64,000 nt of DNA, taken from the NCBI GenBank assembly GCA_010672825.2, contig JAAHFU020000008.1, positions 1 through 64,000 on the forward strand, read 5' to 3'. This document shows positions 1 through 64,000 of this stretch, piece by piece. How positions within the stretch are numbered: the stretch's first letter is position 1; every line of letters starts with the position of its first letter. A program made the translations under genes and the position numbers. The DNA comes from Leptolyngbya sp. SIO1E4. GTDB taxonomy: Bacteria > Cyanobacteriota > Cyanobacteriia > Phormidesmidales > Phormidesmidaceae. The notes beneath the pieces are model-generated. The model was given only the letters and a program-made list of their open reading frames with translations. It did no database searches and was not told the origin of the DNA.

Positions 1-65
1 CAAAACCTTGTTGCATAAGGATTCCAGGAAATCCGACTGTCCTAACCAGCACTTCAGGTGCAATA
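1..65 (+). repeat. Dispersed repeat family B, copy 1 (start may be cut by window edge)
   Basis: The segment begins CAAAACCTTGTTGCATAAGG and ends in CACTTCAGGTGCAATAT. Near-identical copies occur at 5778-5873 and 47351-47436. It lies directly before a family A repeat. It has no coding potential and no transposase is seen, so I call it a non-autonomous intergenic repeat. Confidence 0.75.
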
Positions 66-230
66 TATAGCCTTGTTCAGGTGAGTCCAGTACATCTGGG
101 TCAAGGCAGGGGCTAGGGTTTGGGGTTTGGGGTGTGCTTGATTAGTCTGCATACCGCTATAACCTTGTTCAGTTGAGGCCAGTAAGTACATCTGACTCAA
201 GACAGAGGCTAGGGTTTGGGGTGTGCTTTA
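66..230 (+). repeat. Dispersed repeat family A, two tandem copies
   Basis: Two head-to-tail copies (about 66-160 and 159-230) of a roughly 95-base element that begins TATAGCCTTGTTCAGTTGAG, contains a CTAGGGTTTGGGGTCTAGGG stretch and ends near GCCTGCATACCGCTAT. Other copies are at 5649, 33957 and 38790-38946, with an inverted, diverged one at 8526-8637. The second copy here is shortened at its 3' end. Confidence 0.75.
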
Positions 231-290
231 TCTGACAATCCCCCAAACTTGATACTGCTGGCGAAATATTTCGCAAACTTGCGAACTTAC

Positions 291-328
291 TGGAAGCCCC
301 CTAAATCCCCCAATGCTGGGGGACTTCT
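291..328. repeat. Palindromic cyanobacterial intergenic repeat
   Basis: The pattern GGAAGCCCCCTAAATCCCCC, then AATGCT, then GGGGGACTTC forms a hairpin (CCCCC/GGGGG stem, GAAG/CTTC ends). It is a very common intergenic palindrome type in cyanobacteria. It sits just past the 3' end of the minus-strand kinase gene and could help terminate its transcript. Confidence 0.55.
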
Positions 329-329
329 T

Positions 330-1406
330 TTATTCGTGCAAGAGATTTGTAACCCTCATAGACAAGAACTCCTCTGCGCTCAGTCTGTGCGTGCGATCTT
401 CTACCTGCTGACGGGTGCTGACCCACTGCCACCCGACCCACAGCTGTAAGAGTAATAGGCCTACATTGGCGGCAACGAGGAGACGAAGCTGCTGCTTTTT
501 CCCCCAGTTCGTTTGGGTGGGCTGTTGCTTTTTGAGGCGATCGAGGATGACCTCAGCATTCAAGGGGCGCTGCCCTGGAAACGGGGCCATCATGTCATCT
601 AAAAGCTGGGTTAGCCAATCGGGAACAGGCTGGGGGGTTTGATCTCGCCAGTCAAGTCGGCCCGTTGCGTCATCCTCGGGGAGATCGATGGGGTGCTGCC
701 CCGTTAACAGGTGTACGAACGATCTCCCCAGGGCATAAAAGTCAGATTGAGGGACAGCTTTACCGTTGATTTGCTCTAGAGGGGTGTAGCCGGGAGATAC
801 CACGCTGGTGATATCGCGCTGACCTGCCACCTTAGCAAAGTAGGTATTGGTCATTGGACGAACGGTGCCAAAGTCAATCAGGGCCAGCTGCTGGGTAGAG
901 CGCAGCATAATGTTAGAAAGCTTGATATCTCGATGAAATAGCTCTGCCTGATGGAGCTGGGCCAGCAGCTCAACTAATTGACACATCCAGTCAATGGCTG
1001 TGGCTTGATCGACCGGGCCATTTTTTTGCAGCCAATCATCCAGGTTGACCCCCCGAATTTTTTCCATCACCAGACAGTGCAGTTGCCGACCGTCTGAGAG
1101 CTGAAAGGGGAAGTAGCCGTCGGGATCAACATGGGGAGTGCCTGAATGATCAAGCTGCTGTAGTGTATTCACCTCCCGTTCAAACAGCGGCAGCAAAATG
1201 GGCTTTTTCAGAACCTTGAGAACTTTTTTTCGGCCTCGGTCATTAACTTCAAAAATCTCAGACGGCTCCCATTCGTCCAGCTCTCGCAGGGGGCGAATCA
1301 GGCGATAGCGACCCTGAATCAGCAAAGGAGTGCCGCACGCTTGACAGCGATCGCGGGTGTTTGAGTTTTCCCGATGAGAACACCAGGGATTAATGCAATA
1401 GCTCAC
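330..1406 (-). CDS. Serine/threonine protein kinase with N-terminal zinc ribbon and one C-terminal membrane segment
   Basis: A Hanks-type kinase of 358 residues. The N-terminus has four cysteines (C4, C9, C21, C24) in a cyanobacterial zinc-ribbon arrangement. The kinase domain runs from about residue 33 to 290: a probable ATP-binding lysine at K64, the catalytic loop HRD at 158-160 followed by IKLSN, DFG at 178-180, and the activation segment SPGYTPLEQ. A single hydrophobic segment near residues 308-328 should anchor it in the membrane, with a short tail beyond. It lies 9 bases downstream of the NB-ARC gene on the same strand, so the two are almost certainly co-transcribed. The kinase may phosphorylate its ATPase partner, but that is inference. 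The substrate is unknown. Confidence 0.9.
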   Translation of the reverse strand: MSYCINPWCSHRENSNTRDRCQACGTPLLIQGRYRLIRPLRELDEWEPSEIFEVNDRGRKKVLKVLKKPILLPLFEREVNTLQQLDHSGTPHVDPDGYFPFQLSDGRQLHCLVMEKIRGVNLDDWLQKNGPVDQATAIDWMCQLVELLAQLHQAELFHRDIKLSNIMLRSTQQLALIDFGTVRPMTNTYFAKVAGQRDITSVVSPGYTPLEQINGKAVPQSDFYALGRSFVHLLTGQHPIDLPEDDATGRLDWRDQTPQPVPDWLTQLLDDMMAPFPGQRPLNAEVILDRLKKQQPTQTNWGKKQQLRLLVAANVGLLLLQLWVGWQWVSTRQQVEDRTHRLSAEEFLSMRVTNLLHE

Positions 1407-1415
1407 AGGAAAACC

Positions 1416-2717
1416 TCAGGGCAAATGATGGCGCACATATTCCATCACCACAGGTCTTAGGGTAAACCCAGCAGCACTTTTTTCGATGAGAGACCGCCTT
1501 AACAAAGCGCTAATGGCTTGTAGGCTGTAGGGATGATTCATCTGGGCAAGTTGGATGGGTTCAGCTTGTTCAGCCAATCGATACAGGATGTCTTGTTCTT
1601 CCTGAGATAGGCGATCGTACTGTTGGTCAATCAGGTATTTAATATCGCCAAATAAGGTCATACGCTGCCGCAAAAAGTGACGCACATCGCCATCAAACAC
1701 CTCATGAATCGTCATTGCCACAATTCGCAACATTAAAGGATTGCCCTGATATTGCTGAACGAGGGCTTTCCAATAGGTGCGGGTAGAGAGGGCTTCTTCT
1801 TCTAGAATCTGCTCGGCAGCATCATAGCTGAGCCCCCTTAAAGACAAGTGCCGGACAGGACGGATAGTGGCTGCCGAGCCGCGAATTTCTCGATTGCTTT
1901 CACGACTGGTCACCACCACACAGCTTTGATGGGGTTCTTCACTAATGCGCTTGAGCAGTTCGCCATAGGCCTCATAGCCGGGTTCATAATCCCCAATCAG
2001 GCTGCCGCTGCTGAGGATCGTTTCCAGATTGTCAATAACAACTAAACAGTGATGTTCTCTCAGGTAAGTCATCACGGCTCTCAGCTGGTCATACCATTCA
2101 GTGACCGGTGGCGGCTCTCCTGGAAGCTGATTCAGCCAATGGTTTAAGACGTTTTCTAAGGTAGGCTTGTGACGCAGTGACTGCCAAATAACCCCCTCAA
2201 AGTGAGCCTGCACGGTCTTCGCGAGGCTGATGGCTAGTGAGGTTTTGCCAATGCCTGCTGGCCCGTTAATTGCAACTAGCCGACAAGGGGTGTTGCCTAA
2301 AATCCAGCCTTTGAGCTGATCCAGCTCCACCTGTCGCCCGTACAAAACAGGAACATCGGGCATTTGTGCCCAGTTAATCGCCACGGGTGTACATTGATAG
2401 CCCGCTGTTTGCAGCCAGGTAGCAACGTCGCGCCAGCTTTCTAAGGTGTTGCGATCGCGCCCTGTTAGTACCTCTACGTACCGATAGAGCCCTTGACTCA
2501 AGGCCACTTCCACGGTCCTAGTGGCTGCATACTGTTGTTCAGCAATTTCCGCCGGGCTATATCCCAAGAGCAAGCCCCGCAGCCGTATTTGCTCGACTTC
2601 GGTCAGTTCCGGTCGTTTGTGCGGCGTAACCTGGGCCTTAGCGATCGCTAAATCGGCATAGAGTTGCGCTAAATCCCATTGCGCTGCTGCCTGCTCAAAT
2701 GGCGTTTCTGAAACCAT
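1416..2717 (-). CDS. NB-ARC (STAND) ATPase with N-terminal helix-turn-helix-like region
   Basis: 433 residues. The first 90 or so contain an HTH-like segment (LRGLLLGYSPAEIAEQ) that resembles the N-terminal HTH of cyanobacterial vWA/MoxR-associated STAND proteins. After a linker comes an NB-ARC ATPase: Walker A GPAGIGKTS at about 152-160, Walker B VVIDN at about 226-230, a sensor-like VVVTSRE near 268, and a winged-helix portion at the C-terminus. Most cyanobacterial relatives carry WD40 or TPR repeats after this core. Here the protein stops, so it has no sensor repeats of its own. It is the first gene of a two-gene operon with the kinase that follows. STAND ATPases act as signal-triggered switches; this one's signal is unknown. 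Confidence 0.85.
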   Translation of the reverse strand: MVSETPFEQAAAQWDLAQLYADLAIAKAQVTPHKRPELTEVEQIRLRGLLLGYSPAEIAEQQYAATRTVEVALSQGLYRYVEVLTGRDRNTLESWRDVATWLQTAGYQCTPVAINWAQMPDVPVLYGRQVELDQLKGWILGNTPCRLVAINGPAGIGKTSLAISLAKTVQAHFEGVIWQSLRHKPTLENVLNHWLNQLPGEPPPVTEWYDQLRAVMTYLREHHCLVVIDNLETILSSGSLIGDYEPGYEAYGELLKRISEEPHQSCVVVTSRESNREIRGSAATIRPVRHLSLRGLSYDAAEQILEEEALSTRTYWKALVQQYQGNPLMLRIVAMTIHEVFDGDVRHFLRQRMTLFGDIKYLIDQQYDRLSQEEQDILYRLAEQAEPIQLAQMNHPYSLQAISALLRRSLIEKSAAGFTLRPVVMEYVRHHLP

Positions 2718-2955
2718 AGAAAATTTAAGGGAAGGCCATCTAGCTTGGGGATAATTTTAACGAACAGGACTTACGGAGTTGATCATTTTGGTTTTTGTCA
2801 GTCATTTGTCTCAGTATCTGAATGCAGGCTGAGAATATCCGTCGGCTTTTTCTGAAAATTCAGGAAATCAACTCTTAACTGGGCATCAGGGCAGCATCAG
2901 GGGCACTGGCAAAGATGGGCTCAAGATGATTGATCCTTGTCAGGAGCCCTTCGCC

Positions 2956-3465
2956 ATGCATAAAGCCAACATGATTGCCTATGTCATCCTTTCTGGGGCG
3001 GCTCCCATCCTGGTGCTGATGAACAGCCTGTTCGGCACAGAAGCCGCATCTTCGCCAGCCACGGTGCAACCCTTGCAATCTATGCGGTTAATACAGCGCC
3101 TGATGAACTCTGGGCCTAAAAACCTAGTCACAGCCGATGACCTAATGCCGGAGGTCTCTGTCCCTTATCCCCATGCCCGCATCGTCATCGAAAACCACCA
3201 AGCTTTTTTGGAGTTTTATAGTCCATTCAGTATGGCAGCGCAAACGCCAAACCTACTCCTTGTTTTGGACACAGCCCCCGTACCCAGTGATACCTTTTTC
3301 CTGAGCGATCGCCACCCTATCATCAGCAAACTTCAACTTGAAGCCGGAAAACAACGGTACCCTATTCCCGCTTCTGTTGAGGTGTCTCAGTATCTTTCTT
3401 TGGTGATTTGGTGCCCTGAGTCCAATGCCATTATGGGCTACGCACCCCTCACCCTTGAGATTTAA
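2956..3465 (+). CDS. DM13-like domain protein, secreted or lipid-anchored
   Basis: I place the start at 2956 rather than the in-frame ATG at 2926, because AGGAG at 2942-2946 is well spaced for it and the product then begins with a signal sequence (MHKANMIAYVILSG, ending near residues 22-30). The rest resembles an electron-transfer DM13 domain: ARIVIENHQAFLEFYSPF, then NLLLVLD, and the family-like ending YLSLVIWCPESNAIMGYAPL with its conserved tryptophan-cysteine pair. It would act in the periplasm or at the membrane. It is followed 50 bases later by the MscS gene on the same strand. The domain assignment is from pattern memory and moderately sure; the function is unknown. Confidence 0.7.
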   Translation: MHKANMIAYVILSGAAPILVLMNSLFGTEAASSPATVQPLQSMRLIQRLMNSGPKNLVTADDLMPEVSVPYPHARIVIENHQAFLEFYSPFSMAAQTPNLLLVLDTAPVPSDTFFLSDRHPIISKLQLEAGKQRYPIPASVEVSQYLSLVIWCPESNAIMGYAPLTLEI

Positions 3466-3515
3466 GGCCACTTTTGAGCGCATCCACTCGTTAAGTATCC
3501 ATCCAGGAGGCAGCA

Positions 3516-5471
3516 TTGACAGCCCATTGGATTTCTAGATTGAAACTCGCCGTTGTAGCCCTCGTGACGGTGTTGACAGGGACCTTGCTCATGGCCCCAG
3601 CAACGGCATGGGCACAAGATAATGCTGATACGCTTCCCCCTGGCAGGAAAGCCCCCGTTGTCTTGGATGGGCGAGAACTTTTCTCCGTAGGAGATCTGGC
3701 TGGCTTTACCGCCACTGAACGGGCGGCCTTTGCCAATCAGGTGTTGCGCGATCAGGTGCAGCGGGCCTCCCCAACTGTGCCGATCCCAGTGAGACAGGTA
3801 AGACGCCGGTCTTTAATTACCCTGCGAGTCGCTGGACGTCATCTCTTAACCCTGACCGATCAGGAGTTAATGGGCAGAATTCCGCCAGAGGAGCAGGCCG
3901 ACCTCTGGGAGTCGAAACTTCAGGCAGCGCTCGATCACGCTCAATATGAGCGCACAGAAACCTACCGCCAGCAGGTAGGTCGGCAGAGTCTTTTGGCTGG
4001 CCTCGGGGTCGGCGGTCTCTATTTGTTGCTGCGATGGGTGCAACGGCGACTGCGCCGCCGCACCCAAACCTCTGGCTGGCGACGACTGTGGGTTGAAACC
4101 GGGCTGCTACTGATGCAGTGGGGGGCATGGCTGGGGTTGGCCGTTTGGTTAATGGGGCAGTTTCCCCAGTCACGGAGCCTGCGCTACCAGGGATTAGGCT
4201 TCTTGCGAGAGACCTTTACAACCACCATCGCTACCTTTGGCAACCAGGAATATTCAGTGCTGGAACTCGGCAAAATTCTGGCGCTGGTCTTTGGGCTGTG
4301 GCTAGCAGTCAGAATGCTGACTGGGCTCATTCGATCGCGCGTGTTGCAGGCAGTGGGGGCCGGACGTGATGTGCAAGATGCGATCGCCCTACTCATTCAA
4401 ATCACCCTAACGGCCCTGGGGGTGCTGGTGCTGTTACAAGCAGCGGGCATCGACATTAGCTCCCTGGCCATTCTGGTTAGCGTCATTGGGGTCGGGATTG
4501 GGCTAGGGCTACAAAATATTGCCAACAACTTCATCAGCGGTCTCATCATCATGTTGGAGCGCCCTGTGCAGGTAGGGGATTTTGTAAAATTGGGCGATCT
4601 CACCGGCACCGTAGAGCGCATTGGTATTCGTAGCACCGAAATTAGCACCTTAGATCGGATCTCGATCATCGTGCCTAACTCAGAATTCATTGACAGTAAA
4701 GTCATTAACTGGAACCATGGCTACCCGGTCTCTCGGCTTCATATTCCCCTAGGCGTTGCCTACGACTCTCCCATTGGCACCGTGCGACAGGCCGTTTTAG
4801 AAGCCGCCAAGCACCATCCCCAAGTGCTCCGCTATCCCAAACCCCAACTCTGGTTCGAAGGGTTCGGGGAGAGTTCTCTCGACTTTGATCTGCTGGTTTG
4901 GATCCGTGAACCCCGCCTGCAGTTCCGCATTAGAAGCGATCTGTACTATCTGGTAGAGGCTAATCTCCGCCGCTACCAAATTAAAATTCCCTTTCCTCAG
5001 CGAGACTTACATGTTCGCACCGGCAACGTTTCGGCCCTAGTCAAGTCATTCTCGTCCGATCTCGATGAAACGAATCAAGGCGCCACCACTACACGCCCAG
5101 CTGCGTTCAATAGCCCTCCTAATCTGGCCGACGTGATGGATTGGTGTGAAATCCTGGAGCTCGCAGACGAACCAACCGCTGATGAAATCACAGAGTTGGT
5201 GAGTCAAATGCGAGGGAATAATGGCGTCGATATTCGCGATCGCCGGTTTGGCCTGCAGGTCTACCGCATCTGTTTTATAGGCAGCGATGCAGTTCAGTGG
5301 TTGATGCAGCATCAGCTTGCCTCCCGAGAAGAAGCCGTGAAGCTAGGGCAAATTCTGGTTGAGCGAGGCCTCATCCACCACGTTACCGATGAACATGCTT
5401 TTAAGGACGCTTATTTGTTCTATCGCTTCTTTGCAGATGAAGCGTCCATGAGTGACCCACCCCCTGCCTAG
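3516..5471 (+). CDS. MscS-family mechanosensitive channel with C-terminal DEP domain
   Basis: 651 residues from a TTG start, supported by AGGAGG at 3505-3510 and by the signal peptide that follows (residues 1-33, ending ATAWAQ). A periplasmic region (35-150) is followed by membrane segments near 158-174, 195-213, 252-270 and 288-308, and by the pore helix and beta domain typical of MscS (GVGIGLGLQNIANNFISG at about 325-342, then RPVQVGDFVKLGDLTGTVERIG). The last 90 or so residues match a DEP domain (GVDIRDRRFGLQVY, GSDAVQWLM, FKDAYLFYRFF). MscS channels release solutes on membrane tension. A cytosolic DEP domain suggests coupling to a membrane or signalling partner; this fusion is uncommon as far as I know. 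Confidence 0.9.
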   Translation: MTAHWISRLKLAVVALVTVLTGTLLMAPATAWAQDNADTLPPGRKAPVVLDGRELFSVGDLAGFTATERAAFANQVLRDQVQRASPTVPIPVRQVRRRSLITLRVAGRHLLTLTDQELMGRIPPEEQADLWESKLQAALDHAQYERTETYRQQVGRQSLLAGLGVGGLYLLLRWVQRRLRRRTQTSGWRRLWVETGLLLMQWGAWLGLAVWLMGQFPQSRSLRYQGLGFLRETFTTTIATFGNQEYSVLELGKILALVFGLWLAVRMLTGLIRSRVLQAVGAGRDVQDAIALLIQITLTALGVLVLLQAAGIDISSLAILVSVIGVGIGLGLQNIANNFISGLIIMLERPVQVGDFVKLGDLTGTVERIGIRSTEISTLDRISIIVPNSEFIDSKVINWNHGYPVSRLHIPLGVAYDSPIGTVRQAVLEAAKHHPQVLRYPKPQLWFEGFGESSLDFDLLVWIREPRLQFRIRSDLYYLVEANLRRYQIKIPFPQRDLHVRTGNVSALVKSFSSDLDETNQGATTTRPAAFNSPPNLADVMDWCEILELADEPTADEITELVSQMRGNNGVDIRDRRFGLQVYRICFIGSDAVQWLMQHQLASREEAVKLGQILVERGLIHHVTDEHAFKDAYLFYRFFADEASMSDPPPA

Positions 5472-5490
5472 CAAATGCTTCGAAAAGAAA

Positions 5491-5515
5491 GCTCCAGCCT
5501 TCTCAAGGCTGGAGC
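5491..5515. terminator. Perfect 11-bp hairpin after mscS
   Basis: GCTCCAGCCTT, loop CTC, AAGGCTGGAGC. There is no T-tract on the + strand, but the minus-strand reading is followed by TTTCTTTTC. It may stop transcription in either direction. Confidence 0.5.
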
Positions 5516-5648
5516 CCTGGCGTGCAGATGATTGACTCAAACAAAGGAGTAGAGCACACCAAGCCTGTCCATCCACAATTAATATCCATCCTCTAGGTTG
5601 AGGTTTCATCCCAACCACCCATGATGCAGCGGCATCAGCCCCCAAAGC

Positions 5649-5743
5649 TATAGCCTTATTCAGTTGAGCCAGTACATCCGGGTCAAGACAGGGTCTAGGG
5701 TTTGGGGTCTAAGGTGTGCTTGATTAGCCTGCATACCGCTATA
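5649..5743 (+). repeat. Dispersed repeat family A
   Basis: A full-length copy from TATAGCCTTATTCAGTTGAG to GCATACCGCTATA. It closely matches the copies at 33957-34053 and 38854-38946. Confidence 0.8.
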
Positions 5744-5777
5744 AAATCAGCTCCCCAATCTCCTGATGAGGATCCCA

Positions 5778-5873
5778 TAGCAAAAGGCAGACATCAAAAA
5801 GCAGCAATCAAAACCTTGCTGAATAAGGATTCCAGAAAATCCGATTATCCTAACTCGTACTTCAGGCACAATA
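5778..5873 (+). repeat. Dispersed repeat family B
   Basis: Starts AGCAAAAGGCAGACATCAAA and ends CACTTCAGG-like (ACTTCAGGCACAATA). It shares both the GCAAAAGGCAGA head and the AAGGATTCCAG body with the copy at 47351-47436. It lies 35 bases after a family A copy. Confidence 0.8.
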
Positions 5874-6060
5874 CTTTTTCAAGGCAAGCTTGAAAAAGCC
5901 AGGATTCCATTTTCTATTTTCAAAGTTATCCCAGCAACCTTCCTCTTCCAAAAAATACGAAAAATCCATACAAAAAGCAGGCTTTCAGTCTTTCAAAAGA
6001 GATAGGCACCCTAGATTTCGGATAACAAATTCTTTAGATAAAAAATTCTTTAAAAGATCA

Positions 6061-6081
6061 GGCTCCCCAAAAAGGGGAGCC
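6061..6081 (-). terminator. Terminator-like hairpin downstream of the double-glycine peptide gene
   Basis: GGCTCCCC, loop AAAAA, GGGGAGCC: a perfect 8-bp GC-rich stem. On the minus strand it lies 48 bases after the stop codon of the 6130-6300 peptide gene and is followed by TGATCTTTTAAAG. The position supports a real, short minus-strand transcript. Confidence 0.6.
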
Positions 6082-6129
6082 CACAATATCTAGATATGAC
6101 TACATCATTAAGCGGACAACACCCAACAA

Positions 6130-6300
6130 TTAGTCCTTATCCAGGTTTTCGCGACGAAGCTCATCCAGGTTAGAAGCATCCTTATCCAGGTTTTCGCGAC
6201 GAAGCTGGTCGAAATTCACACCCCCAGAAACTTCTTTAAGCTGATCATCAGAAAGCTGCTCATCCTTTTTAGCTGCATCTTTTGCTGATTCCTGATTCAT
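6130..6300 (-). CDS. Double-glycine leader peptide precursor with duplicated core (putative secreted peptide)
   Basis: A complete 56-residue frame from ATG (6300) to TAA (6130), with GGAG 11 bases upstream of the ATG. Residues 1-27 form a leader: acidic and basic start (MNQESAKDAAKKDEQ), then LSDDQLKEVSGG, the classic double-glycine motif cut by C39 peptidases. The 29-residue core after G27 carries LRRENLDKD twice (33-41 and 48-56), preceded by DQ or DE, with a 15-residue period. It has no Cys or Thr and one Ser, is highly charged and probably helical. A bidentate C39 exporter is encoded 2.3 kb away on the other strand, and a hairpin follows the stop. The leader and neighbours make secretion very likely. 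The activity (signal, biofilm factor or bacteriocin) is unknown, and I do not recognise the core from any described family. Confidence 0.85.
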   Translation of the reverse strand: MNQESAKDAAKKDEQLSDDQLKEVSGGVNFDQLRRENLDKDASNLDELRRENLDKD

Positions 6301-6816
6301 CTTCAATCATTCTCCAAACAGAATATGTATCTCATCTTATCGAGTAGAACAAATTCTGTCTGCCTGAAAAAACAAGTACAAGCATCTTCTTAATAGAGAT
6401 GATTTTATTTAAATTTCTTAATATTTTATTTAGCCCTCTTAAAACCCCTGTTTTCCGGCATCACAAGCATCTTATACTCCAACTTAAATACTGCAGAGTT
6501 ATATAGTTTTTCATGAAAAGTGCTTCATTCTACCCCTCTAAAGGCACAGCTAGGTTATCGTTATGAAGAGATAAAATCCTTTAGCTTAAAGCCACAAGTC
6601 ATATTTTTGAGGCTAGCCAGAAGCGCTTAGTCTAGAAGTTTATGGCCATTTTTGGCATGCGTTGATGGACACACCTAACTACCCGATAGGGAAAGCGTCA
6701 CGTTAACCCAAATTTAAAGCAATCTTGAAATGTCGGTTAAAATCTGGTTTTCACACGTCACAAAGTGAAATTTATAACCTCCACTGTATAATCGGGGCGT
6801 CGCATCGAGATCCCTA
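6301..6816. other. Divergent intergenic region between the peptide gene and the export operon
   Basis: An AT-rich 516-base region that must hold both promoters. Only the + strand promoter candidate (6749-6792) can be argued. I see no further small gene with a double-glycine leader on either strand. Confidence 0.6.
6749..6792 (+). promoter_or_regulatory. Candidate promoter and operator of the export operon
   Basis: A perfect -10 TATAAT at 6787-6792 lies 25 bases before the ATG of the first export gene. Just upstream, TTTCAC (6749-6754) and GTGAAA (6765-6770) form an inverted repeat with a 10-base spacer over the expected -35 position, which itself fits the consensus poorly. This suggests a regulated promoter with a bound factor; the regulator is unknown. 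Confidence 0.45.
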
Positions 6817-7866
6817 ATGGCAGACACATTACTGCGGGAGCTGACCAACACCGATTTAGACTGGATGATTACCAGCGGTGAACGAGAGCGATTGCCAGCA
6901 GGCCAGCAATTACTTGGCTCCCAGCAGGCTCAAGACGTTATCTATGTCTTGATTGAAGGGCGATTAGGGTTAAATTTTTTTTCGGAAACGACAGCGGCTA
7001 ATCAGAGCTCTCCCATTGATGAATTAGCTCAAGGGGAAATTATTGGCGCAAGCGCGTTATTTGATATACCCGAAATGGCTGTTTTCAGGACGCTAGAGCC
7101 CTCTATGGTGATGTCTTTGCCGGTGGTCAAATTGCAGGCAAAAATGGCCGAAGATATCGCCTTCGCTGCTCACTTTTATCGAGCGATCGCGGTGATGCTT
7201 TCGAATCGCCTACGCCGCATTTTCGAGCATCCTGATCGTATTCAGTTTTGGGGAGAACGCTCAACCAAAGAAGTGATGTCTGTATTTAGCGAACTGCGGG
7301 ATAGCGATGTGGATTGGTTAGTGTCCTTCGGTCAAACCGAGACAATTACCGCCGACCAGGTTTTGCTGCAGGCTGGTCGCCCCGTCGATGCCCTCTACAT
7401 TTTGTTGGATGGCCAACTGTCGATTTCGGCCCCAGAAGGAGCATTCAACCCCCTGTATCTCTGTTTTTCAGGCTTAGAGAACAGTACCCGTAACCAAAAA
7501 GCCTTTGCCACCCTCTCAAAAGGCGGCATGCCGGGAATCATCTCATTTCTTGATTTCCAACCTTTACCTGTCACGATTCGGGCATTCAATGAAGTTCTGG
7601 TATTTGCCGTACCGCGTCAGACACTGGTGACTAAATTGCAGGTAGACGATAGCTTTGCCTCCCGGTTTTATCGGGTCATTGCGATTCAAATCTTGGAGCT
7701 GTTACAGACCGTGAGCACCCGGTTGGTTGATGCAGACACCCTGGGGAGCACTGAGAGTGAAGATCTGGATGAAGAATTAGACGTGGATGACCTGCAGCAA
7801 ATGTCTGAGGGGGCTAAAAAGTTCAACTGGATGCTGTCGCAGTTAGGGGTTGCTCGCCATGGCTGA
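6817..7866 (+). CDS. Protein with two cyclic-nucleotide-binding-like domains, NHLM export cassette
   Basis: 349 residues with two CRP-like beta-barrel domains, about 1-140 and 155-300. Each has the sequence rhythm of the fold (first: LPAGQQLLGSQQAQDVIYVLIEGRLGL; second: VLLQAGRPVDALYILLDGQLSI). The phosphate-binding cassette is degenerate in both: the first reads GEIIGASALFDIPEMAVFR and the second lacks the usual Arg-Ala pair, so true cyclic nucleotide binding is doubtful. The C-terminal tail is acidic. The stop codon overlaps the next gene's start by 8 bases, indicating translational coupling. Similar proteins accompany NHLM-type peptide exporters. The role is probably regulatory or as a subunit of the exporter. 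Confidence 0.8.
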   Translation: MADTLLRELTNTDLDWMITSGERERLPAGQQLLGSQQAQDVIYVLIEGRLGLNFFSETTAANQSSPIDELAQGEIIGASALFDIPEMAVFRTLEPSMVMSLPVVKLQAKMAEDIAFAAHFYRAIAVMLSNRLRRIFEHPDRIQFWGERSTKEVMSVFSELRDSDVDWLVSFGQTETITADQVLLQAGRPVDALYILLDGQLSISAPEGAFNPLYLCFSGLENSTRNQKAFATLSKGGMPGIISFLDFQPLPVTIRAFNEVLVFAVPRQTLVTKLQVDDSFASRFYRVIAIQILELLQTVSTRLVDADTLGSTESEDLDEELDVDDLQQMSEGAKKFNWMLSQLGVARHG

Positions 7867-8437
7867 CAAAGATACCCAGAGCCTATTTCGTCAAGAATCG
7901 CTGGAGCGGCTGTCGTCCCCAGAGCGGTTAGATGAACTCATGACGATTGTTAACCTCAAAGCCTGGCTACCCTTGGGCACGATTGGGGTCTTGCTAGGAT
8001 GCGGGCTGATTTGGAGCCTGATCGGGCGTATTCCTGTGACCACCAGTGGACGAGGCCTGTTGGTGCAAAACGATGCTTCTGCCAATGAATTGGTCGCGCT
8101 GCTGTACTTCGAAAACCGCTATCGGGGGCAGTTTCGTCCCGGTATGCCGGTGGTGCTGATGCCTGAAACCCTGCTGATTTATAACGAACCTGGCATCCAG
8201 GCAGAAGTCGTAAAAGTGATGGAACCCCCGGCATTAACCCTGGGGCAAGTACAACAGGGAGACAGCACGGCGGCGAATGACCCTCAACAGGGACGCTTAG
8301 AAGTCTTGGCTCAGCTCTCACCGATGGATCACGCGATGCCCCCCGACACCATGGTTCCTGGGGTTGAGTTAGAAGGGCGCGTCACCCTGGAGGAGCGAGC
8401 CCCCATCACCTTTGTCTTTCCGTTTTTGGCCCAGTAG
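7859..8437 (+). CDS. HlyD-like secretion adaptor, NHLM peptide export type, short form
   Basis: 192 residues from the ATG at 7859; an upstream TTG at 7850 is in frame but less likely. The start LFRQESLERLSSPERLDELM and the single membrane segment (about 35-58) followed by a Gly-rich GRGLLV turn are typical of the NHLM-system HlyD family. The periplasmic part is short and lacks the long coiled-coil hairpin of classical adaptors, so it probably does not bridge to an outer membrane channel by itself. Overlap with the preceding gene and position before the two ABC exporters place it in the same secretion machine. A 200-base gap containing an inverted family A repeat follows. Confidence 0.8.
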   Translation: MADKDTQSLFRQESLERLSSPERLDELMTIVNLKAWLPLGTIGVLLGCGLIWSLIGRIPVTTSGRGLLVQNDASANELVALLYFENRYRGQFRPGMPVVLMPETLLIYNEPGIQAEVVKVMEPPALTLGQVQQGDSTAANDPQQGRLEVLAQLSPMDHAMPPDTMVPGVELEGRVTLEERAPITFVFPFLAQ

Positions 8438-8525
8438 CAGACGTATTCACGCCCGCATTTTTCTGTTGATTACGCTAAATCCTGGATGTGAATGCTGGGT
8501 CGCTGTCGATTTTTTGGAGTGCACG

Positions 8526-8637
8526 TATAGCAGTTTGCCTTGGGATAAACCACACCCTGCCCTCATACCCTAGCCCTGTCATAACCCAGATGTACTGAAC
8601 CCACCAGATGTACTGAACTCAACTGAACAAAGCTATA
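8526..8637 (-). repeat. Diverged family A repeat in inverse orientation
   Basis: Read on the minus strand it begins TATAGCTTTGTTCAGTTGAG, then TTCAGTACATCTGG twice, and continues through GACAGGGCTAGGG. The short internal duplication and the sequence drift suggest an old copy. It lies inside the export operon, between the HlyD-like and C39 exporter genes, and ends 3 bases before the next ATG. Confidence 0.65.
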
Positions 8638-8639
8638 TC

Positions 8640-10859
8640 ATGCTGATTTTCCCAAAGTCATTGACCCACTCAACCCCTAAACGGGTGAAAACCCCCACCG
8701 TACTGCAGATGGAAGCGGTGGAATGTGGAGCAGCAGCCTTAGGGAAAATCCTGGGTTATTACAGCAAAACTGTTCCACTGGCTGAGTTGCGACAGGCCTG
8801 CGGCGTCTCCCGAGATGGGGTGACCGCAGCCAGCGTCCTCAAAGCTGCCCGTAACTATGGGCTAGAAGCCAAGGGTTTTAAGAAAAGCCTGGAAAGAGTC
8901 CTGCAGTTAGCGCCGCCGTTTATTGTGTTTTGGCACTTTAATCACTTCCTGGTGGTGGAAGGCAGCGATGCTAAGTGGGTGTATTTAAATGACCCCGCAA
9001 CCGGGCCGCGGCGAGTCACCTACGAGGAGTTTGATGAGGGCTACACCGGCATCGCTCTGACCTTTTCACCCGGGGAAACGTTTCAACCGGGAGGGCAAAA
9101 AGGGAGCCTGGTGCAATCGTTGTGGCAGCGGTTGCGCAGTTCTTCGGGGGCGCTGCTGCTGGCCATTCTGGCAGGGCTGTTTTTGGTGTTGCCAGCCCTG
9201 GTGCTGCCAGCCCTCAGCCGCATTTTTGTGGATTCCGTACTGATCGGGGGTCGGCTGGAATGGCTGCCATACCTCCTGGTAGGGCTTTTACTGACGGCGC
9301 TTGTGCAGGGCTGGTTAACGGCCTTGCAGCGGCGATATTTGCGATCGCTCCGCATCAAACTTGCTGTGGGCATGACCAGTCGCTTTGTCTGGCACGTTTT
9401 GCGATTGCCCGTGGGCTTCTACGCTCAGCGGTTTGCGGGTGAAATCGCCAGCCGCATCCGCCTCAACGACGAAGTGTCAGCCGTTCTGTCAGGACGGCTG
9501 ACCACCACCGTCATCAGTCTAGTGTTGCTGCTGTTCTATGGCTTGGCCATGGCCCAGTATGACCTGCTGCTCACGGCCATCGTCGTTGGGTTTGCGGTGG
9601 TGAATGTTGTGATGCTGCAGTGGATCGGTCGCCAGCGGGTAGACGCAAACTTACGGTTAGCCCAAGAACAGGGTAAGGCCGCTGGGGTGGCGATCGCTGG
9701 GTTGCAAAACATGGAAACCCTCAAAGCCTCCGGTCTGGAGTCTGACTTTTTTGCCCGCTGGGCAGGCTATTACACCAAATCCATCAATGCCCAACAAGAT
9801 CTGGGCCTCACTAACCAAGTCCTCGGCATTTTGCCATCCCTGTTGTCTGCCCTCACGAATCTCGCCCTGCTGGTGGTTGGCGGCTGGCGTGTCATTAACG
9901 GGGACCTCAGCATTGGGATGCTCGTTGCCTTTCAGCTTTTGATGGTTAGCTTTCAACGCCCCGTCAACAATCTCGTTCGCTTTGCCAGCACCTTACAAAC
10001 CTTGCAGGGCAACCTCCAACGCCTAGACGATGTGTTGGGAAATTCGGTGGATATGCAGCTTGTAACCGACGGGGAGCCCAAACCTCAGGCAGCCCAAAAC
10101 GTCGCTTCCCTTGCCTCACTTCCCTTGCATCGTCTCAGCGGTGCCATTAGCCTCCACAATCTGTCCTTCGGCTACCATCCCCTGGAGCCCCCTCTGATCG
10201 AAAATCTCAATCTGACGATTCAGCCGGGTCAACGCGTTGCCTTTGTGGGCGGTAGCGGCTCTGGCAAGTCTACCCTGGCGAAACTCATTGCGGGGCTATA
10301 CGAATCGAGATCGGGAGAAATTTACTTCGATGACATTCCCCGCACCCAGCTTCCCCACGATGTCTTGACCAACTCCATCGCCGTGGTCGAGCAAGACATC
10401 CTTATCTTCGAGGGATCTATCCGTGACAACCTGACCCTGTGGGATACCACTATTCCTGAGGTAGATCTACGACGAGCCGCTCAGGATGCCGCCATTGAAG
10501 ATGTGATCTTATCCCAGCCCTATGGCTACGATGCCCAACTGTTGGAAGGCGCCTCTAACCTCAGTGGCGGTCAGCGCCAGCGCCTAGAAATTGCCCGAGC
10601 CCTGGTGGGCAACCCCTCGATTTTGATTCTGGATGAAGCCACCAGCGCCCTGGATACAGAAACCGAAAAGCGCATTGACCAAAATTTACGGCGGCGCGGC
10701 TGCACCTGCCTGATTGTGGCGCATCGTCTCAGCACTATCCGCGACTGCGATCAAATCCTAGTGCTCGATCGCGGTCAGGTTGTTCAACGTGGCACCCACG
10801 AAAGCCTTTGGGAAGAAGGTGGGCAGTATGCACGATTAATTCGCAGTGAAGGGGGATAA
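8640..10859 (+). CDS. NHLM-type peptidase-containing ABC exporter (C39 peptidase, membrane and ATPase domains)
   Basis: 739 residues. An N-terminal C39 peptidase (about 18-140) shows the catalytic set C29 (MEAVECGAAAL), H102 (HFNHFLVV) and D118 (YLNDP). Six membrane segments follow (about 160-430), then the nucleotide-binding domain with Walker A GGSGSGKST near 536-545, signature LSGGQRQRL near 639, Walker B ILILDEATSALD near 658-670 and a switch histidine (VAHRLST). All catalytic residues are intact, so it should cut leaders after Gly-Gly and export the core. The obvious substrate is the divergent peptide at 6130-6300. I see no convincing ribosome site before the ATG, which follows a repeat. 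Confidence 0.93.
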   Translation: MLIFPKSLTHSTPKRVKTPTVLQMEAVECGAAALGKILGYYSKTVPLAELRQACGVSRDGVTAASVLKAARNYGLEAKGFKKSLERVLQLAPPFIVFWHFNHFLVVEGSDAKWVYLNDPATGPRRVTYEEFDEGYTGIALTFSPGETFQPGGQKGSLVQSLWQRLRSSSGALLLAILAGLFLVLPALVLPALSRIFVDSVLIGGRLEWLPYLLVGLLLTALVQGWLTALQRRYLRSLRIKLAVGMTSRFVWHVLRLPVGFYAQRFAGEIASRIRLNDEVSAVLSGRLTTTVISLVLLLFYGLAMAQYDLLLTAIVVGFAVVNVVMLQWIGRQRVDANLRLAQEQGKAAGVAIAGLQNMETLKASGLESDFFARWAGYYTKSINAQQDLGLTNQVLGILPSLLSALTNLALLVVGGWRVINGDLSIGMLVAFQLLMVSFQRPVNNLVRFASTLQTLQGNLQRLDDVLGNSVDMQLVTDGEPKPQAAQNVASLASLPLHRLSGAISLHNLSFGYHPLEPPLIENLNLTIQPGQRVAFVGGSGSGKSTLAKLIAGLYESRSGEIYFDDIPRTQLPHDVLTNSIAVVEQDILIFEGSIRDNLTLWDTTIPEVDLRRAAQDAAIEDVILSQPYGYDAQLLEGASNLSGGQRQRLEIARALVGNPSILILDEATSALDTETEKRIDQNLRRRGCTCLIVAHRLSTIRDCDQILVLDRGQVVQRGTHESLWEEGGQYARLIRSEGG

Positions 10860-11007
10860 GACAATGAGGGAGTGATCAAACTATTCGTGTCAAGGCGCAA
10901 TGCCCCCCGTCTCTGGGTATCGTTTCAAAACTCTGGATATCGTTTAAGTCGGGTGCCACTCGTGCAGCGCACCTGTTCGGCCCTTTTAGGAGGCACGCTT
11001 TACCCCT

Positions 11008-13944
11008 ATGAATCCGCAGATAATCGCACCCCCAACTTGCCAACGCACCATTACGGCTAATGAGCCGCTGCTGCTGACGGATCCGTCTAACATCTGGCAA
11101 GTGAAATCTGGGAAGGTGGCGATTTTTGCAGTGGCGATCGCCCAGGGGGCACCGGTGGGGGAACGGGTCTTCCTATTCACAGTCGTAGCGGGTGAAGTCC
11201 TGTTTGGCGCAGATATTCATGCAGAAACTGGCTTAGGGCTGATGGCCGTAGCCGTAGAACCGACCAACCTTTCCGCGTTACCCCTGAGCGAAACTGACGA
11301 AACCGGCTGCCCTACCGATCTGCTCAAGCAAATCATTGATCCCTGGATTCATCATTTAGGCCAGGTCGAGGGGATGCCCAAAACAGCTCAGACAGGCATC
11401 GTACCCGACATTCACTACATTTCTCTGACCTCTGGGCAAGTAGGGCGTCCGCCTCAGGGCGAGGTGTCTTGGGTTCGTATGCAGCAGGGGACTGCCTCCT
11501 GGATGGGGAATCCAACCTTTCCACTAATGCCAGAATTAGGCTGTTTCCCCCTCGGTCACAGCACCTTTCTACAAGCTCAAGATCACATTGAGTTCTTTAT
11601 CCGTCCAACCGCTGAAGTCAGGCACCGCAAAATTCTGATTCGGGGGCTGGCCCAGCTACATCGCTATTTTTTCAGTACGCTAGGCCTCATCGAGGCGCGA
11701 CACCAACGCCTCAGCCTCAGACGCTTTCGGCAACGACAACAGCTCAATCAAGAGGTTACTCAAAAAGTTGTGCGCAGCCTCGCGGGCGTGCTAGACGGAA
11801 GCGATCGCTGCCCAGACACCGATTCTCCTTTACTGGCGGCTGCGGGGGCGGTGGGCAAAGCGCTAGGGGTGACGATTCAGCCCCCAGCCCCTTCCGAAAA
11901 TCCTGCCCGCACGCAGGAACCGTTAGACGCGATCGCCCGGGCTTCCCAGCTGCGGCTGCGGCGAGTCCTGCTGCGGGGGCAATGGTGGCAAAAAGACAGC
12001 GGCCCATTAGTGGCTTACACCCGCGAAGATCGCCATCCAGTGGCCCTGTTACCCGTCAAGGGAAATCGCTATGAACTGTTTGATCCAGTAGGCATTAACG
12101 CTGAGGAGACTCTGCCTGATTCTCCCCCTAAAAGTGGGGCACTGCCTACCCGTCGCCCCGTAACCGAGTCCGTGGCTCGCCACCTCGATCCCGTTGCCTT
12201 TATTTTTTACCGTCCCCTCCCTGGCAGTGACCTGAATGCGCTCTCCTTGCTAAGGTTTGCTTTCCGGGGGCAGGGGCGAGACTGGCTGACGATCCTCCTG
12301 ACGGGCGTGGCGGCAACCCTGATTGGCATGTTGGTGCCCCAGGCCACAGCAGCCTTGGTGGATACGGTGGTGCCCTATGGCGATCGCCCCCTGCTGATTC
12401 AAATGGGGCTGGGGCTGTTAGCTGCTGCCTTTGGCGCTGCCAGCTTTCAATTGGCCCAAGCGATCGCCACTATGCGGGTTGAAACCCGCTCCGATGCTCA
12501 CCTACAAGCCGCCGTGTGGGACCGCTTACTAAAGCTGCGGACGTCCTTCTACCGTGAGTACGCCACTGGTGATCTAAATTCGCGGGTGTCGAGTATTAGC
12601 GCCATTCGCCGCAAGCTCAGTGGCAGCGCGCTGCAGGGGCTCTTTGCCGGAGCTTTTGCGCTGCTAAATCTAGGGCTGTTGTTTTACTACAGTCCGCCAT
12701 TGGCTGTTGTCGCTCTGCTAGTAGCCCTGCTGATCATGGCGGTCACAGTAGCTTCAGGACTTGTCCTAGTGCGCAAGTATCGCCCTTTGTTAGAAATACA
12801 AGGCAAGCTCTATGGGCTGGTAGTGCAGCTCATCAATGGGGTCTCCAAACTCCGCATCGCCGGAGCCGAAGCGCGGGCGTTTGCCGCCTGGGGGCAGCGC
12901 TATGGACAGCAGCTTCGCCTCACCCTCAGCACCCAACAGTTAGAAGACGCCGTCGATGTCTTCAACACCGTATTGCCCATTTTCACAACGCTGCTTTTAT
13001 TTTGGCTTGCCAGTCAGTTCCTGGGGAGTGCCGACGGCACTGGCTTCTCAACCGGCACCTTTCTAGCGTTTTCCGTGGCCTTTGGGACGTTTATTTCTGG
13101 CGCCACCAGCCTCAGCAACACCCTGGTCGCGCTGCTAGATGTAGTACCCCTGTGGCAGCGGGCTCGCCCCATCCTTCAAGCAGAACCAGAAGTTAACCTC
13201 ACCCAAGCCGACCCTGGTCAGCTATCTGGTGCCTTAACAGTTGACCGGGTCAGCTTTCGATATAAGTCAGACGGGCCGCTAATTCTAGAAAATGCCAGTT
13301 TTGAAGCCAAGTCCGGGGAATTTATTGCCTTAATTGGCCCTTCTGGCTCCGGCAAATCCACGGCCATGCGGCTGTTATTGGGGTTCGATACGCCTGAATC
13401 TGGCAACGTTTACTACGACGGCCAAGACTTGACCGGACTAGACGTTGTCGCGGTTCGGCGCCAGTTCGGCGTGGTGCTACAAACCAGTCGTCTCAGTGCC
13501 GGGTCTATCTTTGAGAATCTGGCAGGGGGCGCGCTCATCTCCCTAGAAGAGGCTTGGGATGCTGCCGAAAAAGCCGGACTAGCCGACGACGTTCGGGCCA
13601 TGCCCATGCAAATGCACACAGTCGTCAGCGAAGGGGGTAGCAACCTTTCCGGTGGTCAGCGACAGCGGCTCTTGATTGCCCGTGCCCTGGCCATCAACCC
13701 CAAAATTATGCTGATGGATGAAGCCACCAGCGCCCTCGACAACCGAACCCAGGCGATTGTGACCGAAAGTTTGGATCGGCTCAACGTCACCCGTGTCGTC
13801 ATTGCTCACCGCCTCAGCACTATTCGCAATGCCGATCGCATCTATGTCATTGAAGCGGGTCGGGTGGTACAGCAGGGCACCTTTGATGAATTAGCCAGAC
13901 AACCAGGGCTGTTCGCCCAACTCATTAAGCGCCAGATGACCTAA
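11008..13944 (+). CDS. NHLM-type ABC exporter without peptidase, long N-terminal region
   Basis: 978 residues. The first 400 or so have no C39 peptidase; they start with a stretch resembling a CNB-like sensor fold (PLLLTDPSNIWQVKSGKVAIFAV, VFLFTVVAGEVLFGADI). Membrane segments span about 430-700. The ATPase domain has Walker A GPSGSGKST near 775, signature LSGGQRQRL near 880, Walker B IMLMDEATSALD near 900 and VIAHRLST. This is the second ABC protein of NHLM peptide export systems. TAGGAGG lies 14 bases before the ATG. The gap from the C39 exporter is about 150 bases with no other gene. It may form a heteromeric exporter with the C39 protein or handle another step; which one is not visible. 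Confidence 0.9.
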   Translation: MNPQIIAPPTCQRTITANEPLLLTDPSNIWQVKSGKVAIFAVAIAQGAPVGERVFLFTVVAGEVLFGADIHAETGLGLMAVAVEPTNLSALPLSETDETGCPTDLLKQIIDPWIHHLGQVEGMPKTAQTGIVPDIHYISLTSGQVGRPPQGEVSWVRMQQGTASWMGNPTFPLMPELGCFPLGHSTFLQAQDHIEFFIRPTAEVRHRKILIRGLAQLHRYFFSTLGLIEARHQRLSLRRFRQRQQLNQEVTQKVVRSLAGVLDGSDRCPDTDSPLLAAAGAVGKALGVTIQPPAPSENPARTQEPLDAIARASQLRLRRVLLRGQWWQKDSGPLVAYTREDRHPVALLPVKGNRYELFDPVGINAEETLPDSPPKSGALPTRRPVTESVARHLDPVAFIFYRPLPGSDLNALSLLRFAFRGQGRDWLTILLTGVAATLIGMLVPQATAALVDTVVPYGDRPLLIQMGLGLLAAAFGAASFQLAQAIATMRVETRSDAHLQAAVWDRLLKLRTSFYREYATGDLNSRVSSISAIRRKLSGSALQGLFAGAFALLNLGLLFYYSPPLAVVALLVALLIMAVTVASGLVLVRKYRPLLEIQGKLYGLVVQLINGVSKLRIAGAEARAFAAWGQRYGQQLRLTLSTQQLEDAVDVFNTVLPIFTTLLLFWLASQFLGSADGTGFSTGTFLAFSVAFGTFISGATSLSNTLVALLDVVPLWQRARPILQAEPEVNLTQADPGQLSGALTVDRVSFRYKSDGPLILENASFEAKSGEFIALIGPSGSGKSTAMRLLLGFDTPESGNVYYDGQDLTGLDVVAVRRQFGVVLQTSRLSAGSIFENLAGGALISLEEAWDAAEKAGLADDVRAMPMQMHTVVSEGGSNLSGGQRQRLLIARALAINPKIMLMDEATSALDNRTQAIVTESLDRLNVTRVVIAHRLSTIRNADRIYVIEAGRVVQQGTFDELARQPGLFAQLIKRQMT

Positions 13945-14156
13945 AGCCGGATGGGCTAGAAACAGCAAATCGCCCTGAAAATAATCGGAAAGAGGCATCA
14001 TCGCTGCGCGGATGACACCTGACGTTTTGTATCGGAGTGGGTGCTGCCGCGTCATAGACGATTGGGATAGCCCCCATAAGCATACAAATGAGCAAAATGA
14101 GCAAATAGACTCAGCCATTTAATTCTTGAACTACTATATAGTTGTAAAAAAATAAG

Positions 14157-14582
14157 ATGGCTATGAGTGCGAGCTGGATGATGGCCCTTCTAGGGGGCGT
14201 TTTCATTGGAATTAGCGCCACACTACTGTTGGCATTTAACGGTCGAATCGCAGGCATTAGTGGCATTTTCAACGGAGCGATCACCTTTGCCAAAGCAGAA
14301 CAATGGCGATGGTGGTTTATTGGCGGAATGCTGGTGGGAGGGGGGATCTATGAATACATTTTGGCGCCTCAGCCCACCCCCCTTTCTACGTTTTCTCCTT
14401 GGGAAATGGTGCTAGGGGGGGTGCTGGTAGGGTTTGGCACCCGCATGGGGAATGGCTGTACCAGCGGTCATGGCGTTTGTGGTTTGGGCCGGTTTTCAAT
14501 GCGATCGCTGGTCGCCACTATCACGTTTATGGTCACCGCAGCCTTAACAGTCTTTGCCACTCGTCACCTGTTATGGGCTTAA
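14157..14582 (+). CDS. YeeE/YedE family membrane protein, first half of split sulfur-compound transporter
   Basis: 141 residues with about four membrane helices. The family signature GNGCTSGHGVCGLGR carries the conserved cysteines near the middle of the second half. YeeE proteins import thiosulfate or related sulfur species; in many bacteria the protein is split into two half-sized genes, as here. The second half begins 18 bases after this stop. Just upstream, the near-palindrome AACTACTATATAGTT (14129-14143) could be an operator for a sulfur- or metal-sensing repressor, but no such regulator gene is adjacent. The start could also be the second Met (residue 3). Confidence 0.85.
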   Translation: MAMSASWMMALLGGVFIGISATLLLAFNGRIAGISGIFNGAITFAKAEQWRWWFIGGMLVGGGIYEYILAPQPTPLSTFSPWEMVLGGVLVGFGTRMGNGCTSGHGVCGLGRFSMRSLVATITFMVTAALTVFATRHLLWA

Positions 14583-14600
14583 GCAGTCAGGAGGCACGTA

Positions 14601-15050
14601 ATGCGAGAAAAAGCCTTAGCCTTGATTTCGGGCCTGTTTTTTGGACTCGGGCTTGGCATTTCCCAAATGATTGATCGCGCACGAGTCCTCGGTTTTCTAG
14701 ACATTGCGGGAGAGTGGGATCCAACGCTGGCTTTTGTGATGGGGGGTGCAGTGTCGGTAACAATCATCAGCTTTCGGTTCGTGCTGAAGCGCCCTAGCCC
14801 AGTGTTTGAAGCTGCGTTCTACCTACCCACCCGTAAAGAAATTGATCCCAATCTACTTATCGGAGCTGGCTTATTTGGCATTGGGTGGGGCATTGCAGGC
14901 TATTGCCCTGGCCCAGCCTTAACAGCCACTGTCCTCGGCATCGCCAACCCGCTGATCTTTATCGCGGCTATGATAGTCGGCTTCCGGGGGTTTGAGGCGC
15001 TATCTCCTATGCTCACCAACCAGTTCCAACGCCCGCTCAATAGGGATTGA
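14601..15050 (+). CDS. YeeE/YedE-like membrane protein (DUF6691 type), second half of split transporter
   Basis: 149 residues with about four membrane helices and the half-signature GYCPGPAL, whose cysteine pairs functionally with the cysteines of the first half. AGGAGG-like sequence (CAGGAGGCACGTA) lies directly before the ATG. The two genes form one transcription unit, and the products should assemble as one channel for a reduced sulfur compound. The substrate is inferred from the family only. Confidence 0.85.
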   Translation: MREKALALISGLFFGLGLGISQMIDRARVLGFLDIAGEWDPTLAFVMGGAVSVTIISFRFVLKRPSPVFEAAFYLPTRKEIDPNLLIGAGLFGIGWGIAGYCPGPALTATVLGIANPLIFIAAMIVGFRGFEALSPMLTNQFQRPLNRD

Positions 15051-15098
15051 AATAGACGATACCTGAGTCTTTGAAGGCGGTTTAGTCTTTGACGGCAT

Positions 15099-17084
15099 CT
15101 AAGTGACGGCATCTAAATTAGGGCGCACTTTTACCCGTACTGCGATCGCCGTAATGTTATCGTGGCCGTTGTGCTCATTCGCAAGTTCAATCAGGTTAGA
15201 GACGCCCTCATCCAGGTCAGATCGTGATCTCAACAATGGTTTGATATGAGTTTCGCTGTGATTCTCAACGAGATCGTTGTCACTCAATCCATCAGAGCAG
15301 AGCAGCAGCAACGTATCCTGGTTGATATGCAGGGTATTGATATTGGGGGCAACTTCATGATTCCCCCGAGGCCCTAATGCCTGAGTCAACTGATAAGCAT
15401 CGGGTCGAGCATAGGCGATCGCCGGCTCCACTCCGCGTTTAATCTCCCTTTGGCCCACTTCGTGATCTATCGTTGCTTGCTTCAGGCCCTTCCGGGTAAA
15501 GCAATATAACCGGCTATCACCCACATGGGCCACGATCGCTTGGTTGCCAGACAACAATACCATTACCAGCGTTGTTCCCATACGGGCGTTGCCTGTACGC
15601 CCCTCGAGTTCATTGCGATCAAAGATGGCCTGATTGGCCTGCAAAATCCCCGTTTTGATCGTTTCTTCATCGGGTAAGTCTTTTTGCCAGTGGGTCTCAA
15701 AATAAGACCTCAATGTCTCCACAGCCAAGGTGCTAGCGACTTCTCCGCCCGCGTGGCCCCCCATACCGTCACACAAGATATAGAGTCCCCGTGCGTTTAA
15801 CGTGGGTCCTGAAGGGCTATCAGTTTTTTGCAGACCCGTTTCAGCATAGAAGGAATCTTCATTGTGCGTGCGTTGACGCCCCACATGGGTGCGCCCGACC
15901 TCATCCAGTCGATACAGCCTCATCGGCAACGCCATGGTTGGCAAATCACCAATCCCTTCTTCAGGGGTGCTTGAGTCTACTTCGGTTGCTGCCAGGGTAT
16001 CTGTTGAGGTATCTGTTGACAGCAGCTCATGATCTATCAGCAACGAAGCGGCCTCCTTCTGATGCGCGATTGAAGAAGGAGGAGAGGTTTTAGGAAATTC
16101 AGCCGTGTCTTCTTGATCAGACAGGGGTGGCGGAGTCAGGTCTGCTGTGGTCGCCTCATCTAAATCGTCGGCAATATCTTGAAGGCTATCAGCAATGTGA
16201 GTAAGGCGCTCTTTAATCGCTGCAGTTTCAGTCACCGCGCCAGTCCCGATATCGATAGATAAAGTCACCAAAGCAGCCAACTTGTCGTGGGGTAGCTGTT
16301 GCAATAAGGACTGCCAAAATAGCCCGAGATCTTTAAGGTTGTAGGTGCGATCTCTGGGTCGATAAAGCAAGCGCTGCAGACACAAAATTTGATCATCATC
16401 AATGAGTAAATTTTGTGGGCTGAGTAAGCTGGGTTCTGCCTCAGCCCTCACCAAACTGTCCCAGAGATTTACCATCTCATAAAACCAGTGAATCAGCTCT
16501 AGCGGCTCTACTGCCTCCGAACGCCACACCGTAGATAACTGCTGCCAATGAGAGCGATCTTCAACAATCAAAATTGTGAATGATTTCGCCTGCCAGGCTG
16601 CCTGCAGTTCAGGAATAACTGGAAAGAATTGATCCTGAAGTTTCCAATAAGGATATGCCAATGGCGGTAGCGTATCCTCTATGGCGGTGCTCTCAAAAGG
16701 AGCCGACTCAGCCGCAAACATTAAAGCAACTGGGGAAGCCGCCGCCGGTTGGCAATCAATAATGGCTAACTCAACTTCTTCAGAGACGCATTGACCATTT
16801 TCAAGGGGTTGGCGCAGTTGATATCGCTTTTCACCATCAAGATAATTGTCGGCAGTCAACAAATCTGTCAGCGTTACTTCAGTCGTTGAAGACTTGGTTG
16901 CAGACGCATAAGCGGGCTCACACGATTCTTCACATCCCGGAGAATCGTCTTGCCGACGGGCACTCGTAGAGGCATCAGTCGTGCGAATAACAATTGCTCG
17001 CAGACACTTCAGAGGGTTGCCGCAACGCTGACAGAAACGATTTTCTATAGGGTTCTCAAACTGACAGTGTGGACAGGCAAACAT
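15099..17084 (-). CDS. PP2C-family protein serine/threonine phosphatase with N-terminal zinc ribbon
   Basis: 661 residues. The N-terminus has a four-cysteine ribbon (C4, C7, C18, C21). A long middle region (about 60-390), acidic and low in recognisable motifs, looks like a degenerate kinase-like or scaffold segment. The PP2C domain covers about 395-655, with metal-binding motifs HVGRQRTHNEDSF, LCDGMGGHAGGE, VAHVGDSRLY and CSDGLSDN, all intact. It removes phosphates from Ser/Thr and presumably opposes kinases like the one at 330-1406, which has the same ribbon type. It converges with the YeeE pair, with less than 50 bases between stops. Confidence 0.92.
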   Translation of the reverse strand: MFACPHCQFENPIENRFCQRCGNPLKCLRAIVIRTTDASTSARRQDDSPGCEESCEPAYASATKSSTTEVTLTDLLTADNYLDGEKRYQLRQPLENGQCVSEEVELAIIDCQPAAASPVALMFAAESAPFESTAIEDTLPPLAYPYWKLQDQFFPVIPELQAAWQAKSFTILIVEDRSHWQQLSTVWRSEAVEPLELIHWFYEMVNLWDSLVRAEAEPSLLSPQNLLIDDDQILCLQRLLYRPRDRTYNLKDLGLFWQSLLQQLPHDKLAALVTLSIDIGTGAVTETAAIKERLTHIADSLQDIADDLDEATTADLTPPPLSDQEDTAEFPKTSPPSSIAHQKEAASLLIDHELLSTDTSTDTLAATEVDSSTPEEGIGDLPTMALPMRLYRLDEVGRTHVGRQRTHNEDSFYAETGLQKTDSPSGPTLNARGLYILCDGMGGHAGGEVASTLAVETLRSYFETHWQKDLPDEETIKTGILQANQAIFDRNELEGRTGNARMGTTLVMVLLSGNQAIVAHVGDSRLYCFTRKGLKQATIDHEVGQREIKRGVEPAIAYARPDAYQLTQALGPRGNHEVAPNINTLHINQDTLLLLCSDGLSDNDLVENHSETHIKPLLRSRSDLDEGVSNLIELANEHNGHDNITAIAVRVKVRPNLDAVT

Positions 17085-17412
17085 AGCCAGGGATCCGAAT
17101 TGCTATCTGGCAGGGTGTCGCAAAGTCTTTATCACCATAGCCTACCTAAAAAACGCCAACCAGTTGAGCAACACAGGTAGGTGATCTCAAGATCGAGAAT
17201 TTATCCAGGGTATAACTGTTTGATGATGCCAACAACCATATATGAAATTTACAGTCTTGCCCAGACTGAATCCGGAAGGTTGCGGTTAGAAGACTGTGTA
17301 TAGCGACATCACACAACATTTTCTTAGTGACCTTCTCAGTATTGCTAAGGAAGTCAAATGCCTAAAAGGTTACTAAACACACTCTAGAGTTCCCGTCGCG
17401 ATCGCCATTTTC
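17085..17412. other. Intergenic region upstream of the PP2C gene
   Basis: No gene seen. AGTGACCTT near 17324 and AAGGTTACT near 17366 form an imperfect inverted repeat that could terminate the minus-strand trpG transcript; it is not strong. The remainder should hold the PP2C promoter. Confidence 0.5.
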
Positions 17413-18024
17413 TCAAACAGCAACGGATACTGCCGTCGGCAGGCCTGCCAAGAAATTACCTAATAGCGCTTTCCCCGCTTCTGTCAAAACACTTTCCGGA
17501 TGAAACTGAACCCCCTGGATATGAGGATAGTCGCGATGGCGTATCCCCATAATGGAGCCATCTTCGACCCAGGCCGTAATTTCTAAAACCTCTGGGCAAG
17601 TCGCAGGTTCAATGACCAAACTGTGATAGCGGGTAGCCGTGAAGGGGGTATCTAGTCCTTGAAAAACCCCTACCCCTGTGTGATGAATCAAGGATGTTTT
17701 ACCGTGCATTAATTCAAGCGCCGACGTAATGGTGCCGCCAAAGACCTGACCAATACTCTGGTGCCCTAGACACACGCCTAAGATAGGAACAGTCTGCCCC
17801 AGCTGTCGAATCACCTCCAGCGAAATGCCTGCATCCTCTGGACGACCAGGGCCTGGGGAAATGACAATACCCTCTGGATTAAGCTTCGCCAAGGCATCCA
17901 CGGTGACTTCGTCATTGCGATACACCCGAATATTACGCGCAGCAGGATACTGATCCCCCAACTCACCCAGATACTGCACGAGGTTATAGGTAAAGCTGTC
18001 GTAGTTATCAATGACTACAATCAT
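17413..18024 (-). CDS. trpG: Anthranilate/aminodeoxychorismate synthase glutamine amidotransferase component
   Basis: 203 residues, usual length for TrpG/PabA. It opens with [19 protein letters not shown]. The glutamine amidotransferase triad is complete: nucleophile Cys in [11 protein letters not shown] and the His-Glu of VQFHPESVL. It provides ammonia from glutamine to anthranilate synthase (tryptophan) and often also to aminodeoxychorismate synthase (folate). No component I gene is next to it, so the pathway cannot be decided here. The dgkA gene ends 12 bases upstream, suggesting a shared transcript with dgkA, ybeY and possibly DUF3285. Confidence 0.93.
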
Positions 18025-18036
18025 TGCCAGTGCTCC

Positions 18037-18510
18037 CTAGGCCAACAAAAAAGGACGCAACACTGCCGCAAGAGGCGGCAAAATCAGGCATCCCCCCACC
18101 AAAATTGCGATCAGGGCAGCAATTAAAACAGCCCCAGCGGCACAGTCTTTTGCGATCTTAGCGAGTTCATGATACGTCTGTTGCACCGTCAAATCGACAA
18201 CCGCTTCCAAGGCCGTGTTAATCAGCTCCAAAGCCATCACAGCTCCACAGGTAAGACCAATAACTGCAATGTGTATGCTGGGTAGCTGTAGAGCAAACCC
18301 AGCACTGATGACGGCTACGCTGGCTCCTACGTGAATCCGAAAGTTTCGTTGGGTGCTGAGGGCATAGTAAATCCCCTGACCGGCATATCGAAAGCTTGCT
18401 CCCAAGTTATGCGCTACCTGCCAAGCGTAGGGGCGCTCTGACGATGTACCCTTTTCGCAATTGCTAGAGGCGTTCGATGACGAGGTTGAAACTGGGGTGG
18501 GAGTAGGCAT
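18037..18510 (-). CDS. dgkA: Diacylglycerol kinase family protein
   Basis: From the ATG at 18510 it has 157 residues; an in-frame TTG at 18591 would add 27 residues with no family similarity. A Ser-rich N-terminal tail is followed by the DgkA fold: SFRYAGQGIYYALSTQRNFRIHVG, three membrane helices, and the conserved ALELINTALEAVVDL. It phosphorylates diacylglycerol or undecaprenol at the membrane. It directly follows ybeY, a common arrangement in bacteria. The function is sure; the start is not. Confidence 0.88.
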   Translation of the reverse strand: MPTPTPVSTSSSNASSNCEKGTSSERPYAWQVAHNLGASFRYAGQGIYYALSTQRNFRIHVGASVAVISAGFALQLPSIHIAVIGLTCGAVMALELINTALEAVVDLTVQQTYHELAKIAKDCAAGAVLIAALIAILVGGCLILPPLAAVLRPFLLA

Positions 18511-18597
18511 GAAACGATAGAGATACAGAAGGATTAATGAGAGTGACGGATTCAAAGGGCTGGCTAAAGAATAGACTCGCTGCAGCCTCAAAATGTG

Positions 18598-19146
18598 TCA
18601 CAACAGGAACGATTCTGTCTGCTCTCGAGAGAAATATGCGGAGTCATCTAGCGATATTCCCGCGCTTGCTAGCAATTCTTGTTGCCGAGACAGCATTTGT
18701 TGCAAATGAGCTTCGTCTGGGTGATCCCACCCTAGAAGATGTAGCAGACCATGGGCTGTAAGCCAGGCAAGTTCTCCTAGTAGAGAGTGACCATGAGCTT
18801 GACATTGCCGTTGAGCCGTTTCTACTGAAATAACCAAATCCCCTAAATCAACGGGAATTTCAGCCAGAACTTCCACCGGCAGAGGCGTATTGTCCAAAGC
18901 CGCAAAAGAAAGCACATCTGTAGGTCGATTTTGTTGACGATAGCGAGCATTAAGAGCCGTAATCACGTTATCTGATGTGAACTGAATGCTTAACTCATAC
19001 GCCCCGATAGGAGAAAGGTCAGGGGCAAGATGCTCCAACCAAACCTGTAACCACCTCTGCCAGTCTTCCAAGGAAGCAAGGGCTTTAACAGTGGCTAGGG
19101 CATCCCCTTGGAAGCTCGTCTCTACCGTTAGCACAGGGATTTTCAC
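18598..19146 (-). CDS. ybeY: Endoribonuclease YbeY, rRNA maturation factor
   Basis: 182 residues. The zinc-binding HxxxHxxxxxH motif is intact as HGLLHLLGWDH near residue 142. The family motif RPTDVLSFA is present as well. YbeY takes part in 16S rRNA 3'-end processing and 70S quality control. It lies between DUF3285 (1 base upstream) and dgkA (in the same direction), so these are one transcription unit. Confidence 0.95.
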   Translation of the reverse strand: MKIPVLTVETSFQGDALATVKALASLEDWQRWLQVWLEHLAPDLSPIGAYELSIQFTSDNVITALNARYRQQNRPTDVLSFAALDNTPLPVEVLAEIPVDLGDLVISVETAQRQCQAHGHSLLGELAWLTAHGLLHLLGWDHPDEAHLQQMLSRQQELLASAGISLDDSAYFSREQTESFLL

Positions 19147-19147
19147 C

Positions 19148-19345
19148 TCAGCGTGTTAGGTAGGAAAGCCCCACCAGCAGTCCGACGAGGCCAATAATGG
19201 TCAGACTGAAGTGAAATAAGGACTTTCCCCCCTTGCGAACCATGTTGCGCATTGCCAGTTTGACGTAACTCGGTGGCGGCTCTTGGGAAACAGAGTCCGC
19301 TGTTGCAGAAGTTGGAATGGGTTCAGTCGCAGGATTTTCGGCCAT
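19148..19345 (-). CDS. DUF3285 small membrane protein
   Basis: 65 residues: a Pro/Thr-rich N-terminus, then PSYVKLAMRNMVRKGGKSLFHF followed by a single membrane helix (about 45-62) in front of YLTR. The pattern is that of DUF3285, a small protein restricted to cyanobacteria with unknown function. The stop is 1 base from the ybeY start, so translation may be coupled. Confidence 0.85.
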   Translation of the reverse strand: MAENPATEPIPTSATADSVSQEPPPSYVKLAMRNMVRKGGKSLFHFSLTIIGLVGLLVGLSYLTR

Positions 19346-19454
19346 AGCAGCATTAAAGGTTGAAGTTTATGTGCGATTGCCCTTCTAACCATACCAACCT
19401 TAGACTGGCAACCACAGTATTCAAGCAGCATCAAACCTGCTTGAGGGTTGAGCG

Positions 19455-20583
19455 TTATCGTGCACCAGCAGTTTCAGTGAGCTGAGGTTCTTGCCGCAAA
19501 TAGGCTTGGATGAAGGGGTCTAGGTCGCCATCCATGACATCATTAATGGCCGTTGTCTCCTCACTAGTTCTGAGATCCTTCACCATCTGGTAAGGGTGGA
19601 ATACATAGTTACGAATTTGATTACCCCAAGCAGCTTCCACCATATCACCGCGAATTTCAGCAATTGCTTGGGCCTGCTGTTCTTGCGCAATAATCAGCAG
19701 TTTAGCTTTTAGCAAAGCTAGGGCCTTTTCTCGGTTTTGCAGTTGCGATCGCTCCTGAGTACAGCGCACCGAAATTCCCGTTGGTAGGTGAGTAATACGG
19801 ACTGCCGTTTCCACCTTGTTCACATTTTGCCCCCCCGCTCCACCAGAACGTGAGGTCTTAATCTCTAAATCTTTTTCAGGGATGTCGACTTCAACCGTTT
19901 GATCGAGAATTGGCATTACCTCAACCCCAGCAAAACTGGTTTGCCGTTTGCCATTAGCATTAAAAGGAGAAATTCTGACCAGGCGGTGAGTACCTTTCTC
20001 TGCTTTAAGGTAACCAAAAGCATGGCGACCCTGAATCTCAAGAGTGGCTGACTTTAGCCCTGCTTCATCTCCTTCAGAAATTTCGACGAGGTCAACCTTG
20101 TAGCCTTGCCGCTCAGCCCAGCGAGTGTACATGCGCAAGAGCATTTCAGCCCAGTCTTGAGCATCGGTTCCACCCGCACCTGCATTAATGGTAAGTACAG
20201 CACCACTTTTGTCATAGGGGCCTGAGAGCAACTGCTGCAGTTCCCATTGATCTAGAGTTCGGGTCAGCTGAGCAAGTGTGCTTTGGGCTTCCCTAAAAAA
20301 CGCCTCGTCGGAGTCTTCCTCAAGCAGCTCCAAAATAGTTTCTGCTTCCTCTAAGTTGGTTTGCCATTGGCTAAGCTGCTCAAGCTGAGTTTTGGAATCG
20401 TTCAGCGCTTGCAGAATCTGTTGCGCCTTTGTTGGTTCATCCCAAAGCGTAGGCTGAGCAGCCATGTTTTCCAAATCTTGGATTTTAGCGGTTATGGCAG
20501 CAACGTCAAAGATAGTCCTGGGCTTTGCCCAGGCGCTGCGTTAAAGTCGCAAGTTCTCGCTTTAAATCGGTGGTATCGAGCAT
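19455..20583 (-). CDS. prfB: Peptide chain release factor 2 (programmed +1 frameshift)
   Basis: The true start is ATG at 20583. Twenty-five codons in that frame ([20 protein letters not shown] and on) lead to CTT TGA C, where a +1 shift joins the main frame at Leu-Asp and continues to the stop at 19455, about 365 residues in total. The main part contains the GGQ loop ([15 protein letters not shown]) that triggers peptide release, and SPF for the stop-codon recognition region ([11 protein letters not shown]). RF2 reads UGA and UAA. An automated start at the internal ATG (20474-20472) would lose the N-terminus. The gene is followed closely by DUF3285, 109 bases away on the same strand. Confidence 0.95.
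20505..20515 (-). promoter_or_regulatory. prfB autoregulatory frameshift site
   Basis: On the minus strand the sequence reads CAGGACTATCTTTGAC. The UGA at 20508-20506 is the 26th codon, the same position as in E. coli. CTTTGAC is the conserved slippery site. The usual upstream internal Shine-Dalgarno is reduced to CAGGA. When RF2 is scarce, the ribosome pauses at UGA and shifts, so RF2 controls its own synthesis. Confidence 0.93.
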
Positions 20584-21100
20584 AGTGCTTATCACAGTGT
20601 TGCGCAGTAATTCATGCTAAAGCGAGAACTCGATATCAGCAACTAGGGTGACTTGCCTTAACGTCTTGACAAAGGTACGCCATGGAATCACTGATACACG
20701 TTTGAAACTCCGTTTAAGTGATGTCATGAAATGATAATGGGTACGCTGAATTGACGCTAAGAACCAGGATTTAAGAAGGAAATGCCGTCTCCCATAGCAC
20801 TAAAATTTGGGAGTATAAATGCATAAGTAGAGACGCTTACAGTTGCTTCATACTTGCATACCGAATATGAAGAGGTCTCGATTTTTTAATAGGTTTTTCC
20901 GGATATCTCTAGCGCTTTTCTAGAATTTGAGCAAAATCACGCAACGATTAGCGCGATCTTGATGAAAGCTGAGAGCCTTGTAAATCAGTCTTGAACAAAT
21001 TGCTTTCAAAATGTATTCCGCAGATATACGGAGTCTTTCTAAGTAGCCCTCTCAGAGTCCCGTGAAACAACTATGGTTGCAACGAGAGGAGATATCGACA
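20584..21100. other. Long intergenic region upstream of the sigma factor gene
   Basis: 517 bases between the divergent prfB and sigma factor genes, with no gene recognised. It must carry both promoters, and its length suggests complex control or a long leader for the sigma factor. No obvious hairpin series or riboswitch was found by eye. Confidence 0.5.
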
Positions 21101-21142
21101 ATGAATCCAGTTCCCGAAACGTGTCGCTCTAACGCAAGGTAA
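21101..21142 (+). CDS. Possible 13-codon upstream reading frame before the sigma factor gene
   Basis: ATG AAT CCA GTT and on to TAA encodes MNPVPETCRSNAR. AGAGGAG at 21085-21091 precedes it by 9 bases, a better ribosome site than that of the sigma factor itself (AGGA, 5 bases before 21153). It ends 10 bases before the sigma factor ATG, in another frame. It could be a leader peptide that couples or attenuates translation; chance cannot be excluded. Confidence 0.4.
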   Translation: MNPVPETCRSNAR

Positions 21143-21152
21143 TTCTAGGAAT

Positions 21153-21938
21153 ATGGCTGACCAAACCTCTTCTCTTCGTTCTCGCGGTATGGAGCTGCTC
21201 ATGGCTTACAAGCAAGAGCCCTCCATTCAGCTGCGCAATCGCTTGGTTCGGTTAAATGCTGGGTTAGTTAGAAAAATTGCTCATCGTGTCAGTCATCAGT
21301 GCTCCGAACCTTATGAGGATCTTGAGCAAATTGGCTATCTCGGGCTGATTCGCGCTATCGAGCGCTTCAATCCGAGCCAGGGGTGCGCATTTAGCTCCTT
21401 TGCCGTGCCTTATATCCGAGGAGAAATGCTGCACTTTCTACGAGATCGGGGAACAACCGTTAAGATTCCCCGTCGCTGGCAGGATCTACAGAAAGAAGCG
21501 CAAAAGCGACAGGGTGAGCTGATTCGTCAATTAGGGCGGCAACCCAGCGATGCCGAGATGGCCCAAGTCCTTCAAGTTTCCATTGAAGAATGGCGCGAAG
21601 TGAAAATGGCCAACAAAAATCGCATGCTTTTGAGTCTGGACGCCACTGTTTGCCAGCAAGTTGACTCAAACATCACTTTGGGAGATACCCTGCCGGATAC
21701 TTACTACCAGCGGATGCAAGCGTTGGAAGAAGATCGTCAGCAGCTGCAGCGGGCCATGGCTCAACTGGAAGAAAAGACGCGATCAGCGATCGAATATGTT
21801 TTCTTCAGCGGATTATCCCGTAAGGAAGTCGCCGAACGCATTGGGGTAAGCCCGATGACGGTTACTCGCCGCATTCAACGGGGCATTGACCAGATGATTG
21901 CGTTCTTACAACCTCAAGCGATGCAAACCGAACCCTAA
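21153..21938 (+). CDS. sigF: RNA polymerase sigma factor, SigF-like (group 3)
   Basis: 261 residues. Region 2 is clear (LRNRLVRLNAGLVRKIAHR, EPYEDLEQIGYLGLIRAIERF), region 3 includes VKIPRRWQDLQKE, and region 4 ends with an HTH (LSRKEVAERIGVSPMTVTRRI). The order and length fit the SigF/SigB-type group 3 factors of cyanobacteria, which control motility, pili and stress genes. It is monocistronic, with a terminator-like hairpin after it. No anti-sigma gene is adjacent. The symbol is by similarity of pattern. Confidence 0.85.
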   Translation: MADQTSSLRSRGMELLMAYKQEPSIQLRNRLVRLNAGLVRKIAHRVSHQCSEPYEDLEQIGYLGLIRAIERFNPSQGCAFSSFAVPYIRGEMLHFLRDRGTTVKIPRRWQDLQKEAQKRQGELIRQLGRQPSDAEMAQVLQVSIEEWREVKMANKNRMLLSLDATVCQQVDSNITLGDTLPDTYYQRMQALEEDRQQLQRAMAQLEEKTRSAIEYVFFSGLSRKEVAERIGVSPMTVTRRIQRGIDQMIAFLQPQAMQTEP

Positions 21939-22358
21939 GTTGTTTGCTTTAAGGTCATTTCGACTAAGACAGTAAGTGAGAGCGACCTAACTTGCGTGTA
22001 GGGGCTAATGGAGGTGGGGAAGAATTCCGTGCCTCCTTTTTGCTGTACCTGTAAGATCACACCTCGGAAATGCTAGTTTATTGAACTGCCTCTTAAACTG
22101 AATTGCCTCAGAGTACCGAAACTGCCTTAGCGTACCGCCGCAGAAATTGCTCCCTGAGCATTCATGAGCCAGGAATTAGTCTTTCGTTTTAAGAGTGTCT
22201 ATTGATAAAAATAAATGAATTCAATGGAAAAGTGGAATGATCCCGTAAAAAAAGCAGGGAGTCTGCCTTGTGGATGAAAATCAAAGTCTAGGCTTGTGTC
22301 AGAATGTAGTCGGTTTTGCCAGCCTGTTGCTGACAACAGTGGAGTAGGCATTGGAAGC
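21939..22358. other. Intergenic region between the sigma factor gene and ndhF
   Basis: After the terminator at 22010-22041 there is about 300 bases with loosely repeated AACTGCCT and GTACCG words but no gene. It should contain the ndhF promoter. A GTG-initiated extension of ndhF from 22296 is unlikely. Confidence 0.5.
22010..22041 (+). terminator. Intrinsic terminator of the sigma factor gene
   Basis: GGAGG (22010-22014) pairs with CCTCC (22032-22036), and GGAA with TTCC inside; TTTTT follows at once (22037-22041). Confidence 0.7.
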
Positions 22359-24449
22359 ATGGAATCAATTGAGGCAATTTATGAATACGCCTGGCTTGTG
22401 CCTGTCTTGCCTTTGGTCGGTGCGGCGATCGTAGGCGTTGGTCTGATTAGTTACAGTCAGACCACAAGCACTTTGCGGCGTCCTTCGGCCGTCTTTATCG
22501 TGTCGTTAACGGGGGCAGCAATGGTGCTGTCCTTTTTGCTGTTCTTCAGCCAGTTACAAGGACACGACGCTTACACTCGCACCATTGAGTGGGCATCAGC
22601 CGGAGATTTTCGCTTAACGATGGGATATACCCTCGATCACCTGGCATCGTTGATGCTAGTGATCGTGACGACGGTTGCGTTTTTGGTCATGGTTTACACC
22701 GATGGCTACATGGCGCATGACCCAGGCTACGTTCGCTTCTACGCATATTTGAGCTTGTTTAGTTCTTCGATGTTGGGGCTGGTGATTAGCCCTAACCTAT
22801 TACAGGTCTATGTGTTTTGGGAGCTAGTGGGTATGTGTTCTTACCTACTCATTGGTTTCTGGTACGAGCGTAAGGCAGCTGCAGACGCTTGCCAAAAGGC
22901 GTTTATTGTTAACCGGGTGGGTGACTTTGGGCTGCTATTAGGGATGCTGGCAATCTTTTGGGCTACCGGCAGCTTTGAGTTTGAGGTGATGGGCGATCGC
23001 CTCACGGAACTGGTTGCCAATGGGAGCCTGACCGCAAGCTTGGTCTCTATTTTTGCCATCTTGGTCTTTCTGGGGCCAGTGGCAAAGTCTGCCCAGTTTC
23101 CTCTACATGTCTGGCTGCCTGACGCGATGGAAGGCCCAACTCCAATTTCTGCTCTCATCCACGCAGCAACGATGGTGGCAGCTGGGGTTTTTCTGGTAGC
23201 CCGCATGTTCCCAGTTTTTGAAGAGCTCCCCACTGTAATGAGTGTGGTTGCTTGGACAGGGGCCTTTACGGCTTTCATGGGAGCCAGTATCGCGATTACC
23301 CAAAATGACATCAAGAAAGGATTGGCCTATTCCACCATGTCCCAGCTAGGCTATATGGTCATGGCGATGGGCGTTGGAGCTTACGGGGCTGGCTTATTTC
23401 ACTTGATGACCCATGCTTATTTCAAAGCCATGCTGTTTTTGGGATCCGGCTCAGTCATCCACGGAATGGAGGAGGTTGTAGGACATGATGCGGTTTTAGC
23501 GCAAGATATGCGTCTGATGGGCGGCCTACGGAAATATATGCCCATCACAGCCCTCACTTTCTTGATAGGAACCTTAGCAATCTGTGGTATTCCGCCGTTT
23601 GCTGGTTTCTGGTCTAAGGACGAAATCTTAGGATCTACTTTTGCTGCCAGTCCAGTCCTTTGGGCAGTGGGTTGGCTCACCGCTGGGATCACCGCCTTCT
23701 ATATGTTCCGAATGTACTTCTCTACATTTGAAGGGGAATTCCGCGGCACGGACAAAGGCATTCAGCTACAGCTAAAACGGGAGCAGCTGATGGCGATGGG
23801 GGCTTCCTTAGGGCCTGGAGCCATGAACCCTCAAGAGCTGACTTTAGAGGCAGACAAACATGATGATCCTGAACATCATCACTGCGAGACGCCTCACGAG
23901 TCGCCCTTATCAATGACCTTTCCCCTTGTCATGCTGGCAGTGCCGTCGATTCTGATTGGCTTGGTGGGCACCCCATTTATGAACTATTTTGAGGCATTCA
24001 TCCATCCGCCTGGAGAGATGGTTGAGGCCCTGCCACCTTTGTCTGAGTCATTGGAAACTTTTGACTGGCATGAGTTTCTGCTGATGGGCGGATCTTCCGT
24101 CGGGATTGGCCTGATTGGGATCACCCTGGCAGTCTTGATGTACCGCACTAAAAAGGTTGACCCAGCCGCGATCGCTGACAGCATCAAACCCTTGTACCAA
24201 CTCTCTAAGAACAAGTGGTATATCGATGAGATTTATGATGTTGTCTTTGTCAAAGGCTGCCGCAACCTCGCAAAGCAGGTGCTTGAAGTAGACATCCGCA
24301 TCGTGGATGGCGTTGTTAACCTAGCGGGCTTTGTCACGCTGATTACCGGGGAAGGATTAAAGTACCTAGAAAACGGGCGCGCTCAGTTCTACGCCTTGAT
24401 TGTGTTCGGTGCAGTTCTTGGGCTAGTGCTGTTGTCAGGCATAACGTAG
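22359..24449 (+). CDS. ndhF: NAD(P)H-quinone oxidoreductase subunit 5 (NDH-1 chain 5)
   Basis: I start at ATG 22359 (MESIEAIYEYAWLVPVLPL); the frame opens at 22296 but the extra 21 residues are Cys-rich and unlike the family. About 696 residues with the many membrane helices of the proton-pumping antiporter-like subunit: LQVYVFWELVGMCSYLLIGFW, the quinone/Na-H antiporter signature around HVWLPDAMEGPTPISALIHAATMVAAGVFL, and a long lateral helix at the end. It belongs to the L-type NDH-1 of cyanobacteria (respiration and cyclic electron flow). ndhD follows 215 bases later, as is common. Confidence 0.95.
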   Translation: MESIEAIYEYAWLVPVLPLVGAAIVGVGLISYSQTTSTLRRPSAVFIVSLTGAAMVLSFLLFFSQLQGHDAYTRTIEWASAGDFRLTMGYTLDHLASLMLVIVTTVAFLVMVYTDGYMAHDPGYVRFYAYLSLFSSSMLGLVISPNLLQVYVFWELVGMCSYLLIGFWYERKAAADACQKAFIVNRVGDFGLLLGMLAIFWATGSFEFEVMGDRLTELVANGSLTASLVSIFAILVFLGPVAKSAQFPLHVWLPDAMEGPTPISALIHAATMVAAGVFLVARMFPVFEELPTVMSVVAWTGAFTAFMGASIAITQNDIKKGLAYSTMSQLGYMVMAMGVGAYGAGLFHLMTHAYFKAMLFLGSGSVIHGMEEVVGHDAVLAQDMRLMGGLRKYMPITALTFLIGTLAICGIPPFAGFWSKDEILGSTFAASPVLWAVGWLTAGITAFYMFRMYFSTFEGEFRGTDKGIQLQLKREQLMAMGASLGPGAMNPQELTLEADKHDDPEHHHCETPHESPLSMTFPLVMLAVPSILIGLVGTPFMNYFEAFIHPPGEMVEALPPLSESLETFDWHEFLLMGGSSVGIGLIGITLAVLMYRTKKVDPAAIADSIKPLYQLSKNKWYIDEIYDVVFVKGCRNLAKQVLEVDIRIVDGVVNLAGFVTLITGEGLKYLENGRAQFYALIVFGAVLGLVLLSGIT

Positions 24450-24462
24450 CTGAAGCCTGATC

Positions 24463-24496
24463 TATCAGGGCTAGCATGCTTGTGCTAGCCCTGATA
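24463..24496. terminator. 14-bp perfect hairpin between ndhF and ndhD
   Basis: TATCAGGGCTAGCA, loop TGCTTG, TGCTAGCCCTGATA. No T-tract follows directly. It may partly terminate the ndhF transcript or stabilise its 3' end, lowering or separating ndhD expression. Confidence 0.6.
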
Positions 24497-24664
24497 ACCC
24501 TGAGAATTTTTCCCTTCAGATTAAAAACTTGTTGTGATTTCTTCTGCGTTGGAAGATCAGCCTTTACAGTCATCTGTAGAAAAGCGCCCAAGTCTTGCCC
24601 AGGTCAGGTAGTCTGACCCATTCATTCTCAAGCCGTTTTTTCAAACAGCTATTAGATTTCTCCT

Positions 24665-26251
24665 ATGGAACTTGCTCAATTTCCCTGGTTGACCGTTACA
24701 GTGCTGCTTCCCATTACCGCAGCACTGTTGATCCCTTTTATTCCAGATAAAGACGGACGCACTGTGCGGTGGTACGCCTTGACTGTAGGACTCATCGATT
24801 TTGTCCTGCTGGTTGCTGCCTTTTACCTGGAATATGACTTCAGCGGTTCGGGTTTACAGCTCGTTGAGAGCTACACATGGGTATCACAACTAGATTTGAA
24901 ATGGTCCGTGGGTGCTGATGGTCTATCCATGCCACTGATTTTGCTAACAGGGTTCATCACTACCTTGGCAATTCTGGCATCCTGGCCCGTAACCCTGAAA
25001 CCAAAGCTTTTCTATTTTTTAATGCTAGCGATGTACAGCGGCCAGCTGGGGGTGTTTGCGGTACAGGATATGCTGCTCTTTTTCTTTATGTGGGAACTTG
25101 AGCTCATTCCGGTTTACCTGTTGCTGTCAATTTGGGGCGGAAAAAAGCGTCTCTATGCAGCCACCAAGTTTATTCTCTACACGGCAGGGGGATCCCTCTT
25201 TATCTTAGTGGCGGCGCTGGCAATGGCCTTCTATGGCGATGCTGTCACCTTCGATATGAGTTTGCTGTCGGCTAAGGACTATAGCGTCAAGTTTCAGCTC
25301 TTCATGTATGTGGCGTTTATCATTGCTTATGCCGTTAAACTCCCTATCTTTCCGCTACACACTTGGCTGCCGGATGCCCACGGTGAGGCAACCGCTCCCG
25401 TTCATATGCTGCTGGCAGGGATCTTGCTCAAAATGGGAGGGTACGCCATCATTCGTATGAACGTAGGGATGCTACCCGATGCCCATGCCATCTTCGCCCC
25501 TGTACTCATCATTTTCGGCATTATCAATATTATCTACGCGGCACTAACCTCCTTTGCCCAGCGCAACTTGAAGCGCAAGATTGCATATTCCTCGATTTCT
25601 CACATGGGATTTGTGATTATTGGCCTAGCGTCCTTTACGAATCTGGGGCTGAGTGGTGCGGTACTGCAGATGGTCTCCCATGGGTTAATTGGGGCAAGTC
25701 TGTTTTTCTTGGTGGGAGCAACCTACGATCGCACCCATACTCTCATCCTCAATGAAATGGGTGGCGTTGGGAAAAAAATGCCGAAGATCTTTGCGATGTT
25801 TACCGCTTGCTCATTGGCCTCGCTGGCGCTTCCTGGCATGAGTGGTTTTGTTGCAGAATTGATGGTGTTTGTAGGGTTTGCGACCAGTGACGCTTACTCT
25901 TTTACCTTCAAGCTCATTACGGTCATTCTGATGGCGGTAGGGGTAGTCTTAACCCCGATCTACTTGCTGTCTATGCTCCGGGAAATTTTCTATGGCCCTG
26001 AGAATCATGACTTGGTAGAACACGAAAAGCTCATTGATGCGGAGCCCCGTGAGGTCTTCATCATTGCATGTTTGTTGGTGCCTATCATCGGCTTTGGGCT
26101 GTATCCAAAATTGCTCACTCAAATCTATGACGCGACCACCCTGGCATTAACCGATACGCTCAGAGAGCGCGCCTTCGTGTCCTCTGAAAAGGCGCCTCCT
26201 CTGGCATTATTGCCTGCCTTTCAAGCCCCTGACATTCCAACTCAGCCGTAG
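24665..26251 (+). CDS. ndhD: NAD(P)H-quinone oxidoreductase subunit 4 (NDH-1 chain 4)
   Basis: 528 residues with about fourteen membrane helices. Family features include [59 protein letters not shown] and [15 protein letters not shown]. The conserved glutamate and lysines of the proton channel are present. Together with NdhF it forms the distal pumping part of NDH-1. Pairing with this NdhF type suggests the NdhD1/NdhF1 respiratory form rather than the CO2-uptake form, although cyanobacteria have several copies and the subtype is inferred. Confidence 0.95.
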
Positions 26252-26305
26252 AGCAAGCAATGACCGTTGCCGCGTAGGAACGTCTCCACAACAGACAATA
26301 ATAAA

Positions 26306-26344
26306 AATTCCCTGATGTCAGACACCCTGCTGAATCAGGGAATT
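26306..26344 (+). terminator. Hairpin after ndhD
   Basis: AATTCCCTGAT (26306-26316) pairs perfectly with ATCAGGGAATT (26334-26344) over a 17-base loop; CTGTTG follows. It probably ends the ndhD transcript. Confidence 0.6.
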
Positions 26345-26466
26345 CTGTTGTAGATCACAGAGATTATCCTGGTTTTTAGCAGATATTAAGACAAGGCTCA
26401 TAAACCGGATAGGCGTGCTGTGGTTCAGTATCTAGTTAAAGACAACTCAACACTTTTTAGAGAACG

Positions 26467-27894
26467 ATGCAGAATCCGTGGCTTCGTTTTGTTCGCTCAG
26501 GAACCTGTGTATTCACAGCTTTGGGGTTAACCCTCTTAGGAGCAGCACCCGCTCGATCTTCAGCAAACCCAGCAAGTACTGCGCCTCTCAGGCCGACTGC
26601 TACGCTGGCGCAAAACATAGATGAAGAGACCAATATTCAGGTCTACGAGGCTGCCAGTCCAGCAGTTGTAGCGATTGAGGTTGGAGATTCCGGAGCCGCG
26701 GGTAGTGGAAGTATCGTGGCATCAACAGGCTTAGTGTTGACGAATGCCCATGTCGTTGGCAACGCTCGGGTCGCTCGCGTCCGCTTGGCAGATGGGCGAG
26801 AATTTACAGGTGATGTGGTGGGGTATGCCGACGATCGCATAGATTTAGCCGCGATCCAATTGCGCGGTAATCCAACCGGGTTGCCAACCATTCAGGTAGC
26901 CCCCCCTAATTCTGTGCGGGTAGGGCAGCGGGCGTTTGCTATTGGTAATCCATTTGGGTTGGCAGGGACCTTTACCGTGGGGATTGTCAGCCGCATTGAT
27001 CCTGAAAGGGGACTAATACAAACGGATGCTGCTATTAACCCTGGCAACTCGGGTGGTCCATTGCTAGATAGCAATGGACGTTTAATCGGAGTCAATACTT
27101 CAATCTTTACAACGGAAAGCAGTGGAGGCAATATCGGCATTGGCTTTGCCATTCCCATGCAAGAAGTGCAGCCTTTTCTAACTGCAGTCCGCAATGGCAC
27201 AGCATCAACCACTGCCAGCGCTGCCGGAGGGCGTGGGAGCCGTGGACCTGAGAGCATTGCCTTAAATAATACCGTCGCTGGGCAGCTGGGCAGCAGTAGT
27301 GACGTGTTACCTGACGGCAGTTACTTTAATGCCTATGTGTTTGAGGGGCGTCAAGGCCAGCGAATACAAATCGAGATGGTCAGCCAAGAGTTAGATCCTT
27401 ACTTGATTTTACTGAGCCAGGATGGCGATGCCCTCTACTTAGCAGATGATGACAGTGCGGGCAACTACAATGCGCGATTGGAAACTACGCTGCCTGTAGA
27501 CGGGGCTTATGTCATCATTGCCAATTCTTACGCTGAAGGCCAAGAAGGTCGCTATGATCTCAGTCTGAGCGAGGTGGGGGACTATATTCTGCGTCAGACT
27601 GGAAGCCTAACAACGGGCGACGCGATCGCTCCCGATGGCACTTTATTTGATAGCTATCCCTTGGAGGGACAAGCGGGCCAGGCCGTCACCATTACGTTAG
27701 AAAGCCAAGAGTTTGACACCTATTTAGCGCTAGTAGATGACGCTGGCCGTGTCATAGCGGAGAATGACGACATCAGCAGCAATAACACAAACTCTCAGGT
27801 AACGAGCACGTTACCGGCTACTGGCTCCTACGTCATCATTGTGAATGGCTATTCAACAGCTGATCAGGGCAGCTATACGCTGACTGTTCGCTAG
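26467..27894 (+). CDS. HtrA-like trypsin-fold serine protease with two C-terminal PPC domains
   Basis: 475 residues. A signal sequence (hydrophobic core about 11-26, then an Ala-rich tail) directs export. The protease domain (about 52-230) has a complete triad: H95 in TNAHVVG, D126 in RIDLAAI and S195 in NPGNSGGPL. It lacks a PDZ domain. Instead, two prepeptidase-type PPC beta domains follow (about 265-365 and 372-472), each ending YVIIxNxY...GxYxL. HtrA proteins degrade misfolded proteins in the periplasm or thylakoid lumen; PPC domains are usually binding or maturation modules of secreted proteases. Its stop overlaps the convergent HLIP gene by 4 bases. Confidence 0.9.
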   Translation: MQNPWLRFVRSGTCVFTALGLTLLGAAPARSSANPASTAPLRPTATLAQNIDEETNIQVYEAASPAVVAIEVGDSGAAGSGSIVASTGLVLTNAHVVGNARVARVRLADGREFTGDVVGYADDRIDLAAIQLRGNPTGLPTIQVAPPNSVRVGQRAFAIGNPFGLAGTFTVGIVSRIDPERGLIQTDAAINPGNSGGPLLDSNGRLIGVNTSIFTTESSGGNIGIGFAIPMQEVQPFLTAVRNGTASTTASAAGGRGSRGPESIALNNTVAGQLGSSSDVLPDGSYFNAYVFEGRQGQRIQIEMVSQELDPYLILLSQDGDALYLADDDSAGNYNARLETTLPVDGAYVIIANSYAEGQEGRYDLSLSEVGDYILRQTGSLTTGDAIAPDGTLFDSYPLEGQAGQAVTITLESQEFDTYLALVDDAGRVIAENDDISSNNTNSQVTSTLPATGSYVIIVNGYSTADQGSYTLTVR

Positions 27895-28127
27895 AATCCA
27901 AGCCACGTAAAAAAGTCTTGGCGCGTGAATAGCTCTAGGACCAGTAAAGCCACAAATCCAATCATGGCAAAGCGGCCATTGATGCGCTCTGCATAGCTAT
28001 TCCAGCCTAAGGACGGAGCCGTCGCTTGAGCAGTGGCTGTTTCGGGAACATCAGCCTGGTCGGCGCTGTCAATTGCGGCATCCTCAGAGGGAGACCTTTC
28101 GGGGGAATCTTGCATATCAGGTTCCAT
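27891..28127 (-). CDS. High-light-inducible protein (CAB/ELIP/HLIP, one helix) with acidic N-terminal extension
   Basis: 78 residues. The last 36 hold the chlorophyll-binding helix: AERINGRFAMIGFVALLVLELF, with the conserved Glu, Asn and Arg ligand set. The first 40 are acidic and Ala-rich. HLIPs bind chlorophyll and carotenoid in the thylakoid and protect new photosystem II or chlorophyll enzymes under strong light. The 3' end overlaps the protease gene tail to tail. Confidence 0.9.
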   Translation of the reverse strand: MEPDMQDSPERSPSEDAAIDSADQADVPETATAQATAPSLGWNSYAERINGRFAMIGFVALLVLELFTRQDFFTWLGF

Positions 28128-28219
28128 GGCGCCTATGTTCTGTGGATCATGACGACGATATCACAGGACTGTAGCGTTCTGATGCGGGGGTGATCTTTTC
28201 CGCTGGGCTTGCTGCCACT

Positions 28220-29275
28220 CTATTGGACTATTGGAATCAAGGGCTGAAGGTTAGGCGCCAAGGTGCGAGCGCTAATACCTGCTTTGTGAGCAACCATGAC
28301 CCCGATCGCTTCTAAATAAGATCGAACCCGGATAGATCGCAGGCCCAATGATTCAGAGGGAACGCTCAGGGTTGTGTGATTTTCTTCAACCGCAATGATT
28401 TGGGCACCGGTATTGCCAAAGCTCAGCACCCCCTTCCCCCCAAAAGCAGTAGCGGGGACGATCACGGCGTCGACCTGGGTATTCCATATCTGGTCTGATG
28501 GGGGGGGAGTTGCAGTGATGAACTGGGGGGCACGGCTGAGTCCAGCTAACACACAGGGCAAAAAGGTGTACCCAATTTCCTCCGCCGCAGATTTCGGGGA
28601 TACGGTGGGGTCAAGGGGTAGGGGATTCAAGGCGGGGGCATGGGCGCAGGGAACCTGAAAGGCACGCACAATAAGGTGACTGATGACGGCTTCGGCCCCT
28701 GCTAGGGGATCCACACCTTGCCCTTGCCGATAATTCTGCAGCGCATCGGATCCTTCGTCGTCTGGGAAACGGGCCACGATCGCGATCGCATCTGCGCCCT
28801 GCTTTAACAATTTCTCTGCGCCCCGCAGCAACGTCCCTGGATCTTTGACTGTGCCCCAGGTTGCCCCAGAGTCAGCAACGCTTAGGGTAACCCCTACAGG
28901 AGCATCGGTGACAAGGCAATCGGAGATATCTAGCCCCAGCGTCGCCCGTGCCGCATCTGCTGCCTGCACGTGTCGCCAGCGTAGAGATTCCTCTATGCCA
29001 GCATCCAGAAGAAGACCAATACGATTTTGATGAACGGGACGCAATCCCCACTGTCCAGCTGCGAACTGATCCAGCCCATATCCCTCCACGTAGAGAGCAT
29101 TGGGTAAAGGCCAATACAGCTGTGCCCCATTCATGACGTTGGGGTGAGTAATCACCGTCTCTGCCACTTGGGCGATCGCCCGAGCCACAGGCAGCGCATC
29201 TCCGGCATAGCCCCCGATCGCAGCTCCTACCCCTGTTGGCACAATGAGAACAGCCGTATATGGGCGTTGGGACAC
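28220..29275 (-). CDS. DUF3326 domain protein
   Basis: 351 residues. The opening VLIVPTGVGAAIGGYAGDA and the block VITHPNVMNGAQLYWP are characteristic of DUF3326, a conserved family of cyanobacteria and plants' relatives with unknown function. It has no signal peptide or membrane helix, so it is probably a cytosolic enzyme; the Gly-rich start could bind a nucleotide or phosphate. It lies 92 bases after the HLIP start on the same strand and may be independent. Confidence 0.8.
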   Translation of the reverse strand: MSQRPYTAVLIVPTGVGAAIGGYAGDALPVARAIAQVAETVITHPNVMNGAQLYWPLPNALYVEGYGLDQFAAGQWGLRPVHQNRIGLLLDAGIEESLRWRHVQAADAARATLGLDISDCLVTDAPVGVTLSVADSGATWGTVKDPGTLLRGAEKLLKQGADAIAIVARFPDDEGSDALQNYRQGQGVDPLAGAEAVISHLIVRAFQVPCAHAPALNPLPLDPTVSPKSAAEEIGYTFLPCVLAGLSRAPQFITATPPPSDQIWNTQVDAVIVPATAFGGKGVLSFGNTGAQIIAVEENHTTLSVPSESLGLRSIRVRSYLEAIGVMVAHKAGISARTLAPNLQPLIPIVQ

Positions 29276-29541
29276 AGACTTTCTCCCGATACCAGTGGTT
29301 AGAAAGAGCCTTAAAGCTCAGAGGATATTTCCCGAAAATATTTTAGGCGGGTTTTGCTTACCCAAACCGCTCAACCATGTCTGACTACTGTCTGAAAGAG
29401 GGTGTCTTTGCCCTGAACTTTATTGCCCTAAACTTTATGGGTTCTCCCCACCAACCGCGAATCATCTCCATCTTTGACTCACTTGCACCAGCAGGATATG
29501 ACAAGATGAGAAAATTGCTGTAGAGCGGTTAGTGCAATTGC

Positions 29542-29979
29542 ATGACTGATTCCAATTCCCCTTCAATTCCGGCGTATCAAAAACTCAAAACTCTCCGATC
29601 CTTACTTTTGAAGCTTCATAAGGCATTGCTAGATGCAGAACGTGACAGCTATGAACGAATTCACGGCCCGATTCCTTCTAAGGGAGAGTTATTTCAACTA
29701 GTGATCGGCGATGAATGGTTTGAGTGGCTCCGCCCAATCTCTCAATTCATTGTCAAAATGGACGAAGCGCTTGGGGAGAAAGATCTCATTTCTCCGAACC
29801 AGATTTATACGCTCTTGGCAGAGGCTCGAGACTTGCTGCCCTTGCAAGTAACTGACACCAGCGAAGCGGCAGTTCGTTATCAACGGGCAAAACAAAACGA
29901 TGCCGCCATTGCCAGCATGCATGTTGAAATGGTGAGCCTTCTAGATCTGACGCCGACAGGAGAGAATCAAAATCCCTGA
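29542..29979 (+). CDS. Conserved hypothetical protein, helical
   Basis: 145 residues, soluble and mostly helical by composition. It contains KLKTLRSLLLKLHKALLDAER and HGPIPSKGELFQLVIGDEWFEWLRP. I have seen similar short proteins in many bacteria but cannot give a function. Codon use and the lack of overlap with other frames of note support a real gene. It converges with the FIST gene, 39 bases apart. Confidence 0.7.
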   Translation: MTDSNSPSIPAYQKLKTLRSLLLKLHKALLDAERDSYERIHGPIPSKGELFQLVIGDEWFEWLRPISQFIVKMDEALGEKDLISPNQIYTLLAEARDLLPLQVTDTSEAAVRYQRAKQNDAAIASMHVEMVSLLDLTPTGENQNP

Positions 29980-30018
29980 GCATCCTGATCTTGTCTTGAT
30001 ACATGACGTTGGCGGTCT

Positions 30019-31272
30019 CTATGCTTCTGAGGGGCGGCAAATCCCAAGCACGGAGGTGTATCCGTGCAAAAATGTGGCATTGCCAATCGGGCCAATTTCA
30101 CCCCCGCAGAAAAAGCCACTGAGGGGGACAGAAGCTAAGTAACGATTAAACAGGTGAGCATCAAAATGCGATTCTTGATATAGCTGTTCTCCTCGCCCCA
30201 TACAAGAAAACATTAGAGCACCTATTGGGGAAACGCCTTGAGTGTCGATTTCACCTCGATAGCGTGCTAGCAGGGTTTCCAAATCCTCTGCGGAGGTGCG
30301 AGCATCTCGTAAGTGGAACTGAATGCGTTGGCCAATGCGAATCCGATCGCCGATCGCGATCGCACCAATGCGAGGATCAACCCCTAACAGATTTCGAATC
30401 AAGAAGTCTCCATGGTGAAGGGTTTTCTTGAAGCCATCCTGGGCAACCCCAATAAATAGAGAATGCTGGGCCAGTTGGCGATCTTCTTCACTGAGATCTT
30501 GTAAGATACCCTGCAGAATTTCGAGGGGTGTCTGTGGATCCTCATCTCCCGAGGACTCGGCTTCCTCAAGCTTGAGTAGGATATTTCGCTCGCCTTCTAA
30601 CACTCGATAGGTTTGCCCAATCGGCCGACACCCTTGGGCCACAATCGCATCCAGCACAATATTGCCCGACAAAGCCACGCCGACGACCCCTTCATCGTAC
30701 AAAGCATCGTTATAAAACAAACAGCTGCTTCGTTGAAAACTACTGACGCTGGCTAATCCACCCACTTTGACCGTGCCTGGATAGGCAAAATCGAGTCCTT
30801 GGAGCAAGTCATTAATGCCCGAGGAAAAAGGATCCGCCATTAGAATGAATTTGGGATTCTCTGCTGGGGAAACACCGACTTTTTCCACCCAAGCATCTGG
30901 GGGGCCGTCTAAGTCCGGAAGGTCGTCGCTCTTGAGATAAAAACTCTTGACAGTTACATCTGGCAGGGTAGCTAAGCACAAACTCAGAGCCGGTTTCTGC
31001 TCAATCTCATAGGACTCCTTCGATGCCAGAGTACCAATGACACCGCCGCCGCTACATCCAATCAAACAGGGCACCCGAAGCACATCCTGCAGCAGCGGTA
31101 ACAGTCGGGGATATTCGCTGGCAAAGACAGATGAAATAAATACCAACCCCAGATCTGGCAAAGTTTCGAGTTGGCTATGTGCCTGTTCAGCCACCTCTCG
31201 AACCGCCGCCTCTAGGGAAGATTTTGTTGAGAGGGCACTACCCCACTGCATTGAGTGAGCGGTTCCAGCCAT
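30019..31272 (-). CDS. FIST-domain sensory protein
   Basis: 417 residues. The N-terminal FIST_N part (about 10-220) contains LVFISSVFASEYPRLLPLLQ and LIGCSGGGVIG. The FIST_C part follows, with GALMFSCMGRGEQLY and the ending SGFFCGGEIGPIGNATFLHGYTSVLG. FIST domains are cytosolic sensors thought to bind amino acids or related small ligands, usually linked to signal transduction proteins. No kinase or cyclase is fused or adjacent here, so it would act alone or with a distant partner. Confidence 0.92.
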   Translation of the reverse strand: MAGTAHSMQWGSALSTKSSLEAAVREVAEQAHSQLETLPDLGLVFISSVFASEYPRLLPLLQDVLRVPCLIGCSGGGVIGTLASKESYEIEQKPALSLCLATLPDVTVKSFYLKSDDLPDLDGPPDAWVEKVGVSPAENPKFILMADPFSSGINDLLQGLDFAYPGTVKVGGLASVSSFQRSSCLFYNDALYDEGVVGVALSGNIVLDAIVAQGCRPIGQTYRVLEGERNILLKLEEAESSGDEDPQTPLEILQGILQDLSEEDRQLAQHSLFIGVAQDGFKKTLHHGDFLIRNLLGVDPRIGAIAIGDRIRIGQRIQFHLRDARTSAEDLETLLARYRGEIDTQGVSPIGALMFSCMGRGEQLYQESHFDAHLFNRYLASVPLSGFFCGGEIGPIGNATFLHGYTSVLGICRPSEA

Positions 31273-31739
31273 AGAGAAAGCCTCCTACCACTGAGTTTAG
31301 TCTATCTCTAGCTAGGCTGATATCTAACTAAATATATGGAACTTACGAGTTTTTAAGCTGGTATAACGCGGCTGTTGCGTCGCAGAATGCCCAGAACGCT
31401 CTGCTATTGAGTATTTTCAGCCAGCCCCCAAAACTTTAAACATCTTCGTCTTCGAAGACATCCACAGGTCTCATAGTGCTGGGAACCGACATAAACCTGA
31501 CGGGTGCCCCCCTGCCTTTTTCTCAACCCAGGGGTTAGCCTATTAATGATGTATTCCTTTATCAAGGAATATTGCAAAATCCGTCATCCCTCAGAAGGAT
31601 GTATGAAGGTTTGCTGTAGTTTACACTGTTTTGCTATGAGCAAGGCGTTACACTGAGCCGCAGAGAGGGTATCTTGTACCAACCATGTAGGTTCTTTATT
31701 GCCCGTAGAGGGTCTTTGAACAGTTTCAACTAGGGTTCT
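31273..31739. other. Intergenic region between the FIST and CP12 genes
   Basis: 467 bases between divergent genes. TATTCCTT (31552-31559) and AAGGAATA (31564-31571) form a tight hairpin, followed by CATCC/GGATG near 31585-31601, both in the CP12 leader. They may be control structures for cp12. No gene is seen. Confidence 0.45.
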
Positions 31740-31964
31740 ATGAGCAACATTCAAGAAAAAATTCAAAAAGAAAGAGAAACTGCCCGCGATGCTTGTGACA
31801 CCTCTGGCAGTAGTTCTGCTGAGTGCGCTGCTGCTTGGGATGTCGTCGAGGAACTACAGGCCGAGGCCTCTCATCAACGGGCAAGTGAGCCTCAGAAGTC
31901 TTCTTTTGAAGAGTATTGCGATGCCAATCCTGAAGCAGATGAATGTCGCGTCTACGAAGATTAG
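31740..31964 (+). CDS. cp12: Calvin cycle regulator CP12
   Basis: 74 residues, standard length. Two redox cysteine pairs are present: C19 and C29 in the N-terminal half and C60 and C69 in the C-terminal half (EEYCDANPEADECRVYED), with the core motif AAWDVVEELQAEASHQ. CP12 is intrinsically disordered when reduced. On oxidation in the dark it clamps GAPDH and phosphoribulokinase into an inactive complex. It is monocistronic. Both cysteine pairs intact means both enzymes can be bound. Confidence 0.96.
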   Translation: MSNIQEKIQKERETARDACDTSGSSSAECAAAWDVVEELQAEASHQRASEPQKSSFEEYCDANPEADECRVYED

Positions 31965-32300
31965 GTGCTGACCATCGTTGATTTCTCCTTAAGAACAGCT
32001 ACGTAAAAGGCATCTTAGAGAAGTTGGAAATTGAAAAGGTCACCATTGAAGGGAACATCAAGGATTAGTTCATCCAATGCTGTTCTTTGCAATGCAGCCT
32101 TTGTAATGCCTCTGTAATATCTCTTGTAGAGCTTTGTCGTAGCTATTCCCCTGCAGTGTATAGCTTACCTCTAAAGCCGCTCTTTTCCAAAAGGGGCGGC
32201 TTTTTCGAGTACGGGTTCTAAGCTACCCTATTGTACGAGTGGCCACGAATGGCGATCGCTTACGGATCTTCTGGCTCTGCCCCCTTTCAGGAAACAACTC
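31965..32300. other. Intergenic region after cp12
   Basis: 336 bases. It carries the terminator at 32173-32205 and, before that, about 200 bases with no gene, which would be a long 3' untranslated part of cp12 or a small RNA ending at that terminator. The last 90 bases should hold the promoter of the next gene. Confidence 0.5.
32173..32205 (+). terminator. Intrinsic terminator
   Basis: AAAGCCGC pairs with GCGGCTTT, with additional pairing of TTTTCC and GG bases in the arm, and a T-run at 32201-32205. It lies 209 bases beyond the cp12 stop. Confidence 0.8.
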
Positions 32301-32654
32301 ATGACGCTCCAGGTTTATGGCATTCCTAACTGTGGCACTTGCAAAAAAGCCTTCAACTGGTTAGCCAATAACGACATTGAGTACACATTTATTGACACGA
32401 AAACCGATCCCCCAACACGCACCCTGATTCAGGATTGGGTCAATACCCTGGGGTTCAAGCCAATGCGCAACACTTCTGGACAGGCGTATCGTGCCCTAGG
32501 AGACGAGAAAAAAGACTGGGGAGACGACCAGTGGGTTGCTGCCTTTGCCGAAAATCCGATGTTGCTTAAGCGCCCTTTATTTATCAAAGAGGGTAAAGCT
32601 GTCTTGGTAGGATTTCGCGCTAAAGAAGAAGACCTCCAGGCCCTACTGGGCTAG
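32301..32654 (+). CDS. ArsC/Spx-family protein
   Basis: 117 residues, thioredoxin-like. It begins LQVYGIPNCGTCKKAFNWL, so it has a CGTC (C-x-x-C) redox motif at about residues 11-14, and continues with the conserved NPMLLKRPLFI that carries the family arginine. Members are either glutaredoxin-dependent arsenate reductases or Spx/MgsR RNA-polymerase-binding regulators. The RP-containing block with no other ars gene nearby leaves both open; the CxxC favours a redox-sensing Spx-like role. It is monocistronic. Confidence 0.8.
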   Translation: MTLQVYGIPNCGTCKKAFNWLANNDIEYTFIDTKTDPPTRTLIQDWVNTLGFKPMRNTSGQAYRALGDEKKDWGDDQWVAAFAENPMLLKRPLFIKEGKAVLVGFRAKEEDLQALLG

Positions 32655-32672
32655 CGATCTCGTAAAGGAATT

Positions 32673-32782
32673 AGGACTTACGCAGTTGAATCCGATAACG
32701 GCCTCCAGCACCCAAACTTGGGGGTGATCGGATTCAAAATTCCCCAGAATTGGAGGATACAGGGGGCCAGTGCGTAAGTTCT
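32673..32782. repeat. 110-bp MITE-like element with terminal inverted repeats
   Basis: The ends AGGACTTACGCA (32673-32684) and TGCGTAAGTTCT (32771-32782) are inverted with 11 of 12 matches. Inside, TTGAATCCGAT (32686-32696) pairs perfectly with ATCGGATTCAA (32727-32737). The ACTTACGCA end is a motif frequent in cyanobacterial intergenic repeats. No target duplication could be confirmed by eye. Confidence 0.65.
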
Positions 32783-32874
32783 GGAAATCAAAAAAGGCAA
32801 TCGTTTGCCTCAAGGCACAGCCCATTAGGAAGCGGCAATCTCCTGCACCTCTACAGCGGGATCAACAAGCGAGA

Positions 32875-33111
32875 TCAAAATTCATTCAGCACGGGGACTA
32901 AATAAAGCGCGATGAAGGCTTTGGCTGCATCTGGGTCTAATTGATTGAGCGATCGCACAATTTCTACGATGGTTTCGCCGGTAGGATCTGTACGCTCATG
33001 TACCCAGCGATAGACAACCGTGCGCTCCATGCCCAGGGTGACAGCCAGCTTATTCTGGCTGATTTCATAGGTTTCTAGGGTTTCCTTCAGGGCGCGCCCA
33101 GCTCTTCCCAT
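32875..33111 (-). CDS. Small XRE-like helix-turn-helix protein
   Basis: 78 residues if translation starts at ATG 33111 (MGRAGRALKETLETY); the 33147 start would add 12 residues that look like non-coding sequence. The HTH is ISQNKLAVTLGMERTVVYRWVHERTDP, followed by a helical tail LDPDAAKAFIALYL. This compact HTH type is frequent in cyanobacteria. It lies 60 bases after the 2TM gene on the same strand. The target is unknown. Confidence 0.8.
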   Translation of the reverse strand: MGRAGRALKETLETYEISQNKLAVTLGMERTVVYRWVHERTDPTGETIVEIVRSLNQLDPDAAKAFIALYLVPVLNEF

Positions 33112-33171
33112 ACTGATAGTTACTGTCCCAATAAGTGAATGCCTCAATGGCCTGAATGATGCTAGGGGTGT

Positions 33172-33678
33172 TTAAGTCCCTAAAAGCCAGTCCATCAAGC
33201 GATTGAATGATTTCTTAAGCTGCTGTCGCCGTCGCCACTTCTCAAACTCTTGGCGATAGCGGGGATCATTGGGGCGATAAGTATGCCAGGCATGTAACCC
33301 GACAGCCCCTCCCCAGAACAGCAGAATGTACAGTGACCAGGAGAGGTTTCCTGAGATCATAAAGTTAACGGTCAGCAACAGGGTATTGAGCACGATAAAC
33401 CGTAGCAGGTGACTCTGAAACCGCTGTTTCTGAAATTCGTCAAAGGCTTTCAGGTCGGCATTCTCAAGGCACCGCTGCTGCCATTCTTGCTCTGCTTCCG
33501 CCAGAGTTGTTGCTGAAATGCCCAGTTCCTCAGCAATTTCAAGGAGCTGCGTACGGGTGAGGTCACCCTCCTCAGTTTGTCGGGCGATCGCAATCTGAAG
33601 AATCGCCTGGGCGTCTTCAGAGGGGTAAATATCAGAATTGTCTTGCCCAGAAGCCATTGCAGTTGTCGGCTCAGTCAT
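33172..33678 (-). CDS. 2TM-domain membrane protein
   Basis: 168 residues. The cytosolic N-terminal part (about 20-75) resembles a short helical SHOCT-like or HTH-like segment (DLTRTQLLEIAEELGISATTLAEAEQEW). The 2TM domain follows: FQSHLLRFIVLNTLLLTVNFMISG and LYILLFWGGAVGLHAWHTYRP, then a basic tail. 2TM domains are often fused to LytTR regulators or kinases; here the protein stands alone, next to a small HTH gene. The function is unknown. Confidence 0.8.
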   Translation of the reverse strand: MTEPTTAMASGQDNSDIYPSEDAQAILQIAIARQTEEGDLTRTQLLEIAEELGISATTLAEAEQEWQQRCLENADLKAFDEFQKQRFQSHLLRFIVLNTLLLTVNFMISGNLSWSLYILLFWGGAVGLHAWHTYRPNDPRYRQEFEKWRRRQQLKKSFNRLMDWLLGT

Positions 33679-34382
33679 GACAGTCGAACAGGCAGGCCAT
33701 GCTTACTCTCTACTGTTATAAATAATTTTCGAGTGCCTTGATAAAAAATTCTGCTGCAATTATGCCGACGCTGTAGCTAACAATTTTCTTGGAGACTACT
33801 CGGCAGCCTTAAAGATCGCTTCACAGCCTCAGCGTGCTGCAAGTAACCGTGCTGCAAATAACAACGTATCCAGAAACCCGATCTCTCCCAAACCCCAGCC
33901 GTTATCTGGTTAGGCTTTGCAGAAAACAGGTTCCTATCGGCTGTCTCGATATCCACATATAGCCTTGTTCAGTTGAGTCCAGTACATCCGGGTCAAGACA
34001 GGGTCTAGGGTTTGGGGTCTAGGGTGTGCTTGATTAGCCTGCATACCGCAATAGTCAGGGTAGAGCGAATGCCCTGCCAATCTTGAGCGGGATGTGCACT
34101 GTCATCTGCTCTATTCTGTGGAGCCCTGGATTCTTCAGGACTTGACAGTGCCAAGAGCCGGGGCCTATGCCGTATTTTCCCTGACTACGACCACCTGACA
34201 AGGTTGCAAATAAGGTAGGCATTCATCCCACTGGTGCTGGCTTACTCAGTCGTATAAAGCTTCTGAGAAAATACTGATGTTAAGGTATGAAACTTTTCCG
34301 GAGATGACATATTAGAGGCGATAGTTAGACAGGGTGCTGATTAATACGTAATTAATTCTTTACAGCCAAGACAAAAAAATTT
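33679..34382. other. 704-base intergenic region upstream of the FecR operon
   Basis: It contains the family A repeat at 33957-34053 and a long inverted repeat, GCACTGTCA (34096-34104) with TGACAGTGC (34143-34151), enclosing a smaller CCTG/CAGG pair. That structure could be an RNA stem or an element remnant. A short direct repeat CGTGCTGCAA lies near 33833 and 33849. No gene is seen. Confidence 0.5.
33957..34053 (+). repeat. Dispersed repeat family A
   Basis: A full copy from ATATAGCCTTGTTCAGTTGA to GCATACCGCAATAG; nearly identical to 5649-5743. Confidence 0.8.
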
Positions 34383-35267
34383 ATGAAAATGCCTCTCATG
34401 GGACGGTCAAGTGCCCTCAGTAGACTGACCTTGGGAGCGATGTTTGTGACAACGGTCATCGGTATCGCCTACGTGCCTGCCTTACAGGCCCAGTCTGCAG
34501 GACGTTGGTTGGAAGTGCGACGGCTATCCGGGAATGTGACGACCCAAGTGGGTAGCAGTCGGGCGGCGCGAATTGGCGATCGCCTCTCGGCAGCAGGCCA
34601 TGGCCTGACCACAGGACGCCTGTCTAGCGCGAACTTTACAGTCGATACCGGCATCGGCTCTTTAGCAGTGGCTCAAAATACCCAGATGATTGTGCGGCAG
34701 TTGGCGACCCTATCTGATGGGTCACGGGTGACGATTCTAGATGTGCCGCGCGGTCAGGTTCGCATCCAGGCGCGCTCGTTTACCCATACCAATTCGCGTC
34801 TAGAACTCCATACCCCCAGTGGTGTAGCTGCCGTGCGGGGGACAGATTTCGGCATTGCTGTTGACGAAGCAGGAAAGACTAGCGTTGCCACCCTCGAAGG
34901 GCAGGTTGAGGTCAGTGCTCAGTCTATTACGGTTCCCGTCGATGCAGGAGAAGTTTCCATTATTCGGCCTGGAGAGCCTCCGACCTCGACCCGCACGCTG
35001 GATCGAGAACTGGATATCCAATGGCAGACTCAAGAGCGGCGAGCACATCGATTGCACATATCGGGCCGTATTGATGCGGCCAATACCCTCTTCCTAGGGG
35101 CAGAAGAACTTGCCGTCAGCCGCAGTGGATATTTTGAGGGGGTTGTTCCCTTAGCCAACCGTAATCGTAGCGTGGTGTTTACGGTACGGAACCCCCTCGG
35201 GGAATCCCGCACGCATCGGATTCGCCTGTGGCAATTGCCTGACTTAGATCGAAATGGCAGCGATTAA
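34383..35267 (+). CDS. FecR-domain secreted protein
   Basis: 294 residues. A signal peptide (hydrophobic core about 14-30, cleavage near LQAQSA) precedes the FecR domain: LSAAGHGLTTGRLSSANFTVDTGIGSLAVAQNTQMIVRQ, then LDVPRGQVRIQAR and GVAAVRGTDFGIAVDEAGKTSVATLEGQVEVSA. The C-terminal part looks like a further beta domain. It is the first gene of an operon with the CHASE2 cyclase 44 bases downstream, a pairing repeated in cyanobacteria. It may bind cell-wall or extracellular ligands and feed the cyclase's periplasmic sensor. Confidence 0.88.
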   Translation: MKMPLMGRSSALSRLTLGAMFVTTVIGIAYVPALQAQSAGRWLEVRRLSGNVTTQVGSSRAARIGDRLSAAGHGLTTGRLSSANFTVDTGIGSLAVAQNTQMIVRQLATLSDGSRVTILDVPRGQVRIQARSFTHTNSRLELHTPSGVAAVRGTDFGIAVDEAGKTSVATLEGQVEVSAQSITVPVDAGEVSIIRPGEPPTSTRTLDRELDIQWQTQERRAHRLHISGRIDAANTLFLGAEELAVSRSGYFEGVVPLANRNRSVVFTVRNPLGESRTHRIRLWQLPDLDRNGSD

Positions 35268-35311
35268 GCAGACTAACAGGCGGTTCAGGGCGCGAACTAT
35301 CGGCACGGGGA

Positions 35312-37348
35312 ATGGATATGAAGCACCTTTTTCAGCAGCCTATCTTTCAGTGGCTCCGCTCTAGACCTTGGGCAACTCTGGCTAGCGGGCGATCGCGTTG
35401 GCTTGAAACCCCGTTGGGCATGGGGCTAACAACCGCCGCTCTGGGCATGGGGCTGCTGGGGCTAGGAGCCTGGGAGCCCTTGGAGAAGGTCGCTCACACC
35501 GGCCTCTTTCTAACCCGCAACCGCCTTGGGGCGACCCGCTGGGACGATCGCCTGGTGATTATTGCCATTGATGAGGCCAGCTTGGCGACCTATGGTCCCT
35601 ATCCTTGGACTCGCGATCGCTACGCAGCCCTGCTAGATAAGCTGATGGCGGCGCAACCAGCGGCGGTTGGCTTCGACATTCTGATGCCTGAAGCCACACC
35701 CGAGGATGCCCAATTAGCAGAAAGCCTACAATTCAGCAGTAACGTCGTGCTGGCAGCTGGTGGCGACGGCCAGGGCAACGCGATTCAAGTGACGCCGACC
35801 TTAACCCAACCGGCTCAAGGATCTATCCGCATCGGCCATGTGAAACATATTCCCGATGAGGATGGCATCAGCCGCCAAGCCTTCCTCTACGAGCGCCACG
35901 GGGCAGCGATCGCCCCTAGCTTTGCCATTGCCCTGCTGGAAACCTACCAGCAAAGTCTTACCAACCTGATTACGACGGAAACTGTAGAACTGCCAGATAT
36001 CAATCCTAGATTTCTGGCAGACCCTGCTCAGTTTGATCAAACACGTCCTCTATGGATTAACTGGCCAGGGGTGACCCGTTCTTCCAATGCCCACACTCTA
36101 CAATCCCTCGATGGCCTCACGACCGTATCCTTCGCTGAGGTGATGGCGGACACAGGGGACGGTGCGCTGGCAGAGCTCCAGAACAAGATCGTCCTGGTGG
36201 GGTACACCGCCGTAGGCATCGTTGGGCAAACCGAAGATGCCCTCAGGACGCCTTTTGAGCGACGCATTCCCACCGCGGGTGTCTACCTGCACGCGGCAAT
36301 TTTAGATAATTTGCTGAACGATCGCTTTTTAACCCACTTGCCCCTAGCCTGGAGCCTGGGCCTGATTTTGCTGAGCGGTGTCGGCAGCAGTCTGGTGCTA
36401 CAGCCGCTCGGGTTACGGGGACGGTTAGTCCTAATGCTGGGCCTGATCCCCGTCTGGTGTGCCGTGGCCTACGGCAGCTTTCTCGCAGGGGTGCGGTTAC
36501 CGGTCGTGGCGCCCATCGGCACTAGCCTCCTGGGGGTCGCCGCCTTCCAGTTTATGGAACAGCGGGAGCGACAGACCCTGATGGATCTCTTCGCCATTAA
36601 CCTTTCCCCAGAAATGGCCAACTTTATCTGGCAGCATAAGGGGGAACTCCTGGCAGAGGGCCACATCCATGCTCAAGAGCTGACGGCAACGCTTTTGTTC
36701 ACGGATATTCGAGAATTCACCACTATTAGCGAAACACTCCCTTCAGAGGTGCTGCTGCCCTGGCTAAATCGCTACTTCGAGGAGATGACCGACTGCATCA
36801 TGGCCCACGGAGGCGTCGTGGATAAATACATTGGAGATGCCATCATGGCGGCTTTTGGAGCACCGGTATCTCACTCGGGGGAGAATGCCGTTCAGCAAGA
36901 TGCCCTCGCGGCAGTCAAGGCCAGTTTGGCCATGGTAGAGCGATTACAAACGTTGAATCGCGAGTTTGCATCCCAAGGGCTGCCGACTGTACGGTTTGGC
37001 GTTGGGCTACATACCGGGGCAGTTGTCGCAGGCACTGTTGGAAGTCGCTATCGGGCCAACTATTCCCTGTTTGGAGATACGGTAAATGTGGCTGCACGCC
37101 TGCAGGACATGACGAAGCAGCTGACCCAGCAAGATCCCTACCCGATTTTGATGAGTGAGGCGACCTACGAACAGACCCGAGATCGCTATACTGCCGTGGA
37201 GAAAGGCCAGATTCAATTGCGGGGACGAACGACCAAAACCACCGTGTACACCCTGGCAAGTGTGCACTTAGAGAAGTGTATGCCCCATGCACAGGGAAAA
37301 AGTTTCCACGGTATGCTGTGCAAGTCACGCCCCCCCTTGAGCTCATGA
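35312..37348 (+). CDS. CHASE2-domain adenylate/guanylate cyclase
   Basis: 678 residues. One membrane helix (about 36-53), a periplasmic CHASE2 sensor (about 55-340, including VIIAIDEASLATYGPYPWTRDRYA and VGFDILMPE), three more helices (about 346-413), then the class III cyclase domain (about 455-645). The metal-binding aspartates sit in LFTDIREFT (near 464) and YIGDAIMAAFG (near 508), and the substrate-selecting lysine in VDKYIGD fits an adenylate cyclase. An extra tail of about 25 residues follows. Its stop overlaps the amidase start (ATGA), so the two are translationally coupled. It makes cAMP in response to an external signal. Confidence 0.92.
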   Translation: MDMKHLFQQPIFQWLRSRPWATLASGRSRWLETPLGMGLTTAALGMGLLGLGAWEPLEKVAHTGLFLTRNRLGATRWDDRLVIIAIDEASLATYGPYPWTRDRYAALLDKLMAAQPAAVGFDILMPEATPEDAQLAESLQFSSNVVLAAGGDGQGNAIQVTPTLTQPAQGSIRIGHVKHIPDEDGISRQAFLYERHGAAIAPSFAIALLETYQQSLTNLITTETVELPDINPRFLADPAQFDQTRPLWINWPGVTRSSNAHTLQSLDGLTTVSFAEVMADTGDGALAELQNKIVLVGYTAVGIVGQTEDALRTPFERRIPTAGVYLHAAILDNLLNDRFLTHLPLAWSLGLILLSGVGSSLVLQPLGLRGRLVLMLGLIPVWCAVAYGSFLAGVRLPVVAPIGTSLLGVAAFQFMEQRERQTLMDLFAINLSPEMANFIWQHKGELLAEGHIHAQELTATLLFTDIREFTTISETLPSEVLLPWLNRYFEEMTDCIMAHGGVVDKYIGDAIMAAFGAPVSHSGENAVQQDALAAVKASLAMVERLQTLNREFASQGLPTVRFGVGLHTGAVVAGTVGSRYRANYSLFGDTVNVAARLQDMTKQLTQQDPYPILMSEATYEQTRDRYTAVEKGQIQLRGRTTKTTVYTLASVHLEKCMPHAQGKSFHGMLCKSRPPLSS

Positions 37349-38757
37349 ATGCTGTCGATCTTGCGTTTACACCAGCCCTGGAGCAGGCTCGCCTGATCCG
37401 CCAAAAGAGGGTGTCGCCGCTGGAGCTAACAGAGCTTTATTTAGAGCGGATTGAGCGTCTGAATCCAGTTCTGGGCTGCTATTTTACCGTTATGGCTGAG
37501 CAAGCGATCGCCGATGCTAAAGCCAAAACAGAACACCTGGCAACAACAACAGAAGCGCTGCCCCCCTTCTTTGGCGTGCCGATTTCTATTAAAGATTTAA
37601 ATCCGATTGCTGGGGTGCCCTGCTCCTACGGTCTCGCGGTTGCCCGCAATCGCATTGCCGAAAAAGATGACGGCTTAATGGCACGCATTCGCGAGGCAGG
37701 ATTCGTCATCCTGGGTAAAACAGCGACATCTCAGCTAGGCTCTTTTCCTTACACTGAACCGCCAGGGTTTGCACCCGCCCGGAATCCTTGGAATCCAGAC
37801 TATACCCCTGGTGGCTCCAGTGGTGGCAGTGCCTCTGCCCTTTCTTCAGGGTTATGTGCGATCACCCAGGGCTCTGATGGGGGTGGCTCGATTCGAGGCC
37901 CGGCTTTTTGCTGTGGGTTAGTCGGGCTGAAACCTTCACGGGGGCGCATTAGTTTTGCGCCACTGGGGGAACGACTCCATGGCATGGCAACGAATGGGCC
38001 TTTGGGCCGAACGGTCTCTGACACGGCTGCCCTGCTGGATATTATGGCCGGTTACGTTGTCGGGGATCCTTACTGGTTGCCCCCTCCGACAACATCTTTC
38101 CAGGCAGCAACCCAAACCGACCCACCCGCCCTCAAAGTAGGCATGCTGACAGAGCTGCCCCCCATCGGCACAGCCGACGTCGATTGCAAACAGGCCGTGC
38201 TCGACACAGCCGAGCGACTAGAAGCCCTGGGTCACCAGGTTGAAGCGGCCCCTGCACCCGATTTAACGGATCTGGTTGAGCCATTTACCACAGCTTGGCA
38301 ATGCCTGGTCGCGGAAGCAAACCTGCCTTTCTTTGTGTTGGAAAAGATGAATCGCTGGCTCCTATGGCGGGCCTGGCGCACTGGCAGCGGGACTTATCTG
38401 CGGGCCATTACCCAACTGCAGCTCGTGTCTCGACGGATTGTGGAACAGCTCTCTCCTTACGACATTGTTTTGCTCCCCGTCTATCTGCACCCTGCGATTC
38501 CAGTAGGCGCTTGGCGATCTCTGACCTGCGCCAAAGTATTAGAGAACATCATTCGCTGGATTGCGCCGTGCCCACCCTTTAACGCTAGCGGACAGCCCGC
38601 GATCGCTTTGCCTACCGGGTTTACAGACAACGGACTGCCCCTTGGGGTGCAGCTCGTGGGTCGTCCCGCAGCAGATGATACGGTACTGGCGTTAGCCGCT
38701 CAGCTTGAGCGGGCATACCCATGGCATTCAGCCCGACCTCAATTGGCCCTCAGCTAA
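37345..38757 (+). CDS. Amidase (amidase signature family)
   Basis: I start at ATG 37345 (MNAVDLAFTPALEQARLI), which overlaps the cyclase stop as ATGA; the frame opens at 37276 inside the cyclase gene. About 470 residues. The Ser-cisSer-Lys triad is intact: Lys in PISIKDL, then GGSSGGSASALSSG and the nucleophile serine in GSDGGGSIRGPA. It hydrolyses an amide bond, but substrate prediction within this family is not possible from sequence. It is not GatA-like in context (no gatB or gatC). The coupling to a cyclase is unusual. Confidence 0.88.
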   Translation: MNAVDLAFTPALEQARLIRQKRVSPLELTELYLERIERLNPVLGCYFTVMAEQAIADAKAKTEHLATTTEALPPFFGVPISIKDLNPIAGVPCSYGLAVARNRIAEKDDGLMARIREAGFVILGKTATSQLGSFPYTEPPGFAPARNPWNPDYTPGGSSGGSASALSSGLCAITQGSDGGGSIRGPAFCCGLVGLKPSRGRISFAPLGERLHGMATNGPLGRTVSDTAALLDIMAGYVVGDPYWLPPPTTSFQAATQTDPPALKVGMLTELPPIGTADVDCKQAVLDTAERLEALGHQVEAAPAPDLTDLVEPFTTAWQCLVAEANLPFFVLEKMNRWLLWRAWRTGSGTYLRAITQLQLVSRRIVEQLSPYDIVLLPVYLHPAIPVGAWRSLTCAKVLENIIRWIAPCPPFNASGQPAIALPTGFTDNGLPLGVQLVGRPAADDTVLALAAQLERAYPWHSARPQLALS

Positions 38758-39091
38758 AGGTCACATGTGCCCCGATCACCCATCTGTTGCCCTTCTCAAT
38801 TGAGCGCAGCACATCCAAGACGGGGTCTAGGGTTTGGGGGCTAGGGGATGCTTTATAGCCTTGTTCAATTGAGTCCAGTACATCTGGGTCAAGACAGGGT
38901 CTAGGGTTTGGGGTCTAGGGTGTGCTTGATTAGCCTGCATACCGCTTTATTCACATGCAAACCGCCATAACTCAACGGCCTGCCCTCTAATCCACCTTTG
39001 TCTCCATCCGTCTGCCTACTGCTACGCAGAAGCAAGCTACATCCGTCTGCCTTTGATGTTCTCCCTTGCCGTCCAGGATGCTTTGATCGTT
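38758..39091. other. Intergenic region with repeats after the amidase gene
   Basis: Apart from the repeats at 38790-38946, the 39000-39091 portion holds the near-duplicate words CATCCGTCTGCCT at about 39005 and 39041. No gene is seen. The reading frames here are artefacts of the repeats. Confidence 0.5.
38790..38946 (+). repeat. Dispersed repeat family A, two tandem copies (one truncated)
   Basis: A shortened copy (about 38790-38853) is followed directly by a complete one (38854-38946, TATAGCCTTGTTCAATTGAG to GCATACCGCT). This mirrors the double copy at 66-230, suggesting the element can duplicate in tandem. Confidence 0.75.
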
Positions 39092-39460
39092 TCAGCTTGA
39101 GGTTGAAGGGTCGTCGAGGGAGAGTTGTTTGCGGATCTGACGCCCCAGACACTCGAGGGTCCGCTGAGGCAGGGGATCCATCAGCTCGCTGCCAGTGATT
39201 GTTTGAATGCTAGTCATAAAATCTCGGGCGCGATCGCGATTGACTAACCCGCCCGCCCGCAATTCTGTAATAAACATTTGCCGAACTGCATGGGCAAGCC
39301 CGTAGCTTTTACTCGAAAAAATACAGGTAATATCGGTACCGTACAGAGAAAACCAGGTTTGCCAATTTTGCGTCACTGGATGCCGCACCACCCCACAGGC
39401 AACTTGATGATCGGCTAAAGGAGATGCGATTTCGGAAAACTGCCACAGTGCATCGCTCAT
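39092..39460 (-). CDS. Hypothetical protein
   Basis: 122 residues from ATG 39460 (MSDALWQFSEIASPLADHQV); an earlier in-frame ATG at 39529 adds 23 doubtful residues. It is soluble, with HPVTQNWQTWFSLYGTDITCIFSSKSYGLAHAVRQMF in the middle, and the tail LECLGRQIRKQLSLDD. I do not recognise the family. The distinct amino acid composition and full use of the frame favour a real gene. It may share a promoter region with nothing else; the asparaginase gene lies 200 bases upstream on the same strand. Confidence 0.55.
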   Translation of the reverse strand: MSDALWQFSEIASPLADHQVACGVVRHPVTQNWQTWFSLYGTDITCIFSSKSYGLAHAVRQMFITELRAGGLVNRDRARDFMTSIQTITGSELMDPLPQRTLECLGRQIRKQLSLDDPSTSS

Positions 39461-39661
39461 GGTATGGCCCGTCTCACATTTTCCTAGAGGATAACCAGAC
39501 TCGACCGATCTGTCACCCAGACAGGCCATTTTCAGACGTCAGCCCCAATGGGTCTCTCCAGTGGGTCTCTATCCAATGCCCTTTTGTGGAGACGCCTTAG
39601 CCTTCAAGACACCCTGTGATGCCTAAAGACGTCTTCACAAAAGGACTGGTCTTAACGTCTC

Positions 39662-40591
39662 TTAAGACAAGCGACAGACACTTTCTTGCCCCTGCTCGAT
39701 GAAGCCATAAATCATCCCCGAGGTAGAGTGGCCTACTGCACAGCGACCGTCGCGATCGATGACAATCACCCCCCCTAAGCCATTGACTTTCTCGACTAGA
39801 TAATCGATACCTGCTGCCGCAGCTTCAGAAGCTGTCATCGCTTTGAAATAGATAAAATCGGAAATCATCTTGCTCAAGACAGTGCGCTGAAACTGCTCAC
39901 CATAGCCGGTTGCAGATACCGCGCATGTCATATTATCGGCAAATACCCCCGCCCCCACGATAGGGCTGTCGCCAACTCGCCCCCACCGCTTGTTCACAAT
40001 CCCCCCCGTGGAAGTAGCTGCAGCCAAATTGCCTTCACAATCGCGAGCGACTGCCCCAATCGTCCCAAACTTACGCTGGGGTTCTGCATCTTCGTGGTCA
40101 AGCATCATGCCGCCAAACTGCTGGGCTTCACGCCACTGCCGGATGCGGGCATCAATCACAAAGTAATCATCCGTCATAATCTCTACCCCCCAGAATTTGG
40201 CAAACTCCATCGCGCCCTTACCAATCAGCATGACGTGCTCACTTTCGTCTAGCACCCGCCGGGCCAGCGAAATAGGGTTTTTAACATTAGTAATACCGGC
40301 CACTGCCCCGGCTTCTAGGGTGCAACCATTCATAATGGCCGCGTCCATTTCAACTTCACCATATTCGTTTAGGACTGAGCCATGACCAGCGTTGTACAGG
40401 GGGTCATCCTCCAAACAGGCCGCACAATACTCCACAGCATCTAGCGCAGCACCGCCTGCCGCTAAAATGTGTCGCCCACCGTCTAGAATGCGACCAATGC
40501 TCTGGGTAAAGTCTGCTTCACTCCCCTCTCGTCGAATATGCGCTAACGCTCCAGAGCCACCGTGAACCATGAGGGAAAAGTTTTTAGACAT
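39662..40591 (-). CDS. Isoaspartyl peptidase / plant-type L-asparaginase
   Basis: 309 residues, normal for the Ntn-hydrolase family. The precursor self-cleaves between G176 and T177 in KFGTIGAVARD, making the threonine the new N-terminal nucleophile. Other landmarks are MVHGGSGAL, NAGHGSVLNEYGEVEMDA and AVSATGYGEQFQR. It hydrolyses isoaspartyl dipeptides and asparagine, and in cyanobacteria related enzymes work after cyanophycin breakdown. No cyanophycin genes are next to it. It is divergent from the small HTH gene at 40651. Confidence 0.92.
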   Translation of the reverse strand: MSKNFSLMVHGGSGALAHIRREGSEADFTQSIGRILDGGRHILAAGGAALDAVEYCAACLEDDPLYNAGHGSVLNEYGEVEMDAAIMNGCTLEAGAVAGITNVKNPISLARRVLDESEHVMLIGKGAMEFAKFWGVEIMTDDYFVIDARIRQWREAQQFGGMMLDHEDAEPQRKFGTIGAVARDCEGNLAAATSTGGIVNKRWGRVGDSPIVGAGVFADNMTCAVSATGYGEQFQRTVLSKMISDFIYFKAMTASEAAAAGIDYLVEKVNGLGGVIVIDRDGRCAVGHSTSGMIYGFIEQGQESVCRLS

Positions 40592-40650
40592 TGTGTTAAG
40601 GAAGAATGAAGGGAGAAAGTTATTGAAGTTACCACATCTAAAATAATTCT

Positions 40651-40968
40651 GTGTTGCGCATGCACATTATTCCCTATGCCAAGACTGCCATGACACTGGT
40701 TCAAGATCGACACTCCCAACCGAAGACATCAGGACTTATGATCTCAGAAGTTGAATGCCTACAGGTTCGCACCGACTTGATGCTTAGGCTGCAACGCCAC
40801 ATCCAGCAGCAAGGATGGACCCCGGAGCAAGCTGCTAGGGTGTTAAAGCAAACTCTGCCTCGCATGCAAAACCTAATGAATGGTGAAATCAGCCGCTTCA
40901 GCGTTGAACAGTTGATCCAGCTGCTGGCAGGGGTTGGCCTACATGTGCAAGTCTCGGTGGTAGATTGA
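40651..40968 (+). CDS. Small HTH protein, antitoxin-like (XRE type)
   Basis: The longest frame begins at GTG 40651 and gives 105 residues, but recognisable sequence starts near ATG 40738 (MISEVECLQVRTDLMLRLQRHI), preceded by CAGGA. The HTH is WTPEQAARVLKQTLPRMQNLMNGEISRFSVEQLIQLLAGVGL. The form matches XRE regulators and antitoxins (COG5606-like), but no toxin gene accompanies it. It lies 59 bases from the divergent asparaginase start and could regulate it. The start is uncertain. Confidence 0.7.
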   Translation: MLRMHIIPYAKTAMTLVQDRHSQPKTSGLMISEVECLQVRTDLMLRLQRHIQQQGWTPEQAARVLKQTLPRMQNLMNGEISRFSVEQLIQLLAGVGLHVQVSVVD

Positions 40969-41408
40969 GCAATGCAATAGACGCTTCATAATTCGCAAAT
41001 CTTTAGTTTTGAAGGAAGAGTTACGTCCCAAATGGGGCGTTTTTTTATGCCTTTCGATGGACTGTCTGTGTCAGAAAATTCTGGCATTCTGAAGAAAAAG
41101 CTTAAGGTTTTGCATTTTATGTTGACACTATGGACATAGTGTTCACAATATGCAGCAAGATTAAGCACCCTCTACAATCTCCAGCCTAAGGGGAAATGGT
41201 TAACCATTTCAATAGAAAGCGCTGGTTTCTCTAGAGGAATTTAATCGACTTGCACGGTTGCCGATTTTTATCGCAAGGTTCTGCCAAACGCGCTTAATCT
41301 TTTGATCCAAAAAACGATCAGAAGAATATCTTTTCTAAAACGGTATCTTTCATAACGCTTTTGCATTGACAGCCCTCGATAATCTAAATCAATTCATCCT
41401 TCAACCCC
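40969..41408. other. Intergenic region before the ATP-grasp gene
   Basis: It contains the terminator at 41023-41046 and then 360 bases of AT-rich sequence with no gene. TTGACACTATGGACATAGTG near 41120-41139 has a -35-like hexamer and a short CACTATG/CATAGTG inverted pair that could be part of a promoter or operator. Confidence 0.45.
41023..41046 (+). terminator. Intrinsic terminator
   Basis: ACGTCCC (41023-41029) pairs with GGGGCGT (41034-41040), allowing one G-T, and is followed by a run of T to 41046. It would end the small HTH transcript. Confidence 0.75.
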
Positions 41409-42509
41409 ATGAAGATTTTTAACCACGATATTACGCTGTGCACCCACGATCGCGAAGTGGGCACACATTTATACTCTGGTCGAGCCCTTGGCTTAACAAA
41501 GCCAGAAGATAAAATTCAAATGCATCCTGCCCTAGCATCAGAGTGGGATGAGATTGTAGAACACTATAAGCAGGTGGGGTTATCCCATAGCCATGACGTT
41601 ATTTGGGATATTTCGCTTGCTGAAATAAGCCACTATCCCGACCATGAAGCTTGTTTCTATTTCTTTGGAGATGCCGTTAACTCGGATGATACCCATCGCC
41701 AGTTTTTTCGGCAGCTTGACGTACGCTGGAGCCAAGCAGTTGAGTTTGTAAATTCTAAAAATAATTTCATTCATTTAGCTGAAGAACTGGGTATCTCAGT
41801 TCCTAAAACGCTCCGATTTGATCATCTTGCTGCTGCCAAATCCTGCGATACGATTCCATTTCCTTGCTATGTCAAACCTGCAGTTTCAGATCATGGATTT
41901 GGCATTATGCGCTGTCTAGATCAGCAAGCTCTGGCAGAGGCTTTTTCCCGATTAGTGCCTGAGGAATCTCTCCAAATTCAGGCAGAAGTGCCAGCCTCTG
42001 CGTTCTTAAACTTGCAATATCGCGTGACTCCTGAGGGGGTAAAACCATTGCTGGTGTCAGAGCAGATTTTGGATGGATGCGTTCACGGTGGCAATCGCTA
42101 CCCGTCTAACTATGAACCGTGGGAAAAGATGCAGCCCTTTGCCGAGTGGCTAGTTAAGCGCGGGATGAAGGGGATTTTTGCCGTGGATGTTGCTGTGGTG
42201 CCTGAGGCCGGGGGCATTAATTACTTGGCCATAGAATGCAACCCCCGCTTTAATGGATCGTCTTATCCCACCTTGATTGCTCAGAAGCTAGGGATTCCTC
42301 GCTGGAGCAGCGTCACCTATAAAACGCCGAAGCGATCGCTGCAGGACTTTAAGTTTGCCGATCTGGCCTTTAACCCGGCCACTCAACACGGGATTATCCT
42401 CATTAACTGGGGCACCATCAAAGCTGGCAAATTGAGCTTGTTGCTAGCCGGGTCTGAAGCAGAGCAGACTGAGCTAGGCAATGAACTGCAAGCTCGACTC
42501 AAGCATTAA
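41409..42509 (+). CDS. ATP-grasp domain protein
   Basis: 366 residues. The ATP-grasp core covers about 130-330: FPCYVKPAVSDHGFGIMRC (lysine of the A-lobe) and YLAIECNPRFNGSSYPTL (metal-binding Glu and Asn). The N-terminal part (1-110) is not recognised. The family joins a carboxylate to an amine or thiol with ATP. There are no partners: it stands alone between terminator and VWA pair. Substrate unknown. I found no microviridin-type ligase motifs that would tie it to the peptide at 6130. Confidence 0.75.
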   Translation: MKIFNHDITLCTHDREVGTHLYSGRALGLTKPEDKIQMHPALASEWDEIVEHYKQVGLSHSHDVIWDISLAEISHYPDHEACFYFFGDAVNSDDTHRQFFRQLDVRWSQAVEFVNSKNNFIHLAEELGISVPKTLRFDHLAAAKSCDTIPFPCYVKPAVSDHGFGIMRCLDQQALAEAFSRLVPEESLQIQAEVPASAFLNLQYRVTPEGVKPLLVSEQILDGCVHGGNRYPSNYEPWEKMQPFAEWLVKRGMKGIFAVDVAVVPEAGGINYLAIECNPRFNGSSYPTLIAQKLGIPRWSSVTYKTPKRSLQDFKFADLAFNPATQHGIILINWGTIKAGKLSLLLAGSEAEQTELGNELQARLKH

Positions 42510-42630
42510 GGCGGTTAGAGCCCCGAGTTCCTGGTAAAAGCTCTGATGTTGCGAGTTTACCCGTCAGAACTCAGGGCGCTTGCCTCCTTTTGCAGAGCAG
42601 TGGCGATTGTCTTTAGCGACACCTAAGGGT

Positions 42631-43896
42631 TTAGCGAGCGGGGTTGGGAGGTTGCTTGCCATAGCCAGATGACCGACTCCGACTGAGGTTGTAAGCCTGG
42701 TACTTGGCGCGTTTGCGGGCCAGGGATTTTTCACCTGTTTCAAAGTCACTGGTCAGCTCTTGCACAGCGGCAAGTTCATCAGCGATCTCGGGGGAAGCGG
42801 GCATCGCCGACAGCATAACTGAAGATTCTCGCAGGGCGGATGCGGCCCCGACCCAATCGCCGCGATCGGCAAACCGGATGGCTTCTTGACGGGCTCGCGC
42901 CGCCATCAGTAATGCCACCTGCGCTTCTACATCTAGATTAGCCGGGAAGTCACTCATTTGCTCGGGGTTAACCACATCGAGATGCAGCGCCCCCGACAGG
43001 CTGTATACCTCGGTTTGTTGAGGGGTCTGCCAGGCCAGTTTTACCTGCAAAACCTGGCTGCCCTCAGCGAGGGCCGGTACGCGCAGCCGCACCACGATGT
43101 TAAGCGGACTGCCCACTGTCAGGTTCGGCAACTTCAGCGCCCCTGCTGGGGTTTTCGCCAAATCATTGAGTACGTCACTGAGGGTAGCTCCCAGTAGGGG
43201 TGTCAGGGATAGCTCAACAGAATGTCCCACGGTGCCTACTAAGCCCTGAAGTTCGGTGTCAAAGATTTCAGGTAGCTGGTCAGGGGAGTCGATGTGGAAG
43301 AAATTGCCATCCCCGCTGCGAGCCATCGCCTCCAGCAGATCTTCGTCGTAGTCGGCTCCGACTCCTAGAGTGGTGGTGGTAACACCCCGTTCCATCAACC
43401 CATGCACATCACGGGCGATCGCATCAGGACGGGTTTCACCCACATTAGCGAGCCCATCTGACAGTAAGACTACTCGGTTCAGGTGTTCTGGATTGAGGTA
43501 CTGGCTCACCTGCATGCCGCCATTGACCCAACCGGCATGCAGCGCGGTAGAACTCCCCGTACGAATATGACGAACGATATCCAGTAACTTTTGCTTGTCT
43601 GTCGCTAGGGTGCTGGGAATTTCAGTTTTGACCTGGGTGTCAAAAAGGGTGAGGCTGAGGCGATCGCTGGGCAAAAGCTGCTCTATGGCATAAGCAACTG
43701 CCTGCCGCGCATAGTCAATTTTGGCGCCAGACATCGATCCAGAGCGATCTAACACCAGGCCCAGGTTAAGGGGCGGACGCTGCACCGAGCGCTCCACCGT
43801 CGGCGGCATGATTTTGACCAAAACGTCTAGGGTCATTGAACGACCCGCCGCGACCGCCGCGTACATCGGAATTAGAGACAGGGTGGGTTGGTTCAT
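42631..43896 (-). CDS. von Willebrand factor type A domain protein
   Basis: 421 residues. An N-terminal segment and a VWA domain (about 42-215) with intact MIDAS: DRSGS at 50-54, then a Thr/Ser-containing loop (TGSSTALHAG) and the later DGLANVGET. A beta-sandwich part (about 220-330) and a basic Arg/Ser-rich tail follow. No signal peptide is present, so it should be cytosolic. The start overlaps the MerR-like gene's stop by 4 bases, so the pair is co-translated. VWA proteins mediate metal-dependent protein contacts. Confidence 0.88.
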   Translation of the reverse strand: MNQPTLSLIPMYAAVAAGRSMTLDVLVKIMPPTVERSVQRPPLNLGLVLDRSGSMSGAKIDYARQAVAYAIEQLLPSDRLSLTLFDTQVKTEIPSTLATDKQKLLDIVRHIRTGSSTALHAGWVNGGMQVSQYLNPEHLNRVVLLSDGLANVGETRPDAIARDVHGLMERGVTTTTLGVGADYDEDLLEAMARSGDGNFFHIDSPDQLPEIFDTELQGLVGTVGHSVELSLTPLLGATLSDVLNDLAKTPAGALKLPNLTVGSPLNIVVRLRVPALAEGSQVLQVKLAWQTPQQTEVYSLSGALHLDVVNPEQMSDFPANLDVEAQVALLMAARARQEAIRFADRGDWVGAASALRESSVMLSAMPASPEIADELAAVQELTSDFETGEKSLARKRAKYQAYNLSRSRSSGYGKQPPNPAR

Positions 43897-44585
43897 GGAG
43901 AAGACCTCCTCGATTGAAATAGGGGTTTGAGCCGTTGAGCAATCAGTTGCAGCAGATTCTCATGCTCTTGGGGAGTGCTAGGCGGGACGAAATCATCTCG
44001 CACCTGCACTTCCAGCCCCGGCAATACCTCCACCCGTTGCCAGCGAGACACTTCGCTGGGTTGCTCCAGTGGAACATTCGTCGGGCTAGGGGAAAGGAAC
44101 TGCCCCGGCGTAACGGAGGAAGCGGGTGACGCCTTTGAGTGCGGTAAGTCAGTGGAGGGCGCTGCCGACGCCTGAACGGTGCGGGCTTGCACCGACTGCA
44201 GGAAGGCCAAGGCCGGGTTAGCAGCCTCTACCGTGATCTGCACCCCCCCTTGCAGGAGCGCTTCCAGATCGGGATTAGTTTTCTCAAGGGTGATGGGTTG
44301 AATGGCGGTGGTGCTATAGCCCTCCGCGAGTAGTCGTCGCACAATAAGCAACTGCAGCAGATGCCGATAGGTGTATCGGGCCTCTCGCCCCTGGCGCAGG
44401 GGGCGATCTAACACGCCCTGGGTAGTGTAGTACCGCACTAGGCGGGGGTTAATCGCTTCCGGAGATCGGTTGCGAGCGTTCTCTGTCGGGGGCAGGAACT
44501 GAGGAAGGAGATCGCTTGCCACTTGAACAAGCGCCTCTAAATCCCACTCGGGGTTAGCCTGGGCAATCTGCTGCAATGTGCTCAT
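43893..44585 (-). CDS. MerR-like winged-helix protein paired with VWA
   Basis: 230 residues. The central part holds a MerR-type winged helix: INPRLVRYYTTQGVLDRPLRQGREARYTYRHLLQLLIVRRLLAEGYSTTAI. The N-terminal 40 and the long C-terminal region (about 120-230, Pro/Ser-rich, then LEVQVRDDFVPP) lack known motifs. The MerR dimerisation helix is not evident. It is the first gene of the VWA operon. It may regulate that operon or bind the VWA partner; both are inference. Confidence 0.8.
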   Translation of the reverse strand: MSTLQQIAQANPEWDLEALVQVASDLLPQFLPPTENARNRSPEAINPRLVRYYTTQGVLDRPLRQGREARYTYRHLLQLLIVRRLLAEGYSTTAIQPITLEKTNPDLEALLQGGVQITVEAANPALAFLQSVQARTVQASAAPSTDLPHSKASPASSVTPGQFLSPSPTNVPLEQPSEVSRWQRVEVLPGLEVQVRDDFVPPSTPQEHENLLQLIAQRLKPLFQSRRSSP

Positions 44586-44803
44586 GGCCCCATGCTAACG
44601 ATGACAGTCAAAACTGTCAATGACAGTCAAAATAATTTTCTGCCGGGTGACCTCATCCTGGAAGGACTTCATTTTGGCAGCACTTCATCTTGGGCGTATG
44701 AGATCTGCAGCGCCTCAGGCACTAAACCCTGACGATGCCAAGCAGAGGTTTGAACAACTCCCCCCATAACAGCATTGCCTGAGCGGTTAGCAATGAGAAT
44801 TTC

Positions 44804-45694
44804 TCACCATTCTTTGCGAGTGTTAATTCCAGTAAAACTCAACCGAAAGCCGCTCTTTTCATAGAGCGATCGTGCATTCGCCAGTTCATCATTAACGTTC
44901 AGGCCTACTTCAGCCATGGTTTTCTCAATAAAGAACCAATGCAACGCTGTTTGCAAAAGTTGAAATCCAATTCCTTGACCCCTGACATCCTCCCGAACCC
45001 CAATAAATTCGACTAGTCCCTCCTCTGAACCCGTTTCAATCTCCCCATAGAGGTATCCCAATACCTCATCTCCTTTGGCATATACAAAAACCTGATGATC
45101 ATCGTCTATATCAGTCACGAGCCGACGACCACTTGCATAGGTTTCTGGGAAGATTGAATCGTGTAAAGCAATAAAACCGGGTGCTTGCCTAGCTTGCAAT
45201 CGTTCACAGTTTGGAGACAAAATCAAGGGAATTTCAGGCTTGTTGGCAACATAAACATGCACTAATTGATGTTGGCGAAATCCCTGGTTGAGATAAAAGC
45301 GATTTCCACGCTCATTGGCAATATTCAAAAAACCATCAAGTTGATGGATAGTTGGGGGAAGAGTTGCCAGCAGTTTTTGGTAAAGATCAGTAACGACTTT
45401 GTTCCAATTTTGGGCATCAACCAAAGCAAATGGCCCCCGCAACCAGCCTCGACCCGATTCCTCATCTAGCTCACACCCGAAAACGCCAAGGCAGCGGTCA
45501 CCTTCAACGGCGATCGTAAAGCAAATCTCAGTGTCCAACTCAAGACAGGCCATTTCTTGGGAGATCTCTTCGTATCCTTTGCCCGTATCACTTTGGATAC
45601 AGTGAGTACGAGGGTCTTTATTCTGTTCTGAAATCAACCTGGCAATCATCTCAAAATCGTCTTTTTGGGCTTTCTTGATGATGATGTCACTCAC
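44804..45694 (-). CDS. Tandem GNAT-family N-acetyltransferase
   Basis: 296 residues with two GNAT folds: a degenerate N-terminal one (about 1-150, MSDIIIKKAQKDDFEMIARLIS) and a C-terminal one with the acetyl-CoA loop VREDVRGQGIGFQLLQTALHWF (about 232-253) and the family ending NARSLYEKSGFRL. Only the second half has a good cofactor motif. It transfers an acetyl group to an unknown amine. It is monocistronic. Confidence 0.88.
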   Translation of the reverse strand: MSDIIIKKAQKDDFEMIARLISEQNKDPRTHCIQSDTGKGYEEISQEMACLELDTEICFTIAVEGDRCLGVFGCELDEESGRGWLRGPFALVDAQNWNKVVTDLYQKLLATLPPTIHQLDGFLNIANERGNRFYLNQGFRQHQLVHVYVANKPEIPLILSPNCERLQARQAPGFIALHDSIFPETYASGRRLVTDIDDDHQVFVYAKGDEVLGYLYGEIETGSEEGLVEFIGVREDVRGQGIGFQLLQTALHWFFIEKTMAEVGLNVNDELANARSLYEKSGFRLSFTGINTRKEW

Positions 45695-46358
45695 GTTCTC
45701 TGACCTGTACTAATGTGATCACTTCAAAACCTAGCAAATAGGTTGCCGTTGGTTTTTGCGAAATTCATTGAGGAATTAAATTACAAATAACATATAATGT
45801 TCGGCTTCTTCCCGACTTATTTTCGATCTTTAAATACAGTAATCAGCGAATCAAAAGAGTCAACCTCAGACTTAAAGTCATCTATCAGTCAAGTTTCAGT
45901 CAAGTTAAGTGCGCAGGCTAGCAAGTTAAGTGCGCAGGCTAGAAATGCTCCCCAAAATAAAGGATCTGGCATTGAAAACAGAGCTAGATTCGGTCTCTTC
46001 AACAGGACTTTACCTGGAGAGTCGTGATTTCTACAATGAGCAGTTGCGATAATTTTGGCGTCATTCCGACCGGAGGGCAGCCTTGCCCTTGCCCGTAGAA
46101 CTTGCGCCTCAACTTTTTTCTGCGGCCAGTAGCTTTCCTATCTTTGGTAGAATTAAGAGCTTGTGACAAGGCTTGTGCAGTAGCGGCAGCCGAGCGTCCC
46201 AATTTCCAGGGCTGCCTTTGAAAGAGTGGGTGGTGCGATCGCGACTCGCTTCTATCAAAAGCATTCAATCCGTCGCTTGCCAGTACCCACCCGGCACTGC
46301 ACGATAGCATCCAACACACTAAACCTGACAGATTCACCGCTAAGCAAGGAGAACGCCC
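45695..46358. other. 664-base region upstream of ilvC
   Basis: It contains a perfect 21-bp tandem duplication (45901-45942) and a long leader to ilvC with AAGGAG before the ATG. Short frames (for example 45797-46027) run through the tandem repeat and look non-coding. The promoter of ilvC and that of the divergent GNAT gene should be here. Confidence 0.5.
45901..45942. repeat. 21-bp perfect tandem repeat, two units
   Basis: CAAGTTAAGTGCGCAGGCTAG occurs twice back to back. The stretch before it contains related words (CAAGTTTCAGTCAAGTTAAG). Confidence 0.85.
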
Positions 46359-47354
46359 ATGGCCCGCATGTATTACGACAGTGACGCTAACCTGGATTTA
46401 CTCAACGGCAAGACCGTAGCCATCATTGGCTATGGTTCCCAGGGACACGCCCATGCCCTCAACCTCAAGGATAGTGGTGTAAACGTCATCGTGGGGCTGT
46501 ATGAGGGCAGTCGCTCTATCGCAAAAGCAGAATCAGAAGGGCTCACAGTTAAGCCGGTGGCCGATGCCGCCAAGTTAGCTGACTGGATTATGATTTTGCT
46601 GCCAGACGAAGTGCAAAAGCATATCTATAAAGAGGCGATCGCTCCCAATTTAGAAGCGGGTAATGTGCTCTTTTTCGCCCACGGATTCAACATTAATTTT
46701 GGGCAGATCGTGCCTCCGGCTGATATCGACGTGGCCATGGTAGCGCCTAAAGGGCCAGGGCACTTAGTCCGTCGCACCTACACCGAAGGGCAGGGAGTTC
46801 CCTGTTTGTTTGCGGTCTATCAAGATGCAACCGGGCAAGCCCGCGATCGGGCCATGGCCTACGCCAAGGGCATTGGTGGCACCCGTGCAGGTATCCTCGA
46901 AACCACCTTCCGAGAAGAGACCGAAACCGACCTGTTTGGGGAACAGGTGGTGCTGTGTGGCGGCCTGAGCGAACTGATCAAATCTGGCTTTGAAACCCTG
47001 GTAAACGCAGGCTACCAGCCAGAACTGGCTTACTTTGAGTGCCTGCACGAGGTGAAGCTCATCGTAGATCTCGTTGTCGAAGGCGGCCTGGCCACTATGC
47101 GCGATAGTATCTCCAATACGGCTGAGTATGGCGACTACACCCGTGGCCCCCGCATCATCACCGATGAAACCCGTGCCGAGATGAAGAAAATCCTCAATGA
47201 GATTCAGACCGGCCAGTTTGCCCGTGAATTTGTCCTAGAAAATCAGTCGGGGAATGCAGGCTTTACCGCCATGCGCCGCCGCGAAGCTGAGCACCCCATC
47301 GAAGAAGTGGGTAAGGATTTGCGCGCGATGTTTAGCTGGCTGAAGAAGGTATAG
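46359..47354 (+). CDS. ilvC: Ketol-acid reductoisomerase
   Basis: 331 residues, class I length. The Rossmann motif [17 protein letters not shown] (about 24-40) binds NADPH, with the following serine and arginine in GLYEGSRSI. Metal-binding acidic residues lie in [11 protein letters not shown] and [10 protein letters not shown]. It converts acetolactate to dihydroxyvalerate in valine and isoleucine synthesis. CAAGGAGAACGCCC precedes the ATG. No ilvB or ilvN is adjacent, as is normal in cyanobacteria. A family B repeat begins just before the stop codon region and continues after it. Confidence 0.97.
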
Positions 47355-47436
47355 CAAAAGGCAGAAATCAGAACCTTGCTGCATAAGGATTCCAGGAAAT
47401 CCGATTATCCTGGCTAGCACTTCAGGTGCAACATAA
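47351..47436 (+). repeat. Dispersed repeat family B, copy 3
   Basis: AGCAAAAGGCAGAAATCAGA to CTTCAGGTGCAACATA. It abuts the ilvC stop codon. It matches 5778-5873 over its full length and 1-65 over the body. Confidence 0.8.
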
Positions 47437-47468
47437 TGCCAGTTCTCGTTTCTAAAGCTACAGATCAG

Positions 47469-47517
47469 ACCCCTCCCAGCCTCCCCTTGGCAAGGGGAGG
47501 TGCCGCAGGCGGTGGGC
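47469..47517. repeat. Common cyanobacterial palindromic repeat
   Basis: ACCCCTCCCAGCCTCCCCTT and AAGGGGAGGTGCCGC form a hairpin (CTCCCCTT/AAGGGGAG). This word is widespread between cyanobacterial genes. Confidence 0.6.
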
Positions 47518-47592
47518 GATGTGTAAGCGCTGATTTGGAGAATTGGTATAACCCCTCGGGAGCAACGCTCAAGCAAGACTCCGTCAAACATG

Positions 47593-47627
47593 AAAGGCTA
47601 GACGCAACCGATCTCGTCTAGCCTTTT
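47593..47627. terminator. Bidirectional terminator between ilvC and typA
   Basis: AAAGGCTAGACG (47593-47604) pairs perfectly with CGTCTAGCCTTT (47615-47626), with TTTT at 47624-47627 on the + strand and AAA/TTT ends in both directions. The genes on either side are convergent. Confidence 0.8.
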
Positions 47628-47679
47628 CAAGTAAATTAGCGGGGCGAATGCTCAGCCATAAAACGGTCGCGATCGCGAT

Positions 47680-49470
47680 TTACCGTTTTGCCAGCTTCTT
47701 AGAAATCTTCCGGAGGCGGATAGATTCGGGTGTAACTTCCACCATTTCATCAGAGCTGATATATTCCAACGCTCGTTCCAGGCTCATGTCAATCGGGGTT
47801 TGAAGCTGCACCAGCTCGTCCCCTGTGGCAGAACGATGGTTAGTCAGCTGCTTTGTCTTACAGACATTGAGTTCTAAGTCTTGGGGCCGGTTATTTTCGC
47901 CAATGATCATGCCCTTGTAGACCTTAGTCCCCGGCGTGATGAAGAACACCCCGCGGTCTTCCGCATTTTTTAGGGCATAGAAAGTTGCTGTCCCTTCTTC
48001 AAAGGCAACGAGCACTCCGTTGCGGCGGGTTTCGACTTCACCGGTCATCTGTCGGTACTCTAAGAAGCTATGGTTCATCAACCCTTCGCCTCGGGTCAGA
48101 CGCATGAACTCGCCCCGGAAACCAATCAGGCCACGGGCTGGGATCACAAACTCTAGGGTAGAGCGCCCATTGCCAGTGATGCGCATATCCTGCATTTCAC
48201 CCCGGCGTTGCCCCAAGCGTTCCATACAACCGCCTACGCCGTCTTCGGGCACATCCAGAACCAGCAGCTCATAAGGTTCGCAAGGCTGACCGCTAATTTC
48301 TCGGAAAATCACTTGAGGTTGGGAAACCTGGAACTCGTAGCCTTCACGACGCATATTTTCAATCAAGATGCCCAGGTGCAATTCACCCCGGCCAGAAACC
48401 GAGAAGCGATCAGGGGAGTCCGTCTCAGTGACCCTAAGAGCCACATTGGTTTCCAGCTCACGCATCAGACGATCGCGTAGCTGGCGAGAGGTCACAAACT
48501 TTCCTTCTTTGCCTGCAAACGGAGAGTCATTGACGGCAAAGGTCATCCCCAGGGTAGGCTCATCCACGCTAATAAGGGGGAGGGCTTCTGGATTTTCAGG
48601 GCAGGCGATGGTTTCACCAATGTTGGCGTCAGAGAACCCAGCGATCGCCACAATCTGACCTGCGCTGGCCTGTTCAATTTCGATCCGCTGTAATCCTTCA
48701 AAACCTAAAAGCTTGCTGATTTTGGACTTCACCGCTTGTCCCTCGCGGTTAATCAGCACAGCCTGCTGCCCCAGGTGAATTGTGCCGTTGTGTACTTTAC
48801 CAATTACGATACGGCCCAGATATTCTGAATAGTCCAGCGTAGTGACCTGTAGTTGGAGGGGTTTTTCAGGATCCCCAATAGGCGGGGGAACGTGATCCAA
48901 AACCGCTTCAAAGAGGGGCTGCATGTCTTTGCCCTCGTCATCCAACTCCTTCTTGGCAAACCCGGATAGCCCCGATGCATAGAGATAGGGGAATTCACAC
49001 TGATCGTCATCTGCCCCTAGTTCAAGGAATAAATCCAGGACTTTATCAATGGCGTTGTGGGGATCAGCCTGGGGACGGTCGATCTTATTGAGCACCACGA
49101 TGGGGCGCAGCCCTTTTTCCAGGGCCTTTTTCAGCACAAAGCGAGTCTGGGGCATGGGGCCTTCATTGGCATCCACAATCAGGATACAGCCGTCGACCAT
49201 ACCCAATACGCGCTCGACCTCACCTCCAAAGTCGGCGTGTCCGGGCGTGTCGACAATGTTAATCAGCGTATCTTTATACCGAACAGCCGTATTTTTAGAC
49301 AAAATTGTGATGCCACGCTCTCGCTCCAGGTCATTCGAGTCCATCACACAGTCTGGAACTGCTTCCCCTTCACGGAAAATGCCGGACTGCATGAGGAGGG
49401 CGTCTACCAGCGTGGTCTTGCCGTGATCAACGTGAGCAATGATGGCAACGTTGCGAATAGGGAGAGTCAT
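47680..49470 (-). CDS. typA: Ribosome-associated GTPase TypA/BipA
   Basis: 596 residues. The G-domain motifs are in order: G1 [15 protein letters not shown] (residues 11-25), G2 with ERGITI, G3 [15 protein letters not shown], and G4 NKIDRPQA. The EF-G-like domains III and V and the TypA-specific C-terminal domain ([15 protein letters not shown]) are all present. TypA binds the ribosome and supports growth under stress and 50S assembly. It is monocistronic, convergent with ilvC and divergent from the RimK pair. Confidence 0.97.
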
Positions 49471-49595
49471 GGGTTCCTAGAAAACTTGTGTATGGAAAGA
49501 AAGGGCGATCGCAGAGCCTGTCGCTGTAAAACTCAGCAACAAATAATCTTAACAATTGTAACTTACCTAACTGTTCTCACTGGGAATTTATCAAC

Positions 49596-50132
49596 ATGCG
49601 AATATTCTTTGCTGATATGTATTTAAGCCCGATTTCTGAACCGCCCCCTCGCTCTAAAGTAGAAACAATTATCGGCTGGCGCGAGTGGCTATCGCTGCCC
49701 GATCTGAATGTTGCCCAGATCAAAGCAAAAGTCGATACCGGAGCACGCTCCTCTGCTTTACATGCCTTCGACATCGAATACTTTAATCAGGATGATTGCT
49801 CAATGGTGCACTTCAAGATGCATCCGCTTCAACGCAATACAAGTTTCACGGTCGAGGCCACAGCAGCTGTTTTAGGTAAACGTCCTGTGCGCAATTCTGG
49901 GGGGCAAACTCAAGATCGCCCTGTCATTAGAACTCTGGTTTGTCTAGGAGGGCAGCAATGGCCCATTGAATTGACATTGACCAACCGCGATGTCATGGGG
50001 TTTCGGATGCTGCTGGGGCGAGAAGCTATCCGTCATCGCTTTTTGGTTGACTCGGGAGACTCTTACTTTTTAAGCCCGTCTGACCCGTTCGCCCGCCGCA
50101 ATGCTGCCATTGATTTGCCGAATTTGTCATGA
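49596..50132 (+). CDS. Retropepsin-like aspartic protease of the RimK-associated family (annotated as ATP-dependent zinc protease)
   Basis: 178 residues. The key motif is [16 protein letters not shown] (about 42-57), with the catalytic Asp47 in DTGA, and later [13 protein letters not shown] and [10 protein letters not shown]. The name ATP-dependent zinc protease is historical; the fold is retropepsin-like. The first 28 residues may be partly non-coding, since the family usually begins near [11 protein letters not shown]. The stop overlaps the rimK start (ATGA), so the two are coupled. Probably it removes or processes the glutamate-type tails that RimK adds. Confidence 0.85.
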
Positions 50133-51034
50133 GGATTGTTATTCTGTCGCGCGACAGTACGCTCTACTCCACACGCCGACTCCACGAAGCGGGTGACAAA
50201 CGAGGGCACGAAACGCGGGTGATCGACCCGATGCGCTGCTACATCGACATCACCTCCCGTCGCCCCAAAGTCCTCTATCAGGGCAAACCTTTAGAAGACG
50301 TGGACGCCATCATTCCTCGAATCGGGGCATCTAACACCTTCTACGGCACGGCAGTCGTGCGCCAGTTTGAAATCATGGGGGTGTTTACCGCCAATGAATC
50401 CCAGGCGATTTCGCGATCGCGCGACAAACTTCGCAGCCTACAGGTTTTGGCACGTCAGGGGGTAGGCCTGCCGGTGACGGGGTTTGCGCATTCAACCCAA
50501 GATATTGACGGGTTAATCGAGTTAGTGGGGGGTGCACCCTTAGTAATCAAATTACTAGAAGGCACTCAGGGTATCGGCGTTGTACTGGCAGAAACGTATC
50601 AGGCTGCCAAATCAGTGATTGAAGCCTTTCGAGGCTTAGATGCCAATATTTTGGTGCAGGAATATATTCAGGAGGCCGGGGGTGCCGATATCCGGTGTTT
50701 TATTGTCGGGAGCAAGGTCATTGCAGCCATGAAGCGCCAGGGAGCACCAGGAGAATTTCGGTCGAACTTGCACCGAGGTGGTTCTGCCATTCGAGTCAAG
50801 CTAACCCCTGAGGAGCGCAGCACCGCTGTTCGGGCAGCCAAAGCCATGGGCCTGCGGATAGCAGGGGTAGACTTGCTACGCTCTAATCATGGCCCAGTGG
50901 TCATGGAGGTTAATTCTTCCCCTGGGTTAGAGGGCATTGAAACAGCCACGGGGATAGATATTGCAGGAAAAATTATTGGATATGTTGAGCAACGTGCAGG
51001 GGCAGATGAGACCCACGATCGCATCCAATATTAA
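50129..51034 (+). CDS. rimK: RimK-family ATP-grasp alpha-L-glutamate ligase
   Basis: 301 residues, family length. It contains [18 protein letters not shown], the ATP-grasp A-lobe lysine [16 protein letters not shown] and the metal site [15 protein letters not shown]. In E. coli RimK adds glutamates to the C-terminus of ribosomal protein S6; other members build different amino acid tails. The target here cannot be seen from sequence. It is second in the operon after its protease partner. Confidence 0.92.
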
Positions 51035-51083
51035 CCTCCAGCTATTAAGCCCACCTTGATCCCATCTACACGCACACATCAGG

Positions 51084-52211
51084 TTAAAGACCCATCGCCT
51101 TAACCAGGGCATCCAGATTGGCAGGAATCCCTGTTTTCACCTCGCTCTGACAGTGATCAATGGCGCATGTGGGGTCTTTGAGGCCATTCCCAGTCAAGAC
51201 ACACACCACCGTCGCCCCCTCGGGGACTTGATCCTTGACTTTGAGAAGCCCTGCCACCGAGGCAGCACTGGCTGGTTCACAGAAGATCCCTTCTTCTCGA
51301 GCCAGCAGACGGTAGGCAGCCAAAATCTCGTCGTCACTGACGGCGTTAAATTCACCTTGGCTAGCTTCCTGCACCGCGATCGCCTGCTTCCAGCTCGCTG
51401 GATTACCAATTCGAATCGCAGTTGCCAGCGTTTCTGGGGTGGCGACCGGCTGACCATGCACCAAGGGAGAAGCCCCAGCCGCTTGGAATCCCATCATACG
51501 GGGCAGCTGCCTGCAGCGGTTTTGTTGATGATATTCGCAAAAACCCATCCAGTAAGCCGTGATATTTCCAGCGTTGCCCACCGGAATGCAGAGCCAATCC
51601 GGCGCATCACCTAAGGCATCCACCAGCTCAAAGGCTGCGGTCTTCTGTCCCTCTAAACGAAAGGGATTAACTGAATTCACCAGGGCTACGGGCTGGCTAG
51701 CTGCCAGCTGCCGCACCATCACTAAAGCATCGTCGAAGTTGCCTTGGATGGCCAATACCTCAGCGCCATATAACAGAGCCTGAGCCAATTTCCCCAGGGC
51801 AATGTATCCATCCGGCACCACTACATAGGCCCGCATCCCCCCCTTGGCCGCATAAGCTGCTGCCGCCGCAGACGTATTGCCCGTGCTGGCACAAATTACG
51901 GCTTCTGATCCGGCCTCCTTAGCTTTCGAAACGGCCATCGTCATGCCCCGATCCTTAAAGCTTCCGGTCGGGTTGAGCCCATCGTACTTAACGTAGACCT
52001 GCACCTGGCGACCGATGCGGGCAGCAATCGCTGGTGCCGGAATTAGGGGGGTATTTCCTTCGTTAAGGGTTATCACCGGCGTGCGATCGCTCACTGGCAG
52101 ATAAGCCCTGTAAGCATTGATGAGGCCATTCCAGCCCTGATGATGAGTCCTCCTAGAGTCAGGACGGGTGGACGATGTAGAAACGGAGGAAGGATCTAAG
52201 CTTAAGGTCAC
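51084..52211 (-). CDS. thrC: Threonine synthase
   Basis: 375 residues, short form without the plant-like N-terminal part. The pyridoxal phosphate lysine is K86 in [10 protein letters not shown]. The phosphate-binding loop is [13 protein letters not shown]. It converts O-phosphohomoserine to threonine. The first 25 residues are Ser/Thr-rich and poorly conserved. It is convergent with rimK (50 bases between ends) and divergent from the PilP-like gene. Confidence 0.94.
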
Positions 52212-52538
52212 AGTAGCCTACAAACTTTTCAACACAGCAATTCAAAATCTCGTTGAAGTCCTAAGACTGCCAGTGTTGATTTCATAGAGAAATTCATCAT
52301 CACCAATGGTTAGCAGGGTTAGGGAATCTCGCAACAGAGCTTATATGCCCCCCAGTTTACCGTGTTGATTCCAGCTTTCCATACACTAGGTTGCTTGTGA
52401 GCTGCCGCAGCATTGACCCCAAATAGACTCCCAATCGAGACAGTTTTTCATAAACTGACGGATAAATGCACCATATTTGAGGAAATTCGCTATCCTTAGA
52501 CGCGACCAGGAGGAATTTGCTCGCGAGGCATCGGAACT
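52212..52538. other. Divergent promoter region between thrC and the PilP-like gene
   Basis: 327 bases with no gene recognised. CCAGGAGGAA at 52507-52516 looks like a ribosome site, but it lies about 23 bases before the called ATG at 52539. Confidence 0.45.
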
Positions 52539-53327
52539 ATGAACCTGACTCAGTTACGCCAACGTCCTCAGTGGCTCATCCTCGGCACAGTCATCCTGGC
52601 TGCTGCAATAGGAGGGGCCTTGCGCGTCTTTTCGACTCAGGCACCGCCTGCAACCAGCCGTAATCCTGAACAGCAAGAACAGCCAGCTGAATCGACCGCG
52701 TTGTTCCAGTCCCCTATGGTTTCCCTTTCAGATCAGTTCCAGGGAGTCGCGAGTCCTGCAGAGCTGTTGATTTCAACCTCTAGTGAGGAGCGCCTGTCCG
52801 CAGTCTCTGCTGGGCGGCTTGATCCATTTGCACCCGTAACCCAAGCCGTTGCAAGGCCCCAGACCGCTCAGTCAACCCCTGCGACAGCCTCAGCAAGTGT
52901 TACCCCCGTGCCCGAAGCTGTCGCCACCTCCCAGCCCTTACCAACAGCACCTGTAACGAGTACAACAGCTTTGCCGCCGGTTCCTAATTTTAATGGGGCA
53001 CCCGCGCCCGCTCCTTTGCCCGCGATTCCCATTGCGGCCAATCCCATTCCAATTCCATCTTTGCCTAACTATGCCGTACCGCTAGATCCTGTCCAGGCAA
53101 TAGAGTTGAGTGGCGTCGTGCAGATCGGCGATCGCGTGGGGGTCATTGTCCGTGAAGCAAATGGGCAAACCAGCCGCCATATTTTTGCCGGAGATTACCT
53201 GGCTGGTGGCCAAGTTTTGGTGAAATCCATCGATTTGTCGGCCCAAGAGCCCTTAGTCATCCTGGAATATCAGGGCCAAGAATATCCTCGCATGGTGGGA
53301 TCCGGAGGGCAGACGGGCATTTCCTGA
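52539..53327 (+). CDS. PilP/GspC-like membrane protein
   Basis: 262 residues. One N-terminal membrane helix (about 14-30), a long Pro/Ala/Thr-rich linker (about 35-170), and a C-terminal beta domain (AIELSGVVQIGDRVGVIVREANGQTSRHIFAGDYLAGGQVLVKSI). The GRLDPFAPV motif before the linker and the VQ-IGDR-GVIVRE domain resemble PilP or GspC inner-membrane pilus and secretion proteins. No other pilus gene is adjacent. Role in type IV pili is inferred from pattern only. The downstream zinc-ribbon gene starts 84 bases later. Confidence 0.65.
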   Translation: MNLTQLRQRPQWLILGTVILAAAIGGALRVFSTQAPPATSRNPEQQEQPAESTALFQSPMVSLSDQFQGVASPAELLISTSSEERLSAVSAGRLDPFAPVTQAVARPQTAQSTPATASASVTPVPEAVATSQPLPTAPVTSTTALPPVPNFNGAPAPAPLPAIPIAANPIPIPSLPNYAVPLDPVQAIELSGVVQIGDRVGVIVREANGQTSRHIFAGDYLAGGQVLVKSIDLSAQEPLVILEYQGQEYPRMVGSGGQTGIS

Positions 53328-53411
53328 AGAATCCAACCCTGAGGACTCAAGCAGTGAGTGCCCTTATGGGGTAAATGCGCCACAATTTAGGCATATCCCT
53401 CAACTATTGCC

Positions 53412-53903
53412 ATGGCTACCCAGGCTCAGCGTTCGCTTGACTTAAATGATTCCTACCCTTGTCCAGTGTGCCGACACGGCACAATCCAGGCACTCGTCTT
53501 AACAGATGCCTTTGCCTGTGACTTTTGTCGCCACATTCTGTCAGCAGATCTGAAGCAGCAACAGGTTCAAGTGATAGATGGCCCTCAGGCCATTACCTGG
53601 GTTTGGGAAGGTCAACGGTGGCGAGTGGCCCACGGAACTCGGCGCGAAGAGGTTTCTAGCCTTATAGTATTCTCGGCTTTGGTTCTAATCATTGTTCCCG
53701 CTAGCTTAGTCTGGCTGGCAGGCTTTATTTTTCCACCATTGTCGCCCACTTCGCCCATCACTTTTCCGACCTTATGGGCCTTCTTAACGTTTTTAGCCCA
53801 CCTGAGTTTGGTGCTTTGGCTAGTTGGCGAGTACTATCAGATTCCCTTTTATGTCGCCACCAAAGTGCGGCTATTTCGGCGGCGATCATCTCCAAGTTCA
53901 TAA
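53412..53903 (+). CDS. Conserved membrane protein with N-terminal zinc ribbon
   Basis: 163 residues. The N-terminus has two cysteine pairs, CPVCRHG and CDFCRHI (about 17-20 and 36-39), fit to bind zinc. A WVWEGQRWR segment follows, then two membrane helices (about 83-107 and 117-140) and a basic tail. It is a recognisable cyanobacterial type with unknown function. It follows the PilP-like gene on the same strand and may be in its operon. Confidence 0.75.
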   Translation: MATQAQRSLDLNDSYPCPVCRHGTIQALVLTDAFACDFCRHILSADLKQQQVQVIDGPQAITWVWEGQRWRVAHGTRREEVSSLIVFSALVLIIVPASLVWLAGFIFPPLSPTSPITFPTLWAFLTFLAHLSLVLWLVGEYYQIPFYVATKVRLFRRRSSPSS

Positions 53904-54049
53904 GAGAACGTCGCGCAAATATGACAACTCAGTCGGTTTAACCAAGAGGTGCCAGACGCCGAGGTGCCTCGTTGCGTTCACGGTAAGGCAACGGGAAGCA
54001 ACCTCAGCAAAATCTGCATCTGTCAACACTTTTTGCCAGCTGTTTGAAC

Positions 54050-54532
54050 TCAGACTAAGGTTCTCCGCATAGTTACGTGCTTAATGCCAAGCTCCTTAAA
54101 CACATGACCCTCTTGATAAAACCCTAATCTTTCATAAAAAGGAATTGCATGGCACTGTGCAGCCAATACCACCTCATGATGACGGTGCTGTCTGGCAACT
54201 TCTAGGAGTTCTTCCATAACGCAACGACCAATACCTTGATTCCGTAAGTGCTTTGCCACAGCAACGCGCCCGATTCTGCCATCAGGCGTTAAACGCCCAG
54301 TCCCCACAGCATGCCCTTCGAACAAGGCCAAGACATGCTGAGATACGGGATCATAACGGTCTATCTCAAGGTCGGCAGGAATAAATTGCTCACACACAAA
54401 AACGGCATGTCTCACCAAATGAATTGCGCGCTGATTAGCAAAATAGTCAACAGTACTGATCTTAATAACGTGTTGGGTGCTTATCTTAGATAAAGTGCTT
54501 ACCATCTTCAAAACTTTACTGGTAGATACCAA
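54050..54532 (-). CDS. GNAT-family N-acetyltransferase
   Basis: 160 residues. The acetyl-CoA loop is RVAVAKHLRNQGIGRCVMEELLEVA (about 89-113), with the following AAQCHAIPFYERLGFYQEG. The architecture matches ElaA/YjcF-like single-domain GNATs, with substrate unknown. The first 25 residues contain an internal duplication of MVSTxK words, and a later start is possible (for example the ATG ten codons in). Confidence 0.85.
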   Translation of the reverse strand: MVSTSKVLKMVSTLSKISTQHVIKISTVDYFANQRAIHLVRHAVFVCEQFIPADLEIDRYDPVSQHVLALFEGHAVGTGRLTPDGRIGRVAVAKHLRNQGIGRCVMEELLEVARQHRHHEVVLAAQCHAIPFYERLGFYQEGHVFKELGIKHVTMRRTLV

Positions 54533-55052
54533 ACTACATTGACCACCTTTTTATCTACATTTCTAAAGGTGGAGCTGCAATCAACTAAGGCAGCTAAGTG
54601 AGCCTTCCACGCATGTTAGCCTCCTACAGCAACCAATTGTTGGGTGGCTCAAAAGCGAGGAACGACGACTGCATTGAGGCGCTGCTAATACCATTCAGAC
54701 TGCAGCAAAGGGTCTATGGTTTTTAGCGGTTGCAGACGTAAAAATACTGCAACCGGTTTGGAAATCGCTACACATCGGGTTCTATTCACAATATTCACTT
54801 GTAGACATAACCAATAGCAACCGTTGATTCACAGAATATACCTGGGTTAAGGCGTAGTGCTTATGGGAACTCTTCTAGGTAATTACTAAGAGGTCGACGC
54901 ACCTAGGAGCAAGCTAGTTCCATCAAATTTCAGCTGATCGAATAAAAATTGTGCTGACCTTGAAAGACATAACTAGATTCAGCAGATTTTTGCCCTGCCT
55001 TTCGAAGCTTCAAATATGTCTAAATAAATGTCTGAAGCAGGTGAGAGCTTGC
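54533..55052. other. Intergenic region between two minus-strand genes
   Basis: 520 bases with no gene. GGTTGCAG (54728-54735) and CTGCAACC (54747-54754) form a perfect 8-bp hairpin that could end the upstream 55053-56360 transcript. The rest shows nothing I can name. Confidence 0.5.
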
Positions 55053-56360
55053 TTACGAAGCCAGCACAGAAGAAATATCGACGGAACCGAAGGTTAAACT
55101 CAAGGCAACATTGAGGTTCTCAAGGATTTTTACCAGCCAGCCAACACTGCCCTGGGTAGCTGCTTCATAATGACTGAACAGAATCGATAATCGCCTCTCA
55201 AGATAGGGTTTAACCTTGCGACACAGCAAAATAATCTTTAGGAGAAGGCCGGTCGTGAGCAAAGGGCCCAAATTATTGATGAGGTCAATAAATACAAAGT
55301 GTTGAGGGCATTGGGGTGAATCTACAACTAAGAAGTTTAAGAGTTGGCTACAAGTACGGACTAGTAAAAAGTCACTGAGGGGGTAATCCTGATTCTGAGG
55401 CAAGGTTTGCTCTAGCTGCTGGTAGAGCAGCTTGTTAAATTTACAGTAGCCGTAAGATGGATGAATGGAGGATGTCAAATATTGATACAGGTCATCCTTG
55501 AACTCACCAAAGCTAACCGTTTGAGTTTGTCGCAAAAACCGCTGGGCCGAGTCGTAGTAGCTACGACCTGAATCCGCTTTGCCAGCAAACTGGTAAAGAG
55601 AAGCGACTAATTCGCGATCGCTCAACAGAGTTGGGTTAGTAATCGGTCGTAAACGCTGCAGTCTCTCGGGAGAGGAAGCCTGCTGTTCTAAACGGTCGCG
55701 CCTCACCCGATAGGTGACATATTGGGACAAATTCACCTCAAACTTTTGCTGGGCCTCTGCCTGAATACGACGGATATTGCGCTGATGTTCCTCAGGGCTG
55801 TCTTCATTCAACAGGCAGTGCTTGTAAAGGTAGGGGTATCTCTGTATTAGAGTCCCCAGGGGTCGACTTTCGCCACTATTCGTTTCGTTTCCGTTATCAA
55901 TGAGACGAGCCAACCGCTTAAGCGTAAGGTATTGCTCTGTCTCAGTAAACTTAGCGACAACTTCCCGCAGCTTCCGTACTTGACGCACTCTGGAATACTC
56001 TGTAATCGCCCTACTAGAGCCCCTTTCCAGAAGATCAATCAAGTCTGGGACAGCAGACTGCAGCTGCGGACGACCTTGCCAACGGTTAACCAGAATATGG
56101 CAGCAACGATTAAGAATGTAATGAAAGTACTGTTCAACCTCTTTAGACGAAACGATTTCATCTAAGGCTGCTACGATGCCGTGGCTGGGATACCCGACAC
56201 CATCAATGAACAGCGATTGAAACCGATCAATTAGCTGCTGAGGAGCCTCTTGCTCGGCATGAGCCAGCAAGTGATCATAAATCGTCTGCTCCTGAGGGCT
56301 TATTGACCGATTATGGTAAGCCGTCCACGTATCCACGGTGTCTGTCACCCCTATACCCAA
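55053..56360 (-). CDS. Conserved hypothetical cyanobacterial protein
   Basis: 435 residues, soluble and mostly helical; no signal peptide. It begins with TVDTWTAYHNRSISPQEQTIYDHLLAHAEQEAPQQLIDRF and has the block EQYFHYILNRCCHILVNRWQGRPQ. A hydrophobic stretch (about 365-385, LGPLLTTGLLLKIILLC) may be buried rather than membrane-spanning. The frame is long, clean and unlike its neighbours, so the gene is certain even though I do not recognise a function. It is divergent from murF with a 565-base gap. Confidence 0.75.
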   Translation of the reverse strand: MGIGVTDTVDTWTAYHNRSISPQEQTIYDHLLAHAEQEAPQQLIDRFQSLFIDGVGYPSHGIVAALDEIVSSKEVEQYFHYILNRCCHILVNRWQGRPQLQSAVPDLIDLLERGSSRAITEYSRVRQVRKLREVVAKFTETEQYLTLKRLARLIDNGNETNSGESRPLGTLIQRYPYLYKHCLLNEDSPEEHQRNIRRIQAEAQQKFEVNLSQYVTYRVRRDRLEQQASSPERLQRLRPITNPTLLSDRELVASLYQFAGKADSGRSYYDSAQRFLRQTQTVSFGEFKDDLYQYLTSSIHPSYGYCKFNKLLYQQLEQTLPQNQDYPLSDFLLVRTCSQLLNFLVVDSPQCPQHFVFIDLINNLGPLLTTGLLLKIILLCRKVKPYLERRLSILFSHYEAATQGSVGWLVKILENLNVALSLTFGSVDISSVLAS

Positions 56361-56925
56361 GCATTAATAACGAACCTGAGTCTTGTCAGTACCTGCTCTG
56401 ATCGAGATAACTCTCTCAGCTTCCCTATCATTAGAACCACCCCACATACACTCTACAGGAAGCGACTCCTGAAACCGTTAGTTTTTACACCAGATCAGAG
56501 CGATAACCCCTACAGGTTACTGCGTAACTCTCTTCAAAGGGAGCACTTTCCAATAAGAATCGGAAAAGCTTTCATGAAGACTCAGCAAAGGTTCTATAAA
56601 ACTCTATAGCCGTGAGTAGCCGAACATCTTCGCTGTGCTGATGTCCTTAGGGAGCTAGTACATGTTTATCTTGGCATTGTCTTGACTAATAGCATTTGAC
56701 AAGATGAGCCGGATTTTGTAAACACCTGGGTGCCAAAATCTCAGTAATTCGCCGTTTATCCAAGGGCTCTCGATCAGCCATGGCAGAAAAAATGCCCTCG
56801 GAGGCTCCCTGGCCAGGCTAAGACCAGGCTGCAGAATCGTGGCTGGGCCATCTAGAGTTTTGACGGCGTTCCCCTGTACTGTGAAGCGTGGGTAATGCTG
56901 TTGATGCTATCGGGAGGAGGCAACC
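56361..56925. other. 565-base divergent region before murF
   Basis: No gene recognised. CTGGCCAGGC and GCCTGG-like words near 56810-56835 form weak hairpins. GGGAGGAGG at 56911-56919 is a strong ribosome site for murF. Confidence 0.5.
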
Positions 56926-58281
56926 TTGACTTTTCAGGTTTCGTTGCAACGTTTAGCCCAAATCACCAGGGCAACGCTGAAGATGGAGCCGGGGGGTGCA
57001 TCTGATCAGGAGATCGCCCTAGGCGTTTCAACAGATACCCGGTTTTTAGCACCGCAAGATGTTTTTCTCGCCCTGCGGGGAGAGCGGTTTGATGGGCATA
57101 CTTTTGTTCACCAGGCGATGGAGCAGGGCGCAATAGGTGCGATTGTAGATGACCCGACCCTGGCAACAAAACCCCAACTACTCGTTAAGGACACTTTGGT
57201 CGCTTATCAGGCGATCGCACGGTGGTGGCGTCAGACATTAAACACACCGATAGTGGCGATTACGGGCTCCGTCGGCAAAACAACCACTAAGGAACTGGTT
57301 GCCGCAGCATTATCAACCCAGGGCTCTGTTTTAAAGACTCAAGCCAACTACAACAACGAGATTGGCGTTCCTAAAACGTTGCTGGAGCTAACGAAATCCC
57401 ACAGGTATGGCGTGATTGAAATGGGTATGCGGGCTCGTGGAGAAATTTCGGTGTTAACCCAAATTGCTGAGCCTAACGTTGCCGTGATTACCAATGTCGG
57501 CACTGCGCACATCGGGCGATTAGGCTCTGAACAGGCGATCGCAGAGGCTAAGTGTGAACTGTTGGCAGAGCTGCCGTCTACCGGCATTGCGGTGCTAAAT
57601 CACGACAATGCACGCTTGATGAATACGGCCAGAGGCATCTGGTCAGGATCGCACATTACGTTTGGTCTTGAGGGCGGTGACGTACGGGGACGCCTGCTGG
57701 ATGCTGAACATTTAGACGTGAATGGGGTAACGTTACCGTTACCCCTACCGGGGAGACACAATGCAGTTAACTTTCTGGCAGCGATCGCGGTGATGGAAGC
57801 CTTTGGACTGGATTGGAGTGGTTTGCAGCGCGGCCTCTCCGTTGATTTGCCGAGTGGGCGATCACGCCGGGTAACCCTGCCCAACGATATTGTGATATTG
57901 GACGAAACCTACAATGCCGGGGTGGAATCGATGACTGCAGCATTGCACCTCTTAGCTGCCACCCCAGGCAAACGCCACATTGCTGTCTTGGGCACCATGA
58001 AAGAGCTAGGAGACCACTCCCTGGCTTTGCATCAGCAGGTCGGCGCAGTGGTGAAATCTTTGCAGTTAGACAACTTATTGACGCTGGCAGATGCCCCTGA
58101 AACAGAGGCTTTGACCAGGGGCGCTACGCCTATGGCAGTAGAGCAGTTTTATGATCCCGCAGCACTTTTAGAGCGGTTAAAACACCTTATCAGACCTGGC
58201 GATCGTGTCCTTTTCAAGGCATCTCACTCTGTAAAACTTGATCAGATACTGACGGACTTTCAAGCGTCACGACTCCCTTAG
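56926..58281 (+). CDS. murF: UDP-N-acetylmuramoyl-tripeptide--D-alanyl-D-alanine ligase
   Basis: 451 residues from a TTG start justified by GGGAGGAGG a few bases upstream. The Mur ligase order is intact: N-terminal substrate domain with VSTDTRFLAPQDVFLALRGERFDGH, the ATP-binding loop ITGSVGKTTTKEL (about 111-123), NYNNEIGVPKTLLEL, VITNVGTAHIGRLGS, and the C-terminal domain with DETYNAGVESMTAAL. It adds D-Ala-D-Ala to the peptidoglycan precursor. It stands alone, not in a division cluster, as is common in cyanobacteria. Confidence 0.96.
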   Translation: MTFQVSLQRLAQITRATLKMEPGGASDQEIALGVSTDTRFLAPQDVFLALRGERFDGHTFVHQAMEQGAIGAIVDDPTLATKPQLLVKDTLVAYQAIARWWRQTLNTPIVAITGSVGKTTTKELVAAALSTQGSVLKTQANYNNEIGVPKTLLELTKSHRYGVIEMGMRARGEISVLTQIAEPNVAVITNVGTAHIGRLGSEQAIAEAKCELLAELPSTGIAVLNHDNARLMNTARGIWSGSHITFGLEGGDVRGRLLDAEHLDVNGVTLPLPLPGRHNAVNFLAAIAVMEAFGLDWSGLQRGLSVDLPSGRSRRVTLPNDIVILDETYNAGVESMTAALHLLAATPGKRHIAVLGTMKELGDHSLALHQQVGAVVKSLQLDNLLTLADAPETEALTRGATPMAVEQFYDPAALLERLKHLIRPGDRVLFKASHSVKLDQILTDFQASRLP

Positions 58282-58380
58282 CAACAAAGTGACCCGCTGA
58301 TCAGAGAGTCAGCCGTTTAGTATTGAAACCTTTGCTCGCAGATAACGTCTCATAATACATACTGACCTTTACGCGAATAT

Positions 58381-58416
58381 GAGGTAGGCGTATGATTTTT
58401 TCCCTACCTCTTTTTT
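58381..58416 (+). terminator. Intrinsic terminator of murF
   Basis: GAGGTAG (58381-58387) pairs with CTACCTC (58404-58410), followed by TTTTTT (58411-58416). Confidence 0.85.
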
Positions 58417-58546
58417 CCTCGTGAACGCCCGTTCGCATCCGGACGAACCCAAAAATCCTTTAAAAATTTTGCGGAAATAACAGACCTGTACAGGTTTTAC
58501 ACCTAGCCAGGCCGGTGCTAAGGGCTGCAACTGTAACAAGAATGGT

Positions 58547-59026
58547 ATGGCACTCACACTAAAGCAAGCTCAGATGCAGGCAATGGCGGCTCAGGCAGAA
58601 AACACTTATCCAGAAGAGTGCTGTGGGTTACTGTTAGGCACACTTGAGCGGGAGCACGATCGCCGCTGGGTACACGAACTGCTGCCCCTGGAAAATCGGT
58701 GGACTGCGGAGGTACAAGCCTTAATTGAGCCAAATCCCGCTTTCCCCGCCTCTACCTTAGATAAACGCACCCGATACTGGATTGATCCCAAAGCGGTGAT
58801 GGAAGCTCAGCGGTATGTGCGCGATCGCGGATGGATTATCTTGGGTGTTTACCATTCACACCCAGATAATTCTGCATTGCCATCAGAACGCGATCGTCGC
58901 TTGGCCTGGTCTGACTATTCATATCCAATTTTGTCGGTGGTGAAAGGCAAGGTTGTCGATGTCCAAAGCTGGCGGCTGAGAGAAGATGGCCAATTTCAAC
59001 CAGAGGCGATCGCTTCAGACAAATAG
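58547..59026 (+). CDS. M67-family (JAB/MPN+) metallopeptidase
   Basis: 159 residues. The JAMM zinc site is complete: the glutamate in YPEECCGLLLG (near 23-24) and the HxH...D motif VYHSHPDNSALPSERDRRLAW. Bacterial members remove C-terminal residues from ubiquitin-like sulfur carriers or act on cysteine adducts. The MoeZ-type E1-like gene lies 280 bases downstream on the same strand, supporting a role in sulfur carrier processing for molybdopterin, thiamine or cysteine synthesis. No small sulfur carrier gene lies between. Confidence 0.9.
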   Translation: MALTLKQAQMQAMAAQAENTYPEECCGLLLGTLEREHDRRWVHELLPLENRWTAEVQALIEPNPAFPASTLDKRTRYWIDPKAVMEAQRYVRDRGWIILGVYHSHPDNSALPSERDRRLAWSDYSYPILSVVKGKVVDVQSWRLREDGQFQPEAIASDK

Positions 59027-59305
59027 CGTGGACATTTTCTAGCCACGGCCAAGCGTAGCCTTGCGCTTTCTTGAAGGGATTCCCATGCAAATAGGGATCT
59101 ATCCCGTAAGTATGTCATAGCTAAATTGCTTGTGGATCCGAGCAATAATTTTCAATAATGCGCGATTTTAAGGGATCGCTTAAGACGCTACAAAGCGCTG
59201 TAGTATAGAATGTCTGCAACATTTTCGCGGCTAGAGATTGGTGTCTGCCGCTGTTTTTGTTGATGTTCTTATTCCGCCAAGCGATCACCGCTTCTGCTCT
59301 ACACC

Positions 59306-60478
59306 ATGCTCAATCCAAATCTGGATGATATACAACTGACCCACGAAGAGTACGAGCGCTTCTCAAGACACTTAATCTTGCCAGAGATTGGGCTTGAGGG
59401 ACAAAAGCGCTTGAAAGCTGCTAGCGTTCTCTGCATCGGAACTGGGGGGCTGGGGTCGCCTCTATTGTTATACCTAGCGGCGGCAGGTATCGGTCGCATC
59501 GGGATCGTCGATTTTGATATCGTCGATAGATCCAACTTGCAAAGACAGGTCATTCATGGCACGTCTTGGGTGGGTAAGCCCAAGATTGAATCAGCTAAGC
59601 ACCGTATTCTAGAAATTAACCCCAATTGCCAGGTTGATCTGTACGAAACCCGCCTGTCTTCTGAGAATGCGCTCGATATCATGGAGCCTTACGATATCGT
59701 CGTTGACGGAACTGACAATTTCCCAACGCGGTATTTAGTCAATGATGCGTGTGTTCTACTGAACAAGCCCAACGTATATGGCTCTATTTTCCGGTTTGAA
59801 GGACAGGCCACGGTCTTTAACTATGAGGGCGGGCCAAACTATCGTGACCTTTACCCCGAACCGCCACCCCCTGGCATGGTTCCGTCCTGTGCCGAAGGCG
59901 GCGTCTTAGGGATTCTCTGCGGGATTATTGGGGTAATCCAAGCGACCGAAACAGTCAAAATCATCACGGGGCAGGGCCAAACCCTGAGCGGTCGTTTAAT
60001 GCTCTACAATGCCCTGGATATGAGTTTCCGAGAGCTGAAGCTACGCCCCAATCCGGAGCGGCCCGTCATTGAAAAACTGATCGACTATGAACAGTTCTGT
60101 GGCATTCCTCAGGCTCAGGCAGCAGAAGCACAGGCGCAAGCAGCCGTGCCTGAAATGACGGTAACAGACCTGAAGCAACTCATGGATGCTAAGGCGAATG
60201 AGGTACTGCTGCTGGATGTGCGAGAACCCCATGAGTATGAAATTGCTCGGATTCCTGGCGCAGTTTTGATCCCGCTTTCAGATATTGAGAGTGGAGACGG
60301 CATTGGGAAAGTAAGTTCGCTCCTCAATGGGCATCAGCTTGTGGTGCACTGCAAGGCCGGTATGAGATCGGCTAAGGCACTGACGCTGCTAAAGCAGCAA
60401 GGGATTGAGGGCACTAATGTGCAAGGCGGCATTTTGGCCTGGAGTCGTGAAATCGATTCTTCCGTCCCCCAGTACTAG
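59306..60478 (+). CDS. moeB: MoeZ-type adenylyltransferase with rhodanese domain
   Basis: 390 residues. The E1-like domain (about 15-250) has the nucleotide loop IGTGGLGSPLLLYLAAAGIG, and DFDIVDRSNLQRQVIHG; the cysteine of VPSCAEGGVLG is present. The two CxxC zinc pairs found in E. coli MoeB are lost: the sites read YRDLYPEPPPPG and NPERPVIEK. A rhodanese domain (about 275-388) has its active cysteine in VVHCKAGMRSA. It adenylates the C-terminal glycine of sulfur carriers and then transfers sulfur, acting in molybdopterin synthesis and tRNA thiolation. A strong terminator follows. Confidence 0.93.
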   Translation: MLNPNLDDIQLTHEEYERFSRHLILPEIGLEGQKRLKAASVLCIGTGGLGSPLLLYLAAAGIGRIGIVDFDIVDRSNLQRQVIHGTSWVGKPKIESAKHRILEINPNCQVDLYETRLSSENALDIMEPYDIVVDGTDNFPTRYLVNDACVLLNKPNVYGSIFRFEGQATVFNYEGGPNYRDLYPEPPPPGMVPSCAEGGVLGILCGIIGVIQATETVKIITGQGQTLSGRLMLYNALDMSFRELKLRPNPERPVIEKLIDYEQFCGIPQAQAAEAQAQAAVPEMTVTDLKQLMDAKANEVLLLDVREPHEYEIARIPGAVLIPLSDIESGDGIGKVSSLLNGHQLVVHCKAGMRSAKALTLLKQQGIEGTNVQGGILAWSREIDSSVPQY

Positions 60479-60626
60479 GGTGGTTTCTGAGGAAAAGGAA
60501 ATCTCTACGGTTGGGCCAGGCTTGCCAAAATAAACTGCTAGCCCGGTTGATGCCTGCAAACCTCGCCTTACAGGCACTTCAACGGCCAGAAAGGTCTTAG
60601 ATGCCTCAACATCTTTACGGACATTT

Positions 60627-60663
60627 CCAGGAAGTCTGAATGCAGATTTCCTGGATTTTTTTT
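60627..60663 (+). terminator. Intrinsic terminator of the moeZ-type gene
   Basis: CCAGGAAGTCT (60627-60637) pairs with AGATTTCCTGG (60644-60654) with one G-T pair, followed by ATTTTTTTTT. Confidence 0.85.
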
Positions 60664-60710
60664 GATTGGAATCGCCAAACTGTAACCATATAGACAGTAC
60701 ATGGGTATAA

Positions 60711-61331
60711 ATGGGGCATTCTGAAGCATCAATGACAATGCCACCTCCTATGAAACAATTGATAGGTCATCCTTTAAGTCTCGGTCTGATTATTTGGGGA
60801 GTCTTTGCATCTGGCGTTAAGGCCATTCCGGGAGACTCAGTAACAAATGTAGAAGCGTGGATTCAGGCTCACCCGACCCTAAGACCCGCCCCGACAGAGA
60901 GTTTAGTGGTTAACCGAGTTGATACGCCTGCTCGACGCTTTACCTTTCGAGCCATGATCTTTCCAGTCAGCGGTATGGCTGCAGACGGGATTGAGCTAGG
61001 GGGCATTATCCGCACGGAGCAGATCATGCTGGTTGATACGGTGGATGGCGTGACTGCAAATCGGTTGGAAGAGTCTTTGCGCGCTATCTATGACGCGGTG
61101 ATTTATAACGATTACCGTCGCGCCCGCGTTCTGCATAGTTATCCTGCGGGTGAGGGGGTAGCGCTTGGGGAAGCAGATGTGATGCGGCAGGGGGAATTGC
61201 GGGAGGGCGATCGCTTTGGCTATTGGGTAGATTTAACCGGTGCACCCGGCAGCTTTGCCTACAACGGCACGATTACGGTCTTTTTGAAGGAAGATCTGCC
61301 AGCTTTACAGGCGCAGTTAGAAAGCCGATAG
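60711..61331 (+). CDS. Hypothetical secreted protein
   Basis: 206 residues at most. The most likely start is one of the ATGs at 60732-60750, because a signal peptide then begins MKQLIGHPLSLGLIIWGVFASG (cut near VKA). The mature part (NVEAWIQAHPTLRP, RRFTFRAMIFPVSGMA, LREGDRFGYWVDLTGAPGSFAYNGTITVFL) is not known to me. It is probably periplasmic. It is the last intact gene before the decayed accessory patch. Confidence 0.65.
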   Translation: MGHSEASMTMPPPMKQLIGHPLSLGLIIWGVFASGVKAIPGDSVTNVEAWIQAHPTLRPAPTESLVVNRVDTPARRFTFRAMIFPVSGMAADGIELGGIIRTEQIMLVDTVDGVTANRLEESLRAIYDAVIYNDYRRARVLHSYPAGEGVALGEADVMRQGELREGDRFGYWVDLTGAPGSFAYNGTITVFLKEDLPALQAQLESR

Positions 61332-61342
61332 TTCCCTCTTTT

Positions 61343-61420
61343 TCATTTGAATTTTTCCAGTTTTTTCTGTGCCCATTGTCGCAGTTGCTTGTTGGAGTTG
61401 CTGATACCACGATCAAGTAG
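61343..61420 (-). pseudogene. Stray copy of the 3' end of a NACHT gene
   Basis: On the minus strand the frame ends LLDRGI..., QLRQWAQKKLEKFK, stop. The intact NACHT gene at 61985 ends with LLSDRA..., QLRQWAQEKLKEFE. The DNA word CTGTGCCCATTGTCG is identical at 61367-61381 and 62048-62062. Only the last 25 or so codons are present, directly following the truncated antitoxin. Confidence 0.75.
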
Positions 61421-61453
61421 GAAATAATCATTCTGAGTTGGTAGTAGAGCACA

Positions 61454-61687
61454 CTATGCAATTTCTTCTAGCTCTGGAACATGCTCAGATTCGTAGTTTT
61501 CGATTAACACGCCAATAACATCCATCATAGATGCCAGAGGATGAGTCTCATCTTCTCCTACTTGATCGATAAGCGTATCGAGCAGTCCTACTAAACGCTC
61601 ATACTCTTGTTCATTGTGAGGAACGAACACTGTTTTATGAATTGATGACCAAGCTGTAACTGTTTGGTCAAGGTTAAGACTTTGCAT
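61454..61687 (-). pseudogene. HigA-like antitoxin, truncated before its HTH
   Basis: 77 residues from ATG 61687, which overlaps the toxin stop as TAATG (1 base). The sequence EYERLVGLLDTLIDQVGEDETHPLASMMDVIGVLIENYESEHVPELEEI matches the dimerisation part of HigA-type antitoxins. Full-length proteins continue into an XRE HTH. Here a stop follows ELEEIA, and the next DNA is the stray NACHT tail. It may still bind toxin but should not bind DNA. Confidence 0.7.
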
Positions 61688-61974
61688 TACTCTTTCCACT
61701 TCCCTTCATCGTATTCTTTATGAGTTAACACAGCTCGGATGTAGACTTTCTTCCGATTGTAATGAATGGCAGCTATGAGCTGAACCTTATTGCCGCCAAT
61801 GTTGAAGACGGTCAATTTTCAAACTTTGTCAGCGGATGGAAATAGCTTACGGAGTTCAATGAATGAGGCAAATTCGTTTTGCTTGATAAGTTTATACCAT
61901 TGAACCAAAGCACTTCTCGTATCCGGATGACGTATAGCAAACTCATTCAAACGTTTTCGAGTAATCACATGCAT
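61687..61974 (-). pseudogene. HigB-type mRNA interferase toxin with in-frame UGA
   Basis: The minus-strand frame opens MHVITRKRLNEFAIRHPDTR, runs through FIELRKLFPSADKV, meets TGA at 61821-61819, and in the same frame continues KLTVFNIGGNKVQLIAAIHY, then YIRAVLTHKEYDEGKWKE to TAA at 61687. The family has glycine at that place (SADxVGxLTVFNI), so one GGA to TGA change has cut the gene in half. It is otherwise full length (about 95 codons). HigB toxins cleave mRNA on the ribosome. Confidence 0.88.
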
Positions 61975-61984
61975 ATTGCTTTGC

Positions 61985-64000
61985 TTATAACTCCTCCCCT
62001 TGAATTTTGAACTCTGAATTTTGAATTTCGAATTCTTTTAGCTTCTCCTGTGCCCATTGTCGTAATTGCTCATCGGGATCATTGGTAGCGCGATCTGATA
62101 AAAGACTATGAGTTTGAGATAGGTTTGGATAGTAATATAAAATTCTCTTCAAAGCAATTAATCGCGGATTTGGCTGTGCAAAATTCCATCTCTTAAAAGG
62201 ATCTTTATAAGCACTATCGAAGAGTAACTCCACGATTTCCACTTCATTTCTCCAATGATTTGATAGCTCTCTCAATGCAAGATATCGTACAGAAGAGTCC
62301 TGATTGTTCTGCGCATTATCTTTCAACCATTGAAAAGTTTCCAAGAAATCATGCCAAATCTTGACAAAGGCCCTTATTGCTCCACTTTTTACGTGTAAGT
62401 CTTCATCATTGAGAATTCTATCCTTTATGATATCCAGGGTATCCCTCTCGTCCTTCCAACCTTCTGCTAAGGCCCAAATAGAAGTTTGTCTCATAAAGTT
62501 ATATTCTGCGAAATAGATTTGAGATTTAATCCACGAGTAAGTGTCCAGATGATCTTTCCAACCATCCTTTAGGGCAGGAGGGACGAAAATGGAGAAGTGA
62601 GATTTCGAGTTTTTTGGATTAGCAACTTCAAATTTCAGCCAATTTAACACTTCAGGATCACCTCCCCAAATAAGTGCTAATATCTTCATGCTTTCCTTAG
62701 CAGCGAAATCTCCATAAAATAGGCCGGATGAAGACTCCGACCCTATTTCTCTTTTCCAGGCATCTAGAAGTTGAACCTTGACTTCATTGGACTTCTTGAT
62801 TTCAGAAATCACAAAAAATTGAGAGGCTAGGAGTAGATGATTGATAGCTCTATGACTCAACCGACAATCACCGTAGATTAGATCTTCTTCTTGAAAAAGG
62901 GTCTTATCTGGATGGATTTCTATTAAATATCGGACTAGTGTTTCTGTAAATTTTGTGTCAATAAGTCCGCAGATTAAGCATAGAACCTCGTGCCAATTTT
63001 CGTCTTGCCAATGTTGACCAAACACCTCATCTCGTAATTGCTTAAAGGTTAAGGTGCGCTGTTTCTCGAAGCGGTGGACGATTTCAACGGCGCAGAAATA
63101 TTCCAAAAAAGTGCGATGCATGAAACCATAGGTGTCGGCGCCGCGATAGCAGAGGATGAAATTGCGTTCTCGAAGCTGCTGAATCAGACGGTTTGCCTTT
63201 TCACGAGGTTCACTGAAGCCTTGATCTCGAAGGTAATGAGTCAGAATGCGAATGAGATTTTCGGCGCTGATGAGATTACCTTTGAGTCCTTCTTCACCCG
63301 CCTGCATTTCGTAAGCAATCAGGCGCAGCATCTCCTGTTTCTCACGTCGCCCGATCGCATCCAACGGCAAATCCAATCGCTTGTGATCCACATCCCAGTG
63401 ATACAGCAGTACCCGTGAAGCCTGGTCGTAAAGATCGGCTCTGTCGCGTGGTAACTCCTGACGGCGATTCAGGATAGCCATCATCGTTAGCAGTAAGGGA
63501 TTGTCTGCCAGATTTTGGATGGCTTTGGAATTGGTGATGGCATCTTTTAATCGCTGTTTTAGGCGCACCTTATCGGGATCGCTACCCATGGCCAGGTCAT
63601 ACCAGCGATCGATAAATTCATGGATTTCGGCTTCGTCCAAGGGTTGAATCGTGAATTGGCGGAAGCCCGCATGTTGGAAACGCTCCGGGTTGTAGCCAAT
63701 GATGCGTGAGGTGACTAAGACCCTGGCTTGGGGGTATTGCTGGGCAAAGCGGATGATGTCGTCAATGACGGCGGATTGAGTGGCGCGATCAAATACCTCA
63801 TCCAACCCATCAAACATAACCAAAGTGGGATTTTCTAAGAGATGCCGATGGAGTTGCTGCTGATCGAACTGCCAATCGGCTCCGCGCCCGGAATGGAGGA
63901 ATTCTAGGAAGTTAGTTGATTGGGCCAGTGCATATTCTCGGAGTTCAACCAGTAGGGGAAGCGTCTCCGTCTTGCCCTCGACCCAATCCAGTGCCAAATA
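61985..64000 (-). CDS. NACHT-domain STAND NTPase with helical repeats (5' end outside window)
   Basis: At least 671 codons are inside the window; the start and the Walker A region lie beyond base 64000. The visible NACHT part has Walker B TLVMFDGLDEVFD and the sensor RVLVTSRIIGYNPE, then the winged-helix parts (DNPLLLTMMAILNRRQELPRDRADLYDQ, YGFMHRTFLEYFCA). The C-terminal 300 residues form HEAT-like helical repeats. STAND NTPases of this kind are signal-triggered, and several act in phage defence. The C-terminal repeats would be the sensor; the effector should be at the missing N-terminus. The gene ends 10 bases before the degraded higB. Confidence 0.88.
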   Translation of the reverse strand, partial: YLALDWVEGKTETLPLLVELREYALAQSTNFLEFLHSGRGADWQFDQQQLHRHLLENPTLVMFDGLDEVFDRATQSAVIDDIIRFAQQYPQARVLVTSRIIGYNPERFQHAGFRQFTIQPLDEAEIHEFIDRWYDLAMGSDPDKVRLKQRLKDAITNSKAIQNLADNPLLLTMMAILNRRQELPRDRADLYDQASRVLLYHWDVDHKRLDLPLDAIGRREKQEMLRLIAYEMQAGEEGLKGNLISAENLIRILTHYLRDQGFSEPREKANRLIQQLRERNFILCYRGADTYGFMHRTFLEYFCAVEIVHRFEKQRTLTFKQLRDEVFGQHWQDENWHEVLCLICGLIDTKFTETLVRYLIEIHPDKTLFQEEDLIYGDCRLSHRAINHLLLASQFFVISEIKKSNEVKVQLLDAWKREIGSESSSGLFYGDFAAKESMKILALIWGGDPEVLNWLKFEVANPKNSKSHFSIFVPPALKDGWKDHLDTYSWIKSQIYFAEYNFMRQTSIWALAEGWKDERDTLDIIKDRILNDEDLHVKSGAIRAFVKIWHDFLETFQWLKDNAQNNQDSSVRYLALRELSNHWRNEVEIVELLFDSAYKDPFKRWNFAQPNPRLIALKRILYYYPNLSQTHSLLSDRATNDPDEQLRQWAQEKLKEFEIQNSEFKIQGEEL

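Follow-up and report, generated by a model that had tools for sequence, protein, structure and literature searches.

A double-glycine peptide beside a C39 export cassette in Leptolyngbya shares its core with the repeats of Sec-type secreted proteins

Leptolyngbya sp. SIO1E4 encodes a small peptide with a double-glycine (GG) leader next to a C39-type export cassette, and the repeat unit of its core recurs in at least nine Sec-type secreted proteins that this genome also encodes. Since peptide cores and Sec repeats match in type in three cyanobacterial groups, joint action outside the cell is the reading we consider most likely: one extracellular module would be exported by two routes, with types matched, and would act together outside the cell, probably in a matrix or sheath. 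We put the probability of this reading at roughly 0.45. Diverse cyanobacteria encode GG peptides, and according to excerpts of the 2016 study of the EbfG proteins no work before that one had addressed their functions (PMC4997328). Because the peptide described here has matched secreted proteins bearing the same module, both the partner and the compartment of such a cargo become testable. The three natural types provide built-in specificity controls, and the repeats are a clear case of tandem copies that are kept at the protein level while their synonymous codons differ about as much as codons drawn at random.

The peptide gene lies on the minus strand of the window, i.e. the whole stretch of DNA that was analysed (64,000 nucleotides), and its frame translates as MNQESAKDAAKKDEQLSDDQLKEVSGG|VNFDQLRRENLDKDASNLDELRRENLDKD. 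A GGAG sequence ends 11 bases 5' of the ATG, and an alternative TTG start, also open, is found two codons further 5'. The leader reaches 15.7 bits on TIGR01847, exactly the cut-off, and is conserved, which places it among GG leaders of the C39 type. The core contains no Cys or Thr and a single Ser, so that the residues of a lanthipeptide are absent, as the preliminary description had pointed out; the frame, the leader, the 29-residue core, its two LRRENLDKD blocks and the downstream hairpin are likewise present as it had described them (Table 1). Structure prediction gives a mean pLDDT of 65.5, with helix at low confidence. In Pfam the peptide has a single match at E 5 and no family describes the core, and the CTB family bacteriocin model NF038167 gives 15.1 bits, under its cut-off of 32. 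The peptide is real beyond chance, being conserved in relatives and constrained in its core. Over 13 orthologues (78 pairs), all single-core and cassette-linked, with multi-core and orphan peptides left out, pN/pS is 0.10 for the core and 0.17 for the 13 leader residues before the cut, at a pS of ~0.7. Although synonymous change is close to saturation, the core is conserved, and it is almost invariant across genera.

Table 1. Features of the peptide gene and the divergent export cassette in the window.
Feature	Position	Strand	Basis
GG-leader peptide gene	6130..6300	-	56 aa plus stop; orthologues found
Leader, residues 1-27, LSDDQLKEVSGG at its end	6220..6300	-	TIGR01847; conserved in A2
Core, 29 residues, two repeat units (two LRRENLDKD blocks)	6133..6219	-	translation, constraint
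Terminator-like hairpin, 10-pair stem	6059..6083	-	0.5 expected per shuffle
Bacteriocin-type transport-associated protein, two cyclic-nucleotide-binding stretches	6817..7866	+	TIGR03896 212.6 bits, cut-off 161; PF00027
Mini-HlyD, 195 aa from first listed start	7850..8437	+	TIGR03794 74.9 bits, under cut-off 156.2
C39 peptidase/permease/ATPase	8640..10859	+	TIGR03796 1113 bits, cut-off 853; PF03412
Second ABC permease/ATPase, without peptidase	11008..13944	+	TIGR03797 984 bits

The exporter that had been placed opposite the peptide was recovered as four genes: a TIGR03896 protein, a short HlyD, a C39 ABC protein and a second ABC protein. In the C39 protein Cys, His and Asp are present, which we take to be the C39-type motif. 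Against the models of the NHLP three-gene cassette both ABC proteins score above their cut-offs, whereas the HlyD falls short; it measures ~190 residues in the lineage of the window. A second NHLM-type cassette is found in the same genome (contig C5, ~541-549 kb) with a longer HlyD frame of 490 residues, which aligns with the mini-HlyD over residues 4-70 only, and no core-type peptide was seen there. When six flanking genes of the window were used as probes, a DM13-domain protein (2926-3465) was alone in recurring (2 of 16 stretches); L065 and L066 have a relative close to the GG peptide.

Linkage of peptide and exporter extends well beyond the window. The type-A leader-plus-core peptide is present in 17 of the 63 genomes of the order. 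A mini-HlyD that matches over almost its whole length with 66% identity or more is found in 14, every one of which has the peptide. A fifteenth genome, G036, has a 74% mini-HlyD match truncated where the contig stops, and the GG peptide was not observed there. Peptide and cassette stand head to head in 16 genomes (the window, L080-L093 and L075), which are all those where the two share available DNA; in L083 only the edge of the cassette lies within the available stretch. Six GG-peptide loci in three genomes (L094-L099) show no cassette in the available DNA. Upstream DNA amounts to 9.8 kb in L094, 3.7 kb in L095, 6.3 kb in L098 and about 2.4 kb in L099, and is <0.7 kb in L096 and L097; with 2.3-9.8 kb free of cassette genes, the former four are taken as true orphan GG peptides. 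Cassette genes are present with no GG peptide in the contig-limited DNA of G042 and G005, and in G035 peptide and cassette are on different contigs. Genera g3 and g13 have a mini-HlyD 42-49% identical to that of the window. All six loci of genus g3 that contain both peptide and mini-HlyD (L177, L180, L181, L183, L184 and L185) have them head to head, with no further cassette gene detected in the stretch; the pair thus outlasts the cassette. Type-A precursors of three genomes (G032, G027 and G024) contain two pairs of units, the second of which is preceded by another leader-like stretch with a terminal Gly-Gly; this would fit cleavage by C39 at that site as well. The preliminary description had read the peptide as cargo of the cassette, and had named homologues near exporters in relatives and coding constraint among the checks on that reading; the head-to-head linkage in 16 genomes and the low pN/pS of the core bear it out on both counts. 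From its placement and leader, the peptide is very probably the cargo of the divergent C39/NHLM-type cassette. Given the leader, the C39 domain and the conserved head-to-head placement, we infer that it is cleaved after Gly-Gly and exported by the C39 protein.

The core is not confined to the peptide. A search of the own genome gave 50 matches, and FD[EQ]LRRENLDKD proved to be the repeat unit of nine Sec-type secreted proteins (L009-L017), with five to ten units each, three to ten of them exact, mostly arranged as 38-residue double units. Their N-termini start with MKR or MQR, followed by a hydrophobic stretch ending mostly in AxA, and the Sec route was assigned by reading this N-terminal sequence rather than with a signal-peptide program. 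A tenth Sec-type protein (L018, 2451-3032) carries a diverged repeat, FDQLRNENRxK. The earlier statement that the core belongs to no described family thus stands as regards named families, but the core is not a lone sequence. A lone unit, FDELRRENLDKD, was also observed in a 66-residue frame without signal peptide (L019:2415-2612), perhaps a relic. Multi-core precursors have an internal leader, AVSDDQLQGVSGGVN, to which the spacers between double units of type-A Sec proteins (e.g. AVVELQVKGVD) bear a slight resemblance; these spacers are perhaps leader remnants.

Repeat identity is held at the protein level, since synonymous codons differ like random draws. The 216 exact copies of FD[EQ]LRRENLDKD in 55 loci comprise 210 distinct DNA sequences. 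Synonymous mismatch is 0.514 within one Sec gene of the own genome, 0.531 between genes and 0.523 for random draws; between the core of the window and the Sec repeats of its genome it is 0.544. Recent DNA duplication as the source of repeat identity was rejected on these codons, although within the window gene the two blocks differ less (0.2). The repeats in the producer itself and the near invariance of the core across genera also bear on a possible role of the peptide as a bacteriocin, exported by the cassette, with the likeness to Sec repeats arising as mimicry or decoy. Leader and cassette are of the types that have been named bacteriocin systems (PMC3140520), but both observations weaken this option, and we regard it as very improbable.

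A scan of 84,980 species genomes returned 65 loci, all from cyanobacteria by title. Together with the own-genome loci there were 74 core-bearing frames, which a regular expression sorted into 52 Sec-type, 17 GG-type and 5 unclassified, with a contig-edge frame (L120) counted as Sec and the GG peptides of L084, L085, L092 and L093 missed. Sec proteins carry up to 14 core copies each. Among 95 genomes, matches occur in 24 of 57 of the own family and in none of 38 outside it; additional matches in G009, G025, G046 and G095 were left out of the reading. A scan of viral contigs with A2 gave 77 pattern matches, none of which was confirmed, and a viral origin was rejected; a plasmid search gave one weak match (E 0.9) under a kinase-family gene. 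The element CTCAG-four bases-CTCAG precedes 34 of 50 Sec-type genes and none of 17 GG genes. In type-A Sec loci such as L009-L017 it lies between about 120 and 50 bases 5' of the start; L018 lacks it. TATAG[AG]ACT is found ~50 bases before the start in many Sec genes. Judged from the shared upstream element, the Sec genes look like a common regulon. The two partners do not always occur together: in G030 and G099 the GG peptide is the only profile match genome-wide (one each), and G001, G014, G019 and G043 have Sec-type proteins and no mini-HlyD match.

The Sec protein structure is predicted at a mean pLDDT of 38.8, i.e. low confidence. Such a value (39 when rounded), and a core with 9 acidic and 6 basic among 29 residues, would suit protective or metal-binding periplasmic repeats, the Sec proteins being charged, poorly folded protectants and the peptide a short exported form of them. 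In our judgement, however, the near-exact conservation of a 12-mer exceeds what loosely disordered protectants need, which makes this explanation quite improbable.

Outside type A, the arrangement recurs with other cores. The linked GG peptide of genera g3 and g13 (type B) has a different core of like architecture, RLEHLDNQ(S/T)K. A search with it in 21 chosen genomes matched 15, GG self-matches included, with no match in G000, G022 and G051; Sec-type proteins with this repeat were found in six genomes by reading and in G037 and G023 by regular expression. A search of 388 genomes from the class revealed a full-length mini-HlyD beyond the own family as well, in f24 and f4. Of 20 such loci, 19 have a GG peptide in the stretch; 14 of these contain an additional internal Gly-Gly leader, and in 8 the core resembles LNERFDxARxENLDK (type C). 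This core recurs in Sec-type repeats in 7 of 8 genomes; it matches only its own peptide in G289 (83% complete), gives one marginal match in G059 and none in G000. The cassette-linked core of G051 recurs nowhere else in its genome, and G051 is the sole negative among the types tested for recurrence in Sec proteins, the EDGGF and PPSGD precursor types lying outside the test. A type-C relative reaches 33.2 bits on NF038167 (cut-off 32), and a type-B Sec protein narrowly passes DUF5388 (27.2 against 26.1).

In six loci of another family (L262, L265, L266, L267, L269 and L270), GG precursors are multi-core, with EDGG or HDSG cores and up to five leader-like stretches, and lie beside mini-HlyD cassettes, most between ABC1 and ABC2. 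Multi-core precursors would fit the main rival to a matrix or sheath role, in which several carriers would bear the 12-15-residue unit as a signal, the GG peptide leaving by C39 and the Sec proteins serving as polymeric precursors cut outside the cytoplasm. The cassette includes a cyclic-nucleotide-type protein, and several carriers of one motif have a precedent in PatS/PatX/HetN (PMC7761841). However, the presence of up to 14 copies per Sec protein, and of Sec spacers without an obvious cut site, is not what a signal would lead one to expect, and we consider this rival possible but rather unlikely.

Matching of types was assessed in 24 genomes with both partners (12 of type A, 5 of B and 7 of C). 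In all 24 the best-scoring Sec set belonged to the same type as the peptide, with overlapping scores for A and C; in only 8 did this set also come from the peptide's own genome. Permutation of labels within type gave p = 5e-5 (A 0.005, B 0.07, C 0.0004); as it ignores ancestry, the test shows co-divergence, not interaction. Peptide and Sec proteins might therefore have no joint function, the GG peptide having captured a Sec unit (or the reverse), and types matching because both follow the species tree. The occurrence of each partner alone in some genomes agrees with this. On the other hand, the matching is seen in each of three types, and the codons give no sign of recent exchange (0.544 versus 0.523 at random), so we rate a lack of joint function as improbable.

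In the joint reading that we favour, the neighbouring C39 exporter would cut the two-unit peptide after Gly-Gly and export it, while the same genome would secrete the same module through Sec as long tandem-repeat proteins. These multivalent proteins may form part of a matrix or sheath, and the short peptide could join, nucleate, cap or cross-link them, or compete for the same partner. A matrix or sheath is favoured because GG peptides of Synechococcus elongatus act in biofilm, one of them at the cell surface and matrix, and because the Sec proteins are multivalent. G030 and G099, G051, the Sec-only genomes, the orphan GG peptides, the few best scores from the own genome, a permutation that takes no account of ancestry, the low confidence of the structure models, and GG genes without the Sec upstream element count against joint action. 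More broadly, we tentatively suggest an undescribed extracellular repeat system, in which Sec polymers and a C39-exported peptide with its own mini-HlyD exporter keep a type-specific register in at least three groups through mutual or shared-partner binding.

Neither Pfam nor NCBIfam describes the core. NCBIfam TIGR02953, the pentapeptide MXKDX repeat protein, gives 43.3 bits (cut-off 41) for one type-A Sec protein; the units here have 12-15 residues and no Met, and the match is probably compositional. Five spellings of the core were found in no paper of the literature text, and the titles and abstract openings listed gave no description of the core, the Sec family or a two-route, type-matched arrangement. 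Taken by itself, as a GG peptide, the peptide belongs to a known kind. For HetC, a C39 exporter of Nostoc, no substrate is known according to an excerpt of PMC10986499. According to PMC7761841, PatS, PatX and HetN of Anabaena carry one pentapeptide motif, and they resemble the core here in that one short motif is found on different carriers in one cyanobacterium; the pentapeptide differs in acting on HetR, without tandem repeats of 12-15 residues. The layout of the cassette is that of the group V cyanobacterial bacteriocin clusters, which comprise the same four kinds of genes (HlyD, a two-CAP_ED protein, a C39 ABC protein and an extra peptidase-free ABC protein) according to the Results of Wang et al. 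2011 (PMC3140520). Cores of group V show very little conservation there, in contrast to the strong conservation here; the HlyD here has ~190 residues, and the comparison is one of gene kinds. The peptide also resembles EbfG1-4 of S. elongatus, small GG-leader proteins that need a C39 exporter and were shown to act in biofilm, with EbfG4 at the cell surface and matrix (PMC4997328, PMC9981879). This likeness is in export type only, and EbfG1-3 are amyloid-prone, whereas the core here is charged and predicted, at low confidence, to be helical.
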